A DNA stretch of 64,000 bases from assembly GCA_903825315.1 (NCBI GenBank), contig CAIKAD010000002.1:1-64000 (forward strand), written 5' to 3'. Made by a program: the position numbers and the translations under genes. Positions 1-64,000 of this stretch are shown in pieces. The stretch is from an uncultured Candidatus Peregrinibacteria bacterium (lineage in GTDB: Bacteria; Patescibacteriota; Gracilibacteria; Peribacterales; Peribacteraceae). Below the pieces are notes generated by a model. The model searched no databases, was not told the DNA's origin, and saw only the letters and a program-made list of their open reading frames with translations. The number at the start of each line of letters is the position of its first letter. Within the stretch, counting starts at the first letter, position 1.

Positions 1-652
1 CGTCTCCGTCGTTGTCCTTGCCATCCTGACACTGCATCTTGGGGAGCGTTTCATCCGTGTCCGTTGCCGAGGTGCAGCTGAAGTCCGCCGGGTAATCCGT
101 GGCGCCGTCCTGGTCATTGTCGATGCCGTCGCTGCACTGCGTGATGGGATCGGCACATGTTATGCTTGCAAGCCACGTATTGTCGTATTTCGGCGCAGAG
201 GGAATGGTGACAAAGTCCGTTCCATTGAACTTCGTCAGGGTGTTGTTGTTCGGCGTGTGGAAGTTACATTTCCCGTGCGGGTAAATGCCGCTCCGCTCCT
301 CATCCAAACACGTACTCGAAACGTAGGTCTTGTATCCCAAAATATTACAAACAGTATTCAGTGCTGCTGTTTGCATTGTTCCGTTGTCTTTCCAGTGATA
401 TGCACCTCCCGTTCCTCCTGTAGAACGCAATATGGGCGAATTACTTTCCGGTGGAGTAAAAGACAAATGCTTGTCGCGTATCGTGGAACCGACAAGACGC
501 TCCAATGTAAACGGCGCCCCTGTACCCCCAAAGGTCACGGTATTCGATGCGTAGACCTCAATACCACTCGGTACATAAGCCTTCAAAATGGGGAGAACAA
601 TGGCAAGTGTCCCAATGGTCGCCCACAAGCGTCTATTGCGAAGGAATCGCAT
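1..652 (-). CDS. Secreted protein with DGxDNDxDG aspartate-rich repeats (3' end outside window)
   Basis: The reading frame is open from the ATG at 652 to the left edge, so the C-terminus is missing. Residues 1-35 begin MRFLRNRR followed by a hydrophobic stretch, an export signal or membrane anchor. The distal part contains two copies of an Asp-rich repeat, SDGIDNDQDGATD and QDGKDNDGD, resembling thrombospondin type 3 or dockerin-like calcium-binding loops of surface proteins. Several cysteines (CNILGY, CLDEE, GKCNF, ITCAD, SCTS) suggest disulfides, which fits a cell that carries DsbA-like proteins. The start is preceded by a C/T tract (CCCCCCTTTC). Calcium binding is family knowledge; the role in adhesion or the cell surface is inferred. 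Confidence 0.75.
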   Translation of the reverse strand, partial: MRFLRNRRLWATIGTLAIVLPILKAYVPSGIEVYASNTVTFGGTGAPFTLERLVGSTIRDKHLSFTPPESNSPILRSTGGTGGAYHWKDNGTMQTAALNTVCNILGYKTYVSSTCLDEERSGIYPHGKCNFHTPNNNTLTKFNGTDFVTIPSAPKYDNTWLASITCADPITQCSDGIDNDQDGATDYPADFSCTSATDTDETLPKMQCQDGKDNDGD

Positions 653-991
653 GAAAGGGGGGTTAATAAAGGGACGAAATGTATCCCCGCACAAATACTC
701 CCGCAAGCTCTCTTTACTGTTCCCGACAGCCCGTGAAGTGAGCCTACACCCCTAAGTTTGCTAAAACCCGTACAAGAAATGCTTTCTGTTCATACTGAAC
801 ACACACGATTCAACTCCCAATACAACTTCATATATTTGGCTTCAGTTAGGGCTCATCATGTATTACAGGTTTCCTATACTTAGCCCATAACCCCCTTCCT
901 TCCCCATCAAATTTTTGCATCAATACTATCAAACAATACTATAGATCTTTTTGCACTTATGACAAGTCATTACGTATATTGTGCGGATGGT
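653..991. other. AT-rich intergenic region, no gene recognised
   Basis: About 340 bases lie between the start of the left-edge gene and the tRNA-Gln gene. The part from 740 to 980 is clearly AT-richer than its surroundings. I see no ORF with coding character, and no convincing terminator. It probably holds the promoter of the left-edge gene and the 3' trailer of the tRNA. Confidence 0.4.
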
Positions 992-1062
<71 letters not shown>

Positions 1063-1138
1063 GTAGCTTCAATCATTTTAGCAGAATCTACACATATCCG
1101 ATATCCGAAGAAAGTGATCACATTGCTACACTGCATGC

Positions 1139-1471
1139 ATGCGCAAGCCCCATCTCAAGCCCGTAACCGTTGGCATTCTCCAGGCACTTGGTGTCTTCCT
1201 GTACATCGTCCTCTTTACGGTCATCATTCAAACATTCGGCACGATTGCAAACAATATTCCAGAATACTTTGCGCCTGTGATTGCCTTGCTCACTTTCAGC
1301 TTCTCTGCACTCCTCTGCGCGTTTATCACCCTTACTCGTCCCATCATTCTTCTTTTCCGTCAGCGTTACCGCGATGCCATCGTTATCATCGCATCCATGC
1401 TCATGACAATGGCCGTTCTCCTGCTTTTCTCAATTGGTTCCATCCTTTTGTATCACACGATGCTGAAGTGA
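1139..1471 (+). CDS. Small three-helix membrane protein, unknown function
   Basis: This 110-residue product has a basic N-terminus (MRKPHLKP) and three long hydrophobic segments at roughly residues 10-35, 44-70 and 81-107, with an Arg-rich loop (LFRQRYRDA) between the second and third. I do not recognise the family. It stands alone: the tRNA-Gln gene lies upstream on the other strand, and downstream there is a strong hairpin at 1606-1630. The start has neither a pyrimidine tract nor a clear -10 at leaderless distance, so the exact start is uncertain. A longer overlapping frame from 979 would run through the tRNA and is unlikely. Confidence 0.6.
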   Translation: MRKPHLKPVTVGILQALGVFLYIVLFTVIIQTFGTIANNIPEYFAPVIALLTFSFSALLCAFITLTRPIILLFRQRYRDAIVIIASMLMTMAVLLLFSIGSILLYHTMLK

Positions 1472-1605
1472 TTTCAACTGGATACTCATTGAACAGTGCG
1501 GAGAGACTGTAACGTCTGATCAATCGTTAGGTCCCATAGGAGAAGATACTCGTGATTTGATGATTCAATTCCACGTACTGAACGGGGACCGACCTATCAT
1601 AAAAT

Positions 1606-1630
1606 AACCGGAAAGAGTTACTTTCCGGTT
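1606..1630 (-). terminator. Intrinsic terminator of the copper/thiol operon
   Basis: A perfect 10-bp stem (AACCGGAAAG / CTTTCCGGTT) with a 5-base loop. On the minus strand it is followed by ATTTTATG, a short T-run. It lies 18 bases beyond the stop of the last gene of the minus-strand operon. Confidence 0.8.
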
Positions 1631-1647
1631 ACTCTGTGACATCTCAT

Positions 1648-1863
1648 TTATCCTACAGATTGAACACGATACCGTGGGCTGATGTTCTCCACTTCCTTTT
1701 TCCAGGAACCGTAGTCCCATTTGGCATCGTGATGAATGGTCACACGCTTGCTACGAATATCAACGTCGAGCTGCATGATGGCCGGAAACTGTAATGTCAC
1801 ATCACGTATGAGCGTTTCACAGGCTCTGCAATGCATACCATGTATAGCTACTGTCGTCGTCAT
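1648..1863 (-). CDS. Small heavy-metal-associated (HMA/CopZ-like) metallochaperone
   Basis: From the ATG at 1863 the product is 71 residues and consists of one HMA fold. The metal site is in IHGMHCRACETL, the classic GMxCxxC loop that binds Cu(I) or another soft metal through two cysteines. The frame extends further upstream into the dsbA-like gene, but the ATG at 1863 places the HMA domain at the N-terminus, lies 17 bases after the upstream stop, and follows a pyrimidine tract (CCCCTCCCATCCCT). It is the last gene of the operon 4489-1648. HMA chaperones usually pass metal to a P-type ATPase or another HMA domain; here the plausible partner is the HMA domain of the fusion protein upstream. 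The metal identity is inferred. Confidence 0.88.
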   Translation of the reverse strand: MTTTVAIHGMHCRACETLIRDVTLQFPAIMQLDVDIRSKRVTIHHDAKWDYGSWKKEVENISPRYRVQSVG

Positions 1864-1879
1864 AGGGATGGGAGGGGAA

Positions 1880-2620
1880 TTACTGGAGTAAACCGTCGAT
1901 TGCCTTCTTAAAGTTTTCCACCGGTTGCGCGCCAACCACTGTCTGTGACTTCTTTGTCCTGAGATTGATGATGAACGTCGTGGGCGTACCGTCTGCACCG
2001 GCTGCCAGCCCCGCATCCTGAACATCCTTCACCTTCTGAGCGTACTTTCCGCTGCTGAGACAGGACGTAAATGCATCTTTGTTCACTCCCACAGATTGTG
2101 CGAGATCACCTAACCTTTCCCACGGGCTTTCGTTGGTGAATATGGCATCTTCAAATTTCCAGAACGCGTCATTGCCGCCCAGCTCCGCTACGCATTCCGA
2201 CGCTTGCGCGGCCTGGTCCGCATGCGGATGAATGCTCGAGAGCGGGTACGTGCGGTATACCCACATCACTGTGCCATCGTAATCATTCACCAACTGATTG
2301 TAGGTGGGATTCGCGCGCTTGCAGTACGGACATTCGAAATCCGAATACTCCACAAGAGCAATATCAGCCTCCTTGTTTCCTTTGATATGTTCCGTGGCAA
2401 TATCAACCGGTTTCAAGGGTGCAAGGGATCGTACGACGGAAGATACTGCTGCCCCCTGGGCCGAAGGTGGAACAACGGGAACAAGACCGCCGCTCAGGCG
2501 CCAGGAGCCTACGGAATAGCCGATGATGATACCCAAAAGGCCGAGCGAGACGGAGAACCATACGTTAGAGGACGGTTCCACGGCATCAGTGTTGCCTTTT
2601 TGCCAATGCACGGCACTCAT
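1880..2620 (-). CDS. DsbA-family thiol oxidoreductase, membrane-anchored (CPYC)
   Basis: The 246-residue protein has an N-terminal signal anchor (VWFSVSLGLLGIIIGYSVG, about residues 20-40), then a thioredoxin-like domain with inserted helices. The active site is FECPYCKRANP (CPYC) and the cis-proline loop is DGTPTTF, both hallmarks of the DsbA/thioredoxin_4 family. Two further cysteines (SECVAEL, TSCLSSGKY) match the usual structural pair. It should oxidise or isomerise extracytoplasmic thiols. The ATG at 2620 was chosen because it lies 28 bases after the upstream stop and follows CCTTCTTCCCAATTCCTTCT. Its place between the fusion protein and the HMA gene suggests work on cysteines of the metal-binding proteins. 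A paralogue with CPYS is at 14331. Confidence 0.9.
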   Translation of the reverse strand: MSAVHWQKGNTDAVEPSSNVWFSVSLGLLGIIIGYSVGSWRLSGGLVPVVPPSAQGAAVSSVVRSLAPLKPVDIATEHIKGNKEADIALVEYSDFECPYCKRANPTYNQLVNDYDGTVMWVYRTYPLSSIHPHADQAAQASECVAELGGNDAFWKFEDAIFTNESPWERLGDLAQSVGVNKDAFTSCLSSGKYAQKVKDVQDAGLAAGADGTPTTFIINLRTKKSQTVVGAQPVENFKKAIDGLLQ

Positions 2621-2648
2621 AGAAGGAATTGGGAAGAAGGTAGAAAAA

Positions 2649-4022
2649 TCAGATGACACGGAAGGAACCGCGGACCATTCCCATGGAACAGCTGAAAGCA
2701 ACATCTCCCGGTTGTGCGGGAGCCGTAAACTCAATGATATTCTCGCCTCCCGAAAGGGCTTTGTAGACGTTAAGGGAAGGAATGACGATAGCACTCGTGC
2801 AGCCAGAAGCATTTGTCCCGTCTACGACCCATCGTACGGGAACTCCCGCCTTAATCGTCAGTTGATCGGGATTGTACCGGTATCCGTCGACAGACATGCG
2901 CACTTCCTGAACGCCGTTGCTCACTGTGGGTGCCGATACGGCGACATTTTGGGAAGCTGAAGAGGGCAGGATGTTCTGGAGATTGATGCCAGAAATCGCC
3001 AGCGCGTTATTGCCGTTGTAGAGCGCCAGGATGAGGACAAGCGTCCCCGCAAAGCGCAGAAAATATCGTTGAACTGATCCTTTTGCCGTGGAGGAGATTG
3101 CACTAATGCCAAGCAGGGACGGCAGCGTTCCGAGTGCAAATACCCCCATGGTCAGAGCGCCCGTAACAAAGTTCCCTGATGCGAGCGCGACGAGTTGCAG
3201 CGACTGTGTGAACCCACAGGGTAAGAAGAACGTGAGGGCTCCTAACGCAAAGGGTGCGAAGGGATGCGGATGATCCGCAAGTCCCGCAATCCAGTGAGAT
3301 AACTTTTTTGGCGGTTTGATAAAAAACTGCTTGGGAAGCAGGCCGAGCATGGATAGAGCAAGCCACAGCATGACGAAAGCCACCAGAAGATTGGCATACC
3401 CCGTCATGCGGGCGCTCAATTGTATAGATTGCCCGATGAGGCCAACGACGCCGCCAAGAACAGCGTACGACACGACGCGGCCTATATTGAAGTGAAGGAG
3501 AGGCTGAAACTTCTGCCAGGACGTTTCGGCCTGATGGACCTCGTTGTACTTGCCAGCGACGGCAAGGAGAAGACCGCCGGTTACAGCGAGACAGCTGGAC
3601 ATGCCTGCGACGAGGCCGATGAGCAGTACGCCGCCTAGCGACGCAACACCGGACGTGCTGGGAGCGAGAGACGTAAGATAGAATGCCTGGACCAACTTCC
3701 AGAGCGCGAAGATGATGAGGAGTGACGCGCCGATTTCCATCCATTTCATCCCATCATTTACTACGGGAATAGCATCCGATCGTTGAGCGTTCCCAATGCG
3801 GTATCCCGCATCATGGACAACCTGTTCGATGCGTTCAGGGGGTGGGGGATTCGACGGGTCGGCATGGAGCACGGCTCGTCCCGTCCGGTGATTAACGGAG
3901 ACTTTCCGGATTCCCGGAAGCGCTTTGAGCTTTCGTTCGAGCAGGAGCTCGCAGCTGGCACAGTGCATTCCGTCAATGCGGAACTGTGCAGTGACTTCAT
4001 TCTTTTGATGATTTTTGGACAT
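2649..4022 (-). CDS. HMA - TauE/SafE (DsbD-like) membrane - cupredoxin fusion protein
   Basis: This 457-residue protein has three parts. Residues about 10-75 are an HMA domain with IDGMHCASCELL (C21, C24). Residues about 92-335 form six or more membrane helices of the TauE/SafE or CcdA/DsbD-like type, with membrane cysteines in GMSSCLAVTGG and FFLPCGFTQS, analogous to the paired cysteines of DsbD. Residues about 370-457 are a cupredoxin-like domain with NASGCTS and FSCSMGMVRG, the expected Cys/Met copper ligands. The order suggests copper taken from a cytoplasmic HMA domain across the membrane to an external cupredoxin, or electron transfer for thiol reduction. The ATG at 4022 (after CCCCCTTCCCT) puts HMA at the N-terminus. 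Domain families are confident; transport versus redox is open. Confidence 0.88.
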   Translation of the reverse strand: MSKNHQKNEVTAQFRIDGMHCASCELLLERKLKALPGIRKVSVNHRTGRAVLHADPSNPPPPERIEQVVHDAGYRIGNAQRSDAIPVVNDGMKWMEIGASLLIIFALWKLVQAFYLTSLAPSTSGVASLGGVLLIGLVAGMSSCLAVTGGLLLAVAGKYNEVHQAETSWQKFQPLLHFNIGRVVSYAVLGGVVGLIGQSIQLSARMTGYANLLVAFVMLWLALSMLGLLPKQFFIKPPKKLSHWIAGLADHPHPFAPFALGALTFFLPCGFTQSLQLVALASGNFVTGALTMGVFALGTLPSLLGISAISSTAKGSVQRYFLRFAGTLVLILALYNGNNALAISGINLQNILPSSASQNVAVSAPTVSNGVQEVRMSVDGYRYNPDQLTIKAGVPVRWVVDGTNASGCTSAIVIPSLNVYKALSGGENIIEFTAPAQPGDVAFSCSMGMVRGSFRVI

Positions 4023-4105
4023 AGGGAAGGGGGAACACAAATACAACAACCGGCGGGGCTCCACAAAACGGCTGGTGGATCCACGCAGAAAGGTATGGTG
4101 TTCCC

Positions 4106-4489
4106 CTATTGTCTTAGAACGACCGTCAACACGGGTAGAAGACGCGGCCGTTGCTGTTCTGAATATTGCAGGTGGGGAGGGCCGCTCACGAGAAGCGCCT
4201 GTGTAATCATGGAGGAGACAAGCACCGGCATATCCGGCAGTTCCATCTGTTTCTTCTCTTGAGCGGAATATTCCGTCCTTTGGGACATGACACAGTGACC
4301 ATCGGTACAGGATACGGGTACCGTATGGTTTTCCCGCACGTCTGTTTCATCCGACATGCACATCAATGCCATGCATTCCGACTGTGTGTGTTCATGCATG
4401 TCATCGGAAGCAGCATAAGACACTCCCATCAGGCAAATGTTCCCGAGGAGAACTTGGATTCCGAAGAGGAGAATAAGTGCCTTCTTCAT
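4106..4489 (-). CDS. Secreted Cys/Met/His-rich protein, candidate metal binder
   Basis: The 127-residue product starts with a clear signal peptide (MKKALILLFGIQVLLGNICL, cleavage probably after SYA). The next 45 residues are dense in soft-metal ligands: DMHEHTQSECMALMCMSDE and SCTDGHCVMSQ, mixing Cys, Met and His. The C-terminal third is more ordinary (QMELPDMPVLVSSMITQ). I do not recognise a family. It is the first gene of the operon that continues with the HMA-TauE-cupredoxin fusion, a DsbA-like protein and an HMA chaperone, so extracytoplasmic copper binding or sensing is a reasonable inference. The ATG lies 11 bases downstream of a TATAAT box, so the mRNA would be almost leaderless. Confidence 0.75.
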   Translation of the reverse strand: MKKALILLFGIQVLLGNICLMGVSYAASDDMHEHTQSECMALMCMSDETDVRENHTVPVSCTDGHCVMSQRTEYSAQEKKQMELPDMPVLVSSMITQALLVSGPPHLQYSEQQRPRLLPVLTVVLRQ

Positions 4490-4500
4490 GCGATAAACGC

Positions 4501-4529
4501 ATTATATGAATATCTAACCGCAGGAGCAA
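4501..4529 (-). promoter_or_regulatory. Promoter of the copper/thiol operon
   Basis: On the minus strand: TTGCTC, 17 bp, TATAAT, then 11 bases to the ATG at 4489. The consensus -10 and its position make this a likely near-leaderless promoter. Confidence 0.7.
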
Positions 4530-4539
4530 CGTAATAGCA

Positions 4540-4553
4540 GATATTCGAATATC
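4540..4553. promoter_or_regulatory. Palindromic operator candidate GATATTCGAATATC
   Basis: A perfect 14-bp palindrome lies 10 bp upstream of the -35 of the copper/thiol operon. A half-site copy, GAATATC, recurs at 4508-4514 inside the promoter spacer. Such placement fits a metal-responsive repressor or activator, but no regulator gene is in the window and the site matches no operator I can name. Confidence 0.45.
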
Positions 4554-4585
4554 CTGTTATTCCTTGTAAGGAACCGTATTTCCCC

Positions 4586-4614
4586 TTGCCCGTGCCATCA
4601 CTTATCCCTAGACT
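4586..4614 (+). promoter_or_regulatory. Promoter of rplU
   Basis: TTGCCC, 17 bp, TAGACT, ending 26 bases before the rplU ATG. It is divergent from the copper operon promoter, with about 56 bp between the two -35 boxes. Confidence 0.55.
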
Positions 4615-4640
4615 AGCACGGCATTTCTGTCCGTTTCACC

Positions 4641-4952
4641 ATGTACGCAATTGTCGACATCGCCGGGTTCCAGGAAAAGGTTGAGAAGGGGATGAAGCTC
4701 AAGGTTCCTCTTCAGAAGGCCATTGCAGGCGCTTCCCTCACGTTTGAGAAAGTTCTCCTCCTTGCAGATGAAGATGCGGTGACAGTCGGAAAGCCGTACG
4801 TGGAAGGTGCGAGTATTGAAGCCAAGGTGTTGAGCAGCGGAAAGGGCAAGAAGATCCGAATTCAAAAGGCTCACCGCCGCAAGCGCTACCGCCGCGTAAA
4901 AGGCCATCGCCAGGACTTTACCGAGATTGAAGTAGTGAAAATCAGCGCATAA
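4641..4952 (+). CDS. rplU: 50S ribosomal protein bL21
   Basis: The 103-residue product matches bL21 over its whole length: the N-terminus MYAIVDIAGFQEKVEKGMKL, the middle block GKPYVEGASIEAKVL, and the basic C-terminal half with KAHRRKRYRRVKGHRQ that contacts 23S rRNA. Length is normal for the family. bL21 is usually followed by rpmA (bL27) and often by obg. Here it stands alone: the next gene is an unrelated hypothetical, and obg lies 17 kb away. The start follows a pyrimidine-rich stretch (TGTCCGTTTCACC) and no Shine-Dalgarno motif. Confidence 0.97.
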   Translation: MYAIVDIAGFQEKVEKGMKLKVPLQKAIAGASLTFEKVLLLADEDAVTVGKPYVEGASIEAKVLSSGKGKKIRIQKAHRRKRYRRVKGHRQDFTEIEVVKISA

Positions 4953-4989
4953 TAGGCCTGTGCATTCAATTGCACTGTTCTGTAATTAC

Positions 4990-5018
4990 TTGACGCTATT
5001 TGTAACGCAGATTAAATT
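4990..5018 (+). promoter_or_regulatory. Promoter of the 5025 gene, leaderless
   Basis: TTGACG, 17 bp, TAAATT, then only 6 bases to the ATG at 5025. The transcript would begin at or next to the start codon. Confidence 0.65.
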
Positions 5019-5024
5019 TCAATC

Positions 5025-5531
5025 ATGTCTACTACAGTTTCTCATTCATCGGAAATGAATCAGAAGATGCAAGATCTTGAGGCGGTCGGAGGGTTTGAGG
5101 AATTTCAGAACTGGCTTCGCGGTGAGGTCCTCCAGAGAGCCAAACGTAAGAGCCTTGAGACAATTTCTTCCATCGACGAAGTCCTGGCTTTAATGGGATA
5201 CAATGTCGATGGACTGGAACAAGGGCTTACTGGTGTCATTTCGGGATCCTGCACTAAGCCATTCACATCTGATAACTTTTCGAACCTTCAGTTCATACTG
5301 GATTTCAACTGTGACGATATGATCGGCCCAAAAATCGAACAACTTCTTAGGAATCAGCAACACCCTGGCTCCGAGTTCATCACGCGTGATGACCAAGGGA
5401 ATGAGAGTGTTAGAGCGCAAAGAAGTGAATACTATAGTCGCTGTTTGGGTGTACTGGATGCGTCTGACGCTGAAATTGTACGAAGACAAAACGGCGAGAG
5501 AAGAAAGATCGAAACCACGCTCCAGTCTTGA
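5025..5531 (+). CDS. Hypothetical cytoplasmic protein
   Basis: A 168-residue acidic, soluble protein with no membrane segment or signal peptide. It begins MSTTVSHSSEMNQKMQDLEA. The N-terminal half is predicted helical and charged (WLRGEVLQRAKRKSLETISS); the second half includes FILDFNCDDMIGPKIEQLL and an Arg/Glu-rich tail. I do not recognise a family. It has its own promoter at leaderless distance and converges with tgt, whose stop codon lies 3 bases beyond its own. The promoter and clean frame support a real gene; function is unknown. Confidence 0.65.
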   Translation: MSTTVSHSSEMNQKMQDLEAVGGFEEFQNWLRGEVLQRAKRKSLETISSIDEVLALMGYNVDGLEQGLTGVISGSCTKPFTSDNFSNLQFILDFNCDDMIGPKIEQLLRNQQHPGSEFITRDDQGNESVRAQRSEYYSRCLGVLDASDAEIVRRQNGERRKIETTLQS

Positions 5532-5533
5532 GA

Positions 5534-6721
5534 TCAAAGAATTTCTGATGCCTCGATCCGCTCCCTTAAGCTCCGGATCTCCATTAACGTGATCCCGATA
5601 TTCTGTGCACACGCGATAGTTTCTCCCAGCCGTTCACCTGACCGCATCAAATGGTTAAGGTAGCTCTTCTTATAGACGTGTGACATCGCCGACGGGGAAT
5701 CCACATCGATGGGCGTGTGATCATCTACAAACTTGCTGTTGAGGATCCGAATAGTCGATCCATTGGATACGTAGATCGTCCCATGCCGCGCCTCCCGCAT
5801 CGGAAGAACGCAGTCGAACATGTCGATGCCTTTCGCTACAGACGTGATCATCTGGCTGATGCGTCCGACACCCATCAGATATCTCGGCTTGTCCTTGGGC
5901 AGAATCGGACACACATCGTCCAGGACGCCGTACATTTCGTCTTCGGATTCACCAACAGCCAGGCCGCCAATGGCATATCCATCAAAGCCGATCGCAATGA
6001 GTTCTTCAGCGCATTTCTGACGGAGATCGCGATGGAGACCTCCCTGGATGATTCCGAATAGAAGTGGATAAGATGCAGAAGATGCAAAGGAAGCAGAGGA
6101 TCCGGAGGAATGATTGCCACACTGCTTCCCAGATGAATTTTCACCAATCTTCTGCATGTTCTGATTCCTCTGCATCTTTACCTGATCATGGAAACGCTTA
6201 CACTCGGCTGCCCACTTCAATGTCCGATCCACTGCAGCCTCAATATCTGCCCGAGGCGCTTTCGATGGAGGGCAATGGTCGAAGCACATGATGATATCCG
6301 AACCAAGCTGATGCTGGATCGACATCGCTTCTTCGGGTCCGAGGAAGAGGGGGGTGCCATCGAGGTGTGATTGGAATTCCACGCCTTTGTCAGAAACCTT
6401 TCGCAGTTCCTCAAGCGAAAATACCTGAAAACCTCCCGAATCTGTAAGTATAGGCTTATTCCAGTTGATGAATTCATGAAGTCCTCCGGCTGCTTCCACA
6501 ACCTCTTCGCCGGGACGCAGGTGAAGGTGGTACGTGTTACACAACAGAATCTCCGCGCCCAGTTTCAGCAGATCCTCATGCGTCAAACCCTTCATCGCCC
6601 CCGCCGTCCCCACCGGCATAAAGAAGGGCGTTTCGAGAATGCCGTGCGCCGTCTGTATACGACCACGTCTGCCAAGAGCAGTCTCCTTGAGGAGATCGAA
6701 CATACTGTAATGATAGCGCAT
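5534..6721 (-). CDS. tgt: Queuine/preQ1 tRNA-ribosyltransferase, without the usual zinc site
   Basis: Tgt exchanges guanine 34 of GUN-anticodon tRNAs for preQ1. The 395-residue protein has the family blocks LTDSGGFQVF (residues 92-101), FGIIQGG, IGGLAVGE (specificity loop) and GIDMFDCVLPMR, which holds the nucleophilic Asp. Unusually, all four zinc ligands of bacterial Tgt are missing. The C-x-C-x2-C segment is replaced by serines 342, 344 and 347 in VDSPSAMSHVYKKSYLNHL, and the later ligand His aligns with Gln373. There is also a Ser-rich insertion at about 184-218, before FGIIQGG. The ATG at 6721 overlaps the clpP stop as TGATG, suggesting coupling; ATG 6703 (MFDLLKETALG) is the other candidate and fits the family N-terminus. 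Confidence 0.92.
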   Translation of the reverse strand: MRYHYSMFDLLKETALGRRGRIQTAHGILETPFFMPVGTAGAMKGLTHEDLLKLGAEILLCNTYHLHLRPGEEVVEAAGGLHEFINWNKPILTDSGGFQVFSLEELRKVSDKGVEFQSHLDGTPLFLGPEEAMSIQHQLGSDIIMCFDHCPPSKAPRADIEAAVDRTLKWAAECKRFHDQVKMQRNQNMQKIGENSSGKQCGNHSSGSSASFASSASYPLLFGIIQGGLHRDLRQKCAEELIAIGFDGYAIGGLAVGESEDEMYGVLDDVCPILPKDKPRYLMGVGRISQMITSVAKGIDMFDCVLPMREARHGTIYVSNGSTIRILNSKFVDDHTPIDVDSPSAMSHVYKKSYLNHLMRSGERLGETIACAQNIGITLMEIRSLRERIEASEIL

Positions 6722-7371
6722 CACTTCTGATTGATCTTCTCAATAATCCGGTCAATCAGCCCGTAATCGAGTGCCTCTTTAGCAGACATGAACTTATCAC
6801 GCTCGGTATCCACCTTGACCTGTTCAACCTTCTTGCCGGAGTGCTTGGCAATAAGCTCATTGAGCAGGTTCTTCGTATTGATGATGTGCTCCGCATGGAT
6901 GGCGATGTCGGTCGCCTGTCCTTCGGCACCACCGAGCGGCTGGTGGATCATGATCTCGGAGTGGGGGAGTGCAAAGCGCTTACCTTTAGCCCCGCCCATA
7001 AGAATCACAGCACCGCCGGACGCAGCCATGCCGAGACAGACCGTGGAAATATCCGGCTGAACGTACTGCATCGTGTCATACATGGCGAGCGTGGATGTAA
7101 CTTGTCCGCCGGGTGAATTCACATAGAGAATAATGTCCTTCTTGGGATCCGACTTCTCCAGGAAGAGGAACTGTGCAATGACCGAGTTAGCGACATCGTC
7201 ATTGATCGCCGTTCCCAGGAAAACCACGCGGTCTTCGAGAAGACGGGAATATATGTCGTACACGCGCTCTCCGAACTGCGTCTTTTCAATCACAGTCGGA
7301 ATAATAAAGTTTCCGAGCGAGTACCCGGATTTTGCGAGCTTGGAAGCGACAGCTTGGACTTGCGGATGCAT
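6721..7371 (-). CDS. clpP: ATP-dependent Clp protease proteolytic subunit
   Basis: ClpP forms the tetradecameric peptidase chamber fed by ClpX or other Clp ATPases. In the 216-residue product from ATG 7371, the catalytic Ser118 is in [11 protein letters not shown], His143 in IMIHQPLGG and Asp192 in [11 protein letters not shown]. The block [11 protein letters not shown] precedes them. The N-terminus carries the axial-loop region ([22 protein letters not shown]). Residues around the serine read MAASGGA rather than the more usual QAASMGA, a minor variation. A 15-residue longer form from 7416 is possible but not typical. clpX is not nearby; tgt follows with overlapping stop and start. A divergent intergenic region separates it from miaA. 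Confidence 0.95.
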
Positions 7372-7493
7372 GTTGTAGGGATTAGGGATTAGAGACTGGG
7401 GGATTCGGAACCCCATTTATTCATCTATATGATACTATTTTTGCGCTTCTGGGCACAGTTATCATACATGTTATTCTGTTGTAGATAGACCGT

Positions 7494-8459
7494 ATGTCAC
7501 AGTTAGTTAACACGCACGTTCGGGGCGAGGTTCTGCGGCATATAAGCCTCGCAGAGCGTCCGCTCATTGTCATTCTTGGTCCTACGGCCAGCGGAAAAAC
7601 TGCCTTTTCCGTCGAACTTGCTCTGATGATCAACCAAACCTCGCCCTTTGAAAAAGGGGATTGGAAAGAAGCGGAAATCATCAACGCGGATTCGCGGCAG
7701 CTCTATCGTCAGCTCAACATTGGAACTGCGAAGACGACACCGACGGAAATGAAAGGCATTCCGCACCATTTGATCGATATTGTTGATCCCGATAGTGACG
7801 TAACCGCTGCGTGGTATAAAGAACAGGCAACTGCAAAGATCAAGGAGATCCAGGAGCGAAAGAACGTCCCTCTCCTCGTTGGGGGATCGATGCTCTATCT
7901 TAGCGCCGTCATTGATGATCTTCGTTTTGCCTCACCTGCAGATCCCAAACTCCGAAAGAAGCTGGAGGAGGAATACGATCGCGATGAAGGCGCATCGCTC
8001 TACAGGCAAATTGAGGAACGGGATCCACAAACCGCACAGTCATTCCACCGAAAAAACAAACCGTATGTCATACGCGCCGCGGAATTGCTCGCATCGGGAA
8101 AGAAACCTTCTGCCGTAAAAAAGAAGGGCCTGCCGCCGTTCGATCTCCTTATCTACGGCATGGAATGGAAACGCGAAGAATTGAACGGGAGGATCAACAG
8201 CCGGACACATCAGATGCTTGAGAATGGTTGGGTTGAGGAAGTGGAAGGATTGATGGACCGCGGTTACAGCCCCAAAGATCCCGGTATGAAGAGCGAAGGC
8301 TACCGCGAGATCATGGCATTCCTACGGGGGGATATGGAGAAAGAAGACCTCGAAAAATATATTGCGGCGAAGACAAGACAGTACGCAAAAAGGCAGATGA
8401 CGTGGTGGGGTAAGGACCAGCGTATTCGCTGGATCTCAATTTCATCTCAGAAGGAATAA
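7494..8459 (+). CDS. miaA: tRNA dimethylallyltransferase
   Basis: MiaA transfers a dimethylallyl group to N6 of A37 in tRNAs that read U-starting codons. The 321-residue protein shows the P-loop VILGPTASGKTAF (about residues 25-37), the conserved NADSRQLYRQLNIGTAKTT, the block PHHLIDIVDPDSDVTAAWY, and VPLLVGGSMLYLSAVIDDL. The C-terminal TRQYAKRQMTWW motif matches the tRNA-binding end. Length is normal. It is divergent from clpP and followed by an inverted repeat at 8467-8530. The first 20 residues (MSQLVNTHVRG...) are an extension before the core; no better start is evident. Confidence 0.96.
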   Translation: MSQLVNTHVRGEVLRHISLAERPLIVILGPTASGKTAFSVELALMINQTSPFEKGDWKEAEIINADSRQLYRQLNIGTAKTTPTEMKGIPHHLIDIVDPDSDVTAAWYKEQATAKIKEIQERKNVPLLVGGSMLYLSAVIDDLRFASPADPKLRKKLEEEYDRDEGASLYRQIEERDPQTAQSFHRKNKPYVIRAAELLASGKKPSAVKKKGLPPFDLLIYGMEWKREELNGRINSRTHQMLENGWVEEVEGLMDRGYSPKDPGMKSEGYREIMAFLRGDMEKEDLEKYIAAKTRQYAKRQMTWWGKDQRIRWISISSQKE

Positions 8460-8466
8460 CTGAATA

Positions 8467-8530
8467 ACAGAGTAACAGAACGAATCACTCTACACCCGAA
8501 TCCTGATATTCCCGTATTCCGTTACTCTGT
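8467..8530. terminator. Inverted repeat between convergent genes, likely bidirectional terminator
   Basis: ACAGAGTAAC at 8467-8476 and GTTACTCTGT at 8521-8530 form a perfect 10-bp stem around a 44-base loop. It lies between the miaA stop and the stop of the convergent 8548 gene. There is no good T-run. Confidence 0.5.
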
Positions 8531-8547
8531 AATTCCTCTCCGAAAAA

Positions 8548-8937
8548 CTAAAACTTCAAAATATCTCCAAACTTCGATTCAAGTCTGTCCTTCATCTGCC
8601 AAAGTTCCTCGATCATCTGTTCCAGCTGGGGGCTGGAGTCGGGCGTCTGTTTGGAGAGATAAAAATCGGCGATCTGGCGCAGGAGCCCAGCAATATTCAC
8701 CATGGCAAATCCTACCTGCTCCTGCTCTTCCGGCTTCAACGCCTCGAAGGCGCCGGGATTGTAGAACGTACTGATCTCATAGACGTTAATCTCACCAGAG
8801 GTGATCATCCCGGAGATCGTCTTCACGAAGTTCGTGTGCTCGTCGCCCATAGGACCTGCCTTAGCCAGCCCGACAATCTTCTGCTTCTCCTCCGGGAGGT
8901 TTTTGTGCTCGTCGTAGAGGGATGTGAGGTCTGCCAT
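8548..8937 (-). CDS. Hypothetical cytoplasmic helical protein
   Basis: The 129-residue product (MADLTSLYDEHKNL...) is acidic and probably all-helical, with FEALKPEEQEQVGFAMVNIAGLLRQIADFYLS in the middle and a charged C-terminal helix (MIEELWQMKDRLESKF). I do not recognise a family. The ATG at 8937 was chosen over a longer frame because a TATACT box ends 8 bases upstream of it, matching the leaderless promoter pattern seen at other genes here, and because the longer N-terminus would be an odd hydrophobic sequence. It is convergent with miaA and divergent from recG. Confidence 0.7.
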   Translation of the reverse strand: MADLTSLYDEHKNLPEEKQKIVGLAKAGPMGDEHTNFVKTISGMITSGEINVYEISTFYNPGAFEALKPEEQEQVGFAMVNIAGLLRQIADFYLSKQTPDSSPQLEQMIEELWQMKDRLESKFGDILKF

Positions 8938-9090
8938 TACTGTAAAGTATAGCAGAAGTATCAATGCACGATACTGAGGATGACTGTAAATGACGAATAC
9001 CGAGAGGATACATTGCATCTCTGATGCGTTTCGACATTCGTCATTTGTAGATGGTGTCTAAACGTCCACCTGTCGTATACTATAGGTGAA

Positions 9091-11139
9091 ATGAAGCTCA
9101 CTACACCGCTCTCGGCAGCTCTCCGCACAACGCAGGACCACATCAAAGCCTTGGAAGGGATGGAGATACGCACAGTCCAAGACCTTCTCCTGTACCTGCC
9201 GCGCGCCCACGAGGACCTAAGCCAGATGGAAACCATCGCTTCCGCGCCCCTCGATCAGAGAGTAACAATTCGCGGAACGGTGGAGCATCTCAAGCTCGTA
9301 CGCATCCGCGGTGGCAAGCAGATGGTAACAGCGAAGTTCCTGGATTCAGACGGGACCACTGCCGATGTCGTATGGTTTAACCAGCCGCACATTAAAAGGA
9401 TGCTGGAGGATGGATCCGACGTTGTCCTCACGGGCAAGCTGACCATTAAGGGTTCCAAAGTAGTCTTCCAAAGCCCGCAGTTTGAGAAGGAGGGAAGCAA
9501 GCCGCTCGTACACAGCGGTCGTCTCGTCCCGGTCTACCCGCAGCACGAAATGATCAACACCCGATGGCTACGCGAAAAGATGATGCTCATCAAGGATGCC
9601 ATCGCTGACATACCGGAAACATTGCCGCCGGATGTGATCACGGAAGAGAACCTTGTCAGCCGGCAGGAGATGATTCGTTCACTTCATTTTCCTGACAAAC
9701 CCGAAGACGTGGAGAAAGCGTTTGAGCGCCTGGCATTCGAACGGATGTATGATATGCAAAAGGAAGCACTGGAACGGAAGAAGGAATGGCAGGGCACAAC
9801 GCAGGATCGCCTGAAAACACCCATGGACGTGGAACTGATCCGCGCGCTGTTTGCATCTTTGCATTTTACGCCTACCGCCAGTCAGAAGATCGCCATTTAC
9901 GAAATCCTCCGAGACATGGAGAAAGACGTGCCGATGTCCCGGCTTTTGGAGGGAGACGTTGGCTCCGGCAAGACGCTCGTTGCCGTGAGTATTATGGCCA
10001 ATGCATTGCGGCATGGAGGCCAGTGCGCGCTGATGGTTCCGACTGAAGTACTTGCACGCCAACACACGGAAGGCATTACCAAAATCCTCTTCAACTTTCA
10101 TACCTATCTGCAGTCACAGAAGACGTACGATGCGGTGAATTTCCGGCTTCCGTCCGTCGCGCTTCTTACGGGGTCCACGCCACGTGCGGAAGCAGACGCG
10201 ATGAAGAGGAGTCTCGCCTCGGGACTCATCGACATCGTCGTTGGGACACATGCGCTGATCGAGGAAACCGTCCGGTTCAAGGACTTACGGCTTGTCATTG
10301 TGGATGAGCAACATCGGTTCGGCGTGGTGCAGCGCGAACGATTACGGGAGAAGGGGAGTCCGCACTTCCTTTCCATGACGGCAACTCCCATCCCGCGGAC
10401 CCTTGCTCTCACGGCATATGGCGACCACGATCTTTCCGTCCTGCTCGAAAAACCCGGCCGTCGCCAACCGATCCACACCAAGGTCGTAGCGCCTTCAGAT
10501 CGCCACGTCATCGAGAAATTCATTGACCATCAGATTGATGAAGGTCGCCAGGTCTTTGTCATCTGTCCGCTCATTACGGAAAGCGATGAACTGGCGGAAG
10601 TACGGAACGTAGAGCAGGAAACTAAAAGACTCCGGGAAGCTTTTCCGCGCCGCACCATCACCATGCTCCACGGTAAGCTTTCACCACAGGAAAAGCAGTC
10701 GATTATGCACGCATTCCGAGCCAAAGAGTCCGACATACTCGTTTCCACGTCGGTTATCGAAGTGGGGATTGACGTCCCCAACGCGACCATGATTTTGATC
10801 GAGGGTGCGGAGCGCTTCGGACTCGCGCAGCTCCATCAGCTCCGTGGTCGTGTGGGACGCGGGGAACACAAGAGCCATTGCTTTCTCTTTACAACACAGC
10901 AGACACAGGCTTCGTCTCCGCGCCTCAAAGCTATGGAGCAATATGACTCCGGCTTTATGCTTGCCGAGATGGATTTGCGTCTGCGCGGCCCCGGTGAAAT
11001 ATTCGGCACGCGCCAGAGCGGCGTCCCGGATTCCTTCCTCCAAAGCATGCTTAAGCCCGAACTCATCGCCCGTGCGCGCCGGGCAGTGGAGAAGGCGCTG
11101 TATCCGGAAATGAAGGAGAAGGTGAGGCCTGCACTCTGA
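9091..11139 (+). CDS. recG: ATP-dependent DNA helicase RecG
   Basis: RecG remodels stalled replication forks and Holliday junctions. The 682-residue protein has the N-terminal wedge/OB domain (about 50-160, QRVTIRGTVEHLKLVRIRGG). The helicase core follows, with LLEGDVGSGKTLVA (Walker A), VIVDEQHRFGV (DExH-type motif II), MTATPIPRTLALT (motif III), then TSVIEVGIDVPNATMI and QLRGRVGRGEHKSHC (motifs V and VI). Near the end MDLRLRGPGEIFGTRQSG is the RecG-specific TRG region. Length is normal. A TATACT box at 9076-9081 ends 9 bases before the ATG, so the mRNA is probably nearly leaderless. An inverted repeat follows the stop. Confidence 0.97.
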   Translation: MKLTTPLSAALRTTQDHIKALEGMEIRTVQDLLLYLPRAHEDLSQMETIASAPLDQRVTIRGTVEHLKLVRIRGGKQMVTAKFLDSDGTTADVVWFNQPHIKRMLEDGSDVVLTGKLTIKGSKVVFQSPQFEKEGSKPLVHSGRLVPVYPQHEMINTRWLREKMMLIKDAIADIPETLPPDVITEENLVSRQEMIRSLHFPDKPEDVEKAFERLAFERMYDMQKEALERKKEWQGTTQDRLKTPMDVELIRALFASLHFTPTASQKIAIYEILRDMEKDVPMSRLLEGDVGSGKTLVAVSIMANALRHGGQCALMVPTEVLARQHTEGITKILFNFHTYLQSQKTYDAVNFRLPSVALLTGSTPRAEADAMKRSLASGLIDIVVGTHALIEETVRFKDLRLVIVDEQHRFGVVQRERLREKGSPHFLSMTATPIPRTLALTAYGDHDLSVLLEKPGRRQPIHTKVVAPSDRHVIEKFIDHQIDEGRQVFVICPLITESDELAEVRNVEQETKRLREAFPRRTITMLHGKLSPQEKQSIMHAFRAKESDILVSTSVIEVGIDVPNATMILIEGAERFGLAQLHQLRGRVGRGEHKSHCFLFTTQQTQASSPRLKAMEQYDSGFMLAEMDLRLRGPGEIFGTRQSGVPDSFLQSMLKPELIARARRAVEKALYPEMKEKVRPAL

Positions 11140-11150
11140 GGAATATGGAG

Positions 11151-11193
11151 TCTGGTATTCGAATTTAGAATGCCCTGTTTTCCTTATACCAGA
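11151..11193. terminator. Inverted repeat downstream of recG
   Basis: TCTGGTAT at 11151-11158 pairs with ATACCAGA at 11186-11193, with further weak complementarity outside. It lies 11 bases after the recG stop. No T-run follows directly, so termination is plausible rather than certain. Confidence 0.4.
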
Positions 11194-11224
11194 TTCAAAA
11201 TACCACATTCTCTGTGTGTGATAT

Positions 11225-11252
11225 TTGACTCTTCTTCTACAACAGCTACCCT
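11225..11252 (+). promoter_or_regulatory. Promoter of the leader peptide
   Basis: TTGACT, 16 bp, TACCCT, then 9 bases to the ATG at 11262. The spacing to the start codon matches the leaderless promoters of other genes in this window. Confidence 0.55.
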
Positions 11253-11261
11253 AAGTACGCA

Positions 11262-11351
11262 ATGATCGTCCTCTCGCTCCTCGCAGGCGCCGCCATGATG
11301 ATGACAATGATGCACATGCCCCTTTGCGAGGCGGTCGTGAGACAGAGATGA
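11262..11351 (+). CDS. Short Met-rich peptide, candidate attenuator leader peptide
   Basis: A 29-codon ORF whose product starts MIVLSLLAGAAMMMTMMHMP and ends in TGA. Seven of the 29 residues are Met; six of them fall in codons 12-19. Its start codon lies 9 bases after a plausible -10. The ORF contains two segments of a four-segment set that could form alternative hairpins with the terminator at 11376-11398. The arrangement resembles amino-acid attenuators such as trp or his, but with Met codons. Alternatively it is a tiny hydrophobic membrane peptide, or not translated. Confidence 0.45.
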   Translation: MIVLSLLAGAAMMMTMMHMPLCEAVVRQR

Positions 11352-11398
11352 TCATCCTTCACTCACGGAACCAGGCCTCGCAGGAAAGCGGGGTTTTT
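11279..11398 (+). promoter_or_regulatory. Candidate transcription attenuator with mutually exclusive stems
   Basis: Four short segments alternate: CCTCGC at 11279-11284 (1), GCGAGG at 11326-11331 (2), CCTCGC at 11376-11381 (3) and GCGGGG at 11388-11393 (4), followed by TTTTT. Segment 2 can pair with 1 or with 3; segment 3 can pair with 4 to form the terminator. Segments 1 and 2 lie inside the Met-rich leader ORF, on either side of its Met codons. The gene at 11422 starts 23 bases after the T-run. Confidence 0.45.
11376..11398 (+). terminator. Intrinsic terminator just upstream of the 11422 gene
   Basis: A 6-bp GC-rich stem (CCTCGC / GCGGGG, one T-G pair) with loop AGGAAA, followed immediately by TTTTT. 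It sits between the leader ORF and the next gene, so it must be bypassed if both share one promoter. Confidence 0.65.
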
Positions 11399-11421
11399 CA
11401 GATTTATTCCTCCCTTCTCTC

Positions 11422-12078
11422 ATGTTACTCAGCGCGCAACGCCAGGCAATCGAGCACCTCTGCGATGTCGAAAAGCCGACATCGATCCCCGGCGATCGCG
11501 AGATGAACGTTGTCGATGCGTTCACGGATGATCTCCGTGTGGTCTATCCCATAGGAGAAACGACTGCTCACACCAGGAAAGGCCTTGTAAAGCTACTCGT
11601 GTATTCTTCAAGGCCGCCAGCTGTTCCATATACACCGCAGTACGGCGAGTACGCATATGCGTGTCTTCTCTACAGGACTTCCCCCGACGCACTTCAACAA
11701 CGCAAAACGGTCAAAGAATCCGAACGAATTCATAACCTCACTTCGGGCCACGGAGAACCGGAACCGGAGGAAGGTCTTCTCACAGTAGAACAATTTCCTT
11801 CACCAATAGAGACGGACAAGCAGTGGCTGGAGCCCACTACCTGGGACCAAAAAGAAAAGGAAAACGACCGGCACATTTTCTGGTTTGCAGGAGTGATGAT
11901 CGATGACCGAGAGCCAAATGTTCCGCAAACATTGGATATGCGCGAGAAGCAGCGCCAGGAACTTTCCCGTGTCCCGCGACTTCAGAACCATCTGGAACCG
12001 CTCCTGATCCTCTCCGTTACAAAAGACAGAGCCTTTGCCATCCTCAGTGACAATCCCTACTCCTACGCGGACATGTAG
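11422..12078 (+). CDS. Hypothetical protein
   Basis: A 218-residue soluble protein without signal peptide or membrane helix. It begins MLLSAQRQAIEHLCDVEKPT and contains a stretch FWFAGVMIDDREPNVPQTLD and a C-terminal LEPLLILSVTKDRAFAILSDNPYS. It is rich in Glu, Pro and Arg. I do not recognise a family or catalytic motif. The ATG follows a strong pyrimidine tract (ATTCCTCCCTTCTCTC), the common start context here. It lies directly downstream of a terminator and possible attenuator, and 98 bases upstream of the next gene on the same strand. Confidence 0.65.
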   Translation: MLLSAQRQAIEHLCDVEKPTSIPGDREMNVVDAFTDDLRVVYPIGETTAHTRKGLVKLLVYSSRPPAVPYTPQYGEYAYACLLYRTSPDALQQRKTVKESERIHNLTSGHGEPEPEEGLLTVEQFPSPIETDKQWLEPTTWDQKEKENDRHIFWFAGVMIDDREPNVPQTLDMREKQRQELSRVPRLQNHLEPLLILSVTKDRAFAILSDNPYSYADM

Positions 12079-12176
12079 GATACAGGTTCCGACGGATGGG
12101 ATTCTGGATGCAAAGAATTGCCTTTCTTCGCTCTTTTGACACTGGTAGACTTCTTTTGCCGTTTCTCCCATTACCC

Positions 12177-12836
12177 ATGGCCGACCAGACCAATCCTCCG
12201 CAACCCCCTCCGCCGCCTCGTCCCGGTGATTCCGTTCCCACAGGAGGCCTGGATCCATCTCAAGTTTTTGCCGCTCCTCCTGCTCCTCCTGCCGCTCAGC
12301 CGGCAGTACAGCAAGCTGGCCAGGGTGGACAGACGGGAGACGCAGCCGCCACACCCATGAAAGACACAAGTCCTCCTCCCCCTCCTCCCGGCGTTGCAGC
12401 AACGAAGGAGATGGGATACGACGAAGAGGACATTAAGATTCTTGGGCAGGTGGGCAATTACCGGTTTGGAAGCATTGCCAACGCACTTACTAACAGCGAT
12501 ATCGTCGTCCCCGCCCATCCGGAGACCACGTTCGACCAGGAAAGATTTTTAACGCTTTTGCGCGGGAGCATTTCACTCACGCGAGACGAGAAGTGGCGCA
12601 TCATCCAAGCCGTCCCCAAGCTTAGCCAGTTCCAGATTGACGAGCTCCAGAAGATCCTCCAGGAGGAGAGACAGAAGTTTTCTGAGCTTTCCCCCAAGCA
12701 CCTTCTGCAACTCATGAAACTGGAGCAGAAGCACAGCGAGGATTGGAAGGATCTGCAATCCGTCATGCGCCAGAAAGGTGTGAAAGAAGAAGAAGCATCG
12801 CAAGCAGACGAAATCCGGAAGCAGCTGGGTCTCTGA
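12177..12836 (+). CDS. Proline-rich N-terminus plus helical C-terminal domain, unknown function
   Basis: The 219-residue product has a low-complexity N-terminal third rich in Pro, Gln and Ala (PPQPPPPPRPGDSVP and similar). A structured domain follows: DEEDIKILGQVGNYRFGSIA, then FLTLLRGSISLTRDEKWRIIQ, then a long charged helix (QIDELQKILQEERQKF) and LLQLMKLEQKHSEDWKDL. I do not recognise the family. The ATG at 12177 was chosen over one 27 codons upstream because it follows a pyrimidine tract (GCCGTTTCTCCCATTACCC) and avoids an unlikely N-terminus. It probably shares a transcript with the 11422 gene. Confidence 0.7.
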   Translation: MADQTNPPQPPPPPRPGDSVPTGGLDPSQVFAAPPAPPAAQPAVQQAGQGGQTGDAAATPMKDTSPPPPPPGVAATKEMGYDEEDIKILGQVGNYRFGSIANALTNSDIVVPAHPETTFDQERFLTLLRGSISLTRDEKWRIIQAVPKLSQFQIDELQKILQEERQKFSELSPKHLLQLMKLEQKHSEDWKDLQSVMRQKGVKEEEASQADEIRKQLGL

Positions 12837-12927
12837 TTGTTGCTTGCGAACTTTTTAGTACCTGCGTACATCGGACTAGGACTGCGCTTTGGTAGGCTTA
12901 TCGTATTGTTATCCATGATAGTTCATC

Positions 12928-13362
12928 CTATCCCATGTTCACCGTGAACAGTCCCAACAAGATCACACCGATAGCGCAGAAGAGGATACCCAGAATTGCC
13001 CCACCCTTTATTGTTTTATGGAGCGATGTCAAAAGAAGAAAGAGAAATACGGCTAACGATATTTCCGCAAGCAACGATGACGACAGAAAATCATCCAACA
13101 AACTCAATCTCAGTGGCAGTGAGCGAAGAGCCTGATAACTCCCCAGTGCATAGAGGAGTAAATACCAGCCCAGTAACCAACCGGCATACAAACGCAGCGT
13201 GCTCACAAGTGGCGCATACGACAGGCGCTTGCCACCATCATCTTCTAGAATCGCCCGCAAACCCGACTGCCCATCCACCTCCTCACTGCCCGATCCGTCG
13301 GTAACGATCCAGGCAGGCGTGCCGTCTGTAGAAACTGATGATGAGTCCGACGGAAGGTCCAT
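12928..13362 (-). CDS. Membrane protein, last gene of the lipoprotein/DsbA operon
   Basis: A 144-residue protein with a soluble acidic N-terminus (MDLPSDSSSVSTDGTP...GSEEVDGQSG) and three hydrophobic helices at about residues 60-80, 95-115 and 120-142. It ends in a hydrophobic tail (ILLGLFTVNMG). I do not recognise a family. The ATG at 13362 lies 23 bases after the stop of the upstream lipoprotein gene; a longer frame would overlap that gene. It probably belongs to the transcript 15059-12928 with the DsbA-like protein and the lipoprotein. Confidence 0.7.
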   Translation of the reverse strand: MDLPSDSSSVSTDGTPAWIVTDGSGSEEVDGQSGLRAILEDDGGKRLSYAPLVSTLRLYAGWLLGWYLLLYALGSYQALRSLPLRLSLLDDFLSSSLLAEISLAVFLFLLLTSLHKTIKGGAILGILFCAIGVILLGLFTVNMG

Positions 13363-13385
13363 AAGCCTGCTGCATCGGTAAAGAA

Positions 13386-14312
13386 TTACTGGCCGGTCTG
13401 GTCGTAGGTCGTCAAATTGGCGGTCATGTAGGCAACGGCGTCCCGCATCCCACTGGGGGCAACGATGGCAAAGTGTCGCCCACCCGTCCATGCGCGATAC
13501 CCGATAACGCTGTCTCCAGATGTCACCACGGCGCCGTCCGAGGCTCCGCCGGGAATCGGCCCGTTCTCAAAGTTAATCTGGAGGGGGCCCTCTCCCATAC
13601 TTTCAATATCTTTGGTACTCACTTCCACGTGCCACAGGTAGGAAGCAGTTGTGCCAAAGGACTTAAACCACCAATTCTTATGGATTGGAACGCAGAACCC
13701 AATATGCCCAGTGCAGTATTGCTGTGTCCAGAGCGTCGTATCCATCTTCGCATTAGACATGTCCTTCGCCTCCGGTGTCAGTGATGCCCCCTGCGACGTC
13801 TGCACGGACGATGCTGCAGCAGACGACGTTACAGCCGCCTGAGATGAAGAACTCGACGAAGGTGAAGGAGGCGCAAGAGAGGAGGCGGCCTCGGAGGAAA
13901 GGGAAGACTCAGCGGAAGAGCTCGATTCTTCGGAGGAAGAACTGCTCGATTCCACGAGAATAGCCTCCACGCGTGTGACGCTCATGATGTCATCCGAATC
14001 ATCCAGTGTCCTACGCAATGTGCCTGTCACGCGTACCTGTTCTCCTTCGTACGACTCCAGATCCACGACACTACTTTGCAGGAGTAGGTACTGCCCTCCG
14101 CCGAAATCGAGACGATGCGTCCCTTCCGAAGATGTGCTTTGCCCGAGAGGTTCCACAATGCCGCTATAGGAAACCTCTTCCGAAACGGTCACGCCGCTAT
14201 CCTCAGTTGGAAGAGATGACGCTGCACCGCCTTCGTTTAATGTGCCGGACGGCGTGCAGGCACTCACGGCGAGTGTCAGTGCGGTAATGAGGATCGGGTA
14301 GATGCGTTTCAT
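13386..14312 (-). CDS. Secreted lipoprotein with Ser-rich linker
   Basis: The 308-residue product has a lipoprotein signal (MKRIYPILITALTLAVSAC; lipobox AVSAC). Next is a small beta-rich domain with GTHRLDFGGGQYLLLQSSVV and EGEQVRVTGTLRR, then a long Ser/Ala linker (about residues 120-175). The C-terminal domain has TGHIGFCVPIHKNWWFKSFG and IGYRAWTGGRHFAIVAPSG. The first domain and the layout resemble the lipoprotein at 51229, so the two are probably paralogues. It lies between a DsbA-like gene and a membrane protein gene; the DsbA-like protein could oxidise its cysteines (QQYC, GFC). The start follows TTTCTTTCCGCCCTTCTT. Function unknown. Confidence 0.8.
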   Translation of the reverse strand: MKRIYPILITALTLAVSACTPSGTLNEGGAASSLPTEDSGVTVSEEVSYSGIVEPLGQSTSSEGTHRLDFGGGQYLLLQSSVVDLESYEGEQVRVTGTLRRTLDDSDDIMSVTRVEAILVESSSSSSEESSSSAESSLSSEAASSLAPPSPSSSSSSQAAVTSSAAASSVQTSQGASLTPEAKDMSNAKMDTTLWTQQYCTGHIGFCVPIHKNWWFKSFGTTASYLWHVEVSTKDIESMGEGPLQINFENGPIPGGASDGAVVTSGDSVIGYRAWTGGRHFAIVAPSGMRDAVAYMTANLTTYDQTGQ

Positions 14313-14330
14313 AAGAAGGGCGGAAAGAAA

Positions 14331-15059
14331 TTATTTGGCGAGTATGGCATCAATGGCAGTCTTAAAATTCTCAAGCGGTTGGGCGCCTGAGAGGGCCACT
14401 TGCGTCTTCGTCTTGTTATCGATGATTACATTCCCGGGTGTCCCATTGATGCCGCCTGCAGCACCAGCCGCCTCCTCGTCCTGCACTTTCTTCGTGTATT
14501 TCCCGCTGTCGAGACAACTCCGGAACTGCTGTTCGGGGATGCCAATCTGTACGGCGAGCGGCGCCAGTTCATCCAATGTGATGCCCGTCTGGTTCGCAGG
14601 ATCGTAGAGCGCGTCGGCATATTCCCAGAACTTGTCCTTTCCCCCCAGTTCCGTCACGCATTCCGCCGCTTCGGCTTTCTTCTGCGCCGTGGGGTGCATG
14701 CTCAGGGGAAAGTGCCGGTAGACAATGTCCACCTTGTCTCCGTACGCTTCATGGAGTTGTGTCATGGTGGGGTGGTGCCTCTTGGAGTAGGGGCAGTCAA
14801 AATCCGAATACGTGACGAGGGTGACACGCGCATTACCGTTACCGATAAGATGGTCCGCTGACGCATTGACGGCCGGCACTTGCACAGCCGCGGCGGGTGC
14901 TTGCTGACCGTTGGAAGGGGTAGGCGTGGGAACGGTGCCTCCTGCTCCTTTAGGAGTACCATTAAAGGTAGCTGCAGTATAACCAATGATGATGCCGATA
15001 AGACCAAGGGATACACCAAACCAAAGGTTCTGCGAAGATTTCTGCTCGGATGAGGACAT
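14331..15059 (-). CDS. DsbA-family protein with CPYS instead of CPYC
   Basis: The 242-residue protein is a paralogue of the DsbA-like protein at 1880. The signal anchor (NLWFGVSLGLIGIIIGYTAA) and the downstream layout are nearly the same. The active site reads FDCPYSKRHHP, so the second catalytic cysteine is Ser. The cis-proline loop NGTPGNVII and the second cysteine pair (AECVTELGG, RSCLDSGKY) are kept. A CxxS site can form mixed disulfides but cannot do full dithiol oxidation, so an isomerase-like, trapping or reductive role with a partner is possible. It heads the operon with the lipoprotein at 13386. The start follows TTCTTCCATCTTTCAC. Confidence 0.88.
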   Translation of the reverse strand: MSSSEQKSSQNLWFGVSLGLIGIIIGYTAATFNGTPKGAGGTVPTPTPSNGQQAPAAAVQVPAVNASADHLIGNGNARVTLVTYSDFDCPYSKRHHPTMTQLHEAYGDKVDIVYRHFPLSMHPTAQKKAEAAECVTELGGKDKFWEYADALYDPANQTGITLDELAPLAVQIGIPEQQFRSCLDSGKYTKKVQDEEAAGAAGGINGTPGNVIIDNKTKTQVALSGAQPLENFKTAIDAILAK

Positions 15060-15188
15060 GTGAAAGATGGAAGAATAAAAATCCGCGTAGAACGCGATAA
15101 CAGAATCATACTAGATCCCTATATCTTCGTTCCACAAGTAGCTTTGACAAAATCCCCTCTGATTTTGTCCGTAGCTTTCTTCTTTTCT

Positions 15189-16598
15189 TCAGTCCATCAA
15201 CATAGACATGAGACTGCCAGGAAGAGACTCCATTTTGACGTTATCGATGGTTGCGTACTGTTTCTTAATCGATGACGGTATGCTGCTATATCGGGAACGA
15301 ATCGTATTAAGAAGGTCACGGCCATCCGCATAGCGCACACGATGGACCCAGCCGATTTCGTTGCTGTGTATGGCAGGGGAGAAGATCCCTTCCCCAGCCT
15401 GCGCCGATGTAGACTGAAAGTACGGACCCTCCAGCGTCACTTGTCTCCCATCGGATTGCCCGTAGACATTCACGAAAGCTTCAAAATCTTTGGAGTAGGC
15501 TTGAAAGAGAATGTACTGCGGCGTGTCATTCACAAACACAAGGTCCTGATGCTTCGGATAAATGGTTGCATCTATGCCGATGCCGTATTTGGTGTAATAC
15601 GTGACGAAGAGACTGTGATTGGCACGTTCTATAACTGGCAAGCCTGTATTGAGCGCGGCACGGTACACCGTTGTCGCTACCTGACAGATACCTCCCCCAG
15701 GTACGTTAACGAGATCTTTTCCGTTCATGATGGCAAATGCCTGCTCCCAGCCGGGCTCCTTCATGTCATGAACGGCCTTGTTGAACGAAAACTCCCCACC
15801 CGGGGGGATGAGGATGCCATCGATCATATCGCGAAGGCCTTTGCGAACATTGAAAATGCGGCCGTTTCCGGATCCGGCAAAGTTAGAACGTCCTGTAGCC
15901 AGAAGTGTAAGCGGACCCAGATCCATGCCTGTGTTGTTGATGATTTTTCCCGGTGTTGCCGTGACGGGGAGAATCAGCCCGCTCTGCGACGAGAGAAGCG
16001 CTGTACGGATGAGGCCGGACGCAAGCTGTGCATCTATAACATGTCCCGGCTCCGCCACGCTGTCCGCAGTGACTCGAACGACGCCATATTGCTCCCGTGT
16101 GGACTGGAGAACCGCATCATGCGGAGGAGTAATGCCAGAAGGAAAACCAGTTTGGATATACGAAGCAATCAATCCTTCCTGTATCTCAAAGCTGAATGGC
16201 CCTTTGTCCCATAGCGGCTGAACCCAGTACGGATACGCGGAGAGGGAAACATTCCATGGTTCAAAAGTCATCCCGTCATCGGCAGTCCAGGAAACGGAAA
16301 CCGACTGGCGCAGCAACCGGTCGCGCTCACGGAGCGCTCGTTCACAGTCTTGTACGGAGACTTTCTTGTGGTACCCCGTACGCAGGCGCTTCTGTAATCG
16401 CACCACCCGCAACGGAGTGCCGTCTGGCACCTTCGTCGTTTCATACTCCGTCAGTCCTGCGCTAGCCTGTATTACAGTTTGCCCGTTCCCCAGGGCCATC
16501 CACCCGCAAGACAGGAAAAGGGCTAGAGCAACTTCAATAGTTCCTCGATGGAGTCGAATTTTATGACCAATTCGGCGTTTGTAAGTTCTTTTTTTCAT
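15189..16598 (-). CDS. VanW family cell-wall/surface protein
   Basis: The 469-residue protein starts with a basic N-terminus (MKKRTYKRRIGHK) and one hydrophobic segment (EVALALFLSCGWMALGNG, about residues 23-42) that should anchor or export it. The C-terminal half holds the VanW signature: FSFNKAVHDMKEPGWEQAF, then NVPGGGICQVATTVYRAALN and LPVIERANHSLFVTYY. VanW domains occur in wall-associated proteins of many bacteria; their reaction is not established. The N-terminal half probably contains peptidoglycan-binding-4-like repeats, but I am less sure. ATG 16598 was chosen; a TTG at 16610 lies at the expected transcription start of a strong promoter. Confidence 0.85.
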   Translation of the reverse strand: MKKRTYKRRIGHKIRLHRGTIEVALALFLSCGWMALGNGQTVIQASAGLTEYETTKVPDGTPLRVVRLQKRLRTGYHKKVSVQDCERALRERDRLLRQSVSVSWTADDGMTFEPWNVSLSAYPYWVQPLWDKGPFSFEIQEGLIASYIQTGFPSGITPPHDAVLQSTREQYGVVRVTADSVAEPGHVIDAQLASGLIRTALLSSQSGLILPVTATPGKIINNTGMDLGPLTLLATGRSNFAGSGNGRIFNVRKGLRDMIDGILIPPGGEFSFNKAVHDMKEPGWEQAFAIMNGKDLVNVPGGGICQVATTVYRAALNTGLPVIERANHSLFVTYYTKYGIGIDATIYPKHQDLVFVNDTPQYILFQAYSKDFEAFVNVYGQSDGRQVTLEGPYFQSTSAQAGEGIFSPAIHSNEIGWVHRVRYADGRDLLNTIRSRYSSIPSSIKKQYATIDNVKMESLPGSLMSMLMD

Positions 16599-16616
16599 GT
16601 GTATGTTCAACTGTGT

Positions 16617-16645
16617 ATTATACTACTATTTAGTATATTCGTCAA
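16617..16645 (-). promoter_or_regulatory. Strong promoter of the VanW gene
   Basis: On the minus strand: TTGACG, exactly 17 bp, TATAAT. The predicted start of transcription is near 16610, giving a leader of about 12 bases before ATG 16598. Confidence 0.8.
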
Positions 16646-16672
16646 ATATTGCAGTCATCCTACTCCGCCTTT

Positions 16673-17452
16673 TCACTTTCCTGTTCGGGAGCCGCACAAC
16701 CCTTCTTTTACAACCGTAGAAGCTGGTAGCCGGAAGACAATTCTATGCTCATCCGCGTCATTCGGCGCCAATTCCACGGTCCCATCCGTCACGAATTCTC
16801 CTGTAATTACTTCTTCGAGTTCTACAGTTCCATTGATCGTTTTGGCGAGATCATGAGCCATAGACAGCATGAGGCCGGGAATCCCTCCCACCATTGTTTC
16901 CCCTCCTTCCCCGGTTTCCGATGCTTCATGATGATGGAGGACTGGCAGGAGGAAGGATGATCGGAACGCACAGCTCAGTACACCATCCTGTGAGGAAATT
17001 TCGATGAGCACCATGGGGCTCGTTTCTTGGTCATAATCGACAAAGATCGTAAAGATATCCTTGAAGATGGTTTCCACAATTTGCCGGTCACCCATAAAGT
17101 GCAGATGCGGACAGTGAATGTGAACCTTGAGTGCTGCAGGGATGCCCCATGCTTCCCGCCTCGAGAGGATATCGCCAATACAAAGTTCTTCCCGCCTCTT
17201 GAGGTGCTGCCCCTCCTCCACCTTTGCAATCAGAAGCATGGACTCCAGCGCCGTAGAGAGCATGATAACGTTTCCGTGGATACGTTCCACCAGAGACTGC
17301 TGACGCAGTGACAGCGACTGTGGCGCTTCCTTCTTGAGACGTCCGCACGCCCATCGGATGGTCGTAAGAGGACTGCGCAGCCCGTGGCTCTCAAGGAAGA
17401 GAACCTTCATGCGCTCCTGTGCCGGCTGTGTGGCGACTTGCGGCTTTTTCAT
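16673..17452 (-). CDS. Soluble histidine kinase, divergent
   Basis: The 259-residue protein lacks membrane helices and a sensor domain. It begins almost directly with a HisKA-like dimerisation box: FLESHGLRSPLTTIRWACGRL, with His23 as the probable phosphorylation site (canonical form SHELRTPL). The C-terminal half should be the HATPase domain. There is a G2-like stretch (GGIPGLMLSMAHDLAKTING) and a final beta strand IVFRLPAS, but I see no clear N-box, so ATP binding may be altered. It lies 7 bases downstream of a stand-alone receiver gene, so the pair should form a two-component module. How it senses a signal is unknown. Confidence 0.78.
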   Translation of the reverse strand: MKKPQVATQPAQERMKVLFLESHGLRSPLTTIRWACGRLKKEAPQSLSLRQQSLVERIHGNVIMLSTALESMLLIAKVEEGQHLKRREELCIGDILSRREAWGIPAALKVHIHCPHLHFMGDRQIVETIFKDIFTIFVDYDQETSPMVLIEISSQDGVLSCAFRSSFLLPVLHHHEASETGEGGETMVGGIPGLMLSMAHDLAKTINGTVELEEVITGEFVTDGTVELAPNDADEHRIVFRLPASTVVKEGLCGSRTGK

Positions 17453-17459
17453 ACGGATA

Positions 17460-17819
17460 TCAAAAATATTTCTGGAGCTTCACCCACAAGTCCTCCTCAT
17501 CCATATCGCTCTTGATGATGTAATCCTTAGCCCCCAACTTCATGCATTTCTCACTGTCGAGATAATCACTAAGGTTGGAGAGAATAACGACGGGAAACGT
17601 GTAGGCGCGCTCGCGGATGTGGCTGAGAACGGAATACCCGTCCCGCTTTGGCATGAGAAGATCCAAGAGAAGAAGCTGCGGCTGTTCCTTTTCCAGAATT
17701 GTAATAGCTTCCTCTCCATTGGAAGCTTCGCTCACTTCCACGCCATGCTCCTGAAGTGAAAGGCGAATCGTTTCGCGGAGAAAGGCATTATCTTCGACAA
17801 GGAGTACGGATTTTGGCAT
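17460..17819 (-). CDS. Stand-alone response regulator receiver (CheY-like)
   Basis: The 119-residue product is a single receiver domain. The acidic pocket is E9-D10 in VLLVEDNAFLRE, the phosphoacceptor is Asp53 in LLLLDLLMPKRDGYS, Ser81 takes the Thr/Ser position in VVILSNLS, and Lys103 lies in YIIKSD. There is no output domain, so it signals through protein contacts. The ATG at 17819 follows ATTCCCCCTTCATGC; a 35-residue upstream extension looks non-coding. It is the first gene of a pair with the histidine kinase at 16673 (7-base gap). Its target is not evident. Confidence 0.93.
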   Translation of the reverse strand: MPKSVLLVEDNAFLRETIRLSLQEHGVEVSEASNGEEAITILEKEQPQLLLLDLLMPKRDGYSVLSHIRERAYTFPVVILSNLSDYLDSEKCMKLGAKDYIIKSDMDEEDLWVKLQKYF

Positions 17820-17963
17820 GCATGAAGGGGGAATCTTGCAGCTTGACACTATACACTCCATCGATGCAGTTCCAACGTCTTTCGGTTCGTTTTTCATTCC
17901 CTCAAATGAAGCACCCGAAGGCATTTCCTGTCTTACGGACCTATTTCAGCTCCGCGGATTCCT

Positions 17964-18578
17964 TTACGCCTTCAACTTTGTCCGTTCTTCTTCCACCCAC
18001 TTCTTTAATGTCTGGAGAAACTTCTTGCGTCGCAACTGCTCTTCCTCCGGCAAAGAAGTCACGAGACGTTTCTTATGGTCATCGATGGGAGGCTCGACTT
18101 CAAAAGTTTCTAGAACGGAAACGGGCAGGGGAATGTCTGACACACCGTCCCAGTCATGGACAGGGAACCCAAGCGCAAGGAGCGCCTTATCGTACGTCGC
18201 ATCAACAGTCACCCAAACATCGCCAACCTTTACTTTTAGAAAATCATGAAAACCCGTGAGAGGCTTCCCACGAAAATCCTCGAGGGCCTCCGGCCAGGGA
18301 TCGATTGGTAACTTCCCCAGGTCATGACGCGCCCAGTGCTCCTGCACTTCGTACCCCAGCGACGTGAGCACGAGCTTGAGAAGCATATGCTTTCCCTTTG
18401 CCGTACCCCGGTTCCGCTCTATCACCAATAGTGGACTGGGTGAATTGGGGCTTCCGTATGGGATCTCCCTGATGGATACGTAGGCGCCAATGAGCCGCTC
18501 TCTGTCTGTAAGGTTCTCGATATCCGCGACGAGCTGTTGGAACTGCGCTGTCGGATCACTCTCTGGCATGCAGCCCAT
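17964..18578 (-). CDS. Transglutaminase-like fold protein, probably without the catalytic Cys
   Basis: The 204-residue protein is soluble. Its middle resembles the transglutaminase/papain-like core: RNRGTAKGKHMLLKLVLTSL aligns with the block that normally holds the nucleophilic Cys (RGTCxxKAxLL), and GFHDFLKVKVGDVWVTVDAT aligns with the His and Asp blocks. The His (GFHDF) and Asp (VDAT) appear kept, but Ala replaces Cys, so it may be a non-enzymatic binder. The family call is by eye and moderate. The C-terminus is a charged helix (LQTLKKWVEEERTK). Start ATG 18578 follows TTTTCGTTCTGTCCATTATC; ATG 18569 is also possible. It is divergent from otsAB. Confidence 0.55.
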   Translation of the reverse strand: MGCMPESDPTAQFQQLVADIENLTDRERLIGAYVSIREIPYGSPNSPSPLLVIERNRGTAKGKHMLLKLVLTSLGYEVQEHWARHDLGKLPIDPWPEALEDFRGKPLTGFHDFLKVKVGDVWVTVDATYDKALLALGFPVHDWDGVSDIPLPVSVLETFEVEPPIDDHKKRLVTSLPEEEQLRRKKFLQTLKKWVEEERTKLKA

Positions 18579-18741
18579 GATAATGGACAGAACGAAAAGG
18601 TGCCAGTAGAAGTCTACTATTTCTCATTATGGCTTGTCTTGCTCTTCCATTCCTCCTTCCGCTCACACCGCGTCTGCTTTCACTAAAAACACCGGAATTC
18701 TCGTCTTGAATCATCCCTTTTGCTAGTCTTCTCCTTTCCGC

Positions 18742-20949
18742 ATGAATGAACGCAAAGTGAGAGCGACGCCCAGCCTCTTCCTGGTCAGCAACCGTCTCCC
18801 CGTGACAGTGGAACGGCGACGTGGAGGGATACAGCTGGTTGAGAGTATCGGCGGTGTCGCCACAGGCCTCCAGCAATTTCAAGAAAGTATGGAAAGCCAA
18901 TGGATCGGCTGGCCGGGCATCGCCCGTGAACGCCTTTCGACACGCGAACGCCTGGCGGTTGCCCGAAAACTACGGGATTCCTACCAAAGTATTCCTGTCT
19001 ATCTCAGACACGAGGAAATCGAAGGGTACTACAACGGGTTCTGCAATAGCACCATCTGGCCGCTCTTCCACTACTTTCCACAACATGCGCGCTTCCATGA
19101 GCAGGAATGGGAGATGTTCCGTAAGGTCAACGAGCGATTTGCTCGGGAGGTGCTCCGCCACATAACAGAAGAGGACACTGTTTGGGTCCACGATTTCCAC
19201 CTGTTCCTGCTGCCACAGATGCTGCGTAAAGCACTCCCGCGACTCTCCATCGGCTTCTTCCTTCACATCCCTTTTCCCTCATTTGAAATCCTCCGTCAGT
19301 TTCCCTGGCGTGAGCAGATTCTTACGGGTATCGCCGGCGCAGACCTTGTGGGTTTTCATACGTACGACGACGTGCTGCACTTTCTCCGGAGTATGGAACG
19401 AACGCTTGGATTGGAGCATGAGGTGGGACGCATCGCACTGGACGAGCGGATCGTGCGCGTGGATGCGTTTCCGCTGGGGATCGACTTTGAGCATTTCGTC
19501 AACCAGGCACGGGACAAATCCTCGCAGCAAGCTGTCCGTACGCTGCAGAGGCAGTTTGGAGAGCGCCGCATCATTCTCTCCATCGACCGGCTGGATTATA
19601 CGAAAGGAATTACGCAGCGACTCCATGCCTTCCGCGACCTCCTCCAGCGTTTCCCGCAGTACCGAAACAAGGTATCCCTTCTCCTAGTCGTACCGCCGTC
19701 CCGCACCAAAGTGCAGGAATACCGCCGCATGCGGGAGGAGATCGACACCCTCGTGGGAAGCATTAACGGAATGTTCGGCACTCTTCAGTGGACGCCCGTC
19801 CGTTATCTTTCACGAACGCTCGACTTCCGCCAGCTTGTGAACCTGTACTCCTTTGCAGATATCGCCCTCGTCACACCCCTGCGTGACGGCATGAACCTCA
19901 TCTCCAAGGAGTTCCTCGCCTGCAAACTCGGCAATCGCGGCGTGCTTGTGCTCAGCGAAATGGCAGGTGCCGCCAAGGAACTGAGCGAAGCAATATTAGT
20001 CAATCCTGTGCACCGGGAAAGCATGGTCCGCGGGCTCCTCCAGGCACTGCGCATGCCTGTACGCGAGCAGCGCAAACGCAACCGCATTATGCGATCCTCC
20101 CTCAAGCGGCGGACACTACAGTGGTGGGGAACGCGCTTTCTTGCGGAGCTGCGCAAAACCAAGAGCATGCAAACGACACTTTCCGCCACGTTCTTGCGCG
20201 GCCCTGCAAGGGCCGACGTGATCCGCTCGTTCCGCGAAGCGAATAAACGCTTACTGTTCCTCGACTACGACGGGACACTCTCGGCATTCCGGCCCAAGCC
20301 CGAACAAGCCAAACCCACGGCCCGCGTCCTCACGCTCCTCCGCAACCTTTCAGAATTGAGCACCGTCGTGCTTTCCACGGGACGAACCCGCCCCGTGCTG
20401 GAACGATGGTTCGGGCATCTTCCCATCGGCTACATCGCCGAGCATGGCAACTGGGTTCTTAAGCGGGGAGGGAAGTGGCGGCAGCTTCTCGTCGAGACTT
20501 CGGACTGGAAACCTGCCATCCGCGACATACTGGAACAATACGTGGACATCACGCCGGGATCGTTTATCGAAGAGAAGGAGAATTCTCTGGCCTGGCACTG
20601 CCGGCAGGTGGACACCGAACTTATCGCGGCACGCACACCGGATCTCCTCAGCGTCTTGCGCGACATCACCGCAAACTACGGCGTGGACGTTCGGGAAGGG
20701 AAACGCGTGATCGAAGTGAAGACAGCGGGAACGGACAAGGGGAAAGGTGCGCAGGAATGGCTCGATAACAGAGAATGGGATTTTATCCTGGCGGTTGGGG
20801 ATGACTGGACGGATGAGGACCTGTTCCGCGTAATGCCGGCAAACGCTATCACCATCAAAGTGGGACCTGCGCCGTCCATCGCACGATACCGGATTCCCAC
20901 GTACGTGGAATTCCTCTCCTTTCTCGAGGAGTGTATGCAGAAAATGTAG
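18742..20949 (+). CDS. otsAB: Bifunctional trehalose-6-phosphate synthase / trehalose-phosphatase
   Basis: The 735-residue fusion makes trehalose from UDP- or other NDP-glucose and glucose-6-P. Residues about 10-470 are a GT20 synthase: FLVSNRLPVTVERRRGGIQL, VWVHDFHLFLLPQML, SIDRLDYTKGI and DGMNLISKEFLAC carry the donor- and acceptor-binding residues. Residues about 490-735 are a HAD phosphatase: LLFLDYDGTLSAF (nucleophile DxD), VVLSTGRTR, and VGDDWTDEDLFRVM. The fusion allows channelling of trehalose-6-P. The start follows a pyrimidine tract (TCTTCTCCTTTCC). Both domains look intact. A GC-rich hairpin at 20964-20988 follows the stop. Trehalose as osmolyte or surface-glycan precursor is an inference. 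Confidence 0.95.
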   Translation: MNERKVRATPSLFLVSNRLPVTVERRRGGIQLVESIGGVATGLQQFQESMESQWIGWPGIARERLSTRERLAVARKLRDSYQSIPVYLRHEEIEGYYNGFCNSTIWPLFHYFPQHARFHEQEWEMFRKVNERFAREVLRHITEEDTVWVHDFHLFLLPQMLRKALPRLSIGFFLHIPFPSFEILRQFPWREQILTGIAGADLVGFHTYDDVLHFLRSMERTLGLEHEVGRIALDERIVRVDAFPLGIDFEHFVNQARDKSSQQAVRTLQRQFGERRIILSIDRLDYTKGITQRLHAFRDLLQRFPQYRNKVSLLLVVPPSRTKVQEYRRMREEIDTLVGSINGMFGTLQWTPVRYLSRTLDFRQLVNLYSFADIALVTPLRDGMNLISKEFLACKLGNRGVLVLSEMAGAAKELSEAILVNPVHRESMVRGLLQALRMPVREQRKRNRIMRSSLKRRTLQWWGTRFLAELRKTKSMQTTLSATFLRGPARADVIRSFREANKRLLFLDYDGTLSAFRPKPEQAKPTARVLTLLRNLSELSTVVLSTGRTRPVLERWFGHLPIGYIAEHGNWVLKRGGKWRQLLVETSDWKPAIRDILEQYVDITPGSFIEEKENSLAWHCRQVDTELIAARTPDLLSVLRDITANYGVDVREGKRVIEVKTAGTDKGKGAQEWLDNREWDFILAVGDDWTDEDLFRVMPANAITIKVGPAPSIARYRIPTYVEFLSFLEECMQKM

Positions 20950-21342
20950 TGACCACGCGAAAAGGGAGGAGGATGACTGTCTCCTCCCCCTCATTCGCCG
21001 CCTTTCATGACAGGCAAGTACACCTTTCCCGCACTTGCGCTTGGGCGATGTCTGTATTGGGAGCCACTGCGCGTTCAGGAGGCGGAGGGAATTCCGCCAC
21101 GACGCAATGCGCATGGTTCTCATTCCGGCGGGAAAGGATCACGCGCAAAGGTGTCGTTCGTACCGTGCGCAAGAAATGGTGACGGGGCTTTTGCTGATGT
21201 CTTTCATGAAACCTAGGATTTTATAGAAATCACAAATTGACAGTTTACATTCTCAGTTTAGTACCAATGTTCTTCCATTACCCTCCAGAGAGAATTCCCA
21301 ATAGTAACATTCGAAGTAACAATCCGTGAGATACGAGGATCG
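20950..21342. other. Intergenic region of about 390 bases, no gene recognised
   Basis: Apart from the hairpin at 20964-20988 I find no feature I can support. Short open frames occur on both strands, but none has a plausible start context or recognisable sequence. The part to 21190 is GC-rich and the rest AT-rich. Confidence 0.4.
20964..20988 (+). terminator. Hairpin downstream of otsAB
   Basis: GGGAGGAG / CTCCTCCC, a perfect 8-bp stem with loop GATGACTGT, 15 bases after the otsAB stop. It is followed by C-rich rather than T-rich sequence, so it may stabilise the 3' end rather than terminate alone. Confidence 0.5.
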
Positions 21343-21537
21343 TTAATCGGATATGGGCTCAAATAGGGACTCAAATCCTAATCTTCCCTTCTCACGATCT
21401 TCGAGAATATCGAGTGCGCGATCCCGAGCACCCGTTCTGCAGCCCCCAACGACATAATCCATCGCCATTTCTCTGAGTGTTTTAGTACATTCAGATTCCT
21501 CCTGTTCATCGCCGAGTTTTTGCAATTCATCGAACAT
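21343..21537 (-). CDS. Small hypothetical protein
   Basis: A 64-residue acidic, probably helical protein: MFDELQKLGDEQEESECTKT, then LREMAMDYVVGGCRTGARDR and a short tail. It starts at ATG 21537, directly downstream of the tRNA-Ala gene. A longer frame runs through the tRNA and is rejected. No family is recognised and there is no strong start signal, so this is a tentative gene. Confidence 0.4.
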   Translation of the reverse strand: MFDELQKLGDEQEESECTKTLREMAMDYVVGGCRTGARDRALDILEDREKGRLGFESLFEPISD

Positions 21538-21545
21538 ACAATGAT

Positions 21546-21621
21546 TGGTGGAGCTGAGGGGATTTAAACCCCTGACCTCTGCAATGCGAATGCAGCGCTC
21601 TATCAGCTGAGCTACAGCCCC
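21546..21621 (-). tRNA. tRNA-Ala (CGC)
   Basis: The minus strand begins GGGGCTGTAGCTCAGCTGAT and ends TCCACCA, with CCA encoded. The anticodon arm CTGCA-TTCGCAT-TGCAG gives anticodon CGC. The T loop reads TTTAAAT. The acceptor GGGGCTG/CAGCTCC contains a G-U pair near the third position, as usual for alanine tRNAs recognised by AlaRS. Confidence 0.93.
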
Positions 21622-21695
21622 ACTGGGGTGGAAGTAATGGGAGAAGGAACGATCGCGCAGCGTCTTTTCTATCACGCCCCACAAGCGGGGCTAGG

Positions 21696-21710
21696 CAGCT
21701 GAGCTACAGC
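21696..21710 (-). repeat. Duplicated 5' fragment of tRNA-Ala
   Basis: Fifteen bases (CAGCTGAGCTACAGC on the plus strand) are identical to 21604-21618 inside the tRNA-Ala gene. They cover the end of the acceptor arm and the 5' side of the D arm. The rest of a cloverleaf is absent. A perfect GCCCC/GGGGC hairpin stands where the anticodon arm would be. Confidence 0.6.
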
Positions 21711-21821
21711 ACCGTACCAGTTATTTCGCTCCGGCACGGGCCAAGCCCAAACCGAAAGAAGCAAGGAAATTGTACAAATCCCACGGGGAAAATCCACCCC
21801 TAATCTGACTGTAAATGTCCA

Positions 21822-21850
21822 TTGAGATAGGGATAAGACTTGATTACACT
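21822..21850 (+). promoter_or_regulatory. Promoter of tRNA-Phe
   Basis: TTGAGA, 17 bp, TACACT, ending 14 bases before the mature 5' end of tRNA-Phe. Confidence 0.6.
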
Positions 21851-21864
21851 GTCATTACCGTTGT

Positions 21865-21939
21865 GGCCCGGTAGCTCATCGGTAGAGCGCTGCCCTGAAG
21901 AGGCAGGCGTAGCCAGTTCGACTCTGGCCTGGGCCACCA
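21865..21939 (+). tRNA. tRNA-Phe (GAA)
   Basis: Acceptor GGCCCGG pairs with CTGGGCC. The D arm is GCTC...GAGC, and the anticodon arm CTGCC-CTGAAGA-GGCAG gives anticodon GAA. The T arm is GCCAG-TTCGACT-CTGGC. Discriminator A and an encoded CCA end at 21939. The obg stop codon on the other strand begins two bases later. Confidence 0.96.
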
Positions 21940-21940
21940 C

Positions 21941-23779
<1,839 letters not shown>

Positions 23780-23796
23780 GGACCACAGCTATAGGA

Positions 23797-23825
23797 TTGA
23801 CGACTACAAGTTGGCACTCTAAAAT
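23797..23825 (+). promoter_or_regulatory. dnaK promoter, overlapped by CIRCE
   Basis: TTGACG, 17 bp, TAAAAT. The -10 lies inside the CIRCE element, so HrcA binding would block RNA polymerase directly. Confidence 0.8.
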
Positions 23826-23837
23826 AGAGAGTGCCAA
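23811..23837. promoter_or_regulatory. CIRCE element (HrcA operator)
   Basis: TTGGCACTC, 9 bases, GAGTGCCAA: a perfect inverted repeat matching the CIRCE consensus TTAGCACTC-N9-GAGTGCTAA except for one symmetric base per arm. It lies 23 bases upstream of the dnaK ATG. HrcA itself is not in the window. Confidence 0.93.
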
Positions 23838-23860
23838 TTGCATTTTCTTCTCCCTTTCCT

Positions 23861-25777
23861 ATGAGCAAGATTATCGGTATTGACCTTGGAACCACTAACT
23901 CCTGCGTCGCCGTTGTAGAAGGCGGGCAACCGACGGTAATCCACAATGCGGAGGGCAGCAACGTGACGCCTTCCGTTGTGGCATTCAAAGACAGCGAAGT
24001 CCTTGTGGGCATCGCCGCAAAACGACAGGCCGTTACGAATTCAAAGAATACGATCTTCTCCGCCAAGCGGTTCATCGGCCGGCGCTATGAAGAAGTGAAA
24101 TCGGAGTCATCCCACGTGCCCTTCGAAGTGAAGGGAGGAAAGGAGGGAAGGGCCGTGATCGTCGTCAATGGACAGGAAATGCTCCCGCAGGAAGTTTCGG
24201 CAAAGGTTCTGCAGAAATTAAAGAGGGACGCCGAGGCCTTCCTCGGCACCACGGTTACCAAGGCCGTCATTACCGTTCCGGCTTACTTTGACGACTCCCA
24301 GCGCCAGGCAACCAAGGATGCGGGACAAATTGCCGGTCTGGAAGTGGTCCGTATCATTAACGAACCGACCGCAGCCGCGCTTGCCTACGGCCTTGATAAG
24401 GAAAACAAGTCGCAGAAGATCATAGTCTACGACCTGGGTGGAGGGACGTTTGACGTATCTGTCCTGGAACTTGGCGACGGCGTATTTGAAGTGATCGCCA
24501 CCAACGGCGACACACATCTGGGCGGTGACGACTTTGACCAGGTGGTGATGGAGTGGCTTATCGAAGAGTTTAAAAAGGACCAGGGGATTGATCTGAAGAA
24601 TGACAAGATTGCCATCCAGCGTCTCCGCGAGGCTGCGGAAAAAGCGAAAATCGAATTGTCATCGTCCACTGAGACGGAAATTAACCTGCCGTTCATTACG
24701 GCGGACGCGTCCGGCCCCAAGCATCTGAACATCAAGCTTACGCGCTCCAGGCTGGAATCCCTTGTTTCTGACCTCATTCAACGGACAGTAAAGCCGTGCG
24801 AGAACGCGCTGAAAGATGCAGGTCTAAGTAAGAAGGACATAGACGAAATCGTTCTCGTCGGCGGAATGACCCGTATGCCTGCCGTTGTCGCCAAAGCCAA
24901 GGAGCTCTTCGGTAAGGATCCGCACCAAGGCGTAAACCCGGATGAAGTTGTGGCCGTGGGAGCCGCTATCCAGGGCGGCGTGATCGGCGGCGACATCCAT
25001 AAGGACATCGTTCTGGTCGACGTGACGCCTTTGTCCCTCGGCATCGAGACGTTGGGCGGCGTGGCAACGAAACTGATCGAACGTAATTCCAAAATTCCCA
25101 CCAGCAAAGCGCAGATCTTCTCCACCGCCGCGGACAATCAAACCTCCGTCGAAATTCACGTGGTCCAGGGTGAACGCGAGCTTGCGCGGGACAACAAGTC
25201 CCTCGGCCGTTTTATTTTGGACGGCATCCTTGCCGCGCCGCGCGGAATGCCGCAAGTGGAGGTGACCTTCGACATCGACACGAATGGAATCCTGAGCGTG
25301 AAGGCAAAAGATAAAGGTACGGGCAAGGAGCAACACATCACCATTCAGGGATCTACCGGACTCTCCAAGGATGAAGTGGAAAGAATGCAGAAAGACGCCG
25401 AACTGCACGCGGAAGAGGATAAGAAGAAGCGTGAGCTCATCGATCTCAAGAACCAGGGTGACGCGCTCATCTTTACGCTCGAGAAGCAGTTGCGCGAGCA
25501 CGACGCCAAGATTCCCGACAACGTGAAGAAGAACGTCAACGAGAAGATGAATACGCTCCGTGATCTCCTCAAGCAGGAAGATGCTTCACTCGACCAGATC
25601 AAGAAAGCGACTGAGGAATTGGGAACCGCTGCCCAGGAAATTGGGAAGGTTGTGTATGAGGCTGCCCAAAAGTCATCCGCGGAAGGAGACAAGAAAGAAG
25701 GTGGCGAGAAGAAACAGGACGATGTCGTCGATGCGGAGGTTGTGGATGACAACGAGAAGGGAAAGAAGAAGAAATGA
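23861..25777 (+). CDS. dnaK: Chaperone DnaK (Hsp70)
   Basis: The 638-residue protein is a full-length Hsp70. It has the N-terminal ATPase lobe motifs [53 protein letters not shown] and [13 protein letters not shown], then the substrate-binding domain ([16 protein letters not shown]) and a helical lid. The C-terminal tail is acidic/lysine-rich (VVDAEVVDD...KKKK), ending in an unusual run of lysines rather than EEVD-like residues. ATG 23861 follows TTTTCTTCTCCCTTTCCT. Control by HrcA through CIRCE is strongly indicated. grpE and dnaJ, often adjacent, are not here. Confidence 0.98.
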
Positions 25778-25782
25778 CACTG

Positions 25783-25824
25783 TCCGCCCCTCCTCGCTCA
25801 CTGCGGTGAGCTACGGGGGGCGGA
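25783..25824 (+). terminator. Terminator of dnaK
   Basis: A nested hairpin starts 5 bases after the stop: outer arms TCCGCCCC / GGGGCGGA and inner arms GCTCAC / GTGAGC around TGCG. It is followed by TATTTCC, a weak T-run. Confidence 0.7.
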
Positions 25825-25839
25825 TATTTCCTGTGGTCG

Positions 25840-25867
25840 TTGACTTTTTCGGTATCAGTCTTATTGT
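25840..25867 (+). promoter_or_regulatory. Promoter of the 25877 gene, leaderless
   Basis: TTGACT, 16 bp, TATTGT, then 9 bases to the ATG at 25877. Confidence 0.6.
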
Positions 25868-25876
25868 ATCGCGCCA

Positions 25877-26506
25877 ATGCACCTTTCTCCTCAACCGCAA
25901 CCGTGCAAACAGCCAAACACTGTCGGTGCCATGCTGTATTCCAATCGTGATGCGGAACAGTTTCTGTGCTCCGCCCCCGATTCTGTTAAAGAACGCATTG
26001 TTACACTCTTTGTTCAGGAGAATAAATCACCCGGTCAAATCGTCGAGATTTTGGAAGAGGAGGGCATTATGGTATTACCGACATCGCTCCAACCACTGAC
26101 GAAAGCCGGTGTTTTGCGACGTGTCGTACATCAACTTGTGGACAATGCACTGAGAATCTCTATCCAGAACCAGCGCTACGCCTCCCATCTCCAGTCCGTA
26201 TCCGGTCGAGCAGACGAGCGGCGAAATGAATGGATGCGTGAGCATGGTATGCACGTCTGGTCCGTTGAAGAAGACCATTACTTCGAGTTCCTCCTGCAGG
26301 ATCCATCCATGCGTCGGACACCTGAAAGGCTTAACCATGCAAAAATCGCCGAAGCGATGCGTATTCATTTTCAGAGTACGTATTTCACGCAGAAGAATTG
26401 TTCCGATCACTATCTCTACACCCGCCATCGAGAACGAGCACTGGAAAAACAGCGTGAACGGCGCATGTTGAGGCGTTCAAACAATAGACATTCCTGCGCC
26501 GAATAA
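25877..26506 (+). CDS. Hypothetical protein with possible HTH and Myb/SANT-like segment
   Basis: A 209-residue basic protein. The middle (KERIVTLFVQENKSPGQIVE, then LTKAGVLRRVVHQL) could hold a helix-turn-helix. The C-terminal half (HVWSVEEDHYFEFLL, RLNHAKIAEAMRIHF, TQKNCSDHYLYTRHRERALE) has the W-x2-EED...IA...C..HY spacing of Myb/SANT-type DNA-binding repeats. The tail is Arg-rich (RERRMLRRSNNR). A nucleic-acid-binding role is inferred from these features only. It has its own leaderless-type promoter and converges with the 26535 gene. An internal ATG at codon 19 (MLYSNRDAEQ) is another possible start. Confidence 0.65.
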   Translation: MHLSPQPQPCKQPNTVGAMLYSNRDAEQFLCSAPDSVKERIVTLFVQENKSPGQIVEILEEEGIMVLPTSLQPLTKAGVLRRVVHQLVDNALRISIQNQRYASHLQSVSGRADERRNEWMREHGMHVWSVEEDHYFEFLLQDPSMRRTPERLNHAKIAEAMRIHFQSTYFTQKNCSDHYLYTRHRERALEKQRERRMLRRSNNRHSCAE

Positions 26507-26534
26507 TGCGCTCCAGCGCATCGTATGGAGAGGG

Positions 26535-27056
26535 TTACCTCGTTGGCTGAACGATAGAAGACGGTTGCATGCGTTGCTGCCTCTGATGACGTGAAGATAA
26601 TGATGTGGAAACAACTCCATTCACCGGTATCGTTGCAGCTTCCGTATGACACTGATCCATCTGACTGATTCGAAGAATATCCTCTGTGTACATGTCCGCC
26701 ACGCCAAGCCGTTCTTTCCAAGCCGTGGAGGCTAAGGTGAAGAGTCCCGTAAGTCTCAAGCGTTCCGCCGCCGTCATCTGCTGGCAACGCTCAGCTGCTT
26801 TGCTCAATGCATTATCCGCTTCGAACAATCGCGAGACAGGGATAACCTCCACGGGCAAATGAAAAACCCTCACAACCCTCTGAAGAAAGCATGAGACGCC
26901 ATATTCAACAGCACGTTGAATTACACCTTTCTCCTCTTCCTGAGTATTGCTCGGTATGGTCCAGTTTCCCAATGCAACTATTGCCCCTTCCGCATTCTGT
27001 AACGGATCACTCACCGATGAACCCGGCAACTCATGTCGGGATCCCTTGACCTTCAT
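26535..27056 (-). CDS. Hypothetical protein
   Basis: A 173-residue soluble protein: MKVKGSRHELPGSSVSDPLQ at the start, a mid region VEYGVSCFLQRVVRVFHLPVE, then a helical segment (LSKAAERCQQMTAAERLRLT) and a Gln/Arg/Ser-rich tail. I do not recognise a family. The start is well supported: a TACACT box ends 6 bases upstream of the ATG, with TTGACT 16 bp before it. It converges with the 25877 gene; 28 bases separate the two stops. Confidence 0.65.
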   Translation of the reverse strand: MKVKGSRHELPGSSVSDPLQNAEGAIVALGNWTIPSNTQEEEKGVIQRAVEYGVSCFLQRVVRVFHLPVEVIPVSRLFEADNALSKAAERCQQMTAAERLRLTGLFTLASTAWKERLGVADMYTEDILRISQMDQCHTEAATIPVNGVVSTSLSSRHQRQQRMQPSSIVQPTR

Positions 27057-27062
27057 ACAACA

Positions 27063-27090
27063 AGTGTAACGCCAGACTCCCGCGAGTCAA
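27063..27090 (-). promoter_or_regulatory. Promoter of the 26535 gene, leaderless
   Basis: On the minus strand: TTGACT, 16 bp, TACACT, then TGTTGT and the ATG at 27056. Confidence 0.7.
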
Positions 27091-27132
27091 CGTACGGTTA
27101 CGGCTTCCTTAAGCCATAATATCATCCATCAT

Positions 27133-28140
<1,008 letters not shown>

Positions 28141-28186
28141 ATATGAATGTGGGAAGAGTTACTTGAAGTGTATGGAAACCATGACC

Positions 28187-28258
28187 AATGGAAAATGCAA
28201 AATGTACAATGCGAAATTGACGATCAATGTTGATCGTTATGCACTTCAACTTTCCATT
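28187..28258. repeat. Nested inverted repeat between nfo and gap
   Basis: Inner arms ACGATCAA (28220-28227) and TTGATCGT (28230-28237) around TG; outer arms AATGGAAA (28187-28194) and TTTCCATT (28251-28258). The outer right arm covers the last codons of nfo. It may act as a terminator; the vocabulary (AATG, CAATG, GGTCAT-like words) resembles other intergenic repeats here. Confidence 0.55.
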
Positions 28259-29073
28259 TGAACGAAGGTTTTAGCAAGAAGGATGGTATCCAATTCCACA
28301 TTTGGAGACTCACAGACGAGAACGCCGCCCACCTTCCGTTTCTTTAAGACCTTGAGAAACTCCTTCCAGTTCGCATCGCTATGCTCAAGACGGAGATGGT
28401 TCCGTTCGCCGCTCGGTCCATAATTGATGCCCGAATAGTGTATGTGCATCTCTTTGATGGAGTCTTTTCCCAGAATCTCCTGATACTGATCCAGCATCGC
28501 ATTCCATTCCTCTGCCGTATTCAACTTTCCGTGGCTCCGTGCGTGCAGATGTGCAAAATCCACACAGGGATAATTGCCGAACTCTTTGCTCATCCGGAGC
28601 GCCTCGTCCAGCGTCCCGAATTGTGAGTGTTTCCCCATTGTTTCTATGGCGAGATTCACGTTCGGGAACTTCTTTTTCTCCTTCATGATATCCTTCAGTG
28701 CACTGTATACATTTTTATACACATTGTCCGGCTCCTGGCCGAGATAAAACGCTGCATGGACGCAGACGGACCGCGCCCCTGCCACTTCCGCCATTTGAAG
28801 AGCCTTGAGTATTCGTTGCTTGCTCGCAGTAAGTTTAGCCTTGTCCGGTGAATTGAGATTCACGTAATACGGCGCGTGGACAGTCATCGTGATCTTCAAT
28901 TCCTCGGCAACTTCCCGGATCTCCCGCATCCGTTCCGCGTGATCGGGAACTCTCTGCACCCATTCGATCTCCATGGCACTGATTCCCAATCGATGCGCTT
29001 CTCGAAGACCTTCCACCGTTCCTCCTCGATTCGGTGTACTTGTGGGAGCCCCTGCAACCGCAAAGTGAAGCAT
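28246..29073 (-). CDS. nfo: Endonuclease IV (AP endonuclease)
   Basis: Endonuclease IV cleaves DNA 5' to abasic sites in base excision repair. The 275-residue TIM-barrel protein shows the metal-ligand blocks in order: VHAPYYVNL, VCVHAAFYLG, LAIETMGKHSQFGT, VDFAHLHAR, MHIHYSGINYG, LRLEHSD and VCESPNV, giving the His/Asp/Glu set for the three zinc ions. Length is normal. ATG 29073 (MLHFAVAG) is preceded by a TATACT box ending 6 bases upstream, so the mRNA is probably leaderless. It is divergent from cca, with 40 bases between the two starts. Confidence 0.94.
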   Translation of the reverse strand: MLHFAVAGAPTSTPNRGGTVEGLREAHRLGISAMEIEWVQRVPDHAERMREIREVAEELKITMTVHAPYYVNLNSPDKAKLTASKQRILKALQMAEVAGARSVCVHAAFYLGQEPDNVYKNVYSALKDIMKEKKKFPNVNLAIETMGKHSQFGTLDEALRMSKEFGNYPCVDFAHLHARSHGKLNTAEEWNAMLDQYQEILGKDSIKEMHIHYSGINYGPSGERNHLRLEHSDANWKEFLKVLKKRKVGGVLVCESPNVELDTILLAKTFVQMES

Positions 29074-29113
29074 GGAGACAGTATACCGGAATACGGCTAC
29101 GATATGCTCGTCT

Positions 29114-30472
29114 ATGCCTCTTACAAAAGAGATCATCGCGAAGACACTGGCAACACCCCAAGGCGAACGAGCCTACAAAGTTGCAGAGAAGCTCTTCGAT
29201 GCAGGATACGACACGTGGTGGGTTGGCGGCGGTATCCGCGACATGCTTCTCGGCCAGGTTCCGGAAGACATCGACGTGACAACGGAAGCTCGGCCAGAAC
29301 AGATCTGCGAACTTTTCAAGCGCAGCGACCGTTATGGGGAAAGATTCGGAAGTATCAAAGTTCCTGTGGGTGATGATATGTTCGAGGTAACCACGTTCCG
29401 CGAAGATGATGAAGCATCCGACGGACGCCATCCGGAGTCTGTCGTCTTTGGCAATAGAGAGCAGGACGCCAAGCGGCGAGACTTTACGGTCAACGCCATC
29501 TACTGGCATCCCATTTCCCGCGAAATATACGACCCGTTTCAGGGAGCGGATGACATGAAAGAGCGGCTCATCCGCTTTATCGGGGAACCGGGCGTCCGTA
29601 TCAAACACGATGCACTGCGCATGCTCCGTGCCGTGCGGTTCCGCGCAAAGATCGATGGACAGTACCATCCCGAGACATACCGCGCCCTACAGGAGAACGC
29701 CACGCTTGTAGAAATCCTTTCCGGCAACCGCCTGATGGAAGAACTGGAGAAAATTCTGCAATTGCACCAACCGTCACGTGCGCTGGAAGATGCATGGGAA
29801 ATCGGGATCCTTAAAGCATTCCTTCCCGAGCTCTATGCGTGCAAGGGGATTCCGCAGCCCAAAGATTTTCATCATGAGGGCGACGTATGGAAGCACACGA
29901 AGCAATGTGTCGATGCCTTTGAACCGGAGGATTCCCCGGATGTACGTCTGGCTGCACTCTTCCATGACGTCGGCAAAGTGGAAACATTCTCTCTTGTGGA
30001 TCGCATTCGCTTTGACCACCACGCCACTGTTTCCGCGGAAACCACAGAGAAGATTCTCGCCAGACTGAATGTTTCGGGTAAGAGGAAAGATAAGATCGCT
30101 TGGCTCATCAAACACCATATGATGATGCTCACGTTCTTGGAGGTCGGCGAGGATCGTAAGGGACACTGGTACTTCCATCCCTGGTTCCCGGAGCTCCTGC
30201 ACCTCTTTCGGCTGGACATTGCAGGTACGACACCCGCGGACTACGGGCTCCTGGAGAAGATTCTCAAGGACTACCACGCATTCCTGGACCGCCATCCGCG
30301 TCCCAAGAAGCCATTTCTGAGCGGCGACGAGGTGATGAGCATCACGGGTATCCCGTCGGGCGAACGGGTGGGGGAGTTCCTAAAAGCCCTCCATGACGCA
30401 CAGGTGCGGGGCGAGGTGACGACAAAAAAGGAAGCGCGGGATTTCCTGTCGCGACATATGCATAAGGATTAA
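29114..30472 (+). CDS. cca: CCA-adding tRNA nucleotidyltransferase with HD domain
   Basis: The enzyme adds or repairs CCA at tRNA 3' ends. The 452-residue protein starts with a class II nucleotidyltransferase head: WWVGGGIRDMLLG, then VPEDIDVTTEARPEQI (catalytic Asp pair), FGSIKVPV and AKRRDFTVNAI. A neck follows with IRIKHDALRMLRAVRFRA-type residues. The C-terminal half carries an HD domain, LAALFHDVGKVETFS and DHHATVSAETTEKI, found in some bacterial CCA enzymes as phosphohydrolase. ATG 29114 (MPLTKEI) was chosen; an upstream ATG at 29072 would overlap nfo. The tRNA-Gln gene here lacks CCA, so this activity is needed. Confidence 0.94.
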   Translation: MPLTKEIIAKTLATPQGERAYKVAEKLFDAGYDTWWVGGGIRDMLLGQVPEDIDVTTEARPEQICELFKRSDRYGERFGSIKVPVGDDMFEVTTFREDDEASDGRHPESVVFGNREQDAKRRDFTVNAIYWHPISREIYDPFQGADDMKERLIRFIGEPGVRIKHDALRMLRAVRFRAKIDGQYHPETYRALQENATLVEILSGNRLMEELEKILQLHQPSRALEDAWEIGILKAFLPELYACKGIPQPKDFHHEGDVWKHTKQCVDAFEPEDSPDVRLAALFHDVGKVETFSLVDRIRFDHHATVSAETTEKILARLNVSGKRKDKIAWLIKHHMMMLTFLEVGEDRKGHWYFHPWFPELLHLFRLDIAGTTPADYGLLEKILKDYHAFLDRHPRPKKPFLSGDEVMSITGIPSGERVGEFLKALHDAQVRGEVTTKKEARDFLSRHMHKD

Positions 30473-30567
30473 TCTGCCGACTCGTGCTCATCATCAGTGC
30501 AGACGTCGCATATGTGATAAGCACTTTCATCCTCAAACACCTCTCCGCCACCTGATGCGTGCCCTTA

Positions 30568-31788
30568 TCAGAGAGTGGCTACGCCGCTTCTTCTCGCCGC
30601 CTCTGCAACGGCAGGAGCCACAGCCTTCAAGAGACGAGCATCGAACGGCTTAGGAAGAATGTACTGAGGTCCAAATGAAAGATCCTTAAGCCCATAGACT
30701 TTGAGGATGTCCTCAGTTACCGGCTCCCTTGCGATGGCCGCAATAGACTTTGCAGCAGCAATTTTCATCGCTTCGTTAATCGACCTCGCACGCACGTCAA
30801 GTGCCCCCCTGAAGATAAAGGGAAAACAGAGAACATTGTTAACCTGGTTCGGATAATCGCTGCGGCCGGTGGCCATCACCAAATCGGGACGCGTGCGCAC
30901 TGCCACGTCGAACTGTATTTCCGGCACAGGGTTTGCCAGTGCAAAAACTACCGGTCGTACCGCCATGCTCGTAAGCATCTCCGGCGTAACTGTATTGGGG
31001 GCGGAAACGCCGATGAATACATCCGCTCCTTGTAAGGCATCGGCAAGCGAACGTGCGTCCGTCTGAGCAGCAAACTGCTCCTTATAAGGATTCATATTCT
31101 CCGTTCTCCCCTCGTACACGACCCCTTTCGTATCACAGAGAATGAGATGTTCTTTCGGCAGACCAAAAGAAATCAAGAACCTGGCAATGGCAAGAGATGC
31201 CGCCCCGGCGCCATTCATCACTACACGAATGTCCTCGATCTGTTTCTGTTGCAGAAGTAACGCGTTTTCCAGCGCGGCAGCAACGACAACAGCCGTACCG
31301 TGCTGGTCGTCATGGAACACGGGAATCGAAAGGCGCTTCTTGAGCCCTTCTTCAACGACAAAACAATCTGGAGCCTTGATGTCTTCCAGGTTGATACCAC
31401 CGAACGACGGCTCTAGAGCGGCGACGATTTCAATGAGCTTCTCCGGATCTTTCTCGTTCACTTCAATATCAATGGCATCAATGTTCGCAAACTTTTTAAA
31501 GAGGACCGCCTTGCCTTCCATCACAGGCTTGCTGGCCAGCGCCCCCCTGTCCCCCAAACCGAGAATCGCCGTACCGTTGCTCACTACGGCAACGACATTT
31601 CCCCGAGACGTGTATTCGTAGGATGCTGACGGATCTTTTTCTATGGCAAGAACGGGTTCCGCAACGCCTGGCGTGTACGCAAGAGCAAGGTCTGCTGGCG
31701 TATTCATCGGTTTCGTCGGTTGGAGGGAGATCTTTCCCTTGGGAAGTGCAGCGTGGTATTGGAGAGCGTCTGTTTGAGATAGTGCCAT
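30568..31788 (-). CDS. NAD(P)-dependent malic enzyme
   Basis: It decarboxylates malate to pyruvate with NAD(P)+ reduction. The 406-residue protein has the short bacterial malic enzyme layout. [16 protein letters not shown] holds the catalytic Tyr region, [24 protein letters not shown] holds the catalytic Lys, [11 protein letters not shown] and [11 protein letters not shown] supply the metal-binding acidic residues, and [17 protein letters not shown] is the dinucleotide fold. No ACT or phosphotransacetylase domain is attached. The ATG at 31788 (MALSQTDA) lies 9 bases after a GATAAT box. It may feed pyruvate and reducing power to biosynthesis. Cofactor choice cannot be read reliably. Confidence 0.94.
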
Positions 31789-31832
31789 AGATGGCACATT
31801 ATCACACAATCCGTATTTTGTCCTCTCGATAC

Positions 31833-31909
31833 TGGTGGGCCAGGATGGAGTTGAACCATCGACCGCCGGTTTATAAGTCCGGTGCTCTAACCAACTGAGC
31901 TACTGGCCC
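31833..31909 (-). tRNA. tRNA-Ile (TAT)
   Basis: Acceptor GGGCCAG pairs perfectly with CTGGCCC; discriminator A and CCA are encoded. The D arm is GCTC...GAGC and the T arm GATGG-TTCAACT-CCATC. The anticodon arm CCGGA-CTTATAA-ACCGG has four pairs and an A-A mismatch next to the loop; the loop centre gives anticodon TAT, reading the AUA codon. Most bacteria read AUA with a CAT-anticodon tRNA modified by TilS. Confidence 0.88.
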
Positions 31910-31979
31910 TTTGGATCGAACGAACGTGGTTTAGAGGCACTATAACACAGTGGAACTTCCTCTGACGATACGTCGCGTA

Positions 31980-32858
31980 TCACCGGGTACGGCTATTCTC
32001 TCCAACAGCCTCTTCAATGGAATGATTCCATAGGAGTGTACCCGCCTTCTCCTGCGGGAAAACCCTACGCCTGCGTTCGTCTACAGACTCCGTGAACCCT
32101 TTTAACTTTGACTGCCTCTTCTTGAGTAGTATTCCGCCAATGGCTATAAAACAGATGACCATAAAGGCTGCTGTGCCAATGAGCCATGGCATGAACTCAG
32201 ACGCAGTCGTACCTTTCGGACTAACAGGAGCCAGAGGAGGAAGGCCCACGCCCGGTGCAACATCTTCAGCCGTCGGCCCCCGGTCTACTGCCGTAAGTGC
32301 AAAGCCGCGTACCGTCGTCTTGCCCGGTACCAGTATGAGTTGTGAGGGCAAGGCAAGCGTAAAGGTTGATCCTGTTGCCGTGAACGAGGGTTCTTCAGCC
32401 TGCCTGTTCCATCTCATCTGTAACGCATCGTATTGCCACCACTCGGAATGCCATTTCGTTTTTGTACCAAAGAGAAGCATAACCGTAGCATCGGAACCCG
32501 GACCGCTACCGTCTGCCGCAGCGTTGTTCGAGGGATCGCCGTCCGCATCCAGGTGCACAAAGAAATTCACCGGCATCCCCGGGTCGGCAGGAAGAGGGGA
32601 TTTCGTCTGAAAAACTGCCGTGTAGCCGCTCCCGGTCGGAAGAACGGAAAAGCTGGTCAAATCGGCCGTTAGCGGGGGGAGACTGCTGATCCTTGCGCGA
32701 TCGAATACCACGATATCATCTCCTGGATCATCGACGGCCACTCCGCTCCCGGTCAGCGTTGCCATAGCATACGGCTCTCGTACCGCTGCAGCATTGTTCT
32801 CAAACGTCAGCGCAAATGCCTTCGTTATGAGAAGGGGGAGAAGAAGAGCGGAAATCAT
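31980..32858 (-). CDS. Surface protein with signal peptide and C-terminal membrane anchor
   Basis: The 292-residue product starts with a signal peptide (MISALLLPLLITKAFA). The external part has beta-rich segments such as PVNFFVHLDADGDPSNNAAA, an Asp-rich loop that could bind calcium, and FTLALPSQLILVPGKTTV. Near the C-terminus a single helix (FMPWLIGTAAFMVICFIAIGG) is followed by a basic stop-transfer (LKKRQSKLKG). I do not recognise the family. A GTG at 32900 overlaps the rplI stop, but ATG 32858 is better: it follows TTCCTCCTTCTCTCTGCATC and starts a proper signal peptide. It probably shares the rplI transcript. Confidence 0.72.
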   Translation of the reverse strand: MISALLLPLLITKAFALTFENNAAAVREPYAMATLTGSGVAVDDPGDDIVVFDRARISSLPPLTADLTSFSVLPTGSGYTAVFQTKSPLPADPGMPVNFFVHLDADGDPSNNAAADGSGPGSDATVMLLFGTKTKWHSEWWQYDALQMRWNRQAEEPSFTATGSTFTLALPSQLILVPGKTTVRGFALTAVDRGPTAEDVAPGVGLPPLAPVSPKGTTASEFMPWLIGTAAFMVICFIAIGGILLKKRQSKLKGFTESVDERRRRVFPQEKAGTLLWNHSIEEAVGENSRTR

Positions 32859-32896
32859 GATGCAGAGAGAAGGAGGAAGCGCGGAAAACCCCGGGA

Positions 32897-33358
32897 TCAC
32901 TTCTTCGCCTCCGCCGCTTGCTGCTCTACCACCACCGTAATTGGCTGCGTAGCCGCACCAATCTTGACCTGCACCGTAAACGTGCCGATCGCCTTGATGT
33001 GCTCGGTGAGGGAGATTGCATCAGAAGAGAGATCCAGCTGGTGCTGCTCTTTAAGCGCTTCCGCCACTTGCTCTTCGGTGATAGCCGCATAGAGCTTGCC
33101 GGTCTTGCTGGCCTTACGGATGAACTTAACCGTCTTGCCGGCTACAGCAGACACAGCGTTTGCCTGGAGCTGCTTTTCTTTCTCTTTCTCTTCTGCGCGC
33201 CTCTTGATCTGCTCCGCATACCTCCGTCGAACCGTAGGCGTTGCCACAAGGGCTTTCCGCTGCGGAAGGAGAAAGTTTAGTGCGTAACCATCTCCTACGA
33301 CCAGGAGGTCGTTCTTTTTGCCGATGCCGTTGATATCCTCGAGAAGGAGTACTTCCAT
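32897..33358 (-). CDS. rplI: 50S ribosomal protein bL9
   Basis: bL9 binds 23S rRNA at the L1 stalk base. From ATG 33358 the product is 153 residues: the N-terminal domain MEVLLLEDINGIGKKNDLLV, then GDGYALNFLLPQRKALVATP, a long connecting helix (RRRYAEQIKRRAEEKEKEKQ), and a C-terminal domain with RKASKTGKLYAAITEEQVAE. The C-terminus has a short extension ending AAEAKK. A start 11 codons upstream (33391) is possible but gives an atypical N-terminus, while 33358 has GTTCTCCCCTCAGGCAAT before it. bL9 is reported missing in some CPR groups, so its presence is informative for placement. Confidence 0.95.
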   Translation of the reverse strand: MEVLLLEDINGIGKKNDLLVVGDGYALNFLLPQRKALVATPTVRRRYAEQIKRRAEEKEKEKQLQANAVSAVAGKTVKFIRKASKTGKLYAAITEEQVAEALKEQHQLDLSSDAISLTEHIKAIGTFTVQVKIGAATQPITVVVEQQAAEAKK

Positions 33359-33482
33359 ATTGCCTGAGGGGAGAACTTCTGTAGTGCTCATACCGTTCAA
33401 TTTCAATCGTTAGGGAATCAGGGGGAGAACCTTTCGCGGGAAATCAGGGGAGAAATGGAATCGGTACTTAAAGAGCCAAACT

Positions 33483-33511
33483 AGTCTACAGAAGCGTGTA
33501 TAGAGCGTCAA
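33483..33511 (-). promoter_or_regulatory. Promoter of rplI
   Basis: On the minus strand: TTGACG, 17 bp, TAGACT. This predicts a leader of roughly 115 bases before rplI, which is pyrimidine-rich near the gene. Confidence 0.65.
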
Positions 33512-33607
33512 CGCTGAATCGTGCATCGAAGCCAAAATTCCCGATTCCATGAAGATATTATACAAGCTGCTATTGCGTTCTCATATTAGTGTTGTTCTAT
33601 AACATTT

Positions 33608-35827
33608 TCAAGGCCTCTGCGTTACCAGAAGGGACGGCACCCACGTGAAGATAGACAGCCATCCTTTTCCTGGCTTGAACACCCTGTTCTGCCGTACGTA
33701 CCATTTCTGGAGCGTGAGAAAACGATCACTATGGAGTGATAATGAACCCAGTTCCACGCCCTGGATATACGCGTGATGCGCAAACGTATAGAGCGGGGAG
33801 TAGAGGAAGATTGCCGGCACATCTTTGGCAAGAATGTCCCGCAGGTCTCTTAAGGCCTCCGCGCGCTCCTTCTCATCCCGGGTGCGACGGATGGTTTCCA
33901 ACATCTGATCCGCCTTTGGTGAGACGTACTGCGAGAGATTGTAGGCATCCTGCCGAAGGTCCTTGGGGTTACCCGTCAGTTGTTGGGCTCCGCTGCTGTG
34001 CCAGTAAGAGTAACTGTCGAGATTGTCGAGCAGCGACTGTCCGAAAAGCAGGACGTCGTACTCCCTCGTAAGAAGTTTGTTCTGGAACTCTTCGCGTGTG
34101 GAAGGAATATCGATAATGAGCTTCACACCCATCGTCGCCCAAGATTTCTGGAGGAAAGCCGCAACTTTTCGGTACTCCGGCGGCGAATTGCTTGTGAGGA
34201 GGCGCAAAACGAGCTGGTCTCCTTTGTCGTTCTTCCGAACGTTGACGGGATCATCGGGCTTGCGGAGGCGCAACATGCCATTCGCAAAGTACATTTGTTG
34301 AGCGTTAACCTGGCGTCCCGGCTTCCCTGCACGCGTCCGGATAAAATCCCGCACAAGTGCCTGCTCATCCAGTGCTCGGCTGTACTCCTGCGCATCCTTT
34401 GCGCGGAACACGTACACGGTATCCAGTATTTTCCCTTTGGGATCCGTCAGCCTGACAACGTTCCGTCCGTACTGCACCGCGCCCGTTCCACTGCGAACCG
34501 CAGGGAGCGCTACAAGCCATGTCCCCGTAGACGTTGGGCTGGTCACCACGGGCACGCCATTGACCCGGGAACCGGGAGGGACGTCCACGTACGAACCGGA
34601 AAACGTAAGGACGGATCCCGTCTGAAGAAAGACCACTGGATCCACCTTGAGCGCCCCCGCATTTGCGGCTTCGTCATCTTCGAGAAGACGCTGGAGTCGG
34701 ATCTTTTCGGGCAGGTTCCAATTACTCTCAAAGAGTGCACCTTGCGCAGCCTCAGGATCGTACTGATAACGCCAGTTTGACGTATCGAGCTCAAGTAAGG
34801 GCGTATCAACGAGCACGGATTCCTGCACCGACGTTGCGAGCGCCTGCTTATCAGTCCCCAGCTGCAGACCCAGACGGAGGCTACGGTCCTGGAGTGCAGG
34901 ACGCTCAAGGTTAAAAAACACCGCTACGTACTGCGGAAGCGTATAGTTACGCGCCGTAAAGTTCTTGGGAATCATGGGCTCTGCACGGTCATTGCGCGGA
35001 ACAAGGCGTACCCCCTGGAGATTCCGAAGATCGGAGAGGAGAGAAGAGTAATCCGGAAAAATACGGAAGACGACGCGGTCGAGCCGATAGGGGGGAGGAA
35101 TACTCCGGTCAAACCGCTCAAGCGTGATTTCCGTGGAAACATCTGTCTGCACAATATGCCTGAGCTTGTAAGGACCCGCGCCCACGGGGGCATACCCAAA
35201 ATCCGTGGCCAGGTCGAGCTTTGAGACAGAGATGCCATCAAAGGACGCCTTGGGAAGAAGGCCGAGAGTAAGATTGCTGGGAAAGAAACTGTACGGCTGA
35301 TCGAGAGTGAACTGCACCGTGCGTTCATCGATTTTCGCGATCCTTACGCCACGGAAATTCTGTTGGAGCAGGGGATTAGGGAATTGCGGGTCCTGGATCG
35401 TCTTGTAGGTAAAAAGAACATCATCCGCAGTAACAGGATGGGGCTTTTGGACGGTAGAGTCATGCCAGAACAGATTGTCTTTAAGACGAAGGGTATATTT
35501 GGTGCTATCGGATGATACCTGCACCGACGCAAGATCTTCCTCGATCTTCTTCGTTTGGGGGTTATATTTGAGCAAGCCTGCAAATACCAGCGACACGATG
35601 TCGCGATTGACGTCGTTTTGAACCGTAAACCAGGGATTGAGCGGCTGCAAATCTCCCACCGACCCCTCGATATACGTCCCGCCCGGCGCAGGCATTAGGA
35701 CAGTGTTACTGATATAGAAGAAACGGAAAAGCCCGAGGAAGCTCCCCGCGAAGAGAATGGACAACCCGAGGAGCGTCCAACGCTCCCACCGCGTCATGGT
35801 AAAGAGAAGCTTGATGAGCCGAGACAT
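33608..35827 (-). CDS. Membrane-anchored peptide-type solute-binding protein (SBP family 5)
   Basis: A 739-residue protein with an uncleaved N-terminal anchor (WTLLGLSILFAGSFLGLFRF, about residues 20-40) and a family 5 extracellular binding fold: LNPWFTVQNDVNRDIVSLVF, KYTLRLKDNLFWHDST, PVTADDVLFTYKTIQDPQF, and late VKLIIDIPSTREEFQNKL and YDVLLFGQSLL. Such proteins bind oligopeptides, nickel chelates or sugars for ABC importers. No permease or ATPase gene is nearby, so it is an orphan here. An inserted segment around residues 420-500 (SGSYVDVPPGSRVNGVPV) is extra to the usual fold. ATG 35827 was chosen because a TAGAAT box ends 7 bases upstream; 35836 is the alternative. Confidence 0.88.
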   Translation of the reverse strand: MSRLIKLLFTMTRWERWTLLGLSILFAGSFLGLFRFFYISNTVLMPAPGGTYIEGSVGDLQPLNPWFTVQNDVNRDIVSLVFAGLLKYNPQTKKIEEDLASVQVSSDSTKYTLRLKDNLFWHDSTVQKPHPVTADDVLFTYKTIQDPQFPNPLLQQNFRGVRIAKIDERTVQFTLDQPYSFFPSNLTLGLLPKASFDGISVSKLDLATDFGYAPVGAGPYKLRHIVQTDVSTEITLERFDRSIPPPYRLDRVVFRIFPDYSSLLSDLRNLQGVRLVPRNDRAEPMIPKNFTARNYTLPQYVAVFFNLERPALQDRSLRLGLQLGTDKQALATSVQESVLVDTPLLELDTSNWRYQYDPEAAQGALFESNWNLPEKIRLQRLLEDDEAANAGALKVDPVVFLQTGSVLTFSGSYVDVPPGSRVNGVPVVTSPTSTGTWLVALPAVRSGTGAVQYGRNVVRLTDPKGKILDTVYVFRAKDAQEYSRALDEQALVRDFIRTRAGKPGRQVNAQQMYFANGMLRLRKPDDPVNVRKNDKGDQLVLRLLTSNSPPEYRKVAAFLQKSWATMGVKLIIDIPSTREEFQNKLLTREYDVLLFGQSLLDNLDSYSYWHSSGAQQLTGNPKDLRQDAYNLSQYVSPKADQMLETIRRTRDEKERAEALRDLRDILAKDVPAIFLYSPLYTFAHHAYIQGVELGSLSLHSDRFLTLQKWYVRQNRVFKPGKGWLSIFTWVPSLLVTQRP

Positions 35828-35909
35828 CCCATCCATTCTACCTGACTGACTTCATGAAGGAAGGCGCGGGCACGCCAAAAAGTCGTCCTGTCAAAATTGC
35901 CCTCAGGAA

Positions 35910-36134
35910 TCAATAATTGACGTACCATTCCACGATCGTGAGACCGAAGAAGAGCACGCTCAACCAGATGGATGCCTTATAGATCACTTTCTCCGCCCCG
36001 CGCCTCTGCACTACCACCGCTCCCGATCCGCCAAACGTTGCCGAAAGCCCCGATGCACGATGCTGCAGGAGAATGAACAGCGCAAGGATGCACGAGATGG
36101 CAATGTGGACGCCGAGGAGGATGGACTTGATCAT
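35910..36134 (-). CDS. secG: Protein translocase subunit SecG
   Basis: A 74-residue protein with two membrane helices: MIKSILLGVHIAISCILALF and KASIWLSVLFFGLTIVEW. Between them lies the SecG loop LLQHRASGLSATFGGSGAVV, whose LLQ-x-R/K-x-SG...FGG pattern is diagnostic. It is part of the SecYEG channel. The start is well supported: TTGCAC, 17 bp, TACTAT, then 8 bases to ATG 36134. A longer frame upstream runs through repetitive intergenic sequence and is rejected. Confidence 0.92.
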   Translation of the reverse strand: MIKSILLGVHIAISCILALFILLQHRASGLSATFGGSGAVVVQRRGAEKVIYKASIWLSVLFFGLTIVEWYVNY

Positions 36135-36142
36135 ACCGAAGG

Positions 36143-36171
36143 ATAGTAGCAATGTGACTGATAGAGTGCAA
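36143..36171 (-). promoter_or_regulatory. Promoter of secG, leaderless
   Basis: On the minus strand: TTGCAC, 17 bp, TACTAT, CCTTCGGT, ATG. Confidence 0.7.
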
Positions 36172-36194
36172 ATGAGAGTTCCAATGCGAATATT

Positions 36195-36335
36195 TTGCAC
36201 TATAGCCCTTCGACTCGCTTCGCTCGCTCGGGGCACTCGCCTCGACTGCCTATGAGATGGTCGGAGCCCCAGGCGAAGTGGAGGGCGCAAACCACGAGCG
36301 AGGCCGAACAAAGTGAGGCCGAGTCGAGTGGTAGA
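36195..36335. repeat. Palindromic CTCGACT/CGAGTCG-rich intergenic element
   Basis: The stretch contains CTTCGACTCGCTTCGCTCGC and CACTCGCCTCGACTG on the left and GAGGCCGAGTCGAGTGG on the right, which are largely complementary (CACTCG-CTCGA / TCGAGTG). It is GC-rich, non-coding, and unlike the AT-rich DNA beside it. It lies between secG and tRNA-Val. It may be a copy of a dispersed palindromic repeat. Confidence 0.4.
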
Positions 36336-36391
36336 GGGATAGGACGATGGGTGCAATGAGAAGACGGCCAGCACCTTTCGGAGTGTGAGGT

Positions 36392-36467
36392 TGGTGGGCG
36401 GTACAGGGGTCGAACCTGTGACCTACTGGGTGTAAACCAGCCGCTCTGACCACTGAGCTAACCGCCC
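36392..36467 (-). tRNA. tRNA-Val (TAC)
   Basis: Acceptor GGGCGGT pairs with ACCGCCC; discriminator A and CCA are encoded. The anticodon arm GCTGG-TTTACAC-CCAGT gives anticodon TAC. D arm GCTC...GAGC and T arm CACAG-GTTCGAC-type pairing are normal. Confidence 0.94.
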
Positions 36468-36530
36468 ACGGAAGGTAGCATAGCGAAACACGCTGTAAAA
36501 ATCGTCACCATTCATCCCATCACATCAACA

Positions 36531-36851
36531 TCACTGGCTCAACGACGTAAACACATCCTGCATGAGATTGACGATGGTGGAGAAATCGAGACGGAAGGGA
36601 ATATCCAATATACGAGCGATCCAGGAGACGGCAAAGAAGGCGATGAAACAGACGAACAGTCCGATAATGGCGTAACGGATGGTATGCACCGCCTGCTTGA
36701 TCTTTTCCTCGTTACCAGCCGAAAGGATGAATGTGATACCCCCCCAAATGATGAAAACGAGACAGAGGAGGGATGCCGCGACCAGCGCCAGTGCGATGAA
36801 CGTTGCAAATATTTCCATGGGCGTGCCGTTTTGGAGCAGGTCTTTAAGCAT
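36531..36851 (-). CDS. TrbC/VirB2-like pilin-type membrane protein
   Basis: The 106-residue protein has two hydrophobic helices separated by a short polar loop: ATFIALALVAASLLCLVFII, then WGGITFILSAGNEEKIKQAV, then IIGLFVCFIAFFAVSWIARI. The WGG...SAGNEEKIKxA...IIG pattern is typical of small VirB2/TrbC-like or Mbov_0395-type pilin proteins found in Gram-positive and CPR conjugation or secretion loci. No VirB4, VirD4 or VirB6 homologue is in the window, so it is a singleton here. ATG 36851 follows CCACCCTCCCCCACTTTCCC. It is probably cotranscribed with khpA upstream. Confidence 0.7.
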   Translation of the reverse strand: MLKDLLQNGTPMEIFATFIALALVAASLLCLVFIIWGGITFILSAGNEEKIKQAVHTIRYAIIGLFVCFIAFFAVSWIARILDIPFRLDFSTIVNLMQDVFTSLSQ

Positions 36852-36882
36852 GGGAAAGTGGGGGAGGGTGGGGTGAAAAGCG

Positions 36883-37155
36883 TCAGGGCTTCTGTGGTTC
36901 AAGTATCTTGAGATTGACGCGCTGCGATGTTGCGCCTCCTATGAGGCGGAGGAGAGTTCGCAACGCTTTTACCGTCTGGCCGTTCTTTCCGATGAGCTTG
37001 CCCATATCACGATCGCTCACGCGCACCGTGAGGAGTACGCCGAGCTGGTCGATCGAGGGATCGATGTGAAGTTGGTCGCGATCCTCAACAAGCGCCTCGA
37101 GGACGTACTTCAGGAATGAATAGCCAGGAATGTTCTCTGCGTCGGGCGTAGCCAT
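36883..37155 (-). CDS. khpA: KH-domain RNA-binding protein KhpA
   Basis: The 90-residue protein is a single type II KH domain with MGKLIGKNGQTVKALRTLLR (GxxG loop GKNG) and an N-terminal helix FLKYVLEALVEDRDQ. KhpA, usually with KhpB, binds RNA and affects cell division in Gram-positive bacteria. The gene lies 17 bases downstream of rpsP, the arrangement seen in many bacteria (rpsP-khpA-rimM). ATG 37155 (MATPDAENI) is the natural start. rimM is not present; the next gene is the pilin-like protein. Confidence 0.92.
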   Translation of the reverse strand: MATPDAENIPGYSFLKYVLEALVEDRDQLHIDPSIDQLGVLLTVRVSDRDMGKLIGKNGQTVKALRTLLRLIGGATSQRVNLKILEPQKP

Positions 37156-37172
37156 TGGCCTACAAGATACGC

Positions 37173-37520
37173 TCAAGCAGCAGGCTTGTCACCCCCTGTC
37201 GGAGCCGGAGCGGCAGCAGGCGCCGCCGCCTCTTCCTTTTTGGGCTTTTTCTTGGTGTACGTCTCAATGAACTTCTCCATATTCTTCAGACCAGCCTTCT
37301 TGAGGAGCCGGGCTACGGTAGTGCTGGGGATGGCTCCTTTGCCAATCCAGTACTGGATCCTTTCGTCATTATGCTCAAAGACAACAGGATTACGAGCCGG
37401 TAGGTAGTGACCCACAACTTCCAGAGATCTGCCTTTCACGGGGTCACGCTTTTCGGCCACCACAAGGCGGTAGGTGGGGATATTCTCACGGCCGGTGCGC
37501 TGGAGACGGATTTTTAACAT
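37173..37520 (-). CDS. rpsP: 30S ribosomal protein bS16
   Basis: The 115-residue protein matches bS16: MLKIRLQRTGRENIPTYRLV, VAEKRDPVKGRSLEVVGHYL, then ERIQYWIGKGAIPSTTVARL. After residue about 85 there is a Lys/Ala/Pro-rich extension (KKKPKKEEAAAPAAAPAP), which is longer than in most bacteria and likely disordered. The promoter TTGCGC-17-TACACT lies 16 bases upstream of the ATG. It is followed by khpA. Confidence 0.97.
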   Translation of the reverse strand: MLKIRLQRTGRENIPTYRLVVAEKRDPVKGRSLEVVGHYLPARNPVVFEHNDERIQYWIGKGAIPSTTVARLLKKAGLKNMEKFIETYTKKKPKKEEAAAPAAAPAPTGGDKPAA

Positions 37521-37536
37521 GCGTCAAAGCTGGAAG

Positions 37537-37565
37537 AGTGTAAAGAAGCCGAAAGGGGAGCGCAA
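37537..37565 (-). promoter_or_regulatory. Promoter of rpsP-khpA
   Basis: On the minus strand: TTGCGC, 17 bp, TACACT, then a 16-base leader (CTTCCAGCTTTGACGC) before ATG 37520. Confidence 0.6.
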
Positions 37566-37573
37566 GGCTGATT

Positions 37574-37888
37574 TTAGCGAGATTGTGAAGTACGCCGACT
37601 CGTCCGAATGACCCGAATCTCGCGAACGAGTGCGTCTTTACATTCCTGTGACAGATAGGCCACAAGAGCAGGGGTGAGAAAACGGGACTCCTGTAAAGCG
37701 ATCCCATTTGCGCATTCGATTGTAAGAACCGCATCCGAGAGTTCAAGGACACGAATTGCTTCCTGGTGCCGCGGAAGGGATTTTTTCAGCCATTCCTCCG
37801 CACGGTACGTAACCATGCTTGCCGTCGCCTGCGTATGGAGGCCGCGCTTACGAAGAACCTTGGGCAGGATGGATTTGAGGGAGTCCAT
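37574..37888 (-). CDS. DUF721 (DciA-like) protein
   Basis: The 104-residue protein has the DUF721 pattern: an N-terminal helix MDSLKSILPKVLRKRGLHTQ, then a KH-like part with LELSDAVLTIECANGIALQE and LTPALVAYLSQECKDALV. In bacteria without DnaC, DciA of this family helps load the replicative helicase DnaB, and a dnaB gene is at 47685. Whether this short form has that role is inferred. ATG 37888 follows a CATAAT box by 12 bases, with TTGGTC 17 bp upstream of it, in a TGACCAAA repeat. It ends 53 bases before rpsP. Confidence 0.8.
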   Translation of the reverse strand: MDSLKSILPKVLRKRGLHTQATASMVTYRAEEWLKKSLPRHQEAIRVLELSDAVLTIECANGIALQESRFLTPALVAYLSQECKDALVREIRVIRTSRRTSQSR

Positions 37889-37900
37889 AATCGATATTTC

Positions 37901-37929
37901 ATTATGCCTTTCATTCTATCAATGACCAA
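37901..37929 (-). promoter_or_regulatory. Promoter of the DUF721 gene
   Basis: On the minus strand: TTGGTC, 17 bp, CATAAT, then 12 bases to the ATG. The -35 is part of a TTGGTCATT repeat word. Confidence 0.55.
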
Positions 37930-37984
37930 ATCTCAATGAACCAATAACCAAAACGTCCAAATATATTCTTCGTATTTGGTCATT
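37921..37984. repeat. AATGACCAAA-type intergenic inverted repeat, copy 1
   Basis: AATGACCAAAT at 37921-37931 and ATTTGGTCATT at 37974-37984, an 11-bp perfect inverted repeat with related words (AATGAACC, ATAACC) in between. The right arm overlaps the stop of the upstream glycosyltransferase gene and the left arm carries the -35 of the DUF721 gene. Confidence 0.75.
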
Positions 37985-39023
37985 TCACCGCCGCGTCTTT
38001 GAGAACTTCAACTGTCTTTTCAGCGGCATCCTTCCAAAATAACTGCCTCGGAGAAGAAGTCACCGGCGGCTTTTTCATCGCCTCCGCAAAGGCACCGATT
38101 TCCGGTGGAAGCAGGACAGCATCCGGCGGGGCAACTTCGGGAATAGCACCGCACCGGGTGGCAATAATGGGACATCCGCAAGCAGCTGCTTCCGCGATCG
38201 TAAGACCGAACCCTTCATAGAGAGACGCCGTTACAAACGCCGTGGCAGCGGAGTAGAGCGCGGGAAGGTGCTCATCTTTGACGTGCGGAAGATAGCGGAC
38301 ACCGTCACGCAACCGGACCGAAGCAGCCTCTTTTCCTCCCATCACAAGAATGAGTTGTGCATCGTTGCGATCGATCCGTGTAAACGCATCTATAAGGAGC
38401 TTGACGTTCTTGTGCTGCTTGGCGTTCCCCACGTAGAGGAAAAACGGCTTGCTGATTCCATACGCTCGCAATGCCCCTTCCTGTTCTTCAGAAGAGCGAT
38501 GGACAAATTCAGGTGAGATCCCTTCGGGTATGACCGTCAATTTTTCTGCCACAGGACCGTCATAAACCTTCTGAAGCTCCATTGCCGTAAACGCGCTGAC
38601 GGCAATCACTCTGCGTGCGCGCCGGACCGAACGGGAAAAAAGTGCCCGGTACGCTAAACGTCGCAGGGGATGTGCACGGTTAGGAAAGCGATGCAGGATG
38701 AGATCGTGGATTGTAACGACGGATGGAACGGGACAAAAGTAGGGGACGGTAAAGTGCGGCGAGAAGAACAGATCGGGATGAACATCCTTGAGGATCCTGC
38801 GTAGTTCAAAATGTTCACGCAGGGAATAATGGCTGGCGTGGGCAACTACAATGCGTGGCGAATGTGGGAGCGCATCTGCCCAAGCTTCACCTTCGGGCAA
38901 AACAATGAGGACGTACTGGATGTTGTCCTCGCGCTTGAGGAGCTCCGTCACGAGTTCGCGCGTATATCGCCCGATGCCAACGGGTAAATGGGCAAAGCGA
39001 CAATCAATGGCAATTGTGGGCAT
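37980..39023 (-). CDS. GT4 family glycosyltransferase
   Basis: The 347-residue protein is a GT-B fold retaining glycosyltransferase. The N-terminal half starts MPTIAIDCRFAHLPVGIGRY with a Gly-rich acceptor loop. The C-terminal half has FLYVGNAKQHKNVKLLIDAF and the donor-binding block YEGFGLTIAEAAACGCPIIA (E-x7-E type), then GAIPEVAPPDAVLLPPE. It resembles mannosyl- or glucosyltransferases of cell-surface polysaccharide synthesis; donor and acceptor cannot be told. A second GT4 enzyme is at 42269. ATG 39023 was preferred over an 18-residue longer form. Confidence 0.9.
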   Translation of the reverse strand: MPTIAIDCRFAHLPVGIGRYTRELVTELLKREDNIQYVLIVLPEGEAWADALPHSPRIVVAHASHYSLREHFELRRILKDVHPDLFFSPHFTVPYFCPVPSVVTIHDLILHRFPNRAHPLRRLAYRALFSRSVRRARRVIAVSAFTAMELQKVYDGPVAEKLTVIPEGISPEFVHRSSEEQEGALRAYGISKPFFLYVGNAKQHKNVKLLIDAFTRIDRNDAQLILVMGGKEAASVRLRDGVRYLPHVKDEHLPALYSAATAFVTASLYEGFGLTIAEAAACGCPIIATRCGAIPEVAPPDAVLLPPEIGAFAEAMKKPPVTSSPRQLFWKDAAEKTVEVLKDAAVK

Positions 39024-39123
39024 AAGGATACGTAAAGCGGCAAAGCGATATCGCGGGTCTACTCCATCGGTTATCACCGATCACTCTGTCCGATCACACC
39101 GCGAAGCCGTACCATGATAGCGC

Positions 39124-39924
39124 ATGACGGTCGCTGATCTGCTATCGGCATCAAAACTCCAGAGAAATGAGGCGGAAATTCTGCTCGCAGCGTTACTACG
39201 AAAGGATCGGACGTGGATCCTAGCGCATCCGGAACAGGAGGTGAGTGAATCCCATCTTCAGCGGTGGAGGACATGGGAACAGCGGCGACTCGCTCACGAA
39301 CCGATCGTCTATATCACGGGAGAAAAAGAATTCTATGGGCGTCCGTTCACTGTTGACGCACGTGTTCTCGTCCCGCGCCCGGCAACGGAAGGCCTTGTAG
39401 GTGTAGCGCTTGCTTTTCTCGCGGCACCATCCGATTCCATTGTCCCGACCGATGCGGGCATTGTGGCCGTAAGCCGCATTTTGAAGAAGCTTCCCGTGAC
39501 GACTGTTGTCGATGTGGGGACCGGAAGCGGCGCCATTGCCATTACGCTTGCCCTGGAACGTCCGGATCTTACATTCGTCGCAACGGATATCAGCGAGGGG
39601 GCACTGGACGTCGCTCAACGGAACGCCGAGCGCCACAACGTGCGTGACCGTATCGCTTTCCTCCACGGCTCCTGCCTGGATCCCATCCTCAAACTCGGCA
39701 ACCCTTTCCTCCTCGTCAGCAATCCGCCCTACGTTTGCAGTGACCGCCGGCTCCCGCGGGACGTCGTCGAGTATGAACCGTCCAACGCCATCTTCGCCGG
39801 TCCGGAAGGTCTAGACGTGATCCGTATTATCGTACAACAGGCAATAGAGCATCCTGCCTGCTGCGGAATCGTCATGGAATGTGAGGAAGGGCACGTGAAG
39901 GAGATAGATCGACTCTTGCAATGA
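39124..39924 (+). CDS. prmC: Release factor glutamine methyltransferase
   Basis: PrmC methylates the GGQ glutamine of peptide release factors with S-adenosylmethionine. The 266-residue protein has an N-terminal helical domain (AEILLAALLRKDRTWILAHP, YITGEKEFYGRPFTVD, then VLVPRPATEGLV). The methyltransferase fold has VVDVGTGSGAIAITLALERP (motif I), VATDISEGALDVAQRNAERH and the catalytic VSNPPYV. Length is slightly short at the C-terminus. Its release factor is not in the window. It is followed by a TGACCAAA inverted repeat and purA. Confidence 0.94.
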   Translation: MTVADLLSASKLQRNEAEILLAALLRKDRTWILAHPEQEVSESHLQRWRTWEQRRLAHEPIVYITGEKEFYGRPFTVDARVLVPRPATEGLVGVALAFLAAPSDSIVPTDAGIVAVSRILKKLPVTTVVDVGTGSGAIAITLALERPDLTFVATDISEGALDVAQRNAERHNVRDRIAFLHGSCLDPILKLGNPFLLVSNPPYVCSDRRLPRDVVEYEPSNAIFAGPEGLDVIRIIVQQAIEHPACCGIVMECEEGHVKEIDRLLQ

Positions 39925-39983
39925 CCAAATCCCAAGCACCAATGACCAGTGACGCTTCGCAAACCTGGTCGTTTTTGGTCATT
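39920..39983. repeat. AATGACCAAA-type intergenic inverted repeat, copy 2
   Basis: AATGACCAAA at 39920-39929 (overlapping the prmC stop) and TTTGGTCATT at 39974-39983. Additional words CCAATGACCAG and ATTGGTCATTTC occur nearby; the last one provides the purA -35. Confidence 0.75.
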
Positions 39984-39996
39984 GGATAATTGATTA

Positions 39997-40025
39997 TTGG
40001 TCATTTCTTATCTACATGCTATCTT
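39997..40025 (+). promoter_or_regulatory. Promoter of purA, leaderless
   Basis: TTGGTC, 17 bp, TATCTT, CTCCTC, ATG at 40032. The -35 lies in a TTGGTCATT repeat word. Confidence 0.6.
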
Positions 40026-40031
40026 CTCCTC

Positions 40032-41279
40032 ATGGATTCACTCCTCCAACAATTAGGACACGTCAGCGCCGTCATCGGTGCACAATGGGGCGACGAAGGA
40101 AAGGGTAAGGCAATCGACATTCTGAGCGGGCACTTCGATGTGATTGCGCGCGCCTGCGGCGGAGCGAATGCCGGACACACGATTGTCGTCGGCGGAAAGA
40201 AGCACGTCTTCCATCTTCTCCCGGCCGGAAGCCTGCACGAGGGAAAGACCGTGATCCTTGGTTCCGGAATGGTGATCCATCTGCCGACCCTTCTCGAGGA
40301 AATCGCACTCCTGCGCAAGAATGACATCGACATTATCCCGCGCCTTCTTCTTTCGGACGAAGCACACATCGTCTTCGACTACCAGAAGGAAGTGGACGCT
40401 GTTATGGAGGAGCGCCGCTCGCAGAAGTCCGGGGGCAAGATCGGCACGACCAAGCGTGGCATCGGTCCCGCATACATGGAAAAAGCGGCACGCACGGGCA
40501 TGCGGCTCGGCGACCTCCACCGTTTCTTCCGGGATGGCGGAGACTTGCGCTCAGAACTCGCGTGGCGCAACGGTTTTGTGGGTGCTCTGTTCTCCGTCTC
40601 CCTCAATGTGGAGCAGGAAGCACGCAACCTGGAAGATGCATATGAAATTTTGAAGGATTGTATCCGCCCTCTTCCGTCACTCCTCGATGTGATGGAAGGG
40701 AGACGCATCCTCATCGAAGGAGCACAGGCTTCGCTCCTCGACATTGACCACGGCACGTATCCCTACGTGACAAGCAGCGCGACTACAGTAGCAGGCGCAC
40801 TTCAAGGACTTGGCCTCGCTCCGCGATTGCTCTCCTCCTGCATCGGCGTGGCAAAGGCATACTGCACCCGCGTGGGATCGGGAACATTTCTCACGGAAGC
40901 AAAAGGTGATGCTGACAATCGCCTGCGTGAGAGGGGAGGGGAGTACGGCGCCACCACGGGCCGCCCGCGCCGCTGCGGCTGGCTGTACATTCCGGATCTC
41001 GTCTTTAGTGCCCGCCTCAATGGATTCACGAACTGGAATATCACCAAGCTCGACGTTCTCGATGAGGAAGACATTATTCCCGTTGGTATGGGCGAGGAGA
41101 ATGGAAAAGTCCGATACGAAGAGCTGCCGGGCTGGAAGAAGTCGACTGTGGGCATCACATCCTTCGACAAACTCCCGGAGAACGCACAGCACTTCCTGCA
41201 GTTCATCGAGACGAAGACCGGCGTGCCCGTGTCACTGATCGGAACGGGGCCGGGGAGAGAACAGATGATCATCAAATGA
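40032..41279 (+). CDS. purA: Adenylosuccinate synthetase
   Basis: PurA joins IMP and aspartate with GTP in the first AMP-specific step. The 415-residue protein shows AVIGAQWGDEGKGKAIDILS with the catalytic Asp and P-loop-like GDEGKGK, GGANAGHTIVVGGKKHVFHL, SGGKIGTTKRGIGPAYMEKA, then ILIEGAQASLLDIDHGTYPY and GSGTFLTEAKGD. The C-terminal VSLIGTGPGREQMI is complete. Salvage or de novo AMP synthesis cannot be told apart here; purB is not in the window. ATG 40032 fits both the family start and the leaderless promoter. Confidence 0.97.
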   Translation: MDSLLQQLGHVSAVIGAQWGDEGKGKAIDILSGHFDVIARACGGANAGHTIVVGGKKHVFHLLPAGSLHEGKTVILGSGMVIHLPTLLEEIALLRKNDIDIIPRLLLSDEAHIVFDYQKEVDAVMEERRSQKSGGKIGTTKRGIGPAYMEKAARTGMRLGDLHRFFRDGGDLRSELAWRNGFVGALFSVSLNVEQEARNLEDAYEILKDCIRPLPSLLDVMEGRRILIEGAQASLLDIDHGTYPYVTSSATTVAGALQGLGLAPRLLSSCIGVAKAYCTRVGSGTFLTEAKGDADNRLRERGGEYGATTGRPRRCGWLYIPDLVFSARLNGFTNWNITKLDVLDEEDIIPVGMGEENGKVRYEELPGWKKSTVGITSFDKLPENAQHFLQFIETKTGVPVSLIGTGPGREQMIIK

Positions 41280-41297
41280 TCAATTTTTCAACTTCCC

Positions 41298-41338
41298 AAT
41301 GACCAAAAACGAAGGAAAGAAGGGTCGTTTTGGTCATT
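41298..41338. repeat. AATGACCAAA-type intergenic inverted repeat, copy 3
   Basis: AATGACCAAAAACGA at 41298-41312 and TCGTTTTGGTCATT at 41325-41338, almost perfect arms around a 12-base purine-rich loop, between the convergent purA and nadK genes. Further TTGGTCATT words follow at 41346 and 41352. It should work as a bidirectional terminator. Confidence 0.8.
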
Positions 41339-41355
41339 GTTGATTTGGTCATTGG

Positions 41356-42243
41356 TCATTCGTCGGGCAGTTCCCCCCACTTCAACTTCTCCCTCAATGT
41401 CCCATAGAACGTTTCCTTCTTCCTACGAAGAAATTTGACGGTCTCTGTCCCCAGGCTGACGCGAATGCGGTCATGGCGCTGGAGCGTCACAAAGGTCTGC
41501 CCGTCGAGTGTGAGACTCACCTTCGTATCTCCGAATTTGTTCTTCTGCGACAGAACTTCCACATCCACCGTTTGTTTACCGGGTATAACGATGGGCTTCT
41601 GCGTAAAGGCATGGGAATTTATGGGCGTGAGAATAGTGGCTCGGAGATGGGGATGGACGATAGGCCCGCCAGCAGCGAGGGAGTATGCCGTTGATCCTGT
41701 TGGCGTCGCGATGATCAGCCCGTCGGCGCGAAACGTGGCAAGGATTTCGCCGTCTATCATAGTCCGGAGGTTCACAAGCCGCGCAATGCTCCCCTGGGAT
41801 ATCACCGCTTCGTTGAGGACATGACTCTGCACAATGGTCTTCCCGCGCCTCTCCACGGTCAAATTGAGAATGCTCCGTTCGTCAATAACCCCCTTCCCTT
41901 GCAGGAAAGATAGAAGTTTCTTGGGTGCTTCATCCACTGTGAGTTCCGCGAGGAAACCAATGGCGCCGCGATTGACACTCAGAATCGGAATGGAAAAATC
42001 TTGCAGTTCCCGCACGGCACGAAGGATGGTTCCGTCCCCGCCAATGACGACGAGTAAGTCCATGTCCTCCTCGCATGTGAATGTAGGAAGCTTGTCCGCG
42101 CTCGGAAGATCCCGCTTACGCTTTGCATCAAAACAAATTTCCGCACCCGTCTTCCTGAGGATAGAAAGGACACTCGCCACAGCAGCATCGCGGTCGTCCA
42201 AATCCGACTTCGCGGTAACGCCGATGCGCTTGTACTTGAGCAT
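41356..42243 (-). CDS. nadK: NAD kinase
   Basis: NAD kinase makes NADP+ from NAD+. The 295-residue protein has LLVVIGGDGTILRAVRELQ (GGDGT catalytic loop), LSVNRGAIGFLAEL, HVLNEAVISQG and FRADGLIIATPTGSTAYSLAAGGP with the NE/D and GSTAYS blocks. The C-terminus (VKFLRRKKETFYGTLREKL) is typical. A TATTAT box ends 6 bases before the ATG at 42243, so the mRNA is probably leaderless. The NADP it makes would serve the GapB-type GAPDH at 45444. It is convergent with purA. Confidence 0.95.
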   Translation of the reverse strand: MLKYKRIGVTAKSDLDDRDAAVASVLSILRKTGAEICFDAKRKRDLPSADKLPTFTCEEDMDLLVVIGGDGTILRAVRELQDFSIPILSVNRGAIGFLAELTVDEAPKKLLSFLQGKGVIDERSILNLTVERRGKTIVQSHVLNEAVISQGSIARLVNLRTMIDGEILATFRADGLIIATPTGSTAYSLAAGGPIVHPHLRATILTPINSHAFTQKPIVIPGKQTVDVEVLSQKNKFGDTKVSLTLDGQTFVTLQRHDRIRVSLGTETVKFLRRKKETFYGTLREKLKWGELPDE

Positions 42244-42268
42244 ATGTCAATAATAGCACACAGGACAG

Positions 42269-43327
42269 TTACAGCTTCTGGAGAACATCCATCAGCAAAT
42301 CCGCCGTCCTTGCCCAACTGAATTTCCTGGCCTGCTCCAAAGCGCGTGTCTTGATGTCAAACCGCACCCGCTCGCTCGTAAGAAGCAATTCGAGCCCTGC
42401 CGCAATGGAAGAGACGTTTTCGGGGTCGACGTAATGGGCGGCGTTTCCACACACTTCCCGTAAGCTGCCGCGTCCGGACGTGAGAACGGGAATGCCGCGT
42501 TGCATCGCATCCAACGCCTGCAAACCGAATCCTTCGTAGAGGGACGGAAGCGCGAGAATCGTACAAGCGGAAAGTAACGTCTCGTACTCAGCATCTGGAA
42601 CGTAGTCGCGCCACTCCACGCCAGGCGTCTTTGCCGCTAGAGCGAGCGTTTCCTGGTCATTCCAGCCGCGCCCTCCCACGAGGAGAAGACGATACTGCGA
42701 GCGAAGGGAAGCTGGCAATTCCGCGTATGCCTCGATAAGCCGTAACTGGTTCTTGCGTGGGGAGAGCGTGCCGGCACATAAGATAGTGCACTGGTCAGCC
42801 GAATTGGGAACAACGCTTTCTCGCAGTGGCCCGGCGAAAATCACCGTCATGCTTTCCGACGGCACATGAGGGAACATCTCTTTAAGATCCCTCTTTGTCG
42901 ACTCGCTGACGGTGCATACATGGCGCGCATGACGCAGTGCGCGCCCTATGGTCATCTTCTCAATGGTAGCCGCGCGGCGTTCATGCGTGGGATCCCGAAA
43001 GGCGATGAGGTCATGGACCACGGGCACCACGGGGAACTTCTTTCCCACAAGGAACGGCACAATGAAACTGGTGGGGCTTACATAGACGGTTGCATCACTT
43101 CGGCGGAGATCACGAGCCGCTTTCCAATGCCAACGCCAGCCCGACGCATCGATCACACGCTCCTCGATCACTCTTGCCTGCGAGAATGGGGGCGGAAGGG
43201 AGCGGTCGGATAACGTGACGAGCGGCACGTTCCTTCGTACAAGCTCGCGCAGTAGGCCGGTGACCCACTGCCCCTTGCCCGTCTTCCGGGGCTTGCAAGC
43301 CTCACGAACATCTATCGCAATACGCAT
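42269..43327 (-). CDS. GT4 family glycosyltransferase
   Basis: A 352-residue GT-B enzyme, MRIAIDVREACKPRKTGKGQ at the start with the acceptor-side Gly loop. The donor side has ILCAGTLSPRKNQLRLIEAY and LPSLYEGFGLQALDAMQRGI (E-x7 region), then VLTSGRGSLREVCGNAAHYV. It is similar in layout to the enzyme at 37980 but not close enough to be a recent duplicate. It lies 25 bases upstream of nadK on the same strand. Likely role: surface glycan or glycolipid assembly; substrates unknown. Confidence 0.9.
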   Translation of the reverse strand: MRIAIDVREACKPRKTGKGQWVTGLLRELVRRNVPLVTLSDRSLPPPFSQARVIEERVIDASGWRWHWKAARDLRRSDATVYVSPTSFIVPFLVGKKFPVVPVVHDLIAFRDPTHERRAATIEKMTIGRALRHARHVCTVSESTKRDLKEMFPHVPSESMTVIFAGPLRESVVPNSADQCTILCAGTLSPRKNQLRLIEAYAELPASLRSQYRLLLVGGRGWNDQETLALAAKTPGVEWRDYVPDAEYETLLSACTILALPSLYEGFGLQALDAMQRGIPVLTSGRGSLREVCGNAAHYVDPENVSSIAAGLELLLTSERVRFDIKTRALEQARKFSWARTADLLMDVLQKL

Positions 43328-43379
43328 GAAGAGCTGGGATACTCTAGCCCTTTAGGCTCCCCGGTGCTATCCTCACTGT

Positions 43380-43961
43380 ATGCCTCCGCGAATGCTGCGC
43401 TCACTCGCCGCCCTCGATACGGAAGAGCAAATACTTGCTGGAGGCTCATTAATTGCACTTATCGGCGTTTTCTTGCCGTGGATGAGCGGGGAATGGCTTG
43501 GGGGAGACCGGGTGACATTTTCTGGTTTCGGCTTTTATACGTCCTATTTGGGCTTCATTGTCTTCTTTCTCCATTTGTTCCTGCTCATGGTAGCTGCCGT
43601 ACCGCTCGTGGGAGGTCCTGTTCTTCTGCGAAGGCGCCACCGAGAAGTCACCCGTCTCGTTGTATCTGCAGCGGCTGCCCTCCTCGTCCTCGCATCTCTC
43701 TCAGTCCTCATGAAAGTGACGTTTGAATTTACGCGTATGGAAATGCGCTACGGCATCTACGTCTCTCTTATCGGCTCACTTGTCACTCTTCTCTACTCCT
43801 TCCTGCGCTTCCAGGAATTCCGCAAATTGCAGCTTCAGGAGGTATTCCGCCATCCGGAAGACCGAACCCCCAAGCACGAGCAAAAAGAAACGTACGTCGC
43901 CCCACCGCCCCCTCCACCGCCGCCCCCGTCCCAGCCAGAGGAGTTTAAGGTATATCCATGA
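43380..43961 (+). CDS. Four-helix membrane protein with polyproline tail
   Basis: The 193-residue protein has four hydrophobic helices at about residues 18-34, 52-78, 90-112 and 123-141, separated by short charged loops (LLRRRHREVTRL). The cytoplasmic C-terminal tail is charged, then has a run of nine prolines (about 176-184) before SQPEEFKVYP. I do not recognise a family. The ATG at 43380 lies 6 bases after a TATCCT box, consistent with leaderless initiation. It is divergent from the glycosyltransferase at 42269 and 109 bases upstream of the next gene. Confidence 0.7.
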   Translation: MPPRMLRSLAALDTEEQILAGGSLIALIGVFLPWMSGEWLGGDRVTFSGFGFYTSYLGFIVFFLHLFLLMVAAVPLVGGPVLLRRRHREVTRLVVSAAAALLVLASLSVLMKVTFEFTRMEMRYGIYVSLIGSLVTLLYSFLRFQEFRKLQLQEVFRHPEDRTPKHEQKETYVAPPPPPPPPPSQPEEFKVYP

Positions 43962-43970
43962 TTGAAATGA

Positions 43971-44036
43971 CCAATCATGCAAATTCCCAATGACCACAAC
44001 GGTCGTAATGCCGCGTTTTTGGGAATTGATGCTTGG
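43971..44036. repeat. Intergenic inverted repeat, AATTCCCAA type
   Basis: CCAATCATGCAAATTCCCAA at 43971-43990 and TTGGGAATTGATGCTTGG at 44019-44036 are imperfect arms of the same design as the TGACCAAA repeats; the words AATGACCA and GGTCGT also occur. The right end provides the -35 of the 44071 gene. Confidence 0.7.
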
Positions 44037-44061
44037 TAATTGGCATTTTTCCTCGTACTAT
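44033..44061 (+). promoter_or_regulatory. Promoter of the 44071 gene, leaderless
   Basis: TTGGTA, 17 bp, TACTAT, then 9 bases to the ATG at 44071. The -35 lies at the end of the intergenic inverted repeat. Confidence 0.65.
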
Positions 44062-44070
44062 TTCAATATC

Positions 44071-44376
44071 ATGACGGACCCTACTCCTCCAGTAACTTAC
44101 AAAGACGACGACCTCGTCTACGTCGATCCGGATTCCAAGACCGTCGTCGGCCCCGTGGAGTGGAGCCGTTCCGGCAATCCCAAGCCTCTTCTGATTCCAC
44201 CCAGCGAAGAGGAAAAGAAAGGACGTGGCCCTCGTCGTAAACGCTACTATCCCTGGGGAACCTACAAGTCTATGAAGAAGGTTTACCAGCTGGAAGGAAA
44301 GCCGAAGAAGGTGGAAGGGAACATGCCGTTAGAAGATGCCATTCAGCATGCGCTAAAAGAAGCGTATTGGGATTGA
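44071..44376 (+). CDS. Small basic hypothetical protein
   Basis: A 101-residue soluble protein: MTDPTPPVTYKDDDLVYVDP, then a WSRSGNPKPLLIPPSEEE segment and a strongly basic middle (KKGRGPRRKRYYPWGTYKSM), ending EDAIQHALKEAYWD. The basic patch suggests binding to nucleic acid or another polyanion, but there is no recognised domain. The start is supported by a TACTAT box 9 bases upstream. It converges with fbp; repeats of AAGGTT and CTTCAA words fill the 100 bases between them. Confidence 0.65.
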   Translation: MTDPTPPVTYKDDDLVYVDPDSKTVVGPVEWSRSGNPKPLLIPPSEEEKKGRGPRRKRYYPWGTYKSMKKVYQLEGKPKKVEGNMPLEDAIQHALKEAYWD

Positions 44377-44480
44377 GAGTGCAAAACTGAAATTTCGAAG
44401 GTTACAGGTATTGAACATCTTCCTCCTCTTGAGTTTCTTCAAGGGAAATCTTCAACCTTTACCTATCAATCCTTCAACAC

Positions 44481-45425
44481 TTATTTACTGCTCAACACCT
44501 TACACACCCGATCCACCTCCGTCTTCGATCCGATGATAATCGGCGTCCGCTGGTCAGTAGCAGTAATCATGATGTCCATGATGGCATCTTTTCCGTTGCT
44601 CGAAGACCCACCAGCCTGCTCCATGAGGAAGGAGAACGGACCGCATTCAAAGACAAGACGCAGTTTACCCTGCGGATACTTGGAACCGCCGACATTGGCA
44701 AAAACCCCCTGCCCCTTACTGATGATGTGGTGAATATCCGCCACCATCGCGCCGGAATACCGCAGCGTGAGCTTTTCATCGAGCCAGATGTTCATCATGT
44801 TACGGTAGGGAGGCGTGTCGACAACGGCTCTCAGGTTGCCCGGGCTGTAATTCTTTGCGGCATCCGCCACACCCAGGTTCTCGCGGAGAAGGATGAACTC
44901 GCCCACCTCATTGAGAATGAATTCATGCACGCCCTTTCCTATGGTGTAGACAAGAAGCGTACGCGGCCCATAGATGATGTAGAGAGCTGCAACCTGTTCA
45001 CGCGGCCGCCTCCCAATGATCGTGTTACCCTCGTAAATGCCGAAAATGGAACCTATTGCAAAGTTGGCATCCACAAGAGACGAACCGTCGAGCGGATCGA
45101 AGACAACGGCGTAAGGGTTCCGGGATTCGATCTCCACAACATCCTCCATCTCTTCCGAAGAAAAGCAGGAAACGAGCCGACTCTCCCAAAGGTTCTGCTG
45201 GATGATCTGGTCGCTGAGCACATCCAGCTTAATCTGCTCCTCCCCAAACTGGTTTTTGGTCCCCGCGAGCCCGGCTTCCGTAGTGCGGATGGCAAACTGG
45301 ATATACTTTGCCGCGCGTCCGATGTCATTAATCAAATGCCTGAGCTGATCCGGCGCGCCGCTGCGATAGAGATGCGCATTGAGGGAAACCCGCGACGGTA
45401 CAGGACAATAGGGGGCAGGAGGCAT
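44481..45425 (-). CDS. fbp: Fructose-1,6-bisphosphatase class I
   Basis: FBPase hydrolyses fructose-1,6-P2 in gluconeogenesis. The 314-residue protein has the sugar-phosphatase fold: CFSSEEMEDVVEIE (metal ligands), VVFDPLDGSSLVDANFAIGS (DPLDGSS signature), LRYSGAMVADIHHIISKGQGVF, and KLRLVFECGPFSFLMEQAGG with the Glu of the metal site. The first 20 residues are poorly conserved. It lies 18 bases downstream of the GapB-type GAPDH gene, so the two are probably cotranscribed as a gluconeogenic pair supplying hexose phosphate for GlmS, OtsAB and glycosyltransferases. Confidence 0.95.
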   Translation of the reverse strand: MPPAPYCPVPSRVSLNAHLYRSGAPDQLRHLINDIGRAAKYIQFAIRTTEAGLAGTKNQFGEEQIKLDVLSDQIIQQNLWESRLVSCFSSEEMEDVVEIESRNPYAVVFDPLDGSSLVDANFAIGSIFGIYEGNTIIGRRPREQVAALYIIYGPRTLLVYTIGKGVHEFILNEVGEFILLRENLGVADAAKNYSPGNLRAVVDTPPYRNMMNIWLDEKLTLRYSGAMVADIHHIISKGQGVFANVGGSKYPQGKLRLVFECGPFSFLMEQAGGSSSNGKDAIMDIMITATDQRTPIIIGSKTEVDRVCKVLSSK

Positions 45426-45443
45426 GGCAGTAGGGTAGCACTG

Positions 45444-46454
45444 TCAGAGGAACTTTCCCATATCCATCGCCAACTCGGTAACGCGCATGGCATAGCCCCA
45501 TTCGTTGTCATACCAGGAAAGTACCTGTACCAGCGTTCCTTCCACGACATTCGTGGATTCCAGATCCACTGTAGAAGAATGCGGGTCCGTGACGTAGTCT
45601 GAGGAGACGAGCAATCCTTCTTCCACGCCCAAAATACCCTGGAGTTCTCCGTTCGCCGCCTCGCTCAAGTACCCGTTTACCTGCGCGATGCTGGTGTCCT
45701 TTTTCACTTCCAGCGCAAGATACGCGGCGGAAATGTCCGGCACCGGAACGCGGAGTGCCATGCCATCCATCTTTCCAGCGAGATGCGGAAATACCTTGCC
45801 GATTGCTTTAGCCGCTCCGGTGGTGGAAGGAATGATATTGAGAGCTGCTGCGCGCGCTATGCGCAGCTTGGAACTGTCGGAAGAATTGTCGAGAAGGTTC
45901 TGTGATGCCGTGTAGGCATGTGTGGTACACATGAGACCGCGCTTGATGCCAATGCGGTCATCGAGCACCTTGATGACGGGCGCTATGCAGTTGGTCGTAC
46001 AGGAAGCCGCACTGACGATGGGAAGTGCACTGTTGAGCACATCGTCATTCACCCCGCGCACGACCATCATCGTGTCATCCTTTGCGGGCGCGGTAATAAG
46101 CACCGCTTTCGCGCCAGCAGTAAGGTGCCCCTGCGCTTTCTCCTTCGTGCGAAACTTGCCCGTGGCCTCAATCACTAAATCCACCTTCAGCTCCTTCCAA
46201 GGACACTGGACCGGATCTCTTTCCTTAACCACACGAACCGGTCTTCCCTCCACGCAGAGATTCTCGCCGTCCACGTCGACACTGTGCGCGAAGCGTCCAT
46301 GGAGCGTATCGTACTTCAACAGATACTGGCGCATGGCGGCAGTACTGGAAGCATTGATCGCCACAACGGCGATGTCATCATGGAATCGTTCAACAAGCTG
46401 ACGGTGGACAACGCGTCCAATGCGACCGTAGCCATTGATGGCAACATGTAACAT
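45444..46454 (-). CDS. gapB: Glyceraldehyde-3-phosphate dehydrogenase, GapB-like (NADP type)
   Basis: The 336-residue protein starts MLHVAINGYGRIGRVVHRQL. After the second strand it has VVAINASSTAAMRQYLLKYD instead of the Asp-containing NAD block seen in the copy at 27133. This Ala-Ser form is the GapB signature (compare VVAINAS in B. subtilis GapB), which uses NADP(H) and works in the gluconeogenic direction. The active site SAASCTTNCIAPV and WYDNEWGYAMR are intact. It is directly upstream of fbp. The promoter TTGTCA-16-TATCAT ends 6 bases before the ATG. Cofactor preference is inferred from homology. Confidence 0.93.
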   Translation of the reverse strand: MLHVAINGYGRIGRVVHRQLVERFHDDIAVVAINASSTAAMRQYLLKYDTLHGRFAHSVDVDGENLCVEGRPVRVVKERDPVQCPWKELKVDLVIEATGKFRTKEKAQGHLTAGAKAVLITAPAKDDTMMVVRGVNDDVLNSALPIVSAASCTTNCIAPVIKVLDDRIGIKRGLMCTTHAYTASQNLLDNSSDSSKLRIARAAALNIIPSTTGAAKAIGKVFPHLAGKMDGMALRVPVPDISAAYLALEVKKDTSIAQVNGYLSEAANGELQGILGVEEGLLVSSDYVTDPHSSTVDLESTNVVEGTLVQVLSWYDNEWGYAMRVTELAMDMGKFL

Positions 46455-46460
46455 AGACGG

Positions 46461-46488
46461 ATGATACCCCCCGCCTACCGCATGACAA
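46461..46488 (-). promoter_or_regulatory. Promoter of gapB-fbp, leaderless
   Basis: On the minus strand: TTGTCA, 16 bp, TATCAT, CCGTCT, ATG at 46454. Confidence 0.65.
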
Positions 46489-46502
46489 GAACCATGGCTT
46501 CT

Positions 46503-47561
46503 TCACCCAAATATTCCCAATACAATACCTAAAAACGCAACGAAAGCCCCAATGATCCACATGCGCATCGTCACTTTGCTCTCTCCCCAGCCCTTGGCCT
46601 CAAAATGATGATGGATCGGAGCGGCAACAAAGACTTTCTTGCCTCCACGGAGTTTTTTGCTCGTTAGCTGGATGATCACGGACAGCGCCTCAATGACAAA
46701 AACAAACCCGATGAGGGGAAGGACGAGTACCTGGTCAATCATCATGGCAATGACGCCCAGCGCTCCGCCGAGCGCCAACGCTCCCGTATCCCCCATAAAG
46801 AACAGTGCCGGCGGGACGTTATGCCAGAGAAACGCGGCAACGGCTGCTGACGCCACACCGCAGAATCCCGCAAGAATGAAGAGACCTTTGATGTACGCAA
46901 GAACGCCGAATGATCCAAACGCAATCACCAGTAATCCTCCAGCAAGACCGTCGAGACCATCGGTAAAGTTCACCGCGTTCGCCGTGGCCACAATGATGAA
47001 CATGAAGATGGGAATGTACCACGCTCCTACCATCCAAGCCCCCATGAAGGGTATATGTATTTCGTTGTATCCCAGCTTAAAGTAGAACCAGAGCGCCGCA
47101 GCGCCACTAATGAGAATAAGAGAGAGAATCTTCGGCAGTGCATTGAGCCCCCGTTTTTTTCCCACGCCGATAATGTTCAAGTAATCATCTACCGCACCGA
47201 GCACCCCCAGGGAGATAAGAACGAAGAGCGGAAGGTACACTTGTCCGCGCTGCAGAAGGGAGTTTGGGACCCATCCACCGAAGGAGAGAAGGCGAGAAAA
47301 CAGCACGGTTAGGACAATTGCTCCCCAGATGAGGATCCCCCCCATGGTCGGCGTGCCCTGCTTCTTCTCATGGTAAGTTCGGAAGATGGTGGGATCGCGC
47401 CCATCCATTGTCTCCACACGCAATTGCTTGCCCATCCTATTCTTCTTAAGAAACTGCACGAAGGAAGGTGTGAGTGCAAGACCGACGAAGAAAGCGAATG
47501 CGGCGTATCCCAGAATGGCCACGAGTGAAAGCTCCGGCCGGACAGGGGGAATAATGGGCAT
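46503..47561 (-). CDS. mraY: Phospho-N-acetylmuramoyl-pentapeptide-transferase
   Basis: MraY transfers phospho-MurNAc-pentapeptide to undecaprenyl phosphate to make lipid I. The 352-residue protein has about ten membrane helices and the family motifs: GTPTMGGILIWGAIV, GAVDDYLNIIGVGKKRGL (DDD-type catalytic loop), NAVNFTDGLDGLAGGLLV, and the C-terminal HHHFEAKGWGESKVTMRMWI (HHH loop). All expected catalytic Asp and His residues are visible. It is not in a dcw cluster here: gapB lies 48 bases downstream, dnaB 120 bases upstream. It fits with glmS and the PBP in a normal peptidoglycan pathway. Confidence 0.96.
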   Translation of the reverse strand: MPIIPPVRPELSLVAILGYAAFAFFVGLALTPSFVQFLKKNRMGKQLRVETMDGRDPTIFRTYHEKKQGTPTMGGILIWGAIVLTVLFSRLLSFGGWVPNSLLQRGQVYLPLFVLISLGVLGAVDDYLNIIGVGKKRGLNALPKILSLILISGAAALWFYFKLGYNEIHIPFMGAWMVGAWYIPIFMFIIVATANAVNFTDGLDGLAGGLLVIAFGSFGVLAYIKGLFILAGFCGVASAAVAAFLWHNVPPALFFMGDTGALALGGALGVIAMMIDQVLVLPLIGFVFVIEALSVIIQLTSKKLRGGKKVFVAAPIHHHFEAKGWGESKVTMRMWIIGAFVAFLGIVLGIFG

Positions 47562-47684
47562 GACGGTAGCTTAGGGCGTAATCAGAGTTGGTGGAAGTGC
47601 TGATGGAATCAGACCGTTCTTCCTTTGTTACTTTGCTATTTCGCTACCTGAAAAACACTCAAGAATCGTATACGGCCACAGTTA

Positions 47685-49100
47685 TTACTCGTCATCATCC
47701 GGACGACTCGTGCTGTGAGCCTTATCGACATCGTAGAAACGCATTTGCTCCTTCTTGAACATCATTTCCACGCGGCCCGTGGGCCCGTTGCGGTGCTTGC
47801 GGATGTAAATGTCCGTCATGCCAGGGCGGGAGCTGTCTTCCTCGTAGTAATCCTCACGGTACATCATGAGCACTACGTCGGCATCCTGCTCGATGGAACC
47901 GGAATCGCGCAGGTCGGAAAGCTGCGGAATGTTTCCGGGACGCGTTTCTACGGCGCGTGAGAGCTGTGAAAGCGCAAGGACGGGCACGTGCAACTCACGC
48001 CCGATCTGCTTGAGTGCGCGTGATATTTCGGAAATCTCCTGCACACGATTGCCCGCATAACTGGCGTTTCCCGTGCTCATAAGTTGGAGGTAATCGATAA
48101 TGAGAAGATCGAGGCCATGTTCCATCTGAAGGCGGCGTGTCTTGGCACGGAGTTCGGGCAGTGAGGACGCCACGGAATCATCGATGAAGATATTGGCCTT
48201 GTTCAGCTCGTCCATAATAGGTCCCATGTTCTGGAAGTCGCTATCGTCCAGCTTGCCACGTTGGAGCTTCCAGGAATCCACGCCAAGCATGGAGGCAAAC
48301 AGACGGTCCACCAGCTGCTCCTTGCTCATTTCCAGCGAGAATATCCCCACGGTCTTGTGGGCGCGTATAGCAGCATTCATGGCAACGTTAAGCGCCAAGC
48401 TCGTCTTTCCCATACTGGGACGCGCAGCGAGAATAACCAGATCGGAAGGCTGGAGACCGGAAAGCTTGAAATCGAGAGCATGGAAACCCGTGGGCACGCC
48501 TTTGACGAGGTTGTCGTCCTTGGCTTCGTGGAGTTCCGCAAATTTCTCATACCGCATGCTGAGAACGTCACGAATATGCAGGAATTTCTCCTTGAGGAAC
48601 GTATTGGAAATGGCAAACACCGTCTTCTCCACTTCATCGAGAAGCTCTGCAACCGGGCGCTCAATATCAAATCCCAAACCGGATATCTTCTGTCCTGCCT
48701 CAATAATGCGCCGGTGCACCGCCTTCGTTTTTACGATCTGAGCGTACTGGTAAATGTGCGAGGAGGTGGGCACTGCCGAAGCCAGTTCCGCCAAAAAAGC
48801 GCTACCACCGATCTCCTGTATTTTCCGTTCATCCGCTAATTTGCTCGTAACGGTAATAAAATCGATAGGCTCGTGCCCCGTAAAGAGATCGGAGACCGCC
48901 TTGTAGATAAGCCTGTGCACGGGATCGTAAAAGTCCTCGGGCACGAGAAGATCCGAAACTTTAACAATAGCCTCCGGATCGAGAAGCAGCGCTCCCAGCA
49001 CAGTGCGCTCCGCATCGAGAGAATGCGGCTGAGGCTGTATGAGAGGGCTTGCCTTAAGCGAGGTGGAGGAGGCCTGTGGCTGTTGTGCGAGAGTCACCAT
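47685..49100 (-). CDS. dnaB: Replicative DNA helicase DnaB
   Basis: The 471-residue protein has the N-terminal collar domain (LDAERTVLGALLLDPEAIVK to about residue 150), a linker, and a RecA-like C-terminal motor with ILAARPSMGKTSLALNVAMN (Walker A), GIFSLEMSKEQLVDRLFASM, LLIIDYLQLMSTGN (Walker B) and LSQLSRAVETRPGNIPQLSD. The last block and YIRKHRNGPTGRVEM are typical DnaB. No intein is seen. ATG 49100 follows TATCCTCCCGTTTCTTTAGG; ATG 49130 is the alternative. A DciA-like loader candidate is at 37574. Confidence 0.97.
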   Translation of the reverse strand: MVTLAQQPQASSTSLKASPLIQPQPHSLDAERTVLGALLLDPEAIVKVSDLLVPEDFYDPVHRLIYKAVSDLFTGHEPIDFITVTSKLADERKIQEIGGSAFLAELASAVPTSSHIYQYAQIVKTKAVHRRIIEAGQKISGLGFDIERPVAELLDEVEKTVFAISNTFLKEKFLHIRDVLSMRYEKFAELHEAKDDNLVKGVPTGFHALDFKLSGLQPSDLVILAARPSMGKTSLALNVAMNAAIRAHKTVGIFSLEMSKEQLVDRLFASMLGVDSWKLQRGKLDDSDFQNMGPIMDELNKANIFIDDSVASSLPELRAKTRRLQMEHGLDLLIIDYLQLMSTGNASYAGNRVQEISEISRALKQIGRELHVPVLALSQLSRAVETRPGNIPQLSDLRDSGSIEQDADVVLMMYREDYYEEDSSRPGMTDIYIRKHRNGPTGRVEMMFKKEQMRFYDVDKAHSTSRPDDDE

Positions 49101-49130
49101 CCTAAAGAAACGGGAGGATAGGACGCTCAT

Positions 49131-49366
49131 TGTAGGGTCGCCCTTGCATCCGGCAATGATCTCTTGTGGCGCAGCCGATCGTTTCCTTCTCTCATGCGTT
49201 GGTGAAATGTGGATGATGTGTGGATATCTTTACATTCATCCACTTCATGTTTCGGAAGGGGAGGGGCGCGAGGCGTCCCTCAGTATGGTCCCTCCCGTGA
49301 TGTGAGCCCTTCCCGAAATCCCCCCATTTCGTGAGTTCTTTTTCGGTACCGTCTCCGCCTTTCCGA
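49131..49366. other. Intergenic region between recA and dnaB
   Basis: The region holds the folded element at 49250-49318 and no ORF with coding character. I find no strong -35/-10 pair for dnaB; ACTGTG/CATCC-like sequences are ambiguous, so dnaB might be reached by transcription from recA. Confidence 0.4.
49250..49318 (-). ncRNA. Folded three-way-junction element downstream of recA
   Basis: Read on the minus strand, the outer stem is TTTCGG-GAAGGG with CCCTT-CCGAAA. Inside it lie two hairpins: one closed by CTCA/TGAG (49279-49306 region) and one by GGaCGC/GCGcCC with loop CTC (49265-49281 region). The symmetrical pairing of about 70 bases exceeds a simple terminator and there is no T-run. 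It could be a 3'-UTR structure of recA, a dnaB leader, a small RNA, or a palindromic repeat. The strand is a guess; the plus strand folds equally well. Confidence 0.4.
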
Positions 49367-50461
49367 TCAGACGCCGGCAGCCTTGCGAATGCCGCTCTCG
49401 ATCTCCTTCATGACCTTAGGATTCTGCGTAAGGAAGAGTTTGGCCTGTTCGCGTCCCTGCCCGATCGTTTCCTCTCCATGACGGAAGAATGCACCGTTTT
49501 TCTCGATAAGATTGTATTTGACCCCCAGATCGAGAATTTCTGACACCTTGCTGATGCCAACGGCATAGAGGATATCGAACTCGGCCTGACGGAACGGTGG
49601 CGCCACCTTGTTCTTCACTACCTTGACGCGGGTGCGGTTGCCGACGATCTCCTGGCCTTCTGCCCCCTCCTTTCCATTCTTCTCCAGCACCTTGTCGATG
49701 CGGCGGACATCCAAACGGAGCGACGCGTAGAACTTGAGGGCGTTGCCTCCCGTGGTCGTTTCCGGGTTGCCGAACATCACGCCGATCTTCATACGCAGCT
49801 GGTTGATGAATATGACGGAGCAGTTGGTCTTGGCGACGATGGCCGTAAGCTTGCGGAGCGCCTGACTCATCAAGCGCGCCTGAAGCCCCATATGGGAATC
49901 GCCCATCATACCTTCGATCTCCGCCCGAGGCGTGAGCGCCGCAACGGAATCCACGACAATGACTTCGATGCCGCCAGAGCGAACAAGCGTCTCCGTAATC
50001 TCCAGCGCCTGCTCACCGTCATCAGGCTGCGAAACAAGCAGATTATCGATGTCTACACCGATCTTCTTTGCATAGGAAACATCGAGCGCATGCTCAGCAT
50101 CGATAAACGCCGCGCGCCCCCCCTTCTTCTGTACTTCACTGATGCAGTGGAGTGCGAGCGTCGTTTTACCGGAAGATTCCGGACCAAAGATTTCGATAAT
50201 GCGGCCCAGCGGCACGCCGCCACCCAACGCGATATCGAGCGAGAGCGAACCGGAGGAAACGCGTGCAATCTCCGTAATGGAGGCATCGCCCATCTGCATA
50301 ATGGCGCCGTCCCCGTACTTCTTCTTAATTTCGGTAAGAGCATTCTTAATAGCATCGAACTTGAGAGTAGCAGGATCGTGCTTGGCGGATTTCTTGGAAA
50401 CAGAGTCCATAACTTTGGAAGGGGAAGCTTGCCCTGACGGAGGAAGGGATGCTTTTGTCAT
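49367..50461 (-). CDS. recA: Recombinase RecA
   Basis: The 364-residue protein has the full RecA core: [32 protein letters not shown] (Walker A), [31 protein letters not shown] (Walker B), and [22 protein letters not shown] (L2 loop). The N-terminus has about 30 extra residues ([20 protein letters not shown]). ATG 50461 is preceded by one of the longest pyrimidine tracts in the window (30 bases, only two of them purines). A promoter 137 bases upstream implies a leader of about 130 bases. No LexA-type box was recognised. Confidence 0.97.
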
Positions 50462-50597
50462 GATAGAAGAGGGGAAAGAGGAGAGAAAGAAAAGTGTGGG
50501 ATGGAAGGGAAGGAGGACACTACGTTTTGCTGGGAGTAGAGAAGAAAACGATGGTTCCACAGCCCCTCAGAACCCTAGGTGAATGAACGTACACCTT

Positions 50598-50626
50598 ACA
50601 GTATTGAAGTCACTCTAAATGGTCAA
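50598..50626 (-). promoter_or_regulatory. Promoter of recA
   Basis: On the minus strand: TTGACC, 17 bp, TACTGT, giving a 5' leader of about 130 bases. The 10-base word CGTACACCTT occurs at 50588-50597, at the predicted transcription start, and again at 50670-50679. Confidence 0.65.
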
Positions 50627-50750
50627 TATTTTGGAGTTGCAGTGTGTATGGAGTGTGGTGGTGTTTTATCGTACACCTTGTCTGTACCTTGATTCAGGGG
50701 ATTTTGAGATTACCAAGATGGGCTATTTGTGATTATTATTACCCGTTTCC

Positions 50751-51188
50751 ATGGATAAACCCGAACACTCGCAGGTTGTCACAACAGAAATAAAGTACGC
50801 CGACCTTACCCATCGTCTCATCGGCTGCGCAATGCATGTCCACTCGACGTTAGGAAACGGATTTCAAGAAAGGATCTACCAAAGAGCTTTGGCGATTGAA
50901 ATGGATGAAGCCGGCCTGGCGTATTCCCAGGAACATGAAATGGACATTTCCTACCGCGGTCACCACATTGGAACCAGGCGAGTCGATTTCTTTGTGGAAG
51001 ACAAGATCATGCTGGAACTCAAAGCAGTCATTCAGCTGGAAGACGTCCACCTTGCTCAGGCAATGAACTATCTCGAGGCATATGGAATGGAGATCGGTCT
51101 TCTGATTAATTTCGGCGCGAGAAGTCTTCAATACAAGCGCGTTCATAATAACAAGCTTATCTACAAGCCGCAGATCCAAGGTCAATGA
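50751..51188 (+). CDS. GxxExxY family protein
   Basis: The 145-residue protein carries the namesake motif in STLGNGFQERIYQRALAIEM (G-FQ-E-RI-Y). Then come VDFFVEDKIMLELKAVIQLE, a D...ExK arrangement like the PD-(D/E)XK nuclease core, and HLAQAMNYLEAYGMEIGLLI. The family is widespread in environmental bacteria and is thought to be nuclease-like; its job is unknown. It is divergent from recA with about 190 to 290 bases between the starts. The start follows TACCCGTTTCC, with TATTAT 11 bases upstream. Confidence 0.9.
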   Translation: MDKPEHSQVVTTEIKYADLTHRLIGCAMHVHSTLGNGFQERIYQRALAIEMDEAGLAYSQEHEMDISYRGHHIGTRRVDFFVEDKIMLELKAVIQLEDVHLAQAMNYLEAYGMEIGLLINFGARSLQYKRVHNNKLIYKPQIQGQ

Positions 51189-51228
51189 TCACCACGAACT
51201 AAAAATCCTGTCATCAGACAAATCACGG

Positions 51229-52155
51229 TTATAGACTTTTGCACCTCCCCACATTCGCCGCCATGTCCGTGATTTCACAGTAGAAGCCGGTGGGACAGAG
51301 GATGCCCGCTGACCCGCCGCAGGGAGCACCTGCGCCGGAACCGGAGAACGGAGCGGGAGACGCAGCTTGTGACGACAGGGTGCCAGTTGAAGCGGCGGAA
51401 GACGCCATTCCTTCACCGGTGAACTTGATGGATCGGATGACATCGTCCACGAGCGCATCCCACGCGACGGGATCCATTTCCTGTTCGCCCGAAGGTGTAA
51501 AGAGAAGCGTGAGGACGTTTCCGGTGGGATCATCAGTTTCCACGTTCCGCACCACCTGCACGCGCTCCACGCCCGTCTTGGCATTCTTGGAACGTATCGC
51601 GCGCCGGCCGTCGACGGATGTTTGCATTACCGTGACATCCCCAATAGAGGAATCTGAGGAGAGAAGGTCGGATTCATTTTCGAGGAAGACGGAGAGGATG
51701 GGCTGGGGGGCACCGGTGACTACGAACGCCGCCTCCTTCCCCTGGATGGAACCGTTCCAGGCGGGAGGCACGGCAAGTGCAACGCCGAGCGTGGGAATGT
51801 CCCACGCTTTCGTCTGCTCCGAACCCCCTTTAACCGCCACAACGACGATGACGGGAAGGTCTCTGGGATCGGTATTGTGTTCATAGGATCCGGTCACATC
51901 CACCGTGCGCCCTTCTGAATCACCAAGATCAACCGTCAAACTTTCCAGATACGCTATCTCCTTGCCACCCTGAATGAGTACGTGGGTCCCGCGCCGCGTG
52001 ACGGATATCGACGCAGGTTTCACGAGCCCCGACACCGTCTGCTGGCCCTGCGGCAACGGCGGAGGAGGGGACTTCCAGCATCCCGAGAGCGCCAGAGGAA
52101 CGCTGATCACGAAAACACTGCAAACAAGAACAATGTATTTGGTGCGTGTGGTCAT
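51229..52155 (-). CDS. Secreted lipoprotein with Cys-rich C-terminus
   Basis: The 308-residue product has a lipoprotein signal peptide (LVCSVFVISVPLALSGC, lipobox LSGC). Then comes a beta-rich domain with GTHVLIQGGKEIAYLESLTV and EGRTVDVTGSYEH, a middle domain with WDIPTLGVALAVPPAWNGSI, a Ser/Ala-rich linker and a final motif CGGSAGILCPTGFYCEITDM...GRC with four cysteines, probably two disulfides. Its layout matches the lipoprotein at 13386, a likely paralogue, except that the latter lacks the Cys-rich end. ATG 52155 lies 6 bases after a TATACT box. Function unknown. Confidence 0.8.
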   Translation of the reverse strand: MTTRTKYIVLVCSVFVISVPLALSGCWKSPPPPLPQGQQTVSGLVKPASISVTRRGTHVLIQGGKEIAYLESLTVDLGDSEGRTVDVTGSYEHNTDPRDLPVIVVVAVKGGSEQTKAWDIPTLGVALAVPPAWNGSIQGKEAAFVVTGAPQPILSVFLENESDLLSSDSSIGDVTVMQTSVDGRRAIRSKNAKTGVERVQVVRNVETDDPTGNVLTLLFTPSGEQEMDPVAWDALVDDVIRSIKFTGEGMASSAASTGTLSSQAASPAPFSGSGAGAPCGGSAGILCPTGFYCEITDMAANVGRCKSL

Positions 52156-52301
52156 GGACAAAGTATACATGTTTTTGGGTTGTCTACCTTTTTACCGGAC
52201 TCACATGAACCAATATCCCAAGAAACTATGTCTAAAACGGCCTTGTGTAGGATCGTTTTGGGAATTGGGATGCTGGACAGTGGGTTCATTCCTACGAAAA
52301 A

Positions 52302-52319
52302 TGCCCCGTCTCCGGGGCA
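52302..52319 (-). terminator. Intrinsic terminator of the sigma4-HARE gene
   Basis: A 7-bp GC stem (TGCCCCG / CGGGGCA) with a 4-base loop, followed on the minus strand by TTTTT. It lies 27 bases past the stop codon. A second, weaker repeat (ATCCCAA / TTGGGAT with AAAACG / CGTTTT) lies beyond at 52213-52270. Confidence 0.88.
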
Positions 52320-52345
52320 CTTCTCGTAAGATTTCTGATATGTGA

Positions 52346-53458
52346 TTACGCCGCCGTCTTCCTGGCAGAATCAAAAGCGTACACCGCGCGACCCACGCGC
52401 TTGAAGTACGGCATCTTCTGCAGGTTGAGAGAGATCGTGCCCACTTTCACGGTACGCTGCTTGGCGACCTCGGCGATGATCTCCTTCTTGGAAAGAGGAC
52501 CCTTTTCCTTGAGGATGCGCTCGATAACATCGGCCACGGTGCCCGGCTCGTAGCCCCACTCGCGGAGCGCATAGAGACCGCGCCCGACGAGGACAAACTG
52601 CGGATAGCGGATGAGCTCATTGTGGACGGCCTGGACCGTGACGTTCTTGTGATCGAATTTTGCCTCGCGGATGCGGTTGGCGATCTCCATAAAATGCAGC
52701 GGCTCACCGGACTTCTTAAGGATGATCTCCACTTTGTCGCGGATGGAGCGCGGGCGGACGAACCTCCACTCCGTAAGCCCCCAGCCTTCCTCAATGTGGC
52801 GGAGCCGTTCATCGATCTTGAGACAGCTCTTGATGAGCTCGGCGCTCGGAACGCGGTCCGGAAAGAGATGGAGTGTCTGGATGGCAGAAATCACTTCCTC
52901 TTCCTTCATGCAGGACTTGCGCTTCCTGAGGATCTTGACGATGTTTTCCACGATGAGGGAAATATCGTCAAAGGGGAGGGATGAGAGGCGCCAGAAGGGC
53001 ACAAAGGTGTTACTGCGGCCCTGGGAGCTCATTTCCTGGTCAATGGAGAAGGAGAGGCGGAGCACCGCGCCGTCTGCACCGGTGGCTCCGGCAATGCGCT
53101 TGAGCACCACAGAAACCAGATCGTCCTCCGTCATCACCCCGCCATGGGCGCGAAGGGTAATCTTGGCGACATCATTGACCTCATCGAGGCGCGTGGTGCG
53201 CACCGTGCGACGAAGCTTGCTCAACGCAATGCTCTCAATCTGGCGGATGCGCTCGCGTGTGACTTTGAACTGCTTTCCGATTTTCTCCAGTGTTTGCTTC
53301 GGCTGCCCAAACAATGCAAAACGCTTCTTTACAACGGTCACTTCCTTCTCCGTCAGCACCATGAAGAGGTTATTCAGAAGTTCCTGCAGATTGATGTTAA
53401 TCTGCGGGGCCTGCGCTTGCTGCTGCGAAGAGGCGGATGAGGTGACAGTAGTGGTCAT
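52346..53458 (-). CDS. Sigma-70 region 4 protein with HARE-HTH domains
   Basis: The 370-residue protein starts with a disordered Ser/Gln-rich tail, then a sigma-70 region 4: LTEKEVTVVKKRFALFGQPK and TLEKIGKQFKVTRERIRQIE, the helix-turn-helix that reads -35 boxes. Regions 2 and 3 are absent. A middle winged-helix-like part (about 110-240) follows, then two HARE-HTH-type units at the C-terminus: GEPLHFMEIANRIREAKF...FVLVGRGLYAL and GPLSKKEIIAEVAKQRTV...FKRVGRAVYAF. HARE-HTH domains are linked to chromatin and transcription in other lineages. A DNA-binding regulator is likely. ATG 53458 follows TTCTTTACCCCGCCCTAC. Confidence 0.88.
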   Translation of the reverse strand: MTTTVTSSASSQQQAQAPQININLQELLNNLFMVLTEKEVTVVKKRFALFGQPKQTLEKIGKQFKVTRERIRQIESIALSKLRRTVRTTRLDEVNDVAKITLRAHGGVMTEDDLVSVVLKRIAGATGADGAVLRLSFSIDQEMSSQGRSNTFVPFWRLSSLPFDDISLIVENIVKILRKRKSCMKEEEVISAIQTLHLFPDRVPSAELIKSCLKIDERLRHIEEGWGLTEWRFVRPRSIRDKVEIILKKSGEPLHFMEIANRIREAKFDHKNVTVQAVHNELIRYPQFVLVGRGLYALREWGYEPGTVADVIERILKEKGPLSKKEIIAEVAKQRTVKVGTISLNLQKMPYFKRVGRAVYAFDSARKTAA

Positions 53459-53719
53459 GTAGGGCGGGGTAAAGAACAACCCTCGTTTTACCAGAAAATT
53501 GACAGTTGCAAAAGTTCCAGCGCATGTTGGAGTGGACGGCTTGCATCAGCTGTAGCTGGACGAACGAATGTGAAAGCTGATGAACGTCTACCAATCATGA
53601 CGCCTGTTTTCCGTGATACCGCTGTGAGAATCTCCGGTTGGAGACCTCACCCCCGGTGTCCTGGGAGAGGGATGCAAGGAGCAAGTAGTATTGAGATATT
53701 AATACGATTTCTGTGTATG
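53459..53719 (-). other. Long structured leader of the sigma4-HARE gene
   Basis: About 230 bases lie between the promoter at 53696-53723 and ATG 53458. They contain a strong hairpin at 53624-53650 (GTGAG-TCTCC / GGAGA-CTCAC, loop AACC) and an 8-bp inverted repeat CATCAGCT / AGCTGATG at 53544-53551 and 53575-53582. No convincing gene was found. It may be a regulatory leader or an sRNA. Confidence 0.45.
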
Positions 53720-53723
53720 TCAA
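53696..53723 (-). promoter_or_regulatory. Promoter of the sigma4-HARE gene
   Basis: On the minus strand: TTGACA (perfect -35), 16 bp, TAATAT. The -35 overlaps the ruvX stop codon. Confidence 0.7.
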
Positions 53724-54115
53724 ATCTTTCCGGCGATACGTAGTATTTCGCAAGCAGCTGCGGAATCTGAATCTGTCTTTCTCTCCGGTATTTGACGATC
53801 CTTTAGTGTTCTGGCCTTACGTGGTGTGGTATATCTTTCGTCGATAAACTGGACCGGAATGTGGTGGTTTACCAGGAGGTTTGCCCTCCTCCGCACAAAG
53901 GCTGCCTGCGCTCCTTCTTCGCCCGACGGGAGACGCGGAAGTCCCACGTACACCTGATCAATCTCCCGCGCGGTGACAATCTGCATCACCTGCGATGCAA
54001 ACTCTTCATCGGACGCAGACGCAAACGTATCGAGCGGCAGGGGAATGCTGGTGGCGTCATCCAAAAAAGCAACACCGGTGCGCTTGATGCCGACATCGAG
54101 GGCTAAGTATCTCAT
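53720..54115 (-). CDS. ruvX: Putative pre-16S rRNA nuclease / RuvX (YqgF)
   Basis: The 131-residue protein has the YqgF RNase-H-like fold: YLALDVGIKRTGVAFLDDAT (first Asp and Gly-rich strand), VYVGLPRLPSGEEGAQA, VQFIDERYTTPRKARTL, and the final acidic helix SDSAAACEILRIA. In E. coli YqgF matures the 16S 5' end; other homologues cleave Holliday junctions. Length is normal. ATG 54115 (MRYLALDVG) was chosen, with GATACT 8 bases upstream. It lies downstream of rpsT on the same strand. Confidence 0.92.
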   Translation of the reverse strand: MRYLALDVGIKRTGVAFLDDATSIPLPLDTFASASDEEFASQVMQIVTAREIDQVYVGLPRLPSGEEGAQAAFVRRRANLLVNHHIPVQFIDERYTTPRKARTLKDRQIPERKTDSDSAAACEILRIAGKI

Positions 54116-54213
54116 GTGTATTGAGTATCTCGTATTTCGTATGACGTATGCAAAGCAAAACACGCCCCTGGGTTATACAAAATACCAAATACACAATTCA
54201 CAATACGAAACGA

Positions 54214-54471
54214 TTAGGCCGCGATCAACCTGCTCAAACGCGACTTCTTCCTGTCTGCATTGTTCCTGTGGATGAGGTTCTTCTTGGCGCTGATGTCGAT
54301 GGTCTTAAAAACCTTGGGGAGCAGCTTGCGCGCCTCGTCCTTCTTTCCTTCCTTAATAAGATCCATGTACGCGCGCATCATGGTTTTGAGGTGCGTACGG
54401 TAGGGGAGCAGGCGGGCCTTGCGGACCTCGTTCTGCTTTGCGCGCTTGATGGCAGACTTGATAATTGGCAT
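54214..54471 (-). CDS. rpsT: 30S ribosomal protein bS20
   Basis: The 85-residue basic protein matches bS20: MPIIKSAIKRAKQNEVRKAR, the helix RTHLKTMMRAYMDLIKEGKK, then DISAKKNLIHRNNADRKKSR and LSRLIAA. Composition and length are typical. The start follows CCCTTTCTCACGTACATTCTTCGGGCTCT. It is downstream of the four-gene cluster with unknown function (89-base gap) and upstream of ruvX. Confidence 0.97.
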   Translation of the reverse strand: MPIIKSAIKRAKQNEVRKARLLPYRTHLKTMMRAYMDLIKEGKKDEARKLLPKVFKTIDISAKKNLIHRNNADRKKSRLSRLIAA

Positions 54472-54560
54472 AGAGCCCGAAGAATGTACGTGAGAAAGGG
54501 TTTGGGGTCAAGGTGTTAAACCTCATGATCCTCAGCCATTTCTCCATCCGTAAATCAGTA

Positions 54561-55013
54561 TCAATCAACGCCAAATGTAGGCGCAAGTCCTGGATCTGAT
54601 CCAAGTGGTGCAATTCCTGGAACTACAGGCTTTGATACAGGGTTTACACTTTTCGTCTCTCCTTCAGCTTCAACCTTTTGGTCCTTACTGGCCTTTTCGG
54701 CAGCAATATAAGCCTCAGTGGCCTTTTCGAACTCCATATATCTCTTCCACCGCATATCCATCAGCCCATCGATTCCTTCGACTTTTTTAGTTAGTTTTTC
54801 TAGATCCCCCTTCATGATTGCCTGATTAGCAGAGCTCGATGCAGATTCATATTGGCAACTCCTTCCTCCAATTACTCCGGCACCAAGGAGTGTGAGAGCT
54901 ATCAAGACACGAGAAGCGGTGGATACACTTTCTGGTTCGTTATTCAATTCCGAACTTATAGGATCTTGAGAACAAGATAAGGAGGGCGTTGATTCGGCGT
55001 TGGAATTGGACAT
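54561..55013 (-). CDS. Single-helix membrane protein of the 54.5-60 kb cluster
   Basis: The 150-residue protein has a polar N-terminus (MSNSNAESTPSLSCSQDPIS), one membrane helix (VLIALTLLGAGVIGG, about residues 35-50), a Cys right after it (RSCQYE), a charged coiled-coil-like part (LEKLTKKVEGIDGLMDMRWK, EKATEAYIAAEKASKDQ) and a Pro/Val tail. I do not recognise it. It is the last gene of a four-gene unit led by the 59575 gene, 85 bases from the giant gene. The start follows CATACTTCCCCTTTTAGCA. Confidence 0.7.
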   Translation of the reverse strand: MSNSNAESTPSLSCSQDPISSELNNEPESVSTASRVLIALTLLGAGVIGGRSCQYESASSSANQAIMKGDLEKLTKKVEGIDGLMDMRWKRYMEFEKATEAYIAAEKASKDQKVEAEGETKSVNPVSKPVVPGIAPLGSDPGLAPTFGVD

Positions 55014-55098
55014 TGCTAAAAGGGGAAGTATGGAAAGTATACTCAACAACCTACGTAATATCCAAGACGATCGGGCGGTATCTGCGCTTCGATACCTC

Positions 55099-58000
55099 TT
55101 ATTGAGATGGCTCCTTTCCTTCGTTAACTGCAGCAAGATCGGCAAGGAGTTGATTGTACTTGTCACTCCCACCCCACATGTTCACTTGATACACCGCAGG
55201 ATCATTGATCGCGTCATTCTGCGACTTAAGACCCGCAAGCCATTTACCCTTTTCCTGATCGAATTGCACATAGAGGAATTTGTTCCCTATCCAGCCGTAC
55301 TGCTTCGTGATGTAATCTTTATGGAAATTGCCTCCAATGCGACGCAGAAGGGCACTGCCCTTATTGTGGATAGCTTCATCCGGTTGCAAGGCATCCTCAA
55401 GAAGACCATCGAGTGGATTCCTCCCGGGTTCACTCAGACGCGATTGGGAGAAACCCTTCCCTTCGAAGAACTTTCCAGCGGTGCTGATGTCTATGGAGTC
55501 TAACCTCTGGAAATACCCCTCACATTCCTGAAGGATTTTGTGATATTCCTCGGGATTGACCTCCCCATTGAGGAGACGGGGAATGAGTGCATCCACCCTC
55601 TCCTGCATCCGGGCAGCCACGTATGATCGAAGAATGTTCTTCTGTGGCTCCTTCTCTCCCAGGGACGCGATGTCGCTGTCACCCCGGTGTATGTGATGCA
55701 TGAATTTGGACATGATGATCCTCTTTACTGTTCGTTCAGCATCAACTTTCTTTTGCGGATCAATCCCCAGGGCATTGAAATAGAAGACCTCCTCCGCAGG
55801 ACGGATGAAATTCTCATACTCATTCACGATGCGCATCGTTTCCTGATTTGCGGAGCCTTTGCCAAGCTTGGAGAGATCGATCCACTTCCTCTCGTCTTTT
55901 TCATCGAAATAGGAAAGGAGAAGAGGCTCTCCGTTCTTTTCCATCCTCTCTTTCCTCTCCATAAGCTCTGCATAGGTGTCGGCACCGCGGAACAGGTAGG
56001 AGTAAGTGTCATTGTACGATCCGCCTGTAACCATGCGCATGTAATCCTTCTTCCAGCTGATCAAGCGCTGCTGTACATCTGCACTCGTCCCCTGAGGAAC
56101 CAGGAGATTCCGTCCAAAATACGCCTCGAGAATTTTTCCGCGAGCCGCTCGCTGCGACTGTTCAAGAGTATCCGCTGCTTCCAGTTGATCTTTCTTGCTG
56201 GGTAACATGATCCGCGATTTAAGCGCACCTCCGCCACCCGCATCGACCGCAGAGGAAAGCGTGGTGTCGCGTAGCTGAGTGATGAGCCCCGTACTATCGA
56301 ACTCCCGCGCCCAGTCCTGCGGCTCGCGTTCCCATCCAGCGCGCACCTCCGCGCGACCGCTTCGATAGGAACCGGCCCACATGACAGGCGCCATCAGAAC
56401 GATCTGCGGACCGAATGAGAGGGGAATAGTTGCAGCGAGTCCCGCCGACTCGAGCGCTGTCGTCGTATAACCCTCGCGGTAAACACTCTGCAGGCCTGCG
56501 CTTCCTTCTGCCGACGCAACGCGTTCATGCGTCTGATATGCCTCCACTGCGGTGATGGCAGGTATGAGTGCTGTCGTTCCGTACTTCAACACTTTTAGCC
56601 CTCCACGAACTATGCGGGCATTCCCAACCGAACGAAGCGCGGACACGCCCTTACCTGCCGCAGACTTCTCAAGTGTTTCCGCCAATTTTGCTTCTCGTGC
56701 GAGGTATTTCTCCTTCGCAAGTGCTTCGGCGGTCTTGGGGACCTCGGGGATTTTGGGAGCGCTTTCTGGTATTGCAGGTGCGCGCGGGGCGCTTGGCTCC
56801 TCTATACCCCTCAGCACTTCATCCAAATGCTGCTCAAATTCTTGCGGATTTAGGGGCTGGCGAGGATTAGCAGCAGAAGCCTCCTTTAGTCCTTCGGCGG
56901 CAGCACTTCCTGAGCCCATAACTTTTCTTCCGAGCGAAGAGGCACCGCGACCAGCCGCTCGCAGCCCCCCCGACCCGAGACGTACCGCCCCCTTCCCACT
57001 CCTCCAGATTAAACGATGACTCTTGATGAGAACATAGGACATGGCCACTTCACCCAGCATTGCATAAATCGCCCAAGCGGATTCGCGAAGCCACGCATCC
57101 GCGATCTGCTTGTAGAGATCTTCCGAATCCACGTGCATCTGGAGGTTCTCCGCCATTCTCTTGATATAACTCTCGTACCCCTTCTGAAAATTCCCGGATC
57201 CATCAAGCGCAGCCTCGATAAGTATGTAGTACATGCCACGTGCAACGGCAGTGTCGGCATTCATTATGTCATTAAATACATCCTGAGAGTTCTTCTTCCC
57301 CGGCCATCCTTCCGGGGGCATGGCCAGAGGCTCATTGCCCGATGCCATAAGTTGCCAGGGAAGTTTCCCGCGCCCCTCGAGCTGCTGCCGCATAAGAGGT
57401 CCTTCGACTACCCGTCCATCGCGCTCCTGCTTTGTCTTCCCCGTCATGAGGAGATCCTTGAGACACGCGTTCGCACCGCGCATCTGCTCGAGTTCGGGCA
57501 TGATTGTTCCTCGGAATTCGCGAACAATCTTTCGGACGCTCTCCATCTTTTCCTGAACGCGGGAATCCTGCAGAAGACGCTCTTGCTCCTCGCGCGGGAG
57601 TTCGTTGTAATTCGCAGGAAGACCGAACTGCTTGTAAATCGGTTCCATTACAGCCCTTGTCCGCCAGGGACGTAGTGGCTTGATCCACCCCGTCGGTGTT
57701 TTGTCATACCAGCCCCACAGCTGCGTCGTGTCCTTCGCCTTGTCAAAGAGATTCTCGAATGACCGAGGAGCCACAACGGTCATGAAATATTCCTCGAAGA
57801 GCTTGTTCAGGTCCAGAATCTTATCCCCGAGCACGCCTTGCTCCATGTGATCGAGGTAAGGAATGAGCCCCTCCATCTGCTGCTCACGCTGCTTGTTAAG
57901 ATAGTCGATGTTCGCAGGAGAGAGCGGTCCGTAGTCGAGATCAGGCTTCCCAGGCTTACTCTCTTGAGCATAGATAGATCCAGGTTCGATGAGAAGGTGG

Positions 58001-59004
58001 TAGAGCTCACGGTATTTCTCTAGATGAAGAGCGTGATACCTGAAGTATTCCTCCAGCAAATTTTTCTGTTCCTTCCAATACGCCTCTTTCTCCTTATTAG
58101 AAATATCATCAGTTTTTCCCTTAAGACTTCGCGGGAGTGTGAGTAACGCATTGAAGTGCCGCTCGAAGAGATCCGTCCGCAATCGGAAAACGAGAGGCGC
58201 CTGAATTTCCCCCTTCTCCGCCCACAGATCCATAATACCCTCCTTTTTGGTAGGAAGACCGACAGTCTGTGCGAGAATGGCATTAATCTGTGTGGCCAAT
58301 GTTGTGCCGTACACCATGACATCCGTTCCTTGCGGTAACTGTTCGAGTAAGGGCCTGAGCTCGACATCGGACTTCTTCTCTGCCTTGAGTTGCCGGATTC
58401 GTCCGAGGAGTACCGCCTGCTCGAGGAGACGTTGGAGATCTATGAGTTGTTTCTTCACCTCGGCTTCCAACTTCTTGTCACGAGGCACAATGCGCGCCGA
58501 AGGAAATTTCGTACGATGCTCTTCGTAGAGACGTACTTCCTCCAAGATAAGACTGACCCAATGTTGCTGGTAGAACTCGAGGCGAATGCGATCATCCAAC
58601 TCTTCGATACTCTTGAGTGCCTCCGTCCGGCTCACCTTCACCTTGGTCCCATCCGATCTTGTGATCGTCCCGTTCGACTCAGCCTCAGGCAGGCTGTATA
58701 TGAGTCGCTGCCGCTCAAGCATTTCGTAGCGCGTCCGTAAGCGCAGCAAATCCGTGTATGTCAGAGCGTCACTCTGTTGCTCCTCCTTCTCCTTCCGCTC
58801 GGATTGGGAGAGTGGATTCGACCCTGTGCCGAGCACGTCTATGGCCTTCTTGATGATATCCACTTCGTGCTCCAGTGCTGGTACGTTAAACTTTCCCTCA
58901 CTCATCACCATGAACTTCAGGCGTTCCGCCTCCGCGAACGGTGGTTTATCCTTAGACGCGACACTCTGTAGTCGTTGTGCCTCGGATTCGAGAGGTGAAG
59001 CCAT
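55099..59004 (-). CDS. Giant 1301-residue helical membrane-associated protein, unknown
   Basis: I recognise no known family. The N-terminal ~640 residues are charged and mostly helical (QRLQSVASKDKPPFAEAERL, RLRTRYEMLERQRLIY, LEAEVKKQLIDLQRLLEQAV). A hydrophobic segment around residues 640-662 (WAIYAMLGEVAMSYVLI) is followed by a Gly/Ala/Ser-rich basic stretch, a Pro/Ala/Glu linker (about 745-775, APAIPESAPKIPEVPK), a second hydrophobic pair around 820-880 (IPLSFGPQIVLMAPVMWAGS), then ~420 soluble residues with DTYSYLFRGADTYAELMERK and WGGSDKYNQLLADLAAV near the end. It may form a large membrane-linked scaffold. It sits between two small one-helix proteins in the same operon. Confidence 0.85.
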   Translation of the reverse strand: MASPLESEAQRLQSVASKDKPPFAEAERLKFMVMSEGKFNVPALEHEVDIIKKAIDVLGTGSNPLSQSERKEKEEQQSDALTYTDLLRLRTRYEMLERQRLIYSLPEAESNGTITRSDGTKVKVSRTEALKSIEELDDRIRLEFYQQHWVSLILEEVRLYEEHRTKFPSARIVPRDKKLEAEVKKQLIDLQRLLEQAVLLGRIRQLKAEKKSDVELRPLLEQLPQGTDVMVYGTTLATQINAILAQTVGLPTKKEGIMDLWAEKGEIQAPLVFRLRTDLFERHFNALLTLPRSLKGKTDDISNKEKEAYWKEQKNLLEEYFRYHALHLEKYRELYHLLIEPGSIYAQESKPGKPDLDYGPLSPANIDYLNKQREQQMEGLIPYLDHMEQGVLGDKILDLNKLFEEYFMTVVAPRSFENLFDKAKDTTQLWGWYDKTPTGWIKPLRPWRTRAVMEPIYKQFGLPANYNELPREEQERLLQDSRVQEKMESVRKIVREFRGTIMPELEQMRGANACLKDLLMTGKTKQERDGRVVEGPLMRQQLEGRGKLPWQLMASGNEPLAMPPEGWPGKKNSQDVFNDIMNADTAVARGMYYILIEAALDGSGNFQKGYESYIKRMAENLQMHVDSEDLYKQIADAWLRESAWAIYAMLGEVAMSYVLIKSHRLIWRSGKGAVRLGSGGLRAAGRGASSLGRKVMGSGSAAAEGLKEASAANPRQPLNPQEFEQHLDEVLRGIEEPSAPRAPAIPESAPKIPEVPKTAEALAKEKYLAREAKLAETLEKSAAGKGVSALRSVGNARIVRGGLKVLKYGTTALIPAITAVEAYQTHERVASAEGSAGLQSVYREGYTTTALESAGLAATIPLSFGPQIVLMAPVMWAGSYRSGRAEVRAGWEREPQDWAREFDSTGLITQLRDTTLSSAVDAGGGGALKSRIMLPSKKDQLEAADTLEQSQRAARGKILEAYFGRNLLVPQGTSADVQQRLISWKKDYMRMVTGGSYNDTYSYLFRGADTYAELMERKERMEKNGEPLLLSYFDEKDERKWIDLSKLGKGSANQETMRIVNEYENFIRPAEEVFYFNALGIDPQKKVDAERTVKRIIMSKFMHHIHRGDSDIASLGEKEPQKNILRSYVAARMQERVDALIPRLLNGEVNPEEYHKILQECEGYFQRLDSIDISTAGKFFEGKGFSQSRLSEPGRNPLDGLLEDALQPDEAIHNKGSALLRRIGGNFHKDYITKQYGWIGNKFLYVQFDQEKGKWLAGLKSQNDAINDPAVYQVNMWGGSDKYNQLLADLAAVNEGKEPSQ

Positions 59005-59037
59005 GGAATGATGTGTGTATGAATTGGCCTAGTAAAT

Positions 59038-59556
59038 TCAACCTTTGCCAAGAGGTACGTTCCAGTAGTCGAGCGGCGCCGTCGGCGCCGATGGAGCCGG
59101 CGGAATCATACCGGGAGCGTTGAAAGCATCACGTAGAACTTGAGCTGGAGCCGACGTAGATAATCCGTGCATCCAGCTCATGATATTTGCTCCGAGGTAG
59201 TGCCACCCCACATATCCTCCCACCGCAAGCGCAGCTACAACAAGCGCTGTCTTAATGGGATGCTTCCCTACATAACCAAGAAGGCGGCGAATGATACCCT
59301 TCTTCTCCACCTTCTGTTCCAACTCCTGTTTCGCAACCGCCATCTTTCTCACTGATTTGAGCGATTCCTTGAGGCCCGCGACATCGCCATTCCATTTGTC
59401 ATTCGCCAATTGCTCTATCACTTTCTCCTTCTGAAGAACAGTATCAATCTTCCGCGCCAGTCGTTCCTTGCTCGGCTCCTGAAGCGCCTCGCTCACCCGA
59501 TGAACAAGATTTTCAGGGGCATTCCGGGCTTCCGAGGGGGCTGATGCTTTTAGCAT
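59038..59556 (-). CDS. Single-helix membrane protein of the 54.5-60 kb cluster
   Basis: The 172-residue protein has a charged helical N-terminal part (ENLVHRVSEALQEPSKERLA, KVIEQLANDKW, LKESLKSVRKMAVAKQELEQ), one membrane helix at residues 101-122 (IKTALVVAALAVGGYVGWHY), and a Pro/Ala-rich outer or distal tail (MIPPAPSAPTAPLDYWNVP). No family recognised. It lies 33 bases upstream of the giant gene and 18 bases downstream of the 59575 gene. The start follows AATCTTCTTCCTTTTTCATC. Confidence 0.72.
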   Translation of the reverse strand: MLKASAPSEARNAPENLVHRVSEALQEPSKERLARKIDTVLQKEKVIEQLANDKWNGDVAGLKESLKSVRKMAVAKQELEQKVEKKGIIRRLLGYVGKHPIKTALVVAALAVGGYVGWHYLGANIMSWMHGLSTSAPAQVLRDAFNAPGMIPPAPSAPTAPLDYWNVPLGKG

Positions 59557-59574
59557 GATGAAAAAGGAAGAAGA

Positions 59575-60000
59575 TTAATCGCTATTAGCAGCTATGAGGG
59601 ATGCGAGCATCTCGTGGCGTAGTTCAGAAAGCGTGGAGGCTAAAGAAAGATCGTCATCAGTCTTCGCGTTTTCGATCGCGCCCTTTATCAACCCCGTCAC
59701 CGCATCAGGTCCAAGCATGAAGAAGAGTTGGGAGACATCGTGCTCGGTTACCATGGAGATATCGGTATCTATAGTAATCTTCACAAAATCTTCCTTGGAC
59801 TTCGCATTCTTGAGCCTCTCCTGCAAATCCTTCAATACCGGACTCTGCAATTCAGTGAGATCCACTCGAATACGCTGATTGAGGGCAGTGTCCTCATACA
59901 CTTGCGTCTCCTCTACAACCTTCCATCCATCCCTCAACGCATCGGAAAGGGCGGAGAAGATCTTCTGTTCATCCTTGGTGAGCCAGAGAGACGCAGCCAT
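59575..60000 (-). CDS. Soluble first protein of the 54.5-60 kb cluster
   Basis: A 141-residue acidic soluble protein: MAASLWLTKDEQKIFSALSD, then VDLTELQSPVLKDLQERLKN, ITIDTDISMVTEHDVSQLFF and a helical C-terminus (LSLASTLSELRHEMLASLIA). No signal peptide or membrane helix. No family recognised. It opens the four-gene operon; an extended -10 (TGCTATAAT, with TATAAT at 60064-60069) lies about 63 bases upstream. The start follows TTCAACTCCCCCACTCCGCTC. Confidence 0.72.
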   Translation of the reverse strand: MAASLWLTKDEQKIFSALSDALRDGWKVVEETQVYEDTALNQRIRVDLTELQSPVLKDLQERLKNAKSKEDFVKITIDTDISMVTEHDVSQLFFMLGPDAVTGLIKGAIENAKTDDDLSLASTLSELRHEMLASLIAANSD

Positions 60001-60063
60001 GAGCGGAGTGGGGGAGTTGAAGAGAATTGTACGCCTTCTGCGAAGGCCGGGAAATTACCTATA

Positions 60064-60072
60064 ATTATAGCA
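60064..60072 (-). promoter_or_regulatory. Extended -10 promoter of the four-gene cluster
   Basis: On the minus strand TGC-TATAAT, an extended -10 (TGnTATAAT), without a recognisable -35. It predicts a leader of about 55 bases before ATG 60000. Confidence 0.5.
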
Positions 60073-60228
60073 CTTTCCGCAGCTTTTCGCATCTTCAGAC
60101 GGGATGAATAAGAGGGTGGGTAGGAACACTGCCCCGGGCGTTTCAGGGGTCATTAGACACCTCCTGTTCTTGGCTCCTGCCAGCGACTATTGTCATATTC
60201 CTGCTCCCAACCGTCCGTACCTTCCCGA

Positions 60229-60256
60229 TTGACCATTCCCATTTCCCCCCTACAAT
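60229..60256 (+). promoter_or_regulatory. Promoter of glmS, leaderless
   Basis: TTGACC, 16 bp, TACAAT, then 8 bases to the ATG at 60265. Confidence 0.7.
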
Positions 60257-60264
60257 CAGCCCAT

Positions 60265-62061
60265 ATGTGCGGCATCTTCGGATACATAGGGCGTCGCAGC
60301 GACGCGGCGGGCTTGGTCGTTGAAGGATTGAAGAACCTGGAATACCGCGGGTACGACTCCTGGGGAACGGCGTGGAAGACGGAGAAGGGAATCTCCGTTC
60401 GCAAAGACATCGGAAAGATCAGCAGCGTGAAGAGTGCGGACTTTACCGATGAGACTTCCATCGCCATCGCGCACACGCGGTGGGCCACACACGGCGGCGT
60501 AACCAAGCAAAACGCCCACCCACACCTGTCGTGCGACGAAAACATCGCTGTGGTCCACAACGGCATCGTGGAGAACTACGACGCGCTACGCAACGAGCTC
60601 AAGGCAAAGGGCCACCGCTTTCTCTCCCAGACCGACACCGAGATCATCCCGCACCTCATAGAGGAGGAAATGAAGTCCACCAAGGACTTCGCCGCCGCGG
60701 TGCGTTCCGCCTGCCAGCGCCTTAAGGGCCGCTTCGGCATCCTCGCCATGCACGCCGCCTCGCAGACGCTCGTCGCCGCACGCGCCGGCTCGCCGCTGAT
60801 CGTGGGAGTACAGAAGGGGAAGACGAAGACGTCGCCGGTCGAGGGCTATTACATCGCATCGGACATCCCCGCGTTCCTCGAGCACACGCGTACCGTCCAG
60901 TACCTGGATGACGGCGAAATGGTAGTCACCGACGGCAAGAGCATCCTGTTTTCGGACATCGTTTCCGGCCGCGAGCGCCCCAAGCGCGAGGTGGAGATCA
61001 GCTGGTCCATGGAGCAGGCGGTCAAAGGCCAGTACGAACACTTTATGCTCAAGGAAATCATGGACCAGAAGGAGAGCGTTGCGCGCGCCGTCAACCAGGA
61101 CGAGGAGCAGATCAAGACGCTCGCCAAGGCCATCCGCGAGGCACAGGGAACATTCATCGTCGGCTGCGGCACCGCAGGCAAGGCTTGCATGGCAGCGGAG
61201 TACTTCTTTTCCGTCATCGCGCAGCATCACGTCAACTTCGCTCCCGCGAGCGAATTCAAGTTGCATCACCACTTCCTCAAGCCGGAGAGCCTCCTGATTG
61301 TCGTGAGCCAGAGCGGCGAAACGGCAGACGTGCTGGAGGCCATGCACATCGCCAAGTCCAAGGGCGCCAAAGTGCTCGCGGTGGTCAACGTGGAAGGATC
61401 AACCATCAGTCGCGAGGCGGACTACACGCTGCGCATCAACGCCGGACCGGAGCGTGCCGTGGCTTCCACTAAGGCACTCACGGGACAACTGGCCGTGTTC
61501 CTCCTCATTGCCTACGCGCTTGCCGGCAAACTGCAGGACGGAAAGACACTCCTCCTCGAGACCGCAGCGGAGATCAACGACATGCTTAACCCACGGTACG
61601 TGGAGCGCATCCGCTCGCTCGCCGAGAACATTAAGACCGCGCGCGACGTGTTCATCATCGGCAAGAGCTGGAATTATCCCATGGCCCTCGAGAGCGCCAT
61701 CAAAATTCAGGAGGTGAGCTACGTGCACGCAGAGGGATTTGCCGGCGGGGAACTGAAGCACGGACCCATCGCCCTGATAGAGGAGGGGACGCCCTGCATT
61801 GCTCTCGTGGGGAAAGATGAAGTGATGGATGACATCATCAGCAACACCATCGAGCTTAAGGCGCGCGGCGCGCAGATCATCGGCATCTCGCCGGTAAAAC
61901 ATGATGTGTTCGACGAATGGATCAAGGTGCCCAACGCAGGCAATGCCCAGGCGCTGGTAAACATCATTCCGGTGCAGGTGCTCGCGTACTTCCTCGCGGT
62001 TACACGCGGAAAGAATCCAGACATGCCCCGGAATTTGGCGAAGAGCGTGACGGTGAAGTGA
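60265..62061 (+). CDS. glmS: Glutamine-fructose-6-phosphate aminotransferase (isomerizing)
   Basis: GlmS makes glucosamine-6-P, the entry to UDP-GlcNAc and peptidoglycan. The 598-residue protein begins MCGIFGYIGRRSDAAGLVVE, exposing the catalytic Cys after Met removal. Its glutaminase domain has HTRWATHGGVTKQNAHPHL and VVHNGIVENYDALR. Two SIS isomerase domains follow, with VGCGTAGKACMAAEYFFSV, VVSQSGETADVLEAMHIAKS and IGKSWNYPMALESAIKIQE. The end NLAKSVTVK is the typical PRNLAKSVTVE tail. Codons look more GC3-rich than in the neighbours, perhaps from high expression. No glmS ribozyme fits in the short upstream space. Confidence 0.97.
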   Translation: MCGIFGYIGRRSDAAGLVVEGLKNLEYRGYDSWGTAWKTEKGISVRKDIGKISSVKSADFTDETSIAIAHTRWATHGGVTKQNAHPHLSCDENIAVVHNGIVENYDALRNELKAKGHRFLSQTDTEIIPHLIEEEMKSTKDFAAAVRSACQRLKGRFGILAMHAASQTLVAARAGSPLIVGVQKGKTKTSPVEGYYIASDIPAFLEHTRTVQYLDDGEMVVTDGKSILFSDIVSGRERPKREVEISWSMEQAVKGQYEHFMLKEIMDQKESVARAVNQDEEQIKTLAKAIREAQGTFIVGCGTAGKACMAAEYFFSVIAQHHVNFAPASEFKLHHHFLKPESLLIVVSQSGETADVLEAMHIAKSKGAKVLAVVNVEGSTISREADYTLRINAGPERAVASTKALTGQLAVFLLIAYALAGKLQDGKTLLLETAAEINDMLNPRYVERIRSLAENIKTARDVFIIGKSWNYPMALESAIKIQEVSYVHAEGFAGGELKHGPIALIEEGTPCIALVGKDEVMDDIISNTIELKARGAQIIGISPVKHDVFDEWIKVPNAGNAQALVNIIPVQVLAYFLAVTRGKNPDMPRNLAKSVTVK

Positions 62062-62077
62062 ACGACGTGAGGATCTC

Positions 62078-62455
62078 CTACTTCTTCACACTCCTGTGGT
62101 GCGTGCGCGCCGGGCGTTCTCCCAATTGTTCATCCTGGTCGAGAAGGTACTTATCCATTTCGTAGGCGAGGAGGAGCGGGAGCAATCCCAGGTAGACAGG
62201 CAGGAATGTAACCACGACGGGATGGCCACCGATAGCAACATCCTTGGCAGGAAGCGTGGAGAAGATGAGGAGCACAACACCGAAAATATTGAGGCGTGCC
62301 GCCATCGTGCGGATGTACGCGCGCGGCAACTTGTGCCGTGAGAACAGCCAGCGCGTGAGCGCCGTGACCATCACGAAGACGCCAATGAATACCGCAATGT
62401 ACGCGAGCGTCACCAGGGAGATATCGATCCTCAGGGAAGTGCCGGGGAGTTGCAT
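62078..62455 (-). CDS. Three-helix membrane protein, unknown
   Basis: A 125-residue protein with hydrophobic helices at about residues 10-35, 52-68 and 78-97, separated by a basic loop (LFSRHKLPRAYIRTMAARLN), and a polar C-terminal tail ending RPARTHHRSVKK. No family recognised. The start is well supported: TTCACA, 17 bp, TACAAT, 7 bases, ATG 62455. It converges with glmS, with 16 bases between the stops. Confidence 0.72.
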   Translation of the reverse strand: MQLPGTSLRIDISLVTLAYIAVFIGVFVMVTALTRWLFSRHKLPRAYIRTMAARLNIFGVVLLIFSTLPAKDVAIGGHPVVVTFLPVYLGLLPLLLAYEMDKYLLDQDEQLGERPARTHHRSVKK

Positions 62456-62462
62456 GGAGGTG

Positions 62463-62491
62463 ATTGTAGCCTGATCGGATTTTTATGTGAA
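62463..62491 (-). promoter_or_regulatory. Promoter of the 62078 gene, leaderless
   Basis: On the minus strand: TTCACA, 17 bp, TACAAT, CACCTCC, ATG at 62455. Confidence 0.7.
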
Positions 62492-62683
62492 CTGTACTTG
62501 TATGGGGAAGAGGAATCCGATGAAACCGAGAATGCCGACGTATCCGAGAAATGATGGTCCATGTATGCCCCAAACTGCATCATTGACCGATCCTCGTAAT
62601 CATGGACTCCCTGAAATCCTTGGCATCCATCAATACACCAGTGACGACAATCACGCTATGATGCAGACATACCCCCACCCCCC

Positions 62684-62884
62684 ATGGCAGATCTCAGCAA
62701 GCAACAAGTACAAGAGCAGAGCCAGCAATTCGTCAATTCCCTCGGCCGCCCCGCTTTTATCATCATCGGATGGCAGAAGGATGACGGCAGCCTGGACGTG
62801 GTACAAACGCTCGAGGAAATGAACCCCATGTCCTACGTAAAGGCGATGACGTGGGCGCTCAATGAAGTGACGAGCAAAATGTAG
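62684..62884 (+). CDS. Small conserved-looking protein
   Basis: A 66-residue soluble protein: MADLSKQQVQEQSQQFVNSL, RPAFIIIGWQKDDGSLDVVQ, then MNPMSYVKAMTWALNEVTSK. It looks like a compact alpha/beta fold. No family recognised. The ATG follows ACCCCCACCCCCC. A TATGAT sequence lies 24 bases upstream but without a good -35. It converges with the PBP gene at 62943. Confidence 0.65.
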   Translation: MADLSKQQVQEQSQQFVNSLGRPAFIIIGWQKDDGSLDVVQTLEEMNPMSYVKAMTWALNEVTSKM

Positions 62885-62942
62885 CAACCAATGCTCCTCT
62901 CACGTTGAGGCAGTTTCGCTACGTTCGCGCCGCAACAGCGTA

Positions 62943-64000
62943 TTATTTTGCGTCCGGCGGAATGCCGTAGTACTTAAAGAGATATGACGCGATCTCCTTA
63001 AAGACCGGTCCTGCCACCGTGGCTCCCTGGACGGCGTTCTTGGGACGGTCGATTTTGACGAGGATGAGGAACTTGGGATGATCCACCGGCGCGAATCCCG
63101 CAAACGTGGCGAACGTGGAACCGGTGCCCGTCTCGTACTTGCCGCCCGGTCCCGCAATCTGACTCGTTCCCGTCTTTGCGGCGATACGGTAACCCTGCGG
63201 TCGCCCCCCTTTGGCAAATCCGATAGTACCCACGGACACGAGCATGGATGTAATGATATCCGATGTCTCCTTGGTGATGACCTGGTCAAGAAGGTGCGGT
63301 TCCGTCTTCTCCACACTCCCATCTGCATGGATAATGGAATCGATGACAGTGGGACGCACCAGCCTCCCGCCATTGGCGAGCGCCGCCCACGCGGTGATCA
63401 CCTGCAGCGGAGTGGCCGAAAGCCCCTGTCCGAAACCGGTGGTAGCCAAAAGCGTCCTGCTCCACTCGCGCCAGGGCCGTATTTCCCCGGGCAATTCGTC
63501 CTCCAGCTCGATGCCCGTAATCTTCCCGAACCCGAAACGGTCCAGCATGCTGTAGAGCAACTTCTGCCCCAGCTTAGAGGATACTTCCAACATGCAGGTG
63601 TTGATGGAGAACTCCAAGCACTGCGTCATCGTCACCTTGCCGTAGTGGCGATGATCATTATTGTCGATCTTGTATTCGTCCACCTCCACCGGCCCCTTGT
63701 CGTTGTACGTATCTTCCGCCAGCACTTCACCCTGGTCGAGAGCAATAGCCATGATGATCGGCTTCATGACGCTGCCCGGCTCATAGATCTCCTGTGTCGA
63801 GCGGTTGAGATACGCTCCCACCCCTATGGTGTTCTTGTACTTAAGCCATACTTCCGGCTTATCTGTGGGGAATACTTCCATGCGCAAATTCTGTCCCACA
63901 TAGAGGTAGTATCGCGTGTAGTCCCTGAGCTCATACAGCTTCTCCATCTTCTCCAGAGCAGCACGCGTCTTTTCACTCAGTGTCTGCCGGCCTTCAGACG
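62943..64000 (-). CDS. Penicillin-binding protein transpeptidase (FtsI/PBP2-like), 5' end outside window
   Basis: The frame is open through the right edge, so the N-terminus is missing; about 350 residues are visible. The transpeptidase motifs are all there: EPGSVMKPII (SxxK, the active-site Ser), EFSINTCMLE (SxN) and AAKTGTSQIAG (KTG). Other family blocks are TTGFGQGLSATPLQVITAWA and FAGFAPVDHPKFLILVKID. This is a class B PBP that cross-links peptidoglycan, of FtsI (septum) or PBP2 (elongation) type; without the N-terminal part I cannot decide. No PASTA domain follows. An ATG at 63947 is internal, not the start. Confidence 0.93.
   Translation of the reverse strand, partial: SEGRQTLSEKTRAALEKMEKLYELRDYTRYYLYVGQNLRMEVFPTDKPEVWLKYKNTIGVGAYLNRSTQEIYEPGSVMKPIIMAIALDQGEVLAEDTYNDKGPVEVDEYKIDNNDHRHYGKVTMTQCLEFSINTCMLEVSSKLGQKLLYSMLDRFGFGKITGIELEDELPGEIRPWREWSRTLLATTGFGQGLSATPLQVITAWAALANGGRLVRPTVIDSIIHADGSVEKTEPHLLDQVITKETSDIITSMLVSVGTIGFAKGGRPQGYRIAAKTGTSQIAGPGGKYETGTGSTFATFAGFAPVDHPKFLILVKIDRPKNAVQGATVAGPVFKEIASYLFKYYGIPPDAK

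Follow-up and report, generated by a model that had tools for sequence, protein, structure and literature searches.

Textbooks present ribosome-mediated attenuation as the way in which genes for tryptophan, histidine, threonine, phenylalanine and the branched-chain amino acids are controlled. Methionine genes are known for riboswitches, T-boxes and repressors, and to our knowledge almost no gene regulation has been worked out in the Patescibacteria division. A conserved attenuator with methionine codons would fill the methionine gap among the attenuation-controlled amino acids. In the Actinobacteria, Cys and Leu leader peptides have been described (PMC1262725), and in Streptomyces lividans a leader peptide, metL, was proposed before metNIQ (PMC8079986). 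A comparative survey of Actinobacteria found no conserved RNA regulatory structure or leader of this kind before methionine operons (PMC1262725). No firmly described Met attenuator was found in the open-licence literature apart from the S. lividans proposal, older subscription papers possibly having been missed, and the open-licence literature searched yielded nothing on attenuation in the Patescibacteria group.

The locus considered here lies in a Patescibacteria genome of 1.29 Mb, within a 64,000-nucleotide stretch of DNA that was analysed whole and is referred to below as the window. The gene order is miaA (7494), recG (9091-11139), a leader (11225-11398), an open reading frame at 11422-12078 and a proline-rich ORF at 12096-12836. 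The start of the last, a conserved protein, is probably misplaced; its relatives begin at the equivalent of window position 12177 (MADQTNPPQPPPPPRPGD...). An initial annotation had proposed a Met-codon attenuator between recG and 11422, and the promoter, the 29-codon ORF, the Met run, the four pairing segments, the TTTTT and the ATG at 11422 are all present where it had placed them. The features are the following:

11154 to 11174, + strand: terminator-like hairpin 3' of recG, parting recG transcription from the leader (consensus scan only)
11225 to 11252, + strand: promoter-like site TTGACT-16-TACCCT (from sequence; TTGACA-16/17-TAnnnT at the equivalent place in nearly all relatives)
11262 to 11351, + strand: putative leader peptide ORF of 29 codons, MIVLSLLAGAAMMMTMMHMPLCEAVVRQR, beginning 9 nt past the -10 box (mostly 6-9 nt in relatives)
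11279 to 11284, + strand: segment 1, CCTCGC, able to pair with segment 2 (full-leader fold; weak support across relatives)
11295 to 11318, + strand: Met control codons, codons 12-19, reading M M M T M M H M (MMMxMMM in relatives)
11325 to 11331, + strand: segment 2, TGCGAGG, within the leader ORF (GCGAGG at 11326-11331; relatives' alignment)
11333 to 11341, + strand: 5' half of the inner antiterminator helix, GGTCGTGAG (fold and relatives)
11349 to 11351, + strand: stop codon of the leader ORF, 17 nt past segment 2 (mostly 13 nt in relatives)
11362 to 11372, + strand: 3' half of the inner antiterminator helix, CTCACGGAACC (fold and relatives)
11376 to 11382, + strand: segment 3, CCTCGCA, common to antiterminator and terminator (CCTCGC at 11376-11381)
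11388 to 11398, + strand: segment 4, GCGGGG (11388-11393), and U-run TTTTT (11394-11398), a predicted intrinsic terminator with segment 3 (-12.5 kcal/mol, z -3.7)
11422 to 12078, + strand: downstream, putatively regulated gene, encoding a 218-aa orphan protein with no convincing relative and no domain match

The preferred reading of this arrangement, with a probability of roughly 0.8, is a ribosome-mediated transcription attenuator with methionine control codons. The comparative sequence evidence indicates that a conserved RNA element, widespread in Patescibacteria, has one of its copies in the leader at 11225-11398. A first covariance model, built from four leaders, detected it in 41 of 74 genomes of the window's family at E<=0.1. 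Among 353 genomes of the class, a second model, built from 32 leaders, detected it in 82 at E<=0.01, spread over many families. In both cases there is about one copy per genome; a few genomes from other classes also carry it. Some of the weakest covariance-model matches are due to chance, and those in G044, G212, G079, G076, G083:C36, G065:C23, G544 and G466, which lack either a Met run or a sensible downstream gene, were dropped. Searching 84,980 species genomes with a strict DNA pattern gave 19 records, against some 0.001 expected by chance according to the report author's own arithmetic. All 19 belong to the Patescibacteria (Peribacteria, Peregrinibacteria, Magasanikbacteria, Uhrbacteria and Sungbacteria) save one titled Kiritimatiellales, L219 (JAIPIN010000020.1), which is probably a mislabelled bin, as it is equal in length to G090:C33 of the window's own family. 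Conservation in relatives was the check set for the original proposal, and the leader passes it: what recurs is the Met run together with segments 2, 3 and 4, as well as the terminator, the promoter-near start and the stop spacing. Within the window's genus, G003 has a homologous leader at the equivalent site after recG, followed by a different gene of 64 aa. In G001 and G002 of the same genus neither a leader nor a gene stands at this site; the proline-rich gene lies about 85 bp after recG.

Leader anatomy was compared across 64 leaders. Nearly all relatives have a TTGACA-16/17-TAnnnT promoter-like pair followed by a GTG or ATG start, mostly 6-9 nt beyond the -10 box. The window conforms in layout, with TTGACT at 11225-11230, a 16-nt spacer and TACCCT at 11247-11252, 9 nt before the ATG at 11262. 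TACCCT is a poor -10 box, and a generic promoter scan of the leader region called no promoter. The closeness of start codon and promoter implies that the mRNA probably begins at or near the start codon, and from this spacing the peptide is inferred to be translated, probably, from a leaderless or nearly leaderless message. Its layout is 0-20 free residues, a Met run (typically MMMxMMM, nine codons holding four to seven Met) and a brief tail. Insertions and deletions in the run comprise whole codons and its interruptions are whole-codon replacements, as expected for a translated sequence, translation itself being inferred. One mark of trp- and his-type attenuators, a leader ORF with a run of codons for one amino acid, is therefore met, translation not having been observed. 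Six ATG in eight codons occur only once in the 64 kb when both strands are scanned. Two further sites in the window, 44560-44569 and 46987-46996, hold at least four ATG in eight codons; the covariance model found no second leader in the window's genome, so these are probably Met-rich coding sequence.

Segment 2 reads GCGAGG, or GCGAAG outside the window's family, and is located within the leader ORF, not past its stop codon, which corrects the initial annotation. The stop lies 13 nt past it in 37 of the 54 leaders that could be measured and 16 nt past it in most others; judging from the usual ribosome footprint, a distance of 13 nt would let a ribosome at the stop codon cover segment 2. The window has 17 nt and a different frame across segment 2, indicating that what is conserved is the spacing and not the peptide. 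Could the peptide nevertheless be the signal? The leader might be translated and the ribosome arrested by the Met-rich nascent chain, or by some other cue, without any shortage of Met-tRNA, in which case the switch would sense something else. The run is indeed interrupted in the pattern MMMxMMM, and RGG, RGR and RGQ recur after it. However, the recurring RG is encoded by segment 2, which RNA pairing requires anyway, segment 2 is read in another frame in the window, G318 and G263, the position of x and the residues past segment 2 vary freely, and the regulated genes described below make or release methionine, so arrest by the peptide seems quite unlikely.

The two remaining structural marks of a trp/his-type attenuator, an intrinsic 3:4 terminator with a U-run before the gene and a mutually exclusive 2:3 antiterminator, are both met in the predicted folds, and 32 leaders of the family fold into the same two alternatives. 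In the window the 2:3 fold reaches -27.8 kcal/mol (z -2.7; 3 of 200 shuffles equally good) and the 3:4 hairpin -12.5 kcal/mol (z -3.7; 1 of 200). The inner antiterminator helix pairs CGTGAG (11336-11341) with CTCACG (11362-11367) and GGT (11333-11335) with ACC (11370-11372). Across relatives its sequence varies (AGTTGG/CCAACT, CAGGTT/AACCTG, CCGGAT/ATCCGG and TGGTTC/GAACCA, besides CGTGAG/CTCACG in the window) while its pairing is kept in most genomes, with a summed z of -8.5 against dinucleotide shuffles and a z below -1 in 66% of leaders. Where segment 2 pairs with the segment 3 region, the summed z is -19. These sums derive from related sequences and are not probabilities. The outer 2:3 helix varies little, which counts against the attenuator reading: 88% of its cells are paired, against 32-55% when it is slid by one to three columns, double changes occur in three of its eight pairs, and in G035 and G068 it is altered jointly with its partners.

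Segment 1 fares less well. Its pairing with segment 2 appears in the full-leader fold of the window, and across relatives there is only weak support from sequence for segment 2 pairing upstream of the Met run (mean z -0.88, control -0.21). The four-segment logic originally put forward, and the covariation it implied, thus hold in part: 2:3 and 3:4 are borne out in relatives, the inner helix changing its letters and staying paired and the outer one varying little, and 1:2 is not firmly so. The geometry suggests that the main competition is between the ribosome and segment 2. The initial worry that stems of 6 bp could be fortuitous no longer stands, as 2:3 is extended by the inner helix, recurs in relatives and, like 3:4, beats shuffled sequence. 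The stems first noticed were only 6 bp long, and this is all that speaks for a chance adjacency of a Met-rich ORF and a terminator; conservation of the leader in dozens of genomes, with compensating changes and with methionine genes downstream, refutes it and leaves it next to no credence.

Another rival reading is a riboswitch or T-box that binds SAM, methionine or tRNA directly, the ORF being incidental. Such elements are the usual RNA control of methionine genes, and a SAM riboswitch adjoins the leader at one locus. Yet an Rfam search of the window leader returned no family even at E<=10, apart from a chance snoRNA, and the SAM riboswitch and T-box covariance models had no match in it. What is conserved is the Met codons and the spacing of start and stop codons, with the inner helix free to vary in sequence, and direct ligand binding accordingly remains very improbable.

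The genes behind the leader in relatives connect it to methionine. Beyond the window's family, what comes first after the leader is typically a methionine gene: by Pfam, a homocysteine S-methyltransferase (PF02574) in 13 loci, the homoserine O-succinyltransferase MetA (PF04204) in three, a Cys/Met PLP enzyme (PF01053) in one, where the closest NCBIfam model is O-succinylhomoserine sulfhydrylase, and a SAM hydroxide adenosyltransferase (SAM_HAT) in three. Only 26 copies of PF02574 exist in the 353 class genomes, and at least 14 of them come immediately after the leader; G243 has it as the second gene. MetA is present in 17 genomes and is preceded by the leader in G058, G221, G222 and G223, and by a weak-scoring one in G045, G323 and G319; in G224 the order is leader, methyltransferase, MetA. 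Two tandem Met leaders stand before a methyltransferase gene at L184 (G066:C29:5045-5296) and L185 (G027:C121:5091-5410), and in G066 homocitrate-synthase-like and aminotransferase-like genes come next. In the Magasanikbacteria locus L204 a SAM riboswitch (RF00162, 64.5 bits), which has a terminator-like hairpin of its own, lies 60 nt before the Met run and is directly followed by the Met leader (2491-2589 and 2359-2431, both on the - strand); next comes a gene in which a nucleotidyltransferase is joined to a MetE catalytic domain. This is apparently tandem SAM and Met-tRNA control, and riboswitch and MetE domain together are an independent sign of the leader's place in methionine control.

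In the window's own family, and in a handful of genomes beyond it, 19 of the first genes encode members of a divergent protein family, A4 (for example L088:1865-2791 and L106:1727-2761), in which residues N, A, R, F, Q, R, S, D and N are invariant. Pfam places a C-terminal SAM_HAT domain in it below cut-off only, but its structure is predicted with confidence (pLDDT 91.8) and its best 40 PDB matches all have the SAM hydrolase/chlorinase/fluorinase fold, so on the strength of the model A4 would be a divergent SAM-hydrolase-fold family, its activity not having been assayed. SAM hydroxide adenosyltransferases are enzymes that free methionine from SAM. About a dozen Peribacteria have, directly behind the leader, a protein of about 70 aa starting MVNILP or MVVLLP (A5; loci include L125:2415-2606, L103:1584-1814 and L108:4029-4226), and the gene after it resembles hisS in G018 and in several members of genus g28. 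Five members of the family, the window included, have unrelated orphans after the leader. The last mark of a trp/his-type attenuator, regulated genes in the pathway of the control-codon amino acid, is met in relatives, where the methionine and SAM genes are those that Met-codon attenuation predicts; the original reading is to that extent supported.

Together, these results suggest a model for how the attenuator would work. The analysis shows the parts and how they are conserved, together with the structure and the gene linkage; stalling, readthrough and the direction of the response are inferred, there being no transcript data and no bench test. Transcription would start at or near the leader start codon, and the peptide would be translated from a leaderless or nearly leaderless mRNA. 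With charged Met-tRNA plentiful, the ribosome would pass the Met codons and reach the stop codon, where it would cover segment 2, whose end lies 13-19 nt before the stop in most relatives and 17 nt before it in the window; with segment 2 covered, 3:4 would form and transcription would end at 11394-11398. With Met-tRNA scarce, the ribosome would pause on the Met run, whose first codon is some 30 nt before segment 2, and the long 2:3 antiterminator hairpin could form, letting transcription proceed into gene 11422. In relatives the same leader precedes genes that make methionine or free it from SAM, which points to a methionine-starvation switch, and the direction inferred from this linkage is a sensible one: more methionine when it is short.

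The gene at 11422 is itself an orphan. Like the regulated genes of relatives it starts 24 nt past the U-run, and it has 218 codons. Its protein has no convincing relative in the 74 family genomes or in the wider genome contigs searched (the best weak match, in G084, has E 5e-4, 19 bits and 23% identity) and no Pfam or NCBIfam match, and a single-sequence AlphaFold model was uninformative (pLDDT 30). Neither similarity to the SAM-hydrolase-like A4 family (hhalign probability 0.1%) nor kinship with the leader-linked G357 protein (E 0.1) is supported. The window genome has no PF02574, PF04204 or PF01887 match. With 11422 an orphan, the link to methionine rests on relatives; this lack of a shown link, the unknown first gene of about 70 aa in many family members, and the partly off-consensus window copy, with its weak -10 box, its stop 17 nt past segment 2 and its shifted frame, count against the attenuator reading.

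Could the window leader be a relic, functional in relatives and decaying here before an unrelated or non-coding ORF? Besides the orphan gene and the weak -10 box, it is suggestive that G001 and G002 of the same genus have no leader and carry a MetA gene instead. Yet the window copy has kept all four segments whole, along with the U-run, the Met run and the stop spacing, G003 retains the leader, and the ORF at 11422 runs for 218 codons from a start placed as in relatives, which makes decay unlikely without dismissing it. Rather more conceivable, and still speculative, is that the Met-codon attenuator is Patescibacteria-wide and sometimes in tandem with a SAM riboswitch, and that the Peribacteria orphans and 70-aa proteins, 11422 among them, are unrecognised methionine salvage or acquisition proteins that replaced an ancestral SAM hydrolase at the recG locus. 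The leader is also useful as an annotation tool, as it flags the divergent SAM-hydrolase family that Pfam does not recognise, and the orphan proteins, as candidate methionine genes.

How does the element compare with described systems? The SAM riboswitch (S box, RF00162) also terminates methionine genes prematurely and lies directly upstream of the leader in L204, but it binds SAM, requires no translation and has no match in the window leader; with a Met attenuator placed after such a riboswitch, a single gene could respond to the SAM pool as well as to charged tRNA. A Met T-box would likewise respond to uncharged Met-tRNA, but it binds the tRNA directly, and the window has no T-box match. Streptomyces lividans shares leaderless leader ORFs and a proposed methionine leader (PMC8079986); its metL (MSTTSDRTPATEATTTPGARCMCRRMCAF), unlike the Patescibacteria leader, has scattered Met only and, according to its authors, no typical terminator (PMC8079986). 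The trp, his, leu, thr, ilv and phe attenuators of E. coli and Salmonella (PMC1183508) are alike in having a short ORF rich in one amino acid, mutually exclusive 2:3 and 3:4 hairpins, an intrinsic terminator and downstream genes for the same amino acid. In contrast to them, the Patescibacteria leader has methionine codons and a start codon at or near the presumed transcription start, its segment 2 lies inside the ORF with the stop usually 13 nt later, its segment 1 is weakly supported, and its targets include SAM hydrolases.
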